Position numbers and translations under genes: made by a program. A stretch of 34,359 nucleotides of DNA from Methanobacteriota archaeon. Lineage in GTDB: Archaea > Thermoplasmatota > Poseidoniia > Poseidoniales > Poseidoniaceae. Under the pieces are notes generated by a model. That model was given only the letters and a program-made list of their open reading frames with translations. It did not search any database and was not told where the DNA came from. Below, piece after piece: positions 1 through 34,359 of the stretch (position 1 is the first letter of the stretch; every line of letters begins with the position of its first letter). The stretch is from assembly GCA_018649825.1 (NCBI GenBank), contig JABIHC010000026.1, positions 1 through 34,359 of the forward strand. The letters are read 5' to 3'.

Positions 1-1
1 C

Positions 2-1162
2 CCAAAGGACTGGGATTTTGCCGTTGACCTTTCTCCTGATGAGATGATTGAATTATTTCCCGATGCGATACCCACGGGAGTTGCATTTGGAACTGTTACT
101 CTTCGAGCAGGTGATGATTTGATTGAAACTACTACTTTGCGTGGAGAGGGAACTTATGGTGATGGCCGACGACCTGATTCAGTTGAGTATAGTAAATCGC
201 TTGTTCTTGACTTATCGCGGCGTGATTTTACCTTCAATGCTATGGCTGTCGATGTTGCAAGAGGATTATTGCATGACCCTTTTGATGGCCAAATCGACTT
301 ACAAAACCGATGTCTTCGCGCAGTTGGTGATGCCAGGCTACGCTTAGGTGAAGACGGTTTGCGAGTAATTCGGGCCTACCGTTTTATGGACCTAGGCAAA
401 GGCAATTTATGTTCAGCTGATTTGCAATTGGGAAAATCCTTACTAGACCAACAACATATGTTGAGAATGGTTGCACCGGAAAGAATCTGGATCGAATTGA
501 GCAAAATACTAGCGGGATATAATGCAGGAGTAATCTTACATCGCATGGCGGTTGATGGGCTATTAAATCGCATATTGCCGAGTGAATGGGATGAAAATGA
601 TACTGCGATAATTGCACAAATGAGTTCACATCTGCAGGGCATTTCAATTGAAGCACGCCTTGCGCTACTACTCACAAATGCTGCGGCGGGCGGGCTTGAA
701 AAGGAATTGAAAAAATGCAAACTTTCTACCTCCCAAATACGCCGAGTATTAAACCTAAGGAGGTGGGTAAAAAGCCTCCCAATTGGGGAGCCAGAAGGGA
801 AGTTACGAGTTTATTCACATTTATTGGCATCTGATTTAGGTGAAGTAAAGCGTATGGATTTGGCATGGGCGGATGCTGGCGGCGAAGGTCCATCGTTAAC
901 AGAATGTATCGCATTTCACAAGCGCCTTTCTGAACTCAGTGTATCTCGGACAAATGGCGATTCTCTTGCCAGCGGCGAGTGGATTATGCAGCACACGAAA
1001 CTCTCGCCTGGGCCTCAGTTAGGTGCTCTAAAAAATTGGCTTCATCTAATTCAGATTGAGCGCAACCTCGGATTATTAGATGAAGTTGAAGAAGTTCTTT
1101 GCAGCCTTCCGTGGCAGCATGGAGATTGGAAACAATGGCCCAATCTCAGTCAATATTTCTAA
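2..1162 (+). CDS. cca: CCA tRNA nucleotidyltransferase, class II (bacterial-type) poly(A) polymerase/CCA-adding family, 5' truncated by window edge
   Basis: Frame stays open to the window start: codons from nt 2 read PKDWDFAVDLSPDEMIEL, giving a DxD-type motif (DWDFAVD) upstream of the tabulated Met at 44. Also RRDFTFNAMA and EDGLRVIRAYRF motifs. Confidence 0.88.
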   Translation, partial: PKDWDFAVDLSPDEMIELFPDAIPTGVAFGTVTLRAGDDLIETTTLRGEGTYGDGRRPDSVEYSKSLVLDLSRRDFTFNAMAVDVARGLLHDPFDGQIDLQNRCLRAVGDARLRLGEDGLRVIRAYRFMDLGKGNLCSADLQLGKSLLDQQHMLRMVAPERIWIELSKILAGYNAGVILHRMAVDGLLNRILPSEWDENDTAIIAQMSSHLQGISIEARLALLLTNAAAGGLEKELKKCKLSTSQIRRVLNLRRWVKSLPIGEPEGKLRVYSHLLASDLGEVKRMDLAWADAGGEGPSLTECIAFHKRLSELSVSRTNGDSLASGEWIMQHTKLSPGPQLGALKNWLHLIQIERNLGLLDEVEEVLCSLPWQHGDWKQWPNLSQYF

Positions 1163-1263
1163 TGCCGTAGGCAATAATGTGAGTTCAAGACCACGAATCC
1201 TTTCAATAGTTTGCATAGAAAGTGAAACGAAACTGCTTCAAGTCATAAGGTAGTGGGCAGTTC

Positions 1264-3078
1264 ATGTCAGCCACCCCATATGCCCAATGGTACAAGATGG
1301 GCGGGTACGGAATTGCCGCCACAATTGTCCTTTCTATTCTATTTGGAGAAGAAGGTGGTGAAAGAATTTCGAATATCGCCTGTTGTTTCTCAATATTCTC
1401 ATTTGTCGTAGGGGGCGTAATTCATTCAAGTGTTGCCTCTCAGGCTGCTACTGTGGCATTGGGTGGTGTTGCTGGAGCAAGCGGCGCTGCCTTGGCACAG
1501 ACTGAGAAAGGACAACAAATGGTCGTCGTTGCAGAGCAGCGGATGAATGATTTTTCAGCAAATGCAACCGAGGCTTGGCAAAATCGCTCAAATGCAAATG
1601 CCATGACCGAAGTTGATTCAAACGCGCTATTCAACAAGTTAGCAGGATTCATGGCAGAACAGGGATTCACTCCTGGCATGATGTTTACAAAGATGGACCT
1701 AGATGGAAATGACGTTTTAGATCCATTTGAATTACGCGAAGGCATCGCTAATCTAGGCGTTGCCGACATTCCCCCATGGCTGATGGGTTCAATAATCAAA
1801 GTTATTGATGAAAACGGCAATGAAAAAATAGACCGCCATGAATGGATGGCCTTGTTTGAAAAAATGGGCTGGGATGCACCTGAGCCCACCCTAGCAATTC
1901 TTTCCACTTCTTCAGATTTGATTACTATTTCTTTCACCGCACCGCCTTGGCCTGCAGAACGTGGCTCTTGGATTGGCCTTTACGGCCCACCTGAAAAGAA
2001 TTATTCGGATAATGAACCATATGAAGTTCATCCCGTCAATGGTCAAACTTCAGGTACAGTTGAGTTTGAGATATACGATGAAGGTGAATGGAAAATCAGA
2101 ATGTATGATTCTTCAGAGAGCAATTCAATGGAAGTCGCCATGGCATCGGCTCTTTCTTCTAGCCAATCCGACATTCTTACACAAGATGAAAATTCTGAAA
2201 CAGCCTCCGTAAGTGCAGGTAACGAAGAAATTCTAATAGATAACGATCCGTTAGATGTGCTAATCTCACTGATTCCACAAGAGCATCAGCAAATTGCTCA
2301 ACAAACAGTTGATAATTTACAGGCACAGATTTCAAATTCTACTGATGCTGAGGAAAAAGCAGAATTGCAGGGTGTTTTGATTGGGTTAATTGATGATTTG
2401 GCTCATCAACTGCCTCCGGAATCTTGGACGGCAATTGCAGCTGGTTCGGCAGCAGCAGTTGGTGCAGGGATAGTTATTGCAGCAAAGCAAAATGACGGCA
2501 CAATAACTGACGAGGAAGAAGGGCCGGAGGTGGAAGAACCCCCAACCGAGATTGTTGAAATTGAATCGGCAGTTCCAGATGAAAGTGAAGTCCCGGATGA
2601 GGTAGCAGAAATGTTCTCGGCAGTTCCAGATGATAATGAAAATGACGGCACAAGTGGATTGCTTGAAGATGGTGGAAGTGAAGCCATAGCCTCAGATAGT
2701 AGTTCGGAAGATGGAACACATTCGGGTCCTTCATTAGATGACTTATTTGCAGAAGTTGAAGCGGCTAGATTCATGTCACTACGGCAAGAAATATTAACGA
2801 CTTGGAATCAACCGATGCCAGTGGAAATTAGAGTTGAAAAGGTTGAGCGAAATATTGGATTTGACATAATGGCTGAACTCAAAGGAGGAATGAGCATTGT
2901 TGGAAGGAATGATGCAGGGCATCACATTTCTATTCGCTTACCACCTAGTCAGAATGACGAGGTTGAGGTGATTCGCAGCGGGGCTAAAGTTTCTGCCAGC
3001 GGAGTACCCAACGCATATTCTAGTGCAACGAAACTAATTGGATTTGATGCAGAAATATTCACTTTAATCAGCAAATAG
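1264..3078 (+). CDS. Membrane-anchored EF-hand protein with low-complexity acidic region
   Basis: N-terminal hydrophobic segments. Two canonical 12-residue EF-hand loops (DLDGNDVLDPFE, DENGNEKIDRHE). Followed by a beta-rich module (SWIGLYGPPEKNYSDNEPYEV...EGEWKIRMYDS) and a Glu/Asp/Pro/Ser-rich stretch. Confidence 0.8.
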   Translation: MSATPYAQWYKMGGYGIAATIVLSILFGEEGGERISNIACCFSIFSFVVGGVIHSSVASQAATVALGGVAGASGAALAQTEKGQQMVVVAEQRMNDFSANATEAWQNRSNANAMTEVDSNALFNKLAGFMAEQGFTPGMMFTKMDLDGNDVLDPFELREGIANLGVADIPPWLMGSIIKVIDENGNEKIDRHEWMALFEKMGWDAPEPTLAILSTSSDLITISFTAPPWPAERGSWIGLYGPPEKNYSDNEPYEVHPVNGQTSGTVEFEIYDEGEWKIRMYDSSESNSMEVAMASALSSSQSDILTQDENSETASVSAGNEEILIDNDPLDVLISLIPQEHQQIAQQTVDNLQAQISNSTDAEEKAELQGVLIGLIDDLAHQLPPESWTAIAAGSAAAVGAGIVIAAKQNDGTITDEEEGPEVEEPPTEIVEIESAVPDESEVPDEVAEMFSAVPDDNENDGTSGLLEDGGSEAIASDSSSEDGTHSGPSLDDLFAEVEAARFMSLRQEILTTWNQPMPVEIRVEKVERNIGFDIMAELKGGMSIVGRNDAGHHISIRLPPSQNDEVEVIRSGAKVSASGVPNAYSSATKLIGFDAEIFTLISK

Positions 3079-3183
3079 GCGGCCACTATCCACCCAATAC
3101 AAACCTCAAGTGCAACAACGAATAGCAAGCAAATAACATCAAGCACTCAAGTCACTATGTATTGACTGAGAAATTCTCTGCGC

Positions 3184-3594
3184 TCAGGCTTCAGCAAGGG
3201 TGTCGACATACTCGTCTGGGTCGAGCAAGTCTTCAACATCAAATTCATGTGGCTGGACAATAATCATCCAACCGAGATCATAAGGAGACTCGTTTACCAA
3301 ATCAGGGTTTATTTCTACCTCACCATTTACTTCGGTAATTGTTCCGGCAAAAGGGGAACGGAAGGTTTGTTTTCCTTCTGCAGTCCAAAGGGAAAACATT
3401 TCATCTCCCTTATCCAATTCATCTTCTGCCTGCGGCAAAATGACTCGCAATACATCGCCGATATCTTGGGCTAGGAAATCAGAAATTCCTACAGTCAATA
3501 CTTCCTCTTTTTCTTGAAACCAAATGTGTTCAATATTATATTTTCTTCGGTGTGCTACGGTAAATTCCATCAATTCTTCTTCTTCCATGTTCAT
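3184..3594 (-). CDS. gcvH: Glycine cleavage system H-like protein (lipoyl lysine position not conserved)
   Basis: GcvH-like C-terminal half: SPFAGTITEVNGEVEINPDLVNESPYDLGWMIIV...EDLLDPDEYVDTL. The lipoylation region reads SLWTAEGKQTFRSP. Confidence 0.8.
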   Translation of the reverse strand: MNMEEEELMEFTVAHRRKYNIEHIWFQEKEEVLTVGISDFLAQDIGDVLRVILPQAEDELDKGDEMFSLWTAEGKQTFRSPFAGTITEVNGEVEINPDLVNESPYDLGWMIIVQPHEFDVEDLLDPDEYVDTLAEA

Positions 3595-3724
3595 GCCTCC
3601 GACAATTCTCGGCGAAAGGTATCTCCTTTATTGCTTATACTATAGGGGCATTTGAATATAAATGACTAAATGGAACAAGCGAGGAATTATCATACAAGCA
3701 CCCTTCGCAGCAATTGGTGAGGAA

Positions 3725-4894
3725 ATGAATTTCGCAGAAACCGACGAACATAGCATGATTCGTGAGATGGTAAGAGAGTGGGCTGAAGCCGAACTTACAC
3801 CAACAATAGAACATCGAGACGCAAACCAAATTGCACCTATTGAAGAATGGGCTGCATTTGCCGAGTTGGGACTCCAGGGAATTACCATCGCCGAGGAATA
3901 CGGTGGAATGCCTGTTGATGATATTAGTGAAGCAATTATCATCGAGGAATTAGCAAGAGTGGATGCCTCATTTGCTGTATTTTACTGTGTGCATGTCGGT
4001 CTTTGTTGCAAGACAATATCATTACACGGTACTGAAGAGCAGAAACAAAAATATCTCACTCAACTTGGTGCTGACAAAGTAGGCGCATATTCACTTTCAG
4101 AGGCAGGAGCAGGGACAGATGCAGCAGCACTTTCATGCAAGGCCACACTTTCAGAAGACGGAACCCACTACAAATTAAACGGACTAAAAATGTGGGTCAC
4201 AAATGGAGCGAGTGCTGACATTTACGTTTTATTTGCAAAGGTTACAGGACACCCTGATTATGGAGTCAAAAAGCATGGCGGAGTAACCGCATTTATTGTA
4301 GAGAAGACATTTGAGGGTTTTACTGTAGGCAAAAAGGAAGATAAGTTGGGTATTCGTTCTTCGGATACTTGTACTCTCGAGTTGAATGACTGCATTGTTC
4401 CTGTGGAAAATGTTCTTGGGAAAGTCGGCAAGGGATTCAGCATCGCCATGAATGCTCTTGATAATAGCAGAATTGGTATTGCGGCTCAAGCGCTTGGAAT
4501 TGCCCAAGGGGCTTTTGAAGCGGCTCTCAAGTTCTCGCGTGAGCGAGAAACCTTCGGTACTCCAATCGGCCGACATCAAATGATTACTTCCTATTTGGCA
4601 GATATGGCTACTGAAATTGAATGTAGTCGAATGATGGTATACAAGGCGGCTTGGGCAAAAGAACAACATTATGAAAATGGCGCACCAAGGCATAGTTTAG
4701 AAGCGAGCATGGCCAAATTGAAGGCTGGCGACACTGCTATGTGGGTTGCAGAGCGAGCGGTTCAAATCCACGGAGGATATGGGTTTGTAAAGGAATTCCC
4801 AGTTGAGAGGTTCTTTAGAGATGCAAAAATTACCCAGATTTACGAAGGTACACAAGAAGTTCAAAAGTTAGTTATTGCAAGAAACCTTACATGA
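3725..4894 (+). CDS. Acyl-CoA dehydrogenase
   Basis: Typical ACAD motifs: EYGGMPVD, YSLSEAGAGTDAAALSCKA, GLKMWVTNGA, SRIGIAAQALGIAQGAF, QIHGGYGFVKEFPVERFFRDAKITQIYEGTQEVQKLVIARNL. ORF opens at 3662; Met at 3725 (MNFAETDEH) looks like the native start. Confidence 0.92.
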   Translation: MNFAETDEHSMIREMVREWAEAELTPTIEHRDANQIAPIEEWAAFAELGLQGITIAEEYGGMPVDDISEAIIIEELARVDASFAVFYCVHVGLCCKTISLHGTEEQKQKYLTQLGADKVGAYSLSEAGAGTDAAALSCKATLSEDGTHYKLNGLKMWVTNGASADIYVLFAKVTGHPDYGVKKHGGVTAFIVEKTFEGFTVGKKEDKLGIRSSDTCTLELNDCIVPVENVLGKVGKGFSIAMNALDNSRIGIAAQALGIAQGAFEAALKFSRERETFGTPIGRHQMITSYLADMATEIECSRMMVYKAAWAKEQHYENGAPRHSLEASMAKLKAGDTAMWVAERAVQIHGGYGFVKEFPVERFFRDAKITQIYEGTQEVQKLVIARNLT

Positions 4895-4997
4895 GTAATC
4901 ACAATCAACCCGAACGCTTCGGCAGAATCACCTTTATTCAGCCAAGACTGAGTTGATTTTGAAGCGCAGGTTCAATAACGGTTGGCGTTTACCTTGA

Positions 4998-6203
4998 ATG
5001 TCTATGAGCGACTATCTTGACCGAATCGGGGCTGGCCTCGTTATTGAACATACAGAGTACTTTAGTTTTGACTACATTCCGTCAGAATTAGTTGGCAGGG
5101 ATAATGAAATTACCAATTTGGCTTCAATGATGAGAGGAGTTTTCGAAAATAATAGTAGTGGGCGAGCAATAATTACAGGACGAGTTGGCTCGGGCAAAAC
5201 CGCAATGACAAGGCGGTTTTGTACAGACGTTGAAAAAAAGTTTGCCGAAAAAAAATCAATAAAGGCCATTCATATCAATTGCCGAAATGTTACCACAAAG
5301 CCACAGGTTTTTCAGCATTTAATCAAAACATTTGACGAACGGCACCCCGATAGGGGCTTGGGGAGTGGAGAGTTATTACGTAGTATTAGGCGACTCATGA
5401 GAAATGAGAACACCCATTTTATTGTCGTTTTGGATGAGGTTGACCATCTATTACGCAGATCTGGTGATGATGTCTTATACCAACTTTTACGAATTGACGA
5501 AGGTGAAAAAACCCAAGGAACCCTTTCCCTTATTCTAATCAGCCAAGAGAATGTGCTTAACGTTCTCGAAAGTGCAGTAATTTCACGCTTTGGTCGCTCA
5601 AACCACCTGCGCCTTGCCCCGTATAATGAAGAGGGGTTATACAATATTGCCAAACAACGCGCAGAGTTAGCATTAGTCCCTGGGTCGTATAGTGATGAAA
5701 TATTGCAACTTATCGCCGAATCAAGTTCTTCTAATGGTGATGCTCGCTTAGCCATTGAACTTCTTGAGGCTTCTGCCAAGCGTTGTGAAAATGCTGGCCG
5801 TAAAGAAATTACCATTAAAGATGTAAATGCAGTATCAAGCACTCAGCCTCAAGTGATGGTTGATGGAGCAGCAATAGAAACTCTTCCACTACATTCCATG
5901 ATTGCCTTTTTAGCGATATGTCGTCGCCTTAACAAGGCAAACCAAATTGTAACCGGTGATGTTGAGAAACTATACCGCGTTGTTTGTGAAGAATATGAAG
6001 TCAAACCTCGTGGCCACACTACATTGTGGAAATATCTCAAAATGATGGTCAAGTGCAATTTCATTATGTCCCGTTATACTGCGCTAGAGGGAGGGCGTGG
6101 TCGAACCCAATATTTCTCAATGCCGCATGCCCTACCTAGTGATGTTGCCAAGCGTTTGGAATTGCTTATTCCGGCAATTATTCGCAATAATTCAAAGAAA
6201 TAG
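4998..6203 (+). CDS. cdc6: Orc1/Cdc6 family replication initiator
   Basis: AAA+ with Walker A GRVGSGKTAMT and Walker B FIVVLDEVDHLL, ORC-type lid (ISRFGRSNHLRLAPYNEEGLYNI; GDARLAIELLEAS), C-terminal wHTH region. Confidence 0.93.
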   Translation: MSMSDYLDRIGAGLVIEHTEYFSFDYIPSELVGRDNEITNLASMMRGVFENNSSGRAIITGRVGSGKTAMTRRFCTDVEKKFAEKKSIKAIHINCRNVTTKPQVFQHLIKTFDERHPDRGLGSGELLRSIRRLMRNENTHFIVVLDEVDHLLRRSGDDVLYQLLRIDEGEKTQGTLSLILISQENVLNVLESAVISRFGRSNHLRLAPYNEEGLYNIAKQRAELALVPGSYSDEILQLIAESSSSNGDARLAIELLEASAKRCENAGRKEITIKDVNAVSSTQPQVMVDGAAIETLPLHSMIAFLAICRRLNKANQIVTGDVEKLYRVVCEEYEVKPRGHTTLWKYLKMMVKCNFIMSRYTALEGGRGRTQYFSMPHALPSDVAKRLELLIPAIIRNNSKK

Positions 6204-6268
6204 CAACTGTTTCTGTGGCGGTGAGGCTAAATAGGGGCCGGCGGTCGCCGCATTACTGAGGTAATCAC

Positions 6269-6745
6269 ATGGCTGGAGAAAAGAGCTCATTCATCACCAC
6301 GATTAACGACACAGACCCATCCAATAATGGTAAGTCCTACAAGTGTACAATTAGTGGTACAAATTATAATCAATTACTTGGAAAGACCATCGGAGATTCC
6401 ATTGACGGTATTTTTATCGGTGAAGGAGAAGTCACTTTAGCAGGATATACTCTTGAAATTTCAGGTGGTTCTGATAAAACAGGAACTCCAATGCGAAATG
6501 AACTTTTAGGCGGTGCCCTAAAGGAAATTCTAGTTACCGCAAGCCAAGGCTACAAAGGGCACAAAATTGTCAACAAAAAGAGTAAGCGTTACCGCTACAA
6601 GCCCGATGGACTACGAAAACGCCGAACTTTCCGCGGAGCAACTATTACTCAAGATACTCGTCAAATCAACCTAAAGGTTGTAAAACATGGCAACAAGTCT
6701 CTTGCAGAAATCTTCAATACTGGTGACTCGGCAAGTGAGGATTGA
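6269..6745 (+). CDS. rps6e: 30S ribosomal protein S6e
   Basis: GKSYKCTISG...LGKTIGD...GYTLEISGGSDKTGTPMRNELLGG...GYKGHKIVNKKSKRYRYKPDGLRKRRTFRGATI. Lies directly upstream of aIF2-gamma. Confidence 0.95.
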   Translation: MAGEKSSFITTINDTDPSNNGKSYKCTISGTNYNQLLGKTIGDSIDGIFIGEGEVTLAGYTLEISGGSDKTGTPMRNELLGGALKEILVTASQGYKGHKIVNKKSKRYRYKPDGLRKRRTFRGATITQDTRQINLKVVKHGNKSLAEIFNTGDSASED

Positions 6746-6787
6746 GTCCCTCCCCGAGAAAAACACTAAGTATTGAGGCGAAATAAG

Positions 6788-8026
6788 ATGGCAAGAGTAT
6801 TACCAAATCAGCCATCCGTCAACATTGGCTTAGTCGGTCACGTTGACCACGGAAAAACTACACTTACTCAAGCATTATCTGGCATTTGGACCGATACACA
6901 TTCAGAAGAACGCAAGCGTGGCATCAGCATCAAATTGGGATATGCAGATACCGCATTCTACAAAACCGATGCCGGTGTTTTCTACCCTACTGGACGTCGC
7001 CCCGATGGCGGCAAAGATGTTGACAAAGAATTGCAACGAGTTGTTTCTTTCATTGACGCACCTGGGCACGAGACCCTAATGGCAATAATGATCACTGGTG
7101 CCTCAATAATGGATGGAGCAATGTTAATGGTTGCTGCAAACGAAACTTGCCCGCAACCACAAACTCGAGAGCACCTAATGGCTTTGGAAATCGCCGGCAT
7201 TGAAAACATTGTCATCGTTCAAAATAAGATTGACTTAGTTAATCGAGAACGTGCTATTGAATCACACGAAGAAATCAGGACCTTTCTCGAAGGCACAATT
7301 GCCGAAAATGCACCCATTATCCCAGTATCTGCTCACCATGATGTGAATTTGGATATTCTAATTGGCGCAATTGAACATTTCATCCCAACACCAAATCGTG
7401 AAGAGGAGGAAAAATCAGTTATGCACATAGCTCGTTCATTTGACATTAATCGTCCCGGAACTCGCCCCGCCAAAATCAAGGGAGGAGTAATCGGTGGAAG
7501 TATTGTATCTGGAACTTTTGAAATTGGCGATGAAATTGAAATTGGACCAGGGCGAAAAATTGAGAAGGGAAATAAATCTCATTACAAACCAATTCTTACT
7601 AAAGTCATCACCATGAAAGGTGGGGGGAAAGAGTTGGATTCAATGCACGCAGGTGGATTGTGCGGCATGGCTACTCCACTTGATCCAGTATTTACTACTG
7701 CAGATAATCTCTCTGGGCAAGTCGTGGCTAAGCGAGGCCAACTTCCTCCTGTTCGGGAATCAATGAAAATAAAAATTAATTTGATGAAAGAAATGGTTGG
7801 CGGGGATAGCGATACTCCAGAAAAGGTAGCACCATTGCAAGGTGGAGAAATGTTGATGGTTAACGTATCCACTGCGACTTCGGTCGGAATAGTTTCAAAT
7901 GTAGGAAAGGGCGAAGCAACTCTGTCCCTTCGCCTACCTGTCGTTACCGAAGATGGAGCAAGAGTTAGTCTATCTCGTCGCGTCGGCACACGCTGGCGCT
8001 TAATCGGATACGGAGTCGTAGCCTAA
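6788..8026 (+). CDS. eif2g: Translation initiation factor aIF2 subunit gamma
   Basis: GLVGHVDHGKTTL, FIDAPGHETLMA, NKIDLVN and C-terminal domains (KGGVIGGSI, GRRVGTRWRLIGYGVV-type end). Met at 6788 (MARVLPNQPSVNIG) preferred over 6773. Confidence 0.95.
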   Translation: MARVLPNQPSVNIGLVGHVDHGKTTLTQALSGIWTDTHSEERKRGISIKLGYADTAFYKTDAGVFYPTGRRPDGGKDVDKELQRVVSFIDAPGHETLMAIMITGASIMDGAMLMVAANETCPQPQTREHLMALEIAGIENIVIVQNKIDLVNRERAIESHEEIRTFLEGTIAENAPIIPVSAHHDVNLDILIGAIEHFIPTPNREEEEKSVMHIARSFDINRPGTRPAKIKGGVIGGSIVSGTFEIGDEIEIGPGRKIEKGNKSHYKPILTKVITMKGGGKELDSMHAGGLCGMATPLDPVFTTADNLSGQVVAKRGQLPPVRESMKIKINLMKEMVGGDSDTPEKVAPLQGGEMLMVNVSTATSVGIVSNVGKGEATLSLRLPVVTEDGARVSLSRRVGTRWRLIGYGVVA

Positions 8027-8043
8027 TTCGGAGGCGACAAGGC

Positions 8044-8415
8044 ATGCAAGAAATTCTAGTGGATGCTTGCGGTTGGGCTGCCTTGATTGAGGGGCGAATT
8101 AACCTTGACCACGGAATGCAAAGTGTAGTTGGTCCATTTCAACTAATCCTGCTTGATACTGTTGAGGATGAATTGGTAAAACTTGAGGAGAAAAATAGAA
8201 GCAATTTGCTGTTGGATTTACTGAGGCAAAAAGCACAGGTTATGGAGACGAAAGAGGGTCATGGGAAGCACACTGACGATCAGTTATTTGTTATTGCAAA
8301 GGAGAAGAATATTCCAGTTCTTACTGTTGATAAAGAGTTGAAAAAGCGTTTGCACCATGCTGGTTGCTCGGTAATTGAAGTTCTCGGCGGAAAGCGCCTT
8401 CGCCTTATTGAGTGA
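8044..8415 (+). CDS. PIN domain protein (Fcf1/Nob1-like or VapC-like), linked to aIF2-gamma
   Basis: Short PIN fold pattern with acidic residues: LVDACGWAALIEG, LLDTVEDELVKLE, HTDDQLFVIAKEKNIPVLTVDKELKKRL. Located 17 bp after aIF2-gamma. Confidence 0.82.
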   Translation: MQEILVDACGWAALIEGRINLDHGMQSVVGPFQLILLDTVEDELVKLEEKNRSNLLLDLLRQKAQVMETKEGHGKHTDDQLFVIAKEKNIPVLTVDKELKKRLHHAGCSVIEVLGGKRLRLIE

Positions 8416-8561
8416 TGCAATGTCTACTTCATGCATCGCCTGTTTCTTCTTCATCTAACATTTCTATTCCCCGCAACGCGACACAAAGTATTCTTCATTG
8501 CGTCTGTTTTGCCGTGTGATTGTTCGCAAAATAGTATTTGTATTCAAAAAAAAAACGAAAA

Positions 8562-8605
8562 ATTGCGCAATATTGACTATTGTCGGTATTGCCTTTATTA
8601 TTGAC
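8562..8605. promoter_or_regulatory. Candidate operator: 10-bp palindrome ATTGCGCAAT followed by four TATTGNC direct repeats
   Basis: ATTGCGCAAT at 8562-8571. TATTGAC 8571, TATTGTC 8578, TATTGCC 8587, TATTGAC 8599. Lies just upstream of the wHTH gene start at 8625 and downstream of an A10 tract. Confidence 0.4.
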
Positions 8606-8624
8606 AAGAATACGGAAACGGAAT

Positions 8625-9032
8625 ATGGCCGAAATTGATGCTGCTGCAAATGCTGTCCCTGAGGCGAGAGGTTTACCAATTCCATTGGCAATGGAACTCA
8701 TATCTTTACTCAAACAACTTGGCCTCAATCACTCTACTGCAAATGTACTAATTTGCCTTCACCGCCACGATAATCTCGATAGCGTAAGCATCCAGAATAT
8801 TTGTAATCTAAGGCAACCCGAAGTTAGCATTGCAATAAATGAATTAAAATCAATTAATGCGATCAGAATAGTGCCTCAACAATTGCGAAGTAGGGGGCGG
8901 CCAAAACACATTTATTCCTTAAACGGAAGTCTTGAAGAAGTATTGCAACCGGTAATTATTAATGCGCAGGATAAACTAATTCAAATGCAGCAACAACTTG
9001 AGGACATAGGCAAAATTACCAGCCTATTATGA
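8625..9032 (+). CDS. Winged-helix transcriptional regulator (MarR/TrmB-like)
   Basis: LGLNHSTANVLICLHRHDNLDSVSIQNICNLRQPEVSIAINELKSINAIRIVPQQLRSRGRPKHIYSL is a classic HTH plus wing. C-terminal coiled helix. Start placed at ATG 8625, not TTG 8580. Confidence 0.75.
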   Translation: MAEIDAAANAVPEARGLPIPLAMELISLLKQLGLNHSTANVLICLHRHDNLDSVSIQNICNLRQPEVSIAINELKSINAIRIVPQQLRSRGRPKHIYSLNGSLEEVLQPVIINAQDKLIQMQQQLEDIGKITSLL

Positions 9033-9071
9033 CGCACCTGTAAGCAAACTAGACTTCCAAAAACTCTCAAC

Positions 9072-9371
9072 TTAGGGGAGTGTGAAGAGTACATCGTCAC
9101 CATGCCCATCCAATAAGCCGATTTTTACCGCCGCATCAATCCAAGCGTGAGCATAATTAATAGCCCCAAATGCCCTTACATAATCTCCATTGGCCATGAA
9201 GTGCTTTGCATCTGAAGAATAATCATCTGCCATTCGCAACATTACCTGAAGGCGATTATTATCCTCAGTCCCTTCATTGGGGATTGGTGTGGCTTTAGCA
9301 CGTGCTTTAGAAGTGAGTTCAAGGTAGTGGATTAATTTTTCCTCACTCACTTTGTCCTGAAGTTTGGACAC
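9072..9371 (-). CDS. DUF357-like archaeal protein
   Basis: Short helical protein ending FMANGDYVRAFGAINYAHAWIDAAVKIGLLD, resembling DUF357 (YAHGWLDAGVRLGLFD-type). Confidence 0.7.
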   Translation of the reverse strand: MSKLQDKVSEEKLIHYLELTSKARAKATPIPNEGTEDNNRLQVMLRMADDYSSDAKHFMANGDYVRAFGAINYAHAWIDAAVKIGLLDGHGDDVLFTLP

Positions 9372-10409
9372 CTAATTACCCTCCCTCTGCTTTTCCAATA
9401 TTCGCCGCACATCCTCGCTTCTTCCCAAAGTTTGGTACAATTCTACTGCTTTGGACAATATTCCTTCATCCTCAGCCTTGCGTGCAGCATGGAAAATCTG
9501 GGCGCGATGTTCCCAATCCATCCTTTGCTTTTCTTCAGCGACGAGTTGTCGCGTTTGGGCACGTCGCTGAACTGCAAGATGTGGAGCTTCCCACCAGCGT
9601 AGCAATCCGCCGCGAGTAGATGTTACAATTCGGTCAATTCGGTTGCCACATAAATGCTCGCCGCCAATGAGCGCAGCATCATGTTCTATAGGCGGCAAAC
9701 GGCATAAATTACCCTGTAATTCAAGCACCCACCAACCATCGGCTGTGCGAGTTGAAGCGAGAGGTTCCATGCCAATAGTTTCGATACGCTGAAGTTCATC
9801 CCATCCGAAGGGGTGAGGTACACCGACCCATATTTCTCCATCAGTTGATTGGGCCAAAAGATGTCCATCATGTAACTCACTCATCCATGACCAGATTCGC
9901 TCATCTACCATTCGGTCGCTATCTTGCTGAACTAAACGGAGGCAGCGTAAGTGACCCTTTTCATCTTGAAGCAATAGATGTTCACGGTCAAGACAACCGA
10001 TTAGGCGGCGTATTGAACCAACATTAACACGACGCACACCGACTCCATTGCCGTTGAATAGATGCAAATGGCCGACTCTATCAGATAAGACCCAGCCCCC
10101 TCCTACGCGAGGGAGTATGCCATTGAACCCGCCAGTAGTTGACCTACCTTCGTGTAAAGGCGTACCATCTACAATGTTGAGAAGGTGAAACCCTTGGCCA
10201 CATAGTAAACCAATTGTCTCATCTGAAATACCAATACTATATACTGCAAAGGGGAAAGTTGACTTCCAACGCGTATTTCCGCCTGCATCGATACAGATTA
10301 CATCTGTACCGGCTGCGACTATTACTCCATCACCATAATGTGCAATTGCTGCTACGCGAGGAAATTGTTTGGACCAAACTACTTGCCAACTCTGTTCTTC
10401 ATCAGTCAT
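9372..10409 (-). CDS. Beta-propeller (WD40/PQQ-like) protein with short C-terminal helical repeat
   Basis: Repeated blades (VVAAGTDVICIDAGGNTRWKS, GWVLSDRVGHLHLFNGNGVGVRRV, LLLQDEKGHLRCLRL, LLAQSTDGEIWVGVPHP, GGLLRWW). C-terminus AEDEGILSKAVELYQTLGRSEDVRRILEKQ is TPR-like. Start at MTDEEQ (10409), 2 bp after the upstream gene's stop codon. Confidence 0.7.
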   Translation of the reverse strand: MTDEEQSWQVVWSKQFPRVAAIAHYGDGVIVAAGTDVICIDAGGNTRWKSTFPFAVYSIGISDETIGLLCGQGFHLLNIVDGTPLHEGRSTTGGFNGILPRVGGGWVLSDRVGHLHLFNGNGVGVRRVNVGSIRRLIGCLDREHLLLQDEKGHLRCLRLVQQDSDRMVDERIWSWMSELHDGHLLAQSTDGEIWVGVPHPFGWDELQRIETIGMEPLASTRTADGWWVLELQGNLCRLPPIEHDAALIGGEHLCGNRIDRIVTSTRGGLLRWWEAPHLAVQRRAQTRQLVAEEKQRMDWEHRAQIFHAARKAEDEGILSKAVELYQTLGRSEDVRRILEKQREGN

Positions 10410-10411
10410 AA

Positions 10412-12424
10412 TTAGCCCTCCAGCAAACCCCATGCAATCATCTGAGCCCTTGCATCGTTTGTAATTGAAAAGAGACGAGAACGGCCCATTTTGCGAACTT
10501 TGAAGATCCCTGCTTTCTGCAAGCCATTGCATAATTGTGACATTCTTGGGCGCCTTACATTTAATCCATTCATTAAAGCTTCATCACTTGGAGAAAATTC
10601 TCGTTGTAATGCCGTCTCTATTAAAAATGCCTCATTTGAACATAAATTACGGAGATGTTCGGCATTTAAGGCAACACTTTGCGGAGGTTGTTGCGGTTGT
10701 GGTTGATTCAAAGCAGTGAGACGGCCTGCAAGGCCATTTGCGAACATATTCGCCGGCTCACCCGAAACAACGCCTAGATTTGCCATAGAATGGGCATTTG
10801 GGGTTATGTGAGAGCGGTGCTGTGGAGAATATTGGCGAATATGTGGCTGGAGTGCATTAGGAGGCAGAGGTTGCTCAGTGGGTAATCTAGCAGGCAAAGC
10901 CCCGGGTGGGTGCGGTAGTGGATGAGATTGTGGTAGTGAATGATGTGCCTGAATTGGATAGCCCTGATGAGGCTGGGGTGCTGGATGCTGATTTTGCATC
11001 GGAACAGTAGATATTGCGATTTCCTCAGTCTCTATTTCCGGAAGAGGGGCTTCTGTGGCGAGCCACAAATCAGAACCATCATCTTGCATGTTTGGTTTTT
11101 CGCTTGCTTCGGTGTAATTTGGCAGTTTGCTATCTTTTTCAAAACGCGGTGAATCAAAGTTTGCTTGACGGTTTCTAGATGTCAATGAACCAAAAGGCCC
11201 TCTTGGAATTGGCAGGCTTGATTCACTATCGTACTCGCCTATTGGATTTGATGTATCATCAGACTCCTCATTATTACCTGCTTCAACCGACTCAATGCCT
11301 TCCTCCATAGCATCGTATTCGGCATTACCGCCATCAAACATGCTAAACTCAAAGGGAATATCAGCATTGTTTTCATCCTCAAGAATATCTGTTATCCGCT
11401 CTTTCTTGCCTTCATCAACCGGATCTATCATCATAGAGGACTTAGTTGGTATCCCCTCACTTTGGACGGCAATAGTGCTATTTGGCTCCAAAGGTGCATG
11501 GGTTTTGCCTACAATAGCGGCAGAATCGTCAGGTACCCCTACCTCTCCTAGCGCTTCCTCAATTGAAGAAGGAATATATTCGGGCGCATACTTCCCACTC
11601 ATGAGTGAATACTGGCCCTCGCTATCTTCGCCCTCAAGTGCATCAAATGCAGCTTTTAGGCTGATTAAATTGTCGTCGATTTCTTTTTCTTTACGCGAGT
11701 AATCAAAAAGATCTCGCAATAAGCGAACTGTGCGGCCTACATGCCCTCCTGTTTCATCCAAAATACACTTGGATAATGCCGTAGGAAGGCTCCATTGAAT
11801 ACGGCTGACCTCACTCATACGTCGGCTAACTAATTCATCAAGTGCCTCCTCATCAAGAGGTTTCAGTTCGTCCACTTCATCAAAAGAGGATATTAACTCC
11901 TCGGGAAAGGATGCTAATTGCGCCGGAGTAACTGTAATCAGCACTAATGCTCGGAAACGGCGCAAATGGTCTACTAAACGCCCAAATACTTCGACCATTT
12001 GTGCACCAGTTGCACTTGGATAATCGTAAGTAAGTAACGGCAAAGTGCCAGTGTGGCCTGCCATTTCAGAAACTAATTTTTCAACTGTTAATGTATAATG
12101 ATGAGGCTGATCAAAGCCTACAATAGTAGCAAATGTCTCTCCAAGCACACGATGGGCGGGGTTTTCAGAAGGAAGCATAGTAAGCGAATAGAAGCGCTCA
12201 GTTTGTGAGGCGAGAGAGTGCAATAATGAGGTACGGCCCGAACCTCGTTCCCCTTTTACCAAAATAATTCGCGGCGATTGATGCTTTAACAGACGGAATA
12301 ATTTCGACATTACCTGGTTTCGGCCAGCCAATAGGCGCCATTCCGATGATTCAAGCGGTCTGCCGGAAAAAGGGTTAGACCGCATCGGAGGTAGATTGAG
12401 ATTGAATTCAGCCCGCTCGCTCAT
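10412..12424 (-). CDS. AAA+/ORC-like ATPase with long Pro/Gln/His-rich linker and C-terminal wHTH
   Basis: Walker A VKGERGSGRTSLL; ORC/ExeA-like lid DETGGHVGRTVRLLRDLF; disordered QPHQGYPIQAHHSLPQSHPLPHPPG linker; C-terminal LCSNEAFLIETALQ...LNVRRPRMSQLCNGLQKAGIFKVRKMGRSRLFSIT wHTH. Confidence 0.78.
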   Translation of the reverse strand: MSERAEFNLNLPPMRSNPFSGRPLESSEWRLLAGRNQVMSKLFRLLKHQSPRIILVKGERGSGRTSLLHSLASQTERFYSLTMLPSENPAHRVLGETFATIVGFDQPHHYTLTVEKLVSEMAGHTGTLPLLTYDYPSATGAQMVEVFGRLVDHLRRFRALVLITVTPAQLASFPEELISSFDEVDELKPLDEEALDELVSRRMSEVSRIQWSLPTALSKCILDETGGHVGRTVRLLRDLFDYSRKEKEIDDNLISLKAAFDALEGEDSEGQYSLMSGKYAPEYIPSSIEEALGEVGVPDDSAAIVGKTHAPLEPNSTIAVQSEGIPTKSSMMIDPVDEGKKERITDILEDENNADIPFEFSMFDGGNAEYDAMEEGIESVEAGNNEESDDTSNPIGEYDSESSLPIPRGPFGSLTSRNRQANFDSPRFEKDSKLPNYTEASEKPNMQDDGSDLWLATEAPLPEIETEEIAISTVPMQNQHPAPQPHQGYPIQAHHSLPQSHPLPHPPGALPARLPTEQPLPPNALQPHIRQYSPQHRSHITPNAHSMANLGVVSGEPANMFANGLAGRLTALNQPQPQQPPQSVALNAEHLRNLCSNEAFLIETALQREFSPSDEALMNGLNVRRPRMSQLCNGLQKAGIFKVRKMGRSRLFSITNDARAQMIAWGLLEG

Positions 12425-12541
12425 AATTCCTCTCAGCCGACTTCATGGCTTATAGCGTTTGACGCATTTACGCATATTAACGAGTGGTTTTGAATACTTA
12501 AAGGCAATACTCGGCGCAAATTGCAAAATTGGACTGTAATA

Positions 12542-12567
12542 TAAATGGCGGTAAAAATAGCCATTTA
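12542..12567. repeat. 8-bp perfect inverted repeat TAAATGGC-N10-GCCATTTA
   Basis: Arms at 12542-12549 and 12560-12567, read directly. Confidence 0.8.
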
Positions 12568-12615
12568 ACGAATGATTAACGCTTTATTAACGCATTCTTT
12601 AACGCGTTAATAACG
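12565..12615. repeat. Phased TTAACG direct repeats with embedded 12-bp palindrome TTAACGCGTTAA
   Basis: TTAACG at 12565, 12576, 12587 and 12599, and ATAACG at 12610: spacing 11, 11, 12, 11 bp. Palindrome TTAACGCGTTAA at 12599-12610. An additional TTAACG at 12477. Confidence 0.85.
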
Positions 12616-12831
12616 CCTAATGCTGCAAATCATTATACCACTCGAGGCACCATAGCACTCCTGAGAAAAAGAAATGTGTTGCCCAATAGAAGTTGGCCTC
12701 AGCATGACAGGCTACCGTAGAGTGAAATGCGAGGCTGCGCATGGCGCGAAGCAAGTGAAAGGGCACAATTGCTCGTTATTACCGGCAAAGGCATTAGATA
12801 GAGGGCGCGCCGGAGGCAATTGGGGAGTCGC

Positions 12832-14136
12832 ATGCCTGTTGATGATAGTCGCCTACCGGGGTTCCACAAACTTAGCGTTACTGAAAGACGCAGAAAGGTT
12901 GCCGAAATGGCACTCTTAGGTGCTGCCGACATCGCCACATTGGAAAATTATGGCGAGTTAGACGAGGAAGCAGCTAACCGAATGATTGAGAATGTCATTG
13001 GCACAATGTCATTACCAGTAGGCATTGCAACAAATTTCGTGATTGACGGTAAACCGTATGTGGTGCCTTTTGTAGTTGAAGAATCAAGCGTTGTCGCCGC
13101 GGCATCCAATATGGCAAAGCGTTGCCTTGTCAAGGGAGGATTTAGGACAAATAACGACAAACCAATAATGATTGGACAGTTGCAGGTTATCGGTGTAGAA
13201 GATCATGTTGCTGCTGAGAAAATCATCTTTGGTGCGAAGGAAGAAATCATCGCTAAGTGCAATAGTTTACCCTCGACAATGATTCGCCTGGGCGGAGGTT
13301 GTAAGGACATACTTACTCGCTCGATTCAATCAATGTCAGGGCCAATGTTTGTGATCCACATCCTCGTTGATTGTCGTGATGCAATGGGTGCGAATGCAGT
13401 CAACACTATGACTGAAATGATAGCCCCCGATATTGAATCCTTAATTGGAGGATCGGTAAAACTGAAAATATTATCTAACCTTGCAAGTCATCGTTTAGCA
13501 AGAGCATCTGCGACTTGGACTCCCGAAGAATTGTCCCTTGACGGTAGCCGCGAGAGTGGCGAAAGCGTCATTTTGGGAATAATAAATGCATATCACTTTG
13601 CAGATGCCGACCCGTTTAGAGCTGCTACACACAACAAGGGAATAATGAATGCAATTAGTTCAGTTGCAGTTGCGTGTGGGCAAGATTGGCGAGCCATTGA
13701 AGCCGGATGCCATTCTTGGGCAGCATACAACAATGGCAAGTATTCCTCAATAACGCACTGGGAAGTAAACTCAGACGGAGATCTCCATGGTTCAATTGAA
13801 TGCCCTATGGCAGTCGGCATTGTTGGCGGTGCAAGCAAGGTACATCCTGCAGCCAAGGCTAATTTGAATATCCTTGGAGTTGAGTCATCACAAGAATTGG
13901 CAGGAGTTATTGCCGCAACTGGATTATCACAAAATTTAGCCGCCTTATTTGCTCTTTCTACTGCCGGAATACAAGCCGGACACATGAAGCTACATGCGAA
14001 AAATATGGCAGTTTCTGCCGGAGCAGTTGGCGGAGAGATAGAGAAAATTGTAGAATTCGTGCATAACCACGATGGCCCTATCACTCAACAATCTGTCGTT
14101 AGCGCCCTAAAAAAACTGCGTGAAAATACCCTTTGA
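12832..14136 (+). CDS. mvaA: Hydroxymethylglutaryl-CoA reductase, class II (degradative/bacterial-type lineage)
   Basis: SRLPGFHKLSVTERRRKV, VGIATNFVIDGKPYVVPFVVEESSVVAAAS, VDCRDAMGANAVNTM, NKGIMNAISSVAVACGQDWRAIEAGCHS, GHMKLHAKNMAVSAGA. Start at ATG 12832. Confidence 0.93.
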   Translation: MPVDDSRLPGFHKLSVTERRRKVAEMALLGAADIATLENYGELDEEAANRMIENVIGTMSLPVGIATNFVIDGKPYVVPFVVEESSVVAAASNMAKRCLVKGGFRTNNDKPIMIGQLQVIGVEDHVAAEKIIFGAKEEIIAKCNSLPSTMIRLGGGCKDILTRSIQSMSGPMFVIHILVDCRDAMGANAVNTMTEMIAPDIESLIGGSVKLKILSNLASHRLARASATWTPEELSLDGSRESGESVILGIINAYHFADADPFRAATHNKGIMNAISSVAVACGQDWRAIEAGCHSWAAYNNGKYSSITHWEVNSDGDLHGSIECPMAVGIVGGASKVHPAAKANLNILGVESSQELAGVIAATGLSQNLAALFALSTAGIQAGHMKLHAKNMAVSAGAVGGEIEKIVEFVHNHDGPITQQSVVSALKKLRENTL

Positions 14137-14248
14137 CACAGATGAGTCATGTAAGTGAGAAAAGTCAGTTTATTTTAAAAACTTCGGGTGAATACAAAAG
14201 AGATATCCGATTACCCGTCCGAATTCACAATCAACTGGTTGAGTGCGA

Positions 14249-14845
14249 TCATTCTTCCTCAGATACAGGAAGAAGCGTCTGTCCGGTTTCTGGTGATAAT
14301 GCAGCAGGACGTTCAGCACCCTGGGTAAGTCCAGCTTTATCCACCTGCTCTCGCCACCATTTTCGTACCTTGCCCTTATCGCTATGTGGGCATCCAAACA
14401 TTTCAGAAAACCTCCTCGTTGTAGAAAGGCGGCGTGTATTTCCATCTCTGCGACGGTCAATTAACCCCGCGTTGGAAAGTGCTCTAACATGGTCGTAAGC
14501 CTTTGGGCCGAGTAGTTCCACCAATCTTGTCTGTGACATGGGTTGATGATATGCAATGAGTGAAAGGGTTTTGAGATGTGCCTCTGAAACCGTTGGCTTG
14601 GCAGATTGCGGGAGATAATCTGCTAGTTTTGGTTTCACTTCAAGAGCCCAGCGGTGTCCGACTTCCGAAAGTTGGATTGCACCGCCGCGGCGACGCTTTA
14701 ATGATGAATGAAGAGAATTGAGGGCGTGGATTACTTCAATAACATCAGCACTCAACCCTTCTGCAAGTTCCTCTGGAGTCATCGAGCGACCTGCACCAAA
14801 TAATGTGGCTTCAATGAGAGTTTCTAGCCCAGGTTTACTCACCAC
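14249..14845 (-). CDS. scpB: Segregation and condensation protein B
   Basis: LIEATLFGAGRSMTPEELAEGL; GHRWALEVKPKLADYLP...KPTVSEAHLKTLSLIAYHQPMSQTRLVELLGPKAYDHVRALSNAGLIDRRRDGNTRRLSTTRRFSEMFG. Overlaps the scpA 3' end by 11 bp. Confidence 0.92.
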   Translation of the reverse strand: MVSKPGLETLIEATLFGAGRSMTPEELAEGLSADVIEVIHALNSLHSSLKRRRGGAIQLSEVGHRWALEVKPKLADYLPQSAKPTVSEAHLKTLSLIAYHQPMSQTRLVELLGPKAYDHVRALSNAGLIDRRRDGNTRRLSTTRRFSEMFGCPHSDKGKVRKWWREQVDKAGLTQGAERPAALSPETGQTLLPVSEEE

Positions 14846-16118
14846 TTACACCCCCGTCGGTAATAATGTCCAACATTGCTGCTGGGATGGGGTCCGCATC
14901 AGTAGCGGCTTGGTTTATTGCGGCAGAGGTTATCTCCTCTTTGTTTGCAACCGCCGCATCTATTGCAGCAAGAGCCGCCTCTTGGCGTGATAATAACTCT
15001 ACCTCTTCAGCAGCCTTAGCAGCCATAGCCCTTGCGACTAATGCCTCTTGTTTTATGCGATAGCGCTCTGTCCCACCCATCTCTTCTTCAGCAGCCTTTG
15101 CGCGTTCATTAGCATCTCGTTCACAAATTGCCATTACCGCTTCAAAAGTGAGTAATTGATGATGTTTGTCGCGAATGTGAATTGGCCCATCTGGTGCATC
15201 TTCCTGCCACAAGTCAATCACTCCCAAATGAGTAAGATGTAAACTAGATAGAAGAGTAGTAACCCATGCTTGCTCGTCAATATCTTCTGGCTCAGAGCCA
15301 TATTCGGTAATCATTTGCAGGCGAATTGCATCTTTGACTGCAGACAGAGGCAGTGGTGCTTTGCTTGATTTACCATCGGCTTGTAAGGCATCGCGGAATG
15401 AAATCCAGCACAGGCGAAGATCTTTTTCCAAATTTTCATCATGCATTTTATTCCCAACGGTAGAAATCGCATTCTTGACTGCTGCTGCATGGCGCTTACG
15501 GTGTTCTTCACGCAGGCGGACTTCTTCTGATTCGACACAGGCTTCTCTAAGTGCACCGAGTAATTCACCGAGCGTTACAGGCCGGCCTTCGTCCCGATGC
15601 ACCCTCTCTTGGAATAAATTGGGTAATGTGGAGTCGGCTTCACCGGTTAGAACATTATTGGTAAAGGCAAATTCTGCATCATCAAATTCCACCTCCCAGC
15701 CACCGAGGAAATTAAAGTCAGACTCTTCTTCTTCGTCCGCCAAAAGAGCGCGGCCATACAGATCTTCGGCTTGATGCCTAAGCACACCCCACGCAAGACG
15801 AATTAGGCGTCCACAAGAAGGCAGGTCTAACTCTCCACTACCCTTGCGGATTCTTTTACTAAAGAGGCGGATAAACTTTTCAAGGTCAATCGACCAAGGA
15901 TTAAGGCCTTCAGTACGAACTAATTCAAAGACTAGAGCAACTGAACGGTCAAATGGATCTTTGAGAGATTTGTGTTCGGCTTCATCTAATTGAGCCAGTT
16001 CCATTATGCGGTTGGCATAAAGTTGCGCATCGTCTTCCGTATCAGCACCTTCTGCTCGCAATTGGTCTATTACATCCTGTCTAAGGAACCATTTGTCAAG
16101 ACTCTCTTGCTTCATCAT
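14835..16118 (-). CDS. scpA: Segregation and condensation protein A with C-terminal extension
   Basis: DPFDRSVALVFELVRTEGLNPWSIDLEKFIRLFSKRIRKGS...LDLPSCGRLIRLAWGVLRHQAEDL, then LTFEAVMAICERDANERAKAAEEE and an Ala/Glu-rich tail. Adjacent to smc and scpB. SD-like GGAGGTGAG before ATG 16118. Confidence 0.88.
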   Translation of the reverse strand: MMKQESLDKWFLRQDVIDQLRAEGADTEDDAQLYANRIMELAQLDEAEHKSLKDPFDRSVALVFELVRTEGLNPWSIDLEKFIRLFSKRIRKGSGELDLPSCGRLIRLAWGVLRHQAEDLYGRALLADEEEESDFNFLGGWEVEFDDAEFAFTNNVLTGEADSTLPNLFQERVHRDEGRPVTLGELLGALREACVESEEVRLREEHRKRHAAAVKNAISTVGNKMHDENLEKDLRLCWISFRDALQADGKSSKAPLPLSAVKDAIRLQMITEYGSEPEDIDEQAWVTTLLSSLHLTHLGVIDLWQEDAPDGPIHIRDKHHQLLTFEAVMAICERDANERAKAAEEEMGGTERYRIKQEALVARAMAAKAAEEVELLSRQEAALAAIDAAVANKEEITSAAINQAATDADPIPAAMLDIITDGGVSGE

Positions 16119-16159
16119 CTCACCTCCTTTTCTCATTGTTGAAATTAGTCGCTAGATAC

Positions 16160-19100
16160 TTACTCATCCTCGTCAATAGTTTTTTCTTCAATGGCAGGGT
16201 CGTCCGGGGCTTCCTCATCAGCCTGTGAGATTGCCTTGTGCAAGTTCTGTTCTTCGTCGATATCCTCGCTTAAGTCTGCAGTTCTTGCCTGTAAATCGCC
16301 GAGAGGATTTGTGGTGTCAGAGATATCTGTGATTTCGGGGGCATCAGTGGCGTCTGTGAGGCCGGGAGTGTCTGTGGTTTCGCCGACGCTAGTTTCGGCT
16401 TCCCCTTCATCTTCAAGCCCGCCGAGAGATTCAGGATATTCGATTTCTTCTGGAATCAATTCCATGTCATTTGGATCGGGAAGGTCGCCAAGGCGCTCGA
16501 GTAGATCTTGGCGCTCATTAGCAGCAATATTATCCTTCAACTCAGAAAATGCCTTCTCACCCAATTCAATAGCACGCTCACGGTCAAAGTTAGCAATACG
16601 ACGACTACATCCATCACCGGCGTGTGTAATACCTATGTGATGGTCCGCCAACTGCAAACTAACCTTACGCAAAGTAACTTGGATGAATTGAGCCTTCTCG
16701 CTTCTTAATCGGCACATTGTGGCAATACGCTCAGCATTAATTGGATCGAGGTTTTGGTCTACTTCATCAAAGTAGTAAAATGGACTTGGGTCGTAATCTT
16801 GGATGGCAAAGATAAGGGCAAGGCTTGCCATAGATTGTTCCCCACCGGATAATTGCTCGAGTTTTACCTTACTAGATTTGCCTGGTGGTTTTGCCCACAT
16901 GGAGAGGCCGCCCTTGAATGGGTCATCTGGTTTTTCCAGGAAAAGTTCACCTTTTCCTCCTCCAGACAAGTTTTTGTAAACTTCTCTAAAATTACTGTCA
17001 ACTTCCTTGAGTACTGCCGACAAGCGCTTCTTACGCTGCTTTTCAAGACGCTCGGCGAGGCCATCTAATTCTCTACGCCGAGCATTCAATTTCTTATTAT
17101 CTCCCTTCAAAGATTCAACTCGGTCAACAGTTGAATCATATTTTTCAATTGCTAACATATTTACTGGACCGATTAATTCAAGGCGACGTTCAAGTTTCCT
17201 CACATTAGTTTCTGCTTCGCCTACAGGAGGTAAACTGACTCCTGCTGAAGCAGGTGCGAGGTCCATTGTTGCCATTTCGTTGGTGAGTTCAGCAAGTTCA
17301 GCTTGTTTTAGTTGGATTTGTAGAGTTAAATCATTTGCTCTATTTAGCAGAGTTTCAGCTTGAGCGGCTTCTTGTTCCAAACTAAGGCGTAGCCCAATAC
17401 GTTCTTCGGTTGCTTGAATTCTTTTTTGGTCAAGATCCGAATGTTCCGATGTAATCTTGGAATGAGCATCTTCAGCAATTGATAACTCAGCAGATAAGTT
17501 TGTGATTTCAATCTCTAACTTCCCATTTCTTGAACTGCGGTTAGCATTATCTTTTGCGAGACGGTTTCGTCGCCCAGCGAGTTCTTTTACTCGGTCTGAA
17601 AAAATACTGCCATGTGTGCTTCCACTAGAAAGAATGGCTTCGGCTTTGGCCTTTTGTGATTCTGCATTTACACGCAATTCTTGTGACTTACGTAGCATGT
17701 CTTGAAGATGTTGTGGGCTCGCACTTTGAAGGGCCTCATTTGCAGTAGTTCGGTCTGCTTCGGCTTGTTCAAGTGCAGTAGTTGCAACTGCCAAACTGTC
17801 CTCCTTCGCCTTCAGCGCCTTATCGGATTGGGCTAATTGCTCTTCCACTTTCTTGACAATTCCAATAGCCTTGGATAGACGTCCTTCTGCAAGGCGCAAT
17901 TCCTCTCGCCATTGGCGTAATTTTAGTGCTGAATCATCATTAGTGATTTCATTTATTTGCTGGCGTAACTTTTGTTGCTTTGCTCTTGCTTCGCCAAGTG
18001 ATGCATTAACAGTATCCGCCATTAATTGCAAGCGATTTACTTCGGCCTCAAGTTTTTCTATTTCCGAAGCACCAGCTAATTTACCGCCAAATCCAGTCTT
18101 TATCTTCATTGGCGCACCACCCTGCATGGCTCCTCCGTGTTCGGTGATATCTCCGCGGATTGTCACAAGGCGAACTCCGCCCATATGCTTCCTTGCAGTT
18201 GCAAGGTCGCTGACAACCAAGGTATCTCTTACCACATAATGAACTGCATTTTCAAAGCGGGGATCGAATTCAAGTAATTCAGATGCCAAACCGAGAACAC
18301 CTGGCTGGCGTTCTATCATCCTCGCCTTTCCGCCTACGCGATATGATTTCATCTGGTTGAGAGGGAGGAACATCGCACGGCCAACGCGGTTTTCGCGTAA
18401 CCAGGCCATGCATTCAGCAGCAACTTGGTCAGATTCGACAACTATTGCCGACATTCCACCCATGCCAATTGCAGTAGCGAGGGCGAGTTCGTGTGAGGAA
18501 TCACGAGGCTTGCACAATTCACTAATCGTGCCGATTATTCCGCGCCTTTGCCCACTATCGCGTAGGTGCAAGAGTCGTTGAACTGCAGCGATATGCCCGC
18601 CGCGACCTCCTGAAGCGCCCTCTAATTCAGCGCGCTTCAAAGCCAGATTACGATCTGCCTCGCGGAGACGTGAATTAATCGCTTCAAATTCAGTTGATAA
18701 TTTTGTTTCACTTCGCTGCATTTGCACCAGCGATTCTCCAAGTTTTTTGCGGCTAACAACGGGAGTATCCTCGCCTAATTCCTCGCCTTCAAGTTTAAGA
18801 TCGTCCACTGCTAATTGGGCTTCAGTTACTTGTTCTTGGGCTTCAGCAAGTTGTTGAGCGGTTAATTCCACATGTTGGGCTGCGCGGTCGCGTTTGAGTT
18901 GGGCGTCGGATAATTTACCCTGAACTTCGTGGGCCACCTCTCCTGCTTTACCAAGTGCTCGAGTTAATTCGCGGGTGTGCTTATCACCAGTTGACAGGGC
19001 ATCCTTCGCTTCTGCTTCAGCAGTTTCAGCAGAAATGAAATTTGCTTCTGCTTCCTTTAATGCGGATTGGGCTGCGAGTACTTCCTTCGTATGTTCATCT

Positions 19101-20146
19101 AATGCGAATTGTGCTTCTTTTTCTTCGCCCAGTAGTATCTCAATATCTTCTTCGGCGTCAGCAATCGCCGTTTCTGAATCCGTGATTTGATCCCTTCTGC
19201 GATCGGTTTCGCGGTGAAGTTTGTTGATGCGCTCTCGTAATTGACTGGCTTCCTCGCCGAGTACATCGGCGATTTGCTTTTCCAAATCAGCGACTTTTTC
19301 ATCCAATTGAAGAAGTTCTTTGGCGCCGATTTGCACCTTTGCCTTCAAGGAAGTACCTTCTTCATTATATCGCACCTGTTCTTCACTAAGGAATTGGATT
19401 TCGTCGTAACGTGAACGGTGCTTTGCGTGAAGAAGGGTTGCCTTTGCAGCACTCAATTCGTCTATTAGACTTTGAGCGCTGATTGCTTGTTCGCGCTCTC
19501 GTTTTAAGTCCTTTAATTGTGAAGATAATTCAGTTTCAAGTAAAGTTATCCTTTCAATGAACTCATCTACACGCTCTTTTTGCTTGTGGGCCTTACGGAT
19601 TTCATCATCGTAGTCGGTAACTCCAGCAACTTTGTCCAACACTTTTCTTCGCTTTGAAGGTGTCATTCGGGCTAAATTGGTGACGTCCCCTTGTAAGACA
19701 ATATTGTAACCATCGGCACTTGCATTGGCACCGGCCAATAACATACGGAAGTGATTGCGGGAAGATGACTCCCCATTGAGGAAATATTCTGAAACCACAT
19801 TATTGCTCTTAGTCAAGCGAATTGAACGAGTAAGGCGGACCTCATCTGTGTCAATGTTTAGTGAACGACGCTCGTCTTCAGCGGCAGGGTTGTCAAAAAT
19901 TAGCGTTACTTTACAACCTCTTGCAGGTCGGTTTGAACCTCCGCCGTTGAAAATTAAATCTTTTGAATTGTCCGCACGGATATTTTTATTTGATTTTGTT
20001 CCCAAAACGAATTGTATGGCGTCACCACAATTTGATTTCCCAGAACCATTCGGCCCTGTTATTGCAGTAAAACCTCTAATGAATGGTACATCTACTTGTC
20101 CTTTGAACGATTTGAAATTCTCTAATTCCAACCCTTTGAGATACAT
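16160..20146 (-). CDS. smc: Chromosome segregation protein SMC with acidic C-terminal tail
   Basis: N-terminal [16 protein letters not shown]...[21 protein letters not shown]; coiled coils; hinge ([12 protein letters not shown]...); C-terminal [44 protein letters not shown]. Confidence 0.96.
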   Translation of the reverse strand: [1328 protein letters not shown]

Positions 20147-20253
20147 ATTATTCCCTCCCCTCAACCAAAATGGCTAACGACATTCTAACATGCGAACCTT
20201 GACAGGTAATAAGCAATACGACAATAGATGTGCCCCCTAAAGGCTTTCAAAGG

Positions 20254-20277
20254 GTCCTTTTTCACCGCCAAAAGGAC
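20254..20277. other. Perfect 8-bp stem-loop GTCCTTTT-TCACCGCC-AAAAGGAC in the divergent smc/nadB intergenic region
   Basis: Arms 20254-20261 and 20270-20277 with an 8-nt loop, read directly. Confidence 0.6.
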
Positions 20278-20362
20278 ATTTCGTAAGTGGATTTGCAGGC
20301 GAGTAGATAATATATGGAGGCAAAGATTGAACATCAAACGCTCATTCGCAATGATGTAACAT

Positions 20363-21994
20363 ATGCCTTCAGCCATCATTGTTGGGTCGGGAATTGCCGG
20401 ATTATTCGCCGCCATATCCTGTGCGGATGCTGGTTGGAATGTCCAAATTGTTACAAAAAGTGACCCTAGTGATTCATCAACAAATTTTGCCCAAGGAGGG
20501 ATTGCAGGAATTCTTGACAAAACCGATGGGGTCGGCATCGAATCTCATATTGCCGACACACTAAAATCAGGAGATGGACATTGTGATGAAGCCGTAGTCC
20601 GTGGGATTGTTGAAGAAGCAGGAGATCGGATTAGAGATTTACTCAACATTGGAGTTAAGTTTGACGAGAAGGATGGTGGTGGTTTTGATCTGGCAAAAGA
20701 GGGTGGACATACCTCACACCGAATCCTCCACAGCAAGGATGCAACTGGAGCCGAAATAGAGCGGGCTTTGATGCAAGCGATTGAAAATAACTCAAATATT
20801 TCACTACTTTCTAATCATCTCGTGGTTGACCTAATTCTTGAGGATAATGAGGCTGAGGCCCATGATATTGTTGGCATTTGGTGTCTTGACCTTGATGCTG
20901 AAGAAATGCATACAATGGCCGCTGATGCAATCATTCTCGCCACAGGAGGTGCCGGGCAATTGTATTCTCATACAACAAATCCACTTGTTGCAACTGCTGA
21001 TGGTGCAGCGATGGCAATTCGAGCGGGAGCGGCAGTGAAGGATATGGCTTTCATTCAGTTTCACCCTACCGCACTGGCGACTCCCTCGCTCACAAGAGCA
21101 TTCTTGATTACCGAGGCCCTGCGAGGTTATGGAGCGGTATTACTCGATATTGAAACCCATAAAAAATGGAAGGTAGGAAGTAGCGCGAAAGCCGGTAGAG
21201 GCGATATTAAAGACCCTTCAGCACTTTCTTTCACCCTAAAGCATAGCCCACTTGGTTCCCTTGCAACAAGAGACATCGTTGCCAGAGCAATTGATTCTGA
21301 GTTGAAAATGAGTGGAGAGGATTTCGTGTATTTGGCCACAGAGCATCTCGTTCATGATGATTTACACAAGAGTTTTCCGATGATTGCTGAGTACCTGAAA
21401 ACCATCGGCCTTGAGTTGGGGGTTGATCCCTTACCGGTGTCTCCGGCGGCACACTATTTTGTAGGGGGCTTGGAAGTTGACCATGTGGGTCGGGTAAAGC
21501 AAAAAGGCATTCACCATTACATGGGACGCCTGTTCGCTATTGGCGAAGTCGCTTGCACAGGGATGCATGGAGCCAATCGCCTGGCATCAAATAGCCTTCT
21601 TGAAGCGGTAGTATATGCGCAAAGGGCAGCAAAATATGCGATTGAAAATCCTCCTGCAGATGGAAAGGAAGTTGATGCGATAGACCTCCCTCGATGGCGC
21701 GCAGACAAGTTAAGCACATTACGTGAACATGGACATCTGCGTCATGACAGAGAGGCGATTCAAGCAACAATGACTCATGATGTTGGGATAGTAAAACGCG
21801 ATTACAGATTACAAAGAGCAAGTCGTAGGCTTGCTCTTTTGTCCGATGAAGTTGGCCGGATTTGGCAAAGGTGTAAACCAACGCGAGATTTAGTTGAGTT
21901 GCGAAATTTGATATTAATTGCCAAAGAAGTATGTTATGCGAGTATTGCAATGAAGGAGAATATTGGATTGCACTGGAATGATGACTTGATTTAG
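20363..21994 (+). CDS. nadB: L-aspartate oxidase
   Basis: FAD-binding AIIVGSGIAGLFAAI; NFAQGGIAGIL; EGGHTSHRILHSKDATGAEIERAL; FIQFHPTAL...FLITEALRGYGAVL; PAAHYFVGGLEVDHVGRV; GMHGANRLASNSLLEAVVYA. Confidence 0.92.
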   Translation: MPSAIIVGSGIAGLFAAISCADAGWNVQIVTKSDPSDSSTNFAQGGIAGILDKTDGVGIESHIADTLKSGDGHCDEAVVRGIVEEAGDRIRDLLNIGVKFDEKDGGGFDLAKEGGHTSHRILHSKDATGAEIERALMQAIENNSNISLLSNHLVVDLILEDNEAEAHDIVGIWCLDLDAEEMHTMAADAIILATGGAGQLYSHTTNPLVATADGAAMAIRAGAAVKDMAFIQFHPTALATPSLTRAFLITEALRGYGAVLLDIETHKKWKVGSSAKAGRGDIKDPSALSFTLKHSPLGSLATRDIVARAIDSELKMSGEDFVYLATEHLVHDDLHKSFPMIAEYLKTIGLELGVDPLPVSPAAHYFVGGLEVDHVGRVKQKGIHHYMGRLFAIGEVACTGMHGANRLASNSLLEAVVYAQRAAKYAIENPPADGKEVDAIDLPRWRADKLSTLREHGHLRHDREAIQATMTHDVGIVKRDYRLQRASRRLALLSDEVGRIWQRCKPTRDLVELRNLILIAKEVCYASIAMKENIGLHWNDDLI

Positions 21995-22043
21995 CCATAG
22001 TGTCATCTTCAGCATTGGATTTTGAGAAATAATTGACGCAACT

Positions 22044-23039
22044 CTAATTGATTTTTAGACCGCTTTCAATGCCATGGATTAGGACCAGCAACTGACTATT
22101 TAGTGGCACCGGCATACCGAGTATCTCAGCAATTCTAACAACTTCACCTGTAATCGCATCTATCTCTGTAAGTTTACCATTTCTAATATCTTGAAGCATA
22201 CTGCAAGAATTATTTGCGGTGGACTGCAATACATCATTTAGAGTGTTAATTAATTCCTCATCAGGAGGCAAATTTATTCTTGAGAGCCTTCCTACATTTG
22301 CTGCTTCAAGCATTACCGCCGCTGATTGCTCACGTAATTCTGCGATTTCAAAGAGGGCGCCATTCTCAACACCACAAATTGCTGCAATTGGATTAATGGC
22401 ACAGTTTATTAGAAGTTTCACCCAAAGCATTGAATGGATGTCTTCAGTCCACTGGGGAGATAAGCCACCTTCAGAAAGAACATCGAGAAGGTCACCTACT
22501 CCATCTATAGAGTGAGAGATTGGAGTGCTTTGTTCTGCCGCCCACGCCCCTTCGCCAGCCGAGATATTCATTGACCCCAAGACAATATTTCCTTCACCTG
22601 CCCATTGAGTATTGCCAGGAGATAGACGGCCGGCTCCATGTGTGGTGATGGCGCCGATAACGCGGTGTTCTCCACACTTCTCCGAAAGAATTTTTTCAGC
22701 CAGAATGCCATTTTGTAAGGAAAATACTAATCCTTCTTGTGAGAGCAACTGTGTTGCTATTTCAGCCAAGTCAGAGGTTGATGCTGATTTGCCGCAAACT
22801 ATGCAATAATCGGTCTGCCTTATCCAATTTTCAGGTAATTCTGCACCTTCGGGGTGCACAAGCCATTCAGATGCTGAGATTTCTTTTTCAACAACACCGG
22901 TCAATTTTAGTCCAGTTGTCATCAAGGCAAGGGCTTGTTCGCCTCTACTTGACAATAATAACTCAACATTAGGTATGCTTGCAAGACTTCCGGCAATTAC
23001 TGTTCCAATCGCCCCTGCTCCAAGGATGGCGATTTTCAT
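22044..23039 (-). CDS. panE: 2-dehydropantoate 2-reductase (ketopantoate reductase)
   Basis: MKIAILGAGAIGTVIAGSLA; FSLQNGILAEKIL; WVKLLINCAINPIAAICGVENGAL; KLTEIDAITGEVVRIAEILGMPVPLNSQL. Confidence 0.9.
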   Translation of the reverse strand: MKIAILGAGAIGTVIAGSLASIPNVELLLSSRGEQALALMTTGLKLTGVVEKEISASEWLVHPEGAELPENWIRQTDYCIVCGKSASTSDLAEIATQLLSQEGLVFSLQNGILAEKILSEKCGEHRVIGAITTHGAGRLSPGNTQWAGEGNIVLGSMNISAGEGAWAAEQSTPISHSIDGVGDLLDVLSEGGLSPQWTEDIHSMLWVKLLINCAINPIAAICGVENGALFEIAELREQSAAVMLEAANVGRLSRINLPPDEELINTLNDVLQSTANNSCSMLQDIRNGKLTEIDAITGEVVRIAEILGMPVPLNSQLLVLIHGIESGLKIN

Positions 23040-23044
23040 GACAC

Positions 23045-25537
23045 TCAAACTCCTATTTCCCAAGAAGCAACATGTAATTCAATCAATCCGTCTGAATCCA
23101 ATTGTAGCCAAGCAGAAGTGGATACTATTTGCCCATTTTGCTGATTAATTGTAATGGAGTAATTGCTTTGATTTAATACCACATCAATATCAACATTCCC
23201 GTGAGTTCGCAATTCTACATCAGCAAATGACAATCCACCATATAGCGAAAATTCAGTAGATGAATCACTGGTGATTATTGAATTGAGCAATTGTCCATTT
23301 ATCATACTTAGAGAATATTCATCTGAAGTTGAGGATATTTGCCAAAACTGTGATGGAAGCGGTGAGTCATCATCACAAACCATCAACCAACCTTCAGCAG
23401 GGACTGTCAAATTGAGTGAACCATTCGCCAAATTGGGGATCAATCCATATTCGCGGAACAATAGATCCCAGCGCCATTCAGGCCCATCATCAGAACCATT
23501 TTCGAAGGCAACTCCCGGCAAGCGTGGGAATAGGTCTTGGCGACAAAAGGTGTACTCAGCATTCCACAACACATAGGAGTTTGAAGTAAAGGCCTCGTTA
23601 TCAGAGAGTAACATAGTGGGCTGACCAGAAGAAGACAAGGTTACAACAGAATCTACAACACTCGGAGTAAAGGTGTATATCTCACCTTCATCGGAAACCC
23701 AGCGTAAGGACAACCCCCCGCTGAGTTGGTGTATTGCACCAGATTCACCATTGAGACAGAGAGGTAATGTGTGATTTTCCAACTCATTTGGAATAAGCGC
23801 CGCACTTGAAAGACCATCAAAGGTCCACAATAATGAGGAGTCACCTGTAGTATTTGTCGTCGCAGTATCAATAATTGAAACATTTCCGGGCAAGGCATCC
23901 TCAGCAAATAGGATAGAGGTACAAAGTTGTGGTGACTCGTGGTTTTGATTCCAATTCCAATTGGTTGAATCGAGAACCACTTGGCTATTCGGAATAATTC
24001 TGATTGTTTGTTGTGAAGAGGTACTTCCTGACTGGAGCCACAAGTGAATTTCAATAACACTAGAATTCATTTTTGAATCAGTAGGAGAAGCCCACATCAG
24101 TGGTATCTTTACTTTGGAAAGCGGCTGGATTTGGCCGGAACAACCATTGTTGAGAGTTTGATTTGTGGTTGAAGTACACTGCCATTTGAGATCCCAATAA
24201 GTGTCGTTTGTCCAACCTCTAACGCTCCAATCTTGAGCGATAAGAGCTGGCGAGTCCAGTAATATATAGAATTCACCAGTTGAGTTCAAATCCAAATCAA
24301 GGCTTGTAGGTATTGACCATTCAGGGGTATCATCCCAATCACTAACCATCTCAGTAGGCATCTCAGAAGGAAGAGCGAGAAGAAGGGCGACAAAGAGGAA
24401 GTGGGAAAGACGCGTGCCTGTTTTTTCATTGAGGGGTTTCAGGTCATCAAGAATACGCGGTGTCCTTAAGTTTGAGCCGAAAAGAAGAATTTGCAAACTA
24501 CCATAAATAGTCAAGAAAGACCAAAGTGAATGTCCATCAAAAGCGCCAAACATCAGCCCAGTGACTGCAATCATCAAGAATAGCGTAACCTGCCAGCGGA
24601 AACTTCGAGCCGCCTCAAGTCCGACAAAGGAAATAAGGATTCGACTGCCAGGGAATCCAGGGATTGGTAATAGGTAAATCCAGCCAAGCATCATTAGTCC
24701 AAGGCCTGCTAAAGCCAAAGGATGAGCCCATGCACCGAGAAGATACAGGGATTCGCTACCAAATGCAACTGAACCAATTAAATTAGCAATAAGCGGGAAT
24801 GAAAGGCGATTTGGTTGCTGAGAAAGAGTCACATTTTCGGGAGTTAGCCAAAGCCCCAACATTATGCAAAAGAACCCCGAAATAATTAGTACGCTTGGTG
24901 CTACAATAGCAGAAAGGGCAAGGCTTCGGCGATTTGGCCAAACAATTCGGTCCATGCTTGGGACACTTGGAGCATAAATAACGCCGAAAGGCCACGGGAA
25001 ATATGGCAATGGCATTGGAATTGGCAAAATATGGCCGAGACGCACTCCCAATTTTTTTCCGATTGATACTTGTAAATAAGAAGCAAGAGCGAGTGTACCC
25101 GTAAATGGGATTGCATAGAAAAAGAGGGCTGAGGTAAGAACAGACTTGTCTGTATAGTTACCCCCTATGGTAGATTCAATCCAGTTTGAACTTACAAAAA
25201 AGGTTGAGAAAAAGGAAGCAATCCAAAAAAGCATTATAGCTTTATTGCTCATTGAAAATAAACCGATGGGAGTCGGGGTGATTTGTATTGCCCAAGGCTC
25301 ATCATTGAATAACTCCGCACACATATCAATTTCAGCCAAATCAGAATTGGCTAATTCAAGAGAAATATGCGGGTCACCATCTTCCATACCCTCAAGAGGC
25401 AAAACTGACCAAGCGGGATTTACACCACCTAGGTCCTCGATGAGTGTGAAATAGCGGGCAAGAATATGCCCGATGAATTGTCGTTCAGACCATGCTTTGT
25501 CAGCGATAATTATTGGTTTTGCATTTGAATCAGACAT
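23045..25537 (-). CDS. Polytopic membrane protein related to site-2 protease (M50) but lacking HExxH, with large C-terminal extracytoplasmic domain
   Basis: M50-like order of elements: GKKLGVRLGHILPIPMPLPYFPWPFGVIYAPSVPSMDRIVWPNRRSLALSAIVAPSVLIISGFF, then GWIYLLPIPGFPGSRIL. No HExxH anywhere in the ORF. C-terminal half beta-rich with many N-x-S/T sequons. Confidence 0.65.
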   Translation of the reverse strand: MSDSNAKPIIIADKAWSERQFIGHILARYFTLIEDLGGVNPAWSVLPLEGMEDGDPHISLELANSDLAEIDMCAELFNDEPWAIQITPTPIGLFSMSNKAIMLFWIASFFSTFFVSSNWIESTIGGNYTDKSVLTSALFFYAIPFTGTLALASYLQVSIGKKLGVRLGHILPIPMPLPYFPWPFGVIYAPSVPSMDRIVWPNRRSLALSAIVAPSVLIISGFFCIMLGLWLTPENVTLSQQPNRLSFPLIANLIGSVAFGSESLYLLGAWAHPLALAGLGLMMLGWIYLLPIPGFPGSRILISFVGLEAARSFRWQVTLFLMIAVTGLMFGAFDGHSLWSFLTIYGSLQILLFGSNLRTPRILDDLKPLNEKTGTRLSHFLFVALLLALPSEMPTEMVSDWDDTPEWSIPTSLDLDLNSTGEFYILLDSPALIAQDWSVRGWTNDTYWDLKWQCTSTTNQTLNNGCSGQIQPLSKVKIPLMWASPTDSKMNSSVIEIHLWLQSGSTSSQQTIRIIPNSQVVLDSTNWNWNQNHESPQLCTSILFAEDALPGNVSIIDTATTNTTGDSSLLWTFDGLSSAALIPNELENHTLPLCLNGESGAIHQLSGGLSLRWVSDEGEIYTFTPSVVDSVVTLSSSGQPTMLLSDNEAFTSNSYVLWNAEYTFCRQDLFPRLPGVAFENGSDDGPEWRWDLLFREYGLIPNLANGSLNLTVPAEGWLMVCDDDSPLPSQFWQISSTSDEYSLSMINGQLLNSIITSDSSTEFSLYGGLSFADVELRTHGNVDIDVVLNQSNYSITINQQNGQIVSTSAWLQLDSDGLIELHVASWEIGV

Positions 25538-25643
25538 CACCAATCACCTCCCTCAACAGTTTGCCCTTAAGGCGCTCCTCCAATAAGGCTCCTATGCAAA
25601 ATAATACAATAGTTGAACGAGAACGGTGTGCGAGCAGTTTTGC

Positions 25644-26261
25644 TCACTTATTCTTGAAACGCTTTAGACGGAAAGTCTCTTCTCTTTCCATTTCCTCAAG
25701 TCTTAGTTGAATAAAGTCACGTGCTTCTTCCATTTCAGGAATAACCTTGTACTCAAGAGCATTTACACGGCGCTTGGTAGCTTCAATTTCTTCAAGCATT
25801 CGCTTTAGAGTTGCTTCCATCTCAGCAGCCCTTGTTATTTTCTCCACGAGATTCCCATATGCTTCAGCAGCCTCATCAACATATGGGCTTGAACCAATGA
25901 AACCGATTCCTCTTTGTTCAAAGGAAGGATTTAGGTCCGAACCGAATACACTAGGCACATTTACTCCCATGATATTGCGTACTTTGACATCAACTTCGGG
26001 TTTTGACGAAACTGCTAAGGCTACTGCTTGAACCTTTAATCCACCTTCAATGGCGATTGCTAGCCCAATTCTTTGCTTTGCAGAACGATATACTTCGGTT
26101 AATTCTTGCTTTGCTTTAATCATCTCAGCAAGAAGGGTTCTAAACTCAAAGAATAAACCATCTCGCTTCATCTTTAGCAACTTATACCCATTCTGGGTCT
26201 GCTTGATGCGACGCTTCAGGTTGATGAGTTCGCTACGGGTTGGTTTGATGTCCAGTGCCAT
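25644..26261 (-). CDS. atpD: A-type ATP synthase subunit D
   Basis: MALDIKPTRSELINLKRRIKQTQNGYKLLKMKRDGLF...RRVNALEYKVIPEMEEARDFIQLRLEEMEREETFRLKRFK. Confidence 0.95.
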   Translation of the reverse strand: MALDIKPTRSELINLKRRIKQTQNGYKLLKMKRDGLFFEFRTLLAEMIKAKQELTEVYRSAKQRIGLAIAIEGGLKVQAVALAVSSKPEVDVKVRNIMGVNVPSVFGSDLNPSFEQRGIGFIGSSPYVDEAAEAYGNLVEKITRAAEMEATLKRMLEEIEATKRRVNALEYKVIPEMEEARDFIQLRLEEMEREETFRLKRFKNK

Positions 26262-26298
26262 GAATCTCACCTCCTTCTAATCTAATGCCTAAGGCACT

Positions 26299-27681
26299 TC
26301 ACTCCTTCTTGTCGACTGGGTGGTACTTGTCAATCCACTTTTGGTCAAGACGGACGAGGTACTTGGTTGAAATATTCTGCATTAGGTCCCAGCATAGGTT
26401 GAGAGTTTCATCAAGACTACGGTCTTCATCACGGCTTTGACGCAGGAATTTATCCTCAAATAACCCGGAGAATTCCAGTAATTGCTTGTCACGTTCGTTC
26501 AGCGCATCTTCGCCGACAATCGCTACGAGACCACGTAGTTCACGGCCTTGTGCGTATGCAGCATACATCTGGTCAGAAACCGACTTGTGGTCCTCGCGAG
26601 TAGTCTTTTCTCCAATACATCCGCCCATAAGGCGGCTTAGACTTGGCAATACATTGATCGGTGGGTAAATACCGGCTTGATGTAATTCACGACTAATAAC
26701 AATCTGCCCCTCTGTAATATATCCGGAAAGGTCAGGAATTGGGTGGGTGATATCGTCACCAGGCATAGTCAAAATTGGGAATTGGGTAATACTTCCTTTC
26801 TTCCCCTTGATTAGTCCAGCGCGTTCATACAACATTGCAAGGTCAGTGTACATGTAACCGGGGTAACCACGGCGTCCGGGAACTTCTTCACGAGCTGCAC
26901 CAATTTGGCGCAGAGAGTCACAGTAGTTTGTCATGTCAGTATAGATAACCAAAACGTGATAATCCAATTCGAAAGCAAGATATTCAGCAGCAGTTAGAGC
27001 AAGCCGAGGTGTAATCAAACGCTCAACAGCAGGGTCATCAGCCAAGTTAACGAATAATACCGCATTCTCAAGAGCACCAGTGCGCTCTAAATCGCTTCGG
27101 AAGAAATTGTATTCTTCAGCAGTAATTCCCATTGCACAGAAAACCACAATGAATTCTTCATCGCTATCGGTTAATTTTGCTTGGCGGGCAATCTGCAATG
27201 CAATATCGTTGTGTGGCAGACCGCTTGCACTAAAGATAGGCAATTTTTGTCCACGAACAAGAGTTGTACAACAGTCAATTGCGCTTACTCCAGTTTGAAT
27301 GAAATCGTGTGGGCTTGCTCGGCTATAGGGGTTGATAGCAGCACCAATAATGTCGTGGTGAGCATCAGGGACAACATCAGGGCCACCGTCACGAGGGCGT
27401 CCTGCTCCATCCAAAATACGACCGATTAGTCCTTTACTTACTGGAAGTTTGAAAACATCTCCCATGAACTTAACTCCGGTGTTTAGGTTTACACTTGCAG
27501 TTCCTTCAAAAACTTGGACAACGACTAATTCATCAGATGTATCTAGAACTTGCCCATTCTTGATTGTTCCATCTTCCATACGAAGTTCAACAATTTCGCC
27601 AAATGCGACTGGTTCGGTCTTATTCAAGAACACAAGTGGTCCTTTGACATCAGTAATGGTTCGGTATTCTTTTCCGGTCAT
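26299..27681 (-). CDS. atpB: A-type ATP synthase subunit B
   Basis: [109 protein letters not shown]. Confidence 0.97.
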
Positions 27682-27692
27682 TTCAATCCCTC

Positions 27693-29432
27693 CTAGTTTT
27701 CCTCCACCGCTGCGGCGATTTCTTTGACCATTGCATCAACAAGGCCATCCATCTTTGGTAGGTATCCCTTCTCAAATCTACCACGCATCAAATCTGTACG
27801 CGCCTGTACATTCACTACATCATCGAGTAGTGCGCCAGCCGCCATTGCTTTCTTTGCAGAGTCTTGGAATGTAAGAATGGCTTTTGCCATCTTGTATTGT
27901 TGGTCAATACCCGAGTAGGCATCGACATCGTGGAATCCATTTTGTTGTAGGAAGTATTCACGAATCATTCGAGCAACTTCAAGGGTTAATTGTTGGTCAG
28001 TTGGCAGAGCATCTGAACCGACTAACTGAACAATTTCTTGGAGTTCGGCTTCAACCTGAAGAAGACCACTGATTTCGGTACGAATCTCAGGGAAGTCTTG
28101 GGCGATATTGTCACGGAACCATTGGTTTAGTGATTGAGGGTATAGGGAATAAGAACCTAACCAGTTAATTGCTGGGAAGTGGCGTTGTCGGGCAAGGCCC
28201 GCATCCAATCCCCAGAAAACCTTCACAATACGAAGAGTTCCTTGAGATACCGGCTCGGAAATATCTCCGCCAGCAGGCGATACAGCACCGATAACAGTAA
28301 CTGAACCATCTCCACCATCCATAGTTTCCACACGTCCAGCGCGCTCATAGAACTCAGCAAGACGACTTGATAGATAAGCAGGATATCCTTCTTCACCAGG
28401 CATTTCTTCAAGACGAGAGGAAATCTCACGCATTGCTTCTGCCCAACGACTTGTTGAATCAGCCATTAGTGCAACATCGTAACCCATGTCACGGAAGTAT
28501 TCCGCAATGGTAATTCCAGTATATACGGATGCTTCACGAGCAGCCACTGGCATATTCGAAGTATTTGCAATCATCACGGTACGGTTCATCAAAGGCTGAC
28601 CGGTATTTGGGTCAATCAAATGAGGGAATTCGTCCAATACTTCAGTCATTTCATTTCCGCGCTCTCCACAACCGATGTAAACAACGATTTGTGCGTCAGA
28701 GTACTTTGCAAGACTTTGCTGAGTAACTGTCTTTCCAGATCCGAATGGACCTGGGATTCCAGCCGCTCCACCCTTTGCAAGAGGGAATAAGAAATCAAGA
28801 ATGCGCATACCAGTAATTAGTGGTGTGTCCGGTGCGTACTTTTGCTTGTATGGACGAGGAGTTCGCACTGGCCACTTTTGCATCATTTGAACTTCGGTTC
28901 CATCTTCAAGAGTACAAACTGTTTCAGTAACATTGAAATCACCTGATTTAACAGATTTTACAACGCCACTTACACCGGGTTTGAGCATTACCTTGTGAAC
29001 GATAGTGTCGGTTTCTTGAACTGTTCCAATAACTTGACCAGATGTGACTTCATCACCAGCAGAAACTGTGGCCTCAAAAGCCCACTTCTTTTCCATGTTA
29101 ATTCCGTCTGCATCAACTCCACGACTAATGAAAGAACCCATGACCTTCTCCAATGTCGCTAATGGTCTTTGAATACCGTCATAAATCTCAGTCAATAATC
29201 CGGGGCCAAGTGCAACAGAGAGGGTTTCTCCGGTGTTGATTACTGGCTCACCAGGGCGAATACCACTGGTGTCTTCATACACTTGGATGACAGCCTTATC
29301 GCCGTGAAGTTCAATTACTTCACCCATAAGTCCTTCATTTCCAACTCTTACAATGTTATACATAGCTGCACTCATACCAGTCGCTGTTACTACAGGTCCT
29401 GAAATTCGATAGATCACTCCTTCCTTACTCAT
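27693..29432 (-). CDS. atpA: A-type ATP synthase catalytic subunit A
   Basis: [84 protein letters not shown]. Start set to MSKEG at 29432. Confidence 0.97.
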
Positions 29433-29436
29433 TTTA

Positions 29437-29736
29437 TCACTTCCAAAGGTCGACACCAATTGCTCTACGAATACTGTCACGTAGAGTTGTATCCTCTTCT
29501 GTTCCGATACCCAAAACAGTTGGGGAAATACTGTCTGATAATTGCTGACGCAACCTCTCAGGCAGTGAAGCCAGAACTGTGGAGTCAACCACTACAATTC
29601 CAACTTCTTTATTATTAAGTAGACTTTTTAGATGAGAAATTAATCCATCCTCATCAGCGGGGTTATGGACATTTGATACTCCAGCTAACTGGAAGCCCAT
29701 GGTGAAATCTTGTGAACCGACTACTGCTATTTCCAT
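29437..29736 (-). CDS. atpF: A-type ATP synthase subunit F
   Basis: [20 protein letters not shown]...[33 protein letters not shown]; position between C and A subunits. Confidence 0.92.
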
Positions 29737-29747
29737 ACTTCATCACC

Positions 29748-30788
29748 TCACAATATATGTGCCTCAAGTAATCCAGGTTCTAATCCTGCTTCACGTCCAC
29801 GCACAATTAAACGCAAATTTGCAACCTCTTGTACCTTTGAAGAAAGGTAGTGAATAATTGGTAGTGCTGAAACCGGATGGAGGTAACTCATTCGGGACAA
29901 CACTGCTTGCTGATTTGATTGTAACCAAAGAACCACTGGGTCTAAGGAAAACATTTCTTTTGATTTTTCAAGTGCCTCTTCAAAGGCAGACGCATCAAAA
30001 CGAGTTGAGCGGCGCATTAAATCAACGATTCCATCCAAATCAGCATTTGAAGCGGCGATGAACTGTGACTTAGGAATTAACGAGCCACCAATGATTAATC
30101 GTGAAAGGCGATCTTCGGAAGTCATACCGATTGCTGCACCTTGAATTAGGTTCAACAAGTTTCTGTGGTCGATCTCAGACTTTAGGAATGAGCGTAAGAC
30201 ACCTAGTGCCGCACCCTTCCCAGATACTGCCTTTAGAGCATTTGAATAATAATGGCGATCAAGAGCATCCTCATAATCGGATAGTGTTGATTCTTCTAGT
30301 AAAGATTTGAATGCACCACGGTATTGCTTTTCGCGCATGTTTCCTGCGGCTTCATGTAGTGTAGAATTATTCTTGATGATCTCAAGCCAAATGCCATTAT
30401 CCTCATTTTCAACAGGCAACAAATTATGCGCTACTTCATCCACATCTACCTCGTTAAAGACTGCACGTAGAACGATTTTTGCATTTGCATAACCGAATCT
30501 TGCTGCGAATACACGCACCTGGTCGCCCAAATTGCCACCACAGAACCCTAATACTGAATTAATTTCCCTTCCGAGATTATGGGAGAGGGCAACCTCAACC
30601 AATTCGGCACCAGTAAACCTTCCAGCATACAAATCCATTTCAACACGATAACCACTATCTGCAACTGTTGCAGTAAGTTGTTCAGGTGTTTGCTGGATTA
30701 ACTGACGCATGCGAGTGCTATCGATGAGAGAACCACGGCGGGATTTAGCCCGTGTTGCGGCTTCTGCAGGATTCACTCCACTTAACAT
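29748..30788 (-). CDS. atpC: A-type ATP synthase subunit C
   Basis: AtpC/V-ATPase d-like helical protein (SLLEESTLSDYEDALDRHYYSNALKAV, ILHYLSSKVQEVANLRLIVRGREAGL-type end); position between E and F. Confidence 0.9.
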   Translation of the reverse strand: MLSGVNPAEAATRAKSRRGSLIDSTRMRQLIQQTPEQLTATVADSGYRVEMDLYAGRFTGAELVEVALSHNLGREINSVLGFCGGNLGDQVRVFAARFGYANAKIVLRAVFNEVDVDEVAHNLLPVENEDNGIWLEIIKNNSTLHEAAGNMREKQYRGAFKSLLEESTLSDYEDALDRHYYSNALKAVSGKGAALGVLRSFLKSEIDHRNLLNLIQGAAIGMTSEDRLSRLIIGGSLIPKSQFIAASNADLDGIVDLMRRSTRFDASAFEEALEKSKEMFSLDPVVLWLQSNQQAVLSRMSYLHPVSALPIIHYLSSKVQEVANLRLIVRGREAGLEPGLLEAHIL

Positions 30789-30803
30789 TCATTCATCTCC
30801 AGT

Positions 30804-31367
30804 TCAACCAAATAGTGTGTCGTTTACTTGTGGCAATTTTACTGCCCATGATTCATCCAATAGCCCATCAAAACGGAAATCGTAACTTACTGAACCATCT
30901 GCTGCTTCAAGGATAAATCCGCCGAGTCCATCCACATCGTCACCGAGAGTGAAACTACCGGATTCTTTGTCTAAAACCTTGCGGTCAAGTGCAACTGGAC
31001 GCATTATCATCTTGCCTTCTGCTATTTTTTCTGCAGTAGCAACCAATGTTTTTAGTATTGCAGAACGACCTTTCATACCGGCAGAGCCGACTTGATCGCG
31101 GATTGAACTTAGAGTTGACTCTATTTCCTTTCGCTTTGCAATTAATAGGCGCTTTTGGTTTGCTTGTCGAGCACTTGCAACTAACTCGCGTGAAACTTGG
31201 TCAGCCTCGCGGCTAGCCTTTTTCGAGTTAGCTTCTGACAATGCATCTGCTTCTGTTTTTGCTGCAGCCATTATGGCTTTTGCTTCAACCTTAGCATCGG
31301 CAATAATTGCCTTGGCTTCAGCCTTTGCAGTTGCAGCAATTTCATTGCTCAAATTTTCTAATGACAT
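30804..31367 (-). CDS. atpE: A-type ATP synthase subunit E
   Basis: MSLENLSNEIAATAKAEAKAIIADAKVEAKAIMAAAKTEADAL peripheral-stalk coiled coil; position between K and C. Confidence 0.9.
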   Translation of the reverse strand: MSLENLSNEIAATAKAEAKAIIADAKVEAKAIMAAAKTEADALSEANSKKASREADQVSRELVASARQANQKRLLIAKRKEIESTLSSIRDQVGSAGMKGRSAILKTLVATAEKIAEGKMIMRPVALDRKVLDKESGSFTLGDDVDGLGGFILEAADGSVSYDFRFDGLLDESWAVKLPQVNDTLFG

Positions 31368-31421
31368 ATTCCTTGCCTCCATGAGACTCTGATTACCAGA
31401 GCACATTAGAGCCAAACTTCC

Positions 31422-31727
31422 TCATAGGAAGAGTGGCAGAAGACCTAGAATCACAATAGACTCAGGCAGAGCAGTGAAGATAATTGCGTGGCCGAAACGG
31501 CTTGCATCTTCAGCTAGCATACCAACAGCGGCTGCGCCGATGTTGCCTTGGCTTAATCCTGCGCCAACTCCAGCTAGACCGACAGCGATACCTGCTCCAA
31601 TCTTGCCCATAGCGGCAACTGTGCTTTCATTATCATCACCAGCGGCACTGGCACTTCCTGCGATCAATACGACCAACATTAGTACAACTAGGGTGCGTAG
31701 GCTCATCTTCACGATGTTCATTTTCAT
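31422..31727 (-). CDS. atpK: A-type ATP synthase subunit K (c-ring proteolipid) with N-terminal leader
   Basis: Leader MKMNIVKMSLRTLVVLMLVVLIAGSASA, then a two-helix hairpin AAMGKIGAGIAVGLAGVGAGLSQGNIGAAAVGML...HAIIFTALPESIVILGLLPLFL. Confidence 0.93.
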   Translation of the reverse strand: MKMNIVKMSLRTLVVLMLVVLIAGSASAAGDDNESTVAAMGKIGAGIAVGLAGVGAGLSQGNIGAAAVGMLAEDASRFGHAIIFTALPESIVILGLLPLFL

Positions 31728-31758
31728 ATTTTTTTACCTCCAATTTTTGTCCAAGGGA

Positions 31759-33963
31759 CTATGATTGCACCTCCAGGTGCATTTTGGAATCACCATGTGA
31801 TCCCAAGTTAACTTCGCCAAAGGCGTTGAATGGCTCACCAGAGCCTTCGTGGAATTTGCCCATCCATTCTACAAAGTGCAGACGAGCGGTGTGTATACTT
31901 GGGGAGAATACCCCCAATACCCATGCGAAAATCTGAACTCCCGCCCAGAGCATGAAATATAGGATAAAGAGCAGTAATCCAATTGGTTCACCACTGAATA
32001 AGTCGGAAAGGGCATCTGCCATTGCGGGATAGACCTGATTTCCAGCCTCGGCAATTTTTACTCCAACAACACCAATTGCCATCAAACGCAAGTATGATAA
32101 TGTGTTTGAGAGAAGAGAAACAGTTTCCATTGGACCGAGTGGGATGGCGATTGGACCAAAGCCCTCATACTTCCAGAGACCCCAAATGACAGAAATTAGT
32201 CCAACAACAAGTCCAACCAATCCGAGATGTAACATTAAGTCGAGATCTGCCAAGTAGGCTCCATTAGGATTAACGAACGCTTCATTGTGAGCCTTGGCTG
32301 CTAGAGCGCCATATGCGGCAGCAAAAGTACTGAACAAAACAACCAACCAAGAACCCTTTTCAAAGAACCCAGCAGTCATCCCATGCTCCTTTGCAACATC
32401 TCTCCAACCGATTAGGTATCCAAGGGCGAGGTGCAATACTCCGAGGTATATTGAGATGAGAATTAAGTCACCCATGTTGTGTCCAACACGGTGGAATGGG
32501 TATGCGAGGTGAACTCCGAAGCCAACATAAGTTTCGAGAGGCTCTTCAGGATATAGGTGGCTCATCCATGCTAACCAACTTGGTACTGTGTGTGCTGCAT
32601 CAGCGGCTGCATCACCGCTTCGTGCACTAACGTGTGCGGCAGCACCATTTTGTAGGTCACCAGCCGCTTGAGCAGCAGCAGGAGCTACTTCAAATCCAAA
32701 TGCCTCACCATAGAGTAATCCAAAGATAAAGGTTGAAATCCCCATGTATAATAACAAATTTCTCGCCATCTTGCCAGTTTCGGTGTGGCCCATTTGTCCG
32801 GCTTTTCCGGATGCACCACCAATCCAAAGGCCGAGAAGAATAGTGAACATACCATAGACCATATCACCAAGCATTAATCCAAAGAATAATGGGAATGTTA
32901 TCAGCATAAAGTTAGTTGGATCAAGGCGGCCGTAGCGTGGACGACCTACTAAATCGGTAAGTAACTCAAATGGTTTTGCAGCACTACGGTCAACATATTC
33001 AATCGGCGGTAGTTCTTCATAAGTGTCATGATGATGCCCATGGCTAGCAACGAATTCTTCAGCCTCAATATGAGTGGAAAGTGGCTTTAGCGCAAGGATT
33101 GTTGATTTCATTTCTCGTGACTTAACCCAGCCATCCATAATGAAAGCATGTTCACTTATTGCAACTCGCGTTGGTGCTTCAAGAATTGATTTTTGTAATT
33201 CCAAATGGGCCAAAGTGCCGAGAAGAATACGAGAATTAGCATTACTCCACTTTTCCTGTGCAGCAGAAAGAGTCTCAACCTTCTTTGTCAACTCCTTTAC
33301 TTCTTTTTCCATCTTGCCAATAAGTGACTTTGCAGAACCAGTTGCTTCGGGAAGTGTAAATGGACGTAGCCCCGCCGAGGTTAAAGCGGATTGAACTACA
33401 GAGGCCTCCTCTAATTTACAGAATACTGCTATTGATGATTTTCCGTCATCAAAAATAAGGATTTTCTTGACTACATCTGAAAGAGAGTCCTTTGTAGTTT
33501 TGACATTGCTTACTTCACCAACAAATGCTTCCAAGGACTCGTATCCGCTAAGTAATTCAATATCCAAGCCGAGAGGTTGAAGGGCACTTAATACTTCCAA
33601 TTCACTTTCAAGAGTTTCAATGCGAGAATTTGAATCCTCGCATTCATGAAGATTGGCTAAAATATCATCAACCTTTGCCTCAAAATCATTTTCCAAAGCC
33701 TTCTTTACTTGAGCAGTGGACATTGGTTCATGATGCTGATCAGGATTAAGGTGGGATGCAGCAGCCCTTACCTTAGTAAGAACTGGGGCGATTTCACTCA
33801 ATGACTCATGAGGTGCACCTATGCCAAAATCTTCATCACCTTCTCCTGAATGATCAACCAAATGAATAGTTTGGAGTTTTGCCGACATTGCAAGAACTGC
33901 TGGAAGTTGCTCAAGAGTACCCGCCACAGTAAGGCGAGACATCTTTGCAGTTCCAAGAGTCAT
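31759..33963 (-). CDS. atpI: A-type ATP synthase subunit I (a)
   Basis: RYGRLDPTNFMLITFPLFFGLMLGDMVYG; SLLSNTLSYLRLMAIGVVGVKIAEAGN; FSPSIHTARLHFVEWMGKFHEGSGEPFNAFGE. Start at 33963 (MTLGTAKMSRL). Confidence 0.95.
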   Translation of the reverse strand: MTLGTAKMSRLTVAGTLEQLPAVLAMSAKLQTIHLVDHSGEGDEDFGIGAPHESLSEIAPVLTKVRAAASHLNPDQHHEPMSTAQVKKALENDFEAKVDDILANLHECEDSNSRIETLESELEVLSALQPLGLDIELLSGYESLEAFVGEVSNVKTTKDSLSDVVKKILIFDDGKSSIAVFCKLEEASVVQSALTSAGLRPFTLPEATGSAKSLIGKMEKEVKELTKKVETLSAAQEKWSNANSRILLGTLAHLELQKSILEAPTRVAISEHAFIMDGWVKSREMKSTILALKPLSTHIEAEEFVASHGHHHDTYEELPPIEYVDRSAAKPFELLTDLVGRPRYGRLDPTNFMLITFPLFFGLMLGDMVYGMFTILLGLWIGGASGKAGQMGHTETGKMARNLLLYMGISTFIFGLLYGEAFGFEVAPAAAQAAGDLQNGAAAHVSARSGDAAADAAHTVPSWLAWMSHLYPEEPLETYVGFGVHLAYPFHRVGHNMGDLILISIYLGVLHLALGYLIGWRDVAKEHGMTAGFFEKGSWLVVLFSTFAAAYGALAAKAHNEAFVNPNGAYLADLDLMLHLGLVGLVVGLISVIWGLWKYEGFGPIAIPLGPMETVSLLSNTLSYLRLMAIGVVGVKIAEAGNQVYPAMADALSDLFSGEPIGLLLFILYFMLWAGVQIFAWVLGVFSPSIHTARLHFVEWMGKFHEGSGEPFNAFGEVNLGSHGDSKMHLEVQS

Positions 33964-33979
33964 TGATTGCACCACCTAA

Positions 33980-34294
33980 TTATTCGTTGAGGGAAGAAAG
34001 AATGAAATTAACTGCTTCCTTTCTTCGCTTGTCACCGGAACTGTGCAATTTCTTTATTTCAGCATCACCAGACTTGGCAACCTTGGCTGCTTCAATACCC
34101 GCTTCATCCTTTGCAGCATCAATAATTGACAGCATGCTTGCGTGACTATCCCCAGTGGAATTCTTAAGCAAATCGGCGGCCTCAAGCCTTGCATCTGAAA
34201 TAATTTTTGCTGCTTTCGCTTGCGCATCTGCAATGGTTGTAGCAGCAGAAACCTCTGCATCTTTTATCGCTCGGAGAACATCTGACTTAGCCAT
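33980..34294 (-). CDS. atpH: A-type ATP synthase subunit H
   Basis: Small Ala/Lys/Glu-rich coiled coil: MAKSDVLRAIKDAEVSAATTIADAQAKAAKIISDARLEAADLL; first gene of the ATP synthase operon. Confidence 0.85.
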   Translation of the reverse strand: MAKSDVLRAIKDAEVSAATTIADAQAKAAKIISDARLEAADLLKNSTGDSHASMLSIIDAAKDEAGIEAAKVAKSGDAEIKKLHSSGDKRRKEAVNFILSSLNE

Positions 34295-34359
34295 AAGACC
34301 ACCTAAGTTGTGTGGGCCAAAAGAAAAGGGTATTTGATACTGATGGTTATGCTATTTCA

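Follow-up and report, generated by a model that had tools for sequence, protein, structure and literature searches.

The intergenic region between a gene encoding an AAA+/winged-helix protein and the divergent HMG-CoA reductase (HMGR) gene of a Poseidoniales archaeon carried an array of helically phased TTAACG boxes. Judging from comparative sequence analysis, this array is a real and strongly selected feature that is present in a single copy per genome throughout the order. On balance, we favored its interpretation as a cooperative operator, one per chromosome, most likely bound by the divergently encoded AAA+/ArsR-type winged-helix protein. Such an operator would probably be autoregulatory and possibly act on HMGR as well.

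The phased array and its genomic setting

The analyzed stretch of DNA, referred to as the window, was 34,359 nucleotides long, and its relevant features are collected in Table 1. The main array consisted of five boxes in direct register, spaced by 11, 11, 12, and 11 bp on the raw sequence, and one inverted box within the palindrome TTAACGCGTTAA. The repeat coordinates and spacings that had been reported in the first-pass annotation were all exact, and so were the 12-bp palindrome and the three degenerate copies closer to the AAA+ gene. The inverted box was missing from its list.

Table 1. Coordinates of the array, associated sequence elements, and neighboring genes in the window
Feature	Position	Strand	Remarks
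Second Orc1/Cdc6 paralog	4998..6203	+	near the AAA+ gene
MreA/Lrs14-like winged-helix regulator	8580..9032		similar gene at the same place in G011
WD40-like beta-propeller with C-terminal helices	9372..10532	-	overlaps the AAA+ gene, same direction; conserved operon partner
AAA+/disordered linker/ArsR-like winged-helix protein, 670 aa	10412..12424	-	likely binder
TATA-like element CTATAAG	12449..12455	-	-25 to -31 from the AAA+ start codon
AAA+-proximal boxes	12459..12482	+	TTGACG 12459, TTTACG 12467, TTAACG 12477 (-40, -48, -58 from the AAA+ start)
Inverted repeat TAAATGGC-N10-GCCATTTA	12542..12567	none	perfect, 8 bp
Main array	12565..12615	+	TTAACG at 12565, 12576, 12587, 12599; ATAACG at 12610; inverted CGTTAA at 12605
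Palindrome TTAACGCGTTAA	12599..12610	none	candidate dimer site
HMG-CoA reductase (class II/TIGR00532 type)	12832..14136	+	divergent neighbor, start 216 bp from the array
ScpB; ScpA-like (by position); SMC (read from sequence)	14249..14845; 14835..16136; 16160..20164	-	conserved neighborhood

Five TTAACG/CGTTAA boxes were found within 50 bp at the array, compared with a maximum of 3 boxes per 50 bp in 500 dinucleotide shuffles of the whole window and a maximum of 2 in 5000 shuffles of the intergenic region. The total number of TTAACG in the window was ordinary (15 vs 12.4 expected) and, therefore, it was the clustering that was special. The absence of overall overrepresentation would suit a chance or compositional repeat without function. 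However, such an origin was excluded by the shuffles, the order-wide lattice, and the single-site specificity described below, and we consider it practically negligible.

The perfect inverted repeat abutting the array was also present as annotated. However, it was not kept even within the genus, being broken in a sister species (congener G001), and none was seen in the upstream regions of other genera. Thus, we rejected it as a component of the site; it is probably unrelated to the array. A structured RNA or tRNA was dropped as well since the window had no Rfam or tRNA match.

In the 47 of 49 regions in which the HMGR start was identified, this gene was the divergent neighbor. On the other side, the beta-propeller protein was highly conserved, with a mean column identity of 45%, but had no match in Pfam or NCBIfam; its true start is probably near 10433. 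Nearly every genome had two Orc1/Cdc6 paralogs, one linked to the array and the other located elsewhere. The linked paralog was 2.1-4.8 kb away (from its lid domain to the AAA+ gene) in 48/48 genomes that had both on one contig. Moreover, about 100 kb surrounding the array were largely colinear between the two families of Poseidoniales.

Conservation and uniqueness of the array

We extracted the sequences upstream of AAA+ genes, which yielded 49 regions (in one of them, from G011, the array was broken by 15 Ns). The boxes followed the same 11-bp lattice in 49/49 regions, covering both families of Poseidoniales (Marine Group II), f1 and f2, which probably correspond to Poseidoniaceae and Thalassarchaeaceae. 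Namely, neighboring boxes on the same strand were 11 bp apart in 76 of the 119 pairs, 12 bp in 20, and 22-23 bp in 7, while neighbors on opposite strands were chiefly 6 (the palindrome), 17, or 2 bp apart and thus formed fixed inverted pairs. Arrays commonly had 5-8 boxes. Such strict conservation in every relative examined predicted a working protein-binding site.

The array was also specific to a single location. In the 2.0-Mb draft genome of the same organism, the pattern TWAACGN{4,6}TWAACG matched at the array and nowhere else; given the lack of a second array, we rejected a widespread regulon. The first-pass annotation had proposed a genome-wide TTAACG count and an alignment of orthologous intergenic regions, and had named varying spacing in relatives or an equal repeat density elsewhere as evidence against its reading. 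Both checks came out in its favor, with the spacing kept across the order and the two-box pattern confined to the array within the genome. In G011 (59% sampled), the single further match was a loose cluster at 1809754 within a long ORF. The palindrome was present in 17 of 59 genomes, in one copy each, always inside this array.

An exact three-box pattern in direct register was found in 43 of 146 genomes representing 14 of 21 genera, with 54 matches vs 2 for a reversed control pattern. We cross-checked 30 of these 43 genomes against known AAA+ coordinates, and in 30/30 the match was located just upstream of the AAA+ gene. Additionally, of the 80 contigs with the triple pattern listed from an independent collection, 20 had the AAA+ gene, and in all 20 the array started 106-171 bp from it. 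These records were named Euryarchaeota, Candidatus Poseidoniales, Poseidoniaceae, Thalassarchaeaceae, or Marine Group II. The remaining 60 listed contigs had no relative of the AAA+ N-terminus. A Paludibacteraceae genome carried TTAACG triple boxes that were repeated in tandem every 33 bp on several contigs (L200, L201, L208, and others) that were unconnected to an AAA+ gene. A virus-borne element was rejected because the box-plus-palindrome pattern gave 0 matches in viral contigs; the triple box gave 38 scattered stretches.

The array and the AAA+ gene also occurred together. The gene was present in 57 of 59 genomes and, according to a profile search, in 95 of the 96 Poseidoniales sampled, with 0 matches among the sister-family genomes listed. 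Thus, both gene and array were found throughout Poseidoniales, while the sister family f3 lacked the gene; there, HMGR had different neighbors and the array was not found. Three genomes (G030, G050, and G071) had neither the AAA+ gene nor an HMGR match. The region was thus absent from their assemblies, making them uninformative as natural controls.

The AAA+/winged-helix protein and its promoter

The first-pass annotation described the gene next to the array as encoding a predicted DNA-binding AAA+/winged-helix protein, and the domain analysis agreed with it. The protein comprised an N-terminal AAA+ domain with the Walker A motif GERGSGRTS, a disordered linker of ~300 residues, and, at the C-terminus, a winged helix, which was its most conserved section. 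In Walker B, the aspartate was followed by Y, F, H, or other residues instead of the usual glutamate. The closest solved folds for the model of the protein were ORC/Cdc6 (E 3.8e-7, with a low TM over the whole query), and this Orc1/Cdc6-like match was not exclusive since RuvB, MuB, and TnsC followed close behind. The winged helix, modeled with a pLDDT of about 90, resembled ArsR-family BigR (E 2.5e-5 to 2e-3, well under the NCBIfam equivalog cut-off). By sequence and predicted fold, the C-terminal domain is of the ArsR/SmtB winged-helix type. Neither the Cdc6 lid (PF22703) nor the Cdc6 C-terminal winged helix (PF09079) was detected in 26 AAA+ members at E 0.01, and the PF22703 scan pointed to two other genes per genome, not to the AAA+ gene. 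By these profile comparisons, the protein is outside the Orc1/Cdc6 family and initiator-like in predicted fold alone.

The placement of the boxes was of a promoter type. The AT content upstream of the AAA+ start peaked at -30 (mean of 49 genomes), with a TATA-like element near -28, and relatives had GAAACATCATATAC or GTGAATATTATG at the position of the TATA-like element of the window. Since this element was so close to the start codon, we infer that the AAA+ transcript is nearly leaderless. A second box set abutted the TATA element on its upstream side; a proximal box was present in 48 of 49 genomes, and many f2 genomes shared a fixed pattern of proximal boxes at about -70/-48/-38. The AT content upstream of the AAA+ start also peaked approximately every 10 bp, out to about -200, and was about 0.62-0.78 at -100 to -140.

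Several observations tied the array to the AAA+ side. The distance from the end of the main array was steadier to the AAA+ start (132 +/- 17 bp) than to HMGR (109 +/- 46 bp). Moreover, the window and the congener G001 hardly differed over the stretch that begins at the AAA+ start and includes the array; just beyond it, toward HMGR, the similarity was abruptly lost. No confident position could be assigned to the HMGR promoter. In six upstream regions (L044, L045, L048, L049, L050, and L051), a recurrent gcgattgattcaagga- or gcgattgcttgatgg-like element preceded the HMGR start, and it perhaps represents the HMGR transcription start or leader.

Competing explanations and biological meaning

The lattice, the single site, the promoter-type placement, the co-occurrence of gene and array, and the domains of the protein were the reasons for the operator interpretation; helically phased sites at a conserved position by a core promoter are what characterizes a cooperative operator. 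In the proposed mechanism, every TTAACG box would be recognized by one winged helix. With steps of 11 bp, the protomers would line up along the same side of the DNA, and symmetric dimers would bind at inverted pairs such as TTAACGCGTTAA. Through their AAA+ domains, which are held on a long and flexible linker, the protomers would assemble into one complex, probably in an ATP-dependent manner. This complex would also contact the proximal boxes next to the AAA+ TATA element and would thereby regulate the operon of the AAA+ and beta-propeller genes (autoregulation) and possibly HMGR on the opposite side. It is the identity of the binder, its cooperativity, the choice between repression and activation, and any effect on HMGR that we infer. 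Some points spoke against this interpretation. It would be unusual for an array found once per genome to serve a dedicated autoregulator, and 5-8 boxes are more than simple autoregulation needs. Since the main array was 105-161 bp from the AAA+ start, past the core promoter, action at a distance or looping must be assumed. Additionally, other DNA-binding proteins were encoded nearby, namely the second Orc1/Cdc6 paralog and the MreA-like regulator.

These neighbors suggested a variant in which the array is an operator for another protein (for example, the MreA-like regulator with its winged helix or the Orc1/Cdc6 paralog linked to the array), with HMGR maybe as the main target. Both genes were close by in the window and in G011, HMGR was always the divergent neighbor, and in some genera its start was just 53-60 bp from the array. 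However, the array was missing along with the AAA+ gene in the sister family, and its steadier distance to that gene and the conserved block on the same side also argued against another binder, so we consider this variant improbable. A different kind of function, which we regard as unlikely but serious, would be chromosome maintenance, where the array is a minor or conditional origin or a segregation (centromere-like) site and the AAA+/winged-helix protein is a lineage-specific initiator or partition protein. The single copy per genome, the adjoining gene with its Orc1/Cdc6-like AAA+ fold and winged helix, the Orc1/Cdc6 paralog within 5 kb in 48/48 genomes, the SMC-ScpAB genes in the same block, and the mostly colinear ~100 kb were all consistent with it. 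Moreover, archaeal origins typically have repeats (origin recognition boxes) beside an initiator gene, orc1/cdc6 or whiP (PMC4010727). On the other hand, the AT content next to the array was not striking for an unwinding tract, the proximal boxes adjoined the TATA element, and the skew did not switch at the array in six genera. It is also doubtful, though conceivable, that the array works with the protein as a replicator-initiator or segregation pair specific to this lineage. Such a pair would add a third initiator-like system to the two Orc1/Cdc6 paralogs of Poseidoniales and mark one chromosomal site per cell.

The skew, corrected for gene strand, was calculated for the complete genome of G011 (59% sampled, four-fold sites) and for large contigs of G139, G053, G007, G023, and G025. 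In G011, its sign flipped at two places, with a sharp change near 1.235 Mb and a diffuse one near 0.05-0.1 Mb, and the array, located at 0.695 Mb, coincided with neither; the values there were -0.059 on the left and -0.052 on the right vs -0.093 to +0.101 at 1.235 Mb. The array of G053 was flanked by +0.130/+0.145, and no strand-corrected switch was found at the array in any of the six genera. A single dominant origin at the array was thus unlikely, and we rejected the main-origin form of the iteron reading that the first-pass annotation had offered beside the operator. A replicator that fires rarely, or a segregation site, would hardly affect the skew and, therefore, was compatible with this result. 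In G139, a GC-skew switch was about 80-95 kb from the array. The sharp strand-corrected AT-skew switch of G011 (C1, ~1.235 Mb) had neither of the Orc1/Cdc6 genes nearby and can be considered a candidate origin or terminus. Thus, of the two readings in the first-pass annotation, the operator, along with its AAA+/winged-helix neighbor, was well supported by the 49/49 lattice, the one site per genome, and the second box set at the AAA+ TATA element, while the iteron or origin reading was not supported as a main origin; the inverted repeat was not conserved.

The array shared features with several known systems. Similar to archaeal origins of the Orc1/Cdc6 type (PMC4010727), it had boxes in both orientations by an AAA+/winged-helix gene and a conserved neighborhood. 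Unlike them, it showed no skew switch and no evident unwinding tract, its TTAACG boxes were spaced at 11 bp, and the neighboring protein lacked the Cdc6 lid and Cdc6 C-terminal families. Iterons of plasmid replicons are direct repeats about one helical turn apart by the gene of their binder, and the array resembled them in its direct repeats of such spacing beside the likely binder gene. However, it was chromosomal where the context could be seen, had boxes that were also inverted, and its second set abutted a promoter. Cooperative or looped autoregulatory operators have phased sites on one face of the helix, proximal and distal clusters, and divergent genes. The array had all of these as well. 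It differed in its presumed binder, a fusion protein that combines an AAA+ ATPase with an ArsR-like winged helix, and in being present once per genome. In Corynebacterium, the MarR-type regulator CrtR is encoded divergently from isoprenoid genes (PMC5401885), and the winged-helix regulator gene described here was likewise divergent from an isoprenoid biosynthesis gene. In comparison to CrtR, the protein was an AAA+ fusion, with no sign of isoprenoid sensing. Our literature searches found no paper on HMGR regulation in archaea or on Poseidoniales origins.

Poseidoniales are among the most abundant archaea of the surface ocean, their regulation is little known, and we know of no cultured member. 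HMG-CoA reductase catalyzes a key step of archaeal lipid synthesis. For this order, a single order-wide cis element, its likely protein, and its exact boxes could be named from sequence alone. Thus, the array may be a model with which to test the idea of an ATPase-linked archaeal operator, and it represents a candidate control point of HMG-CoA reductase.
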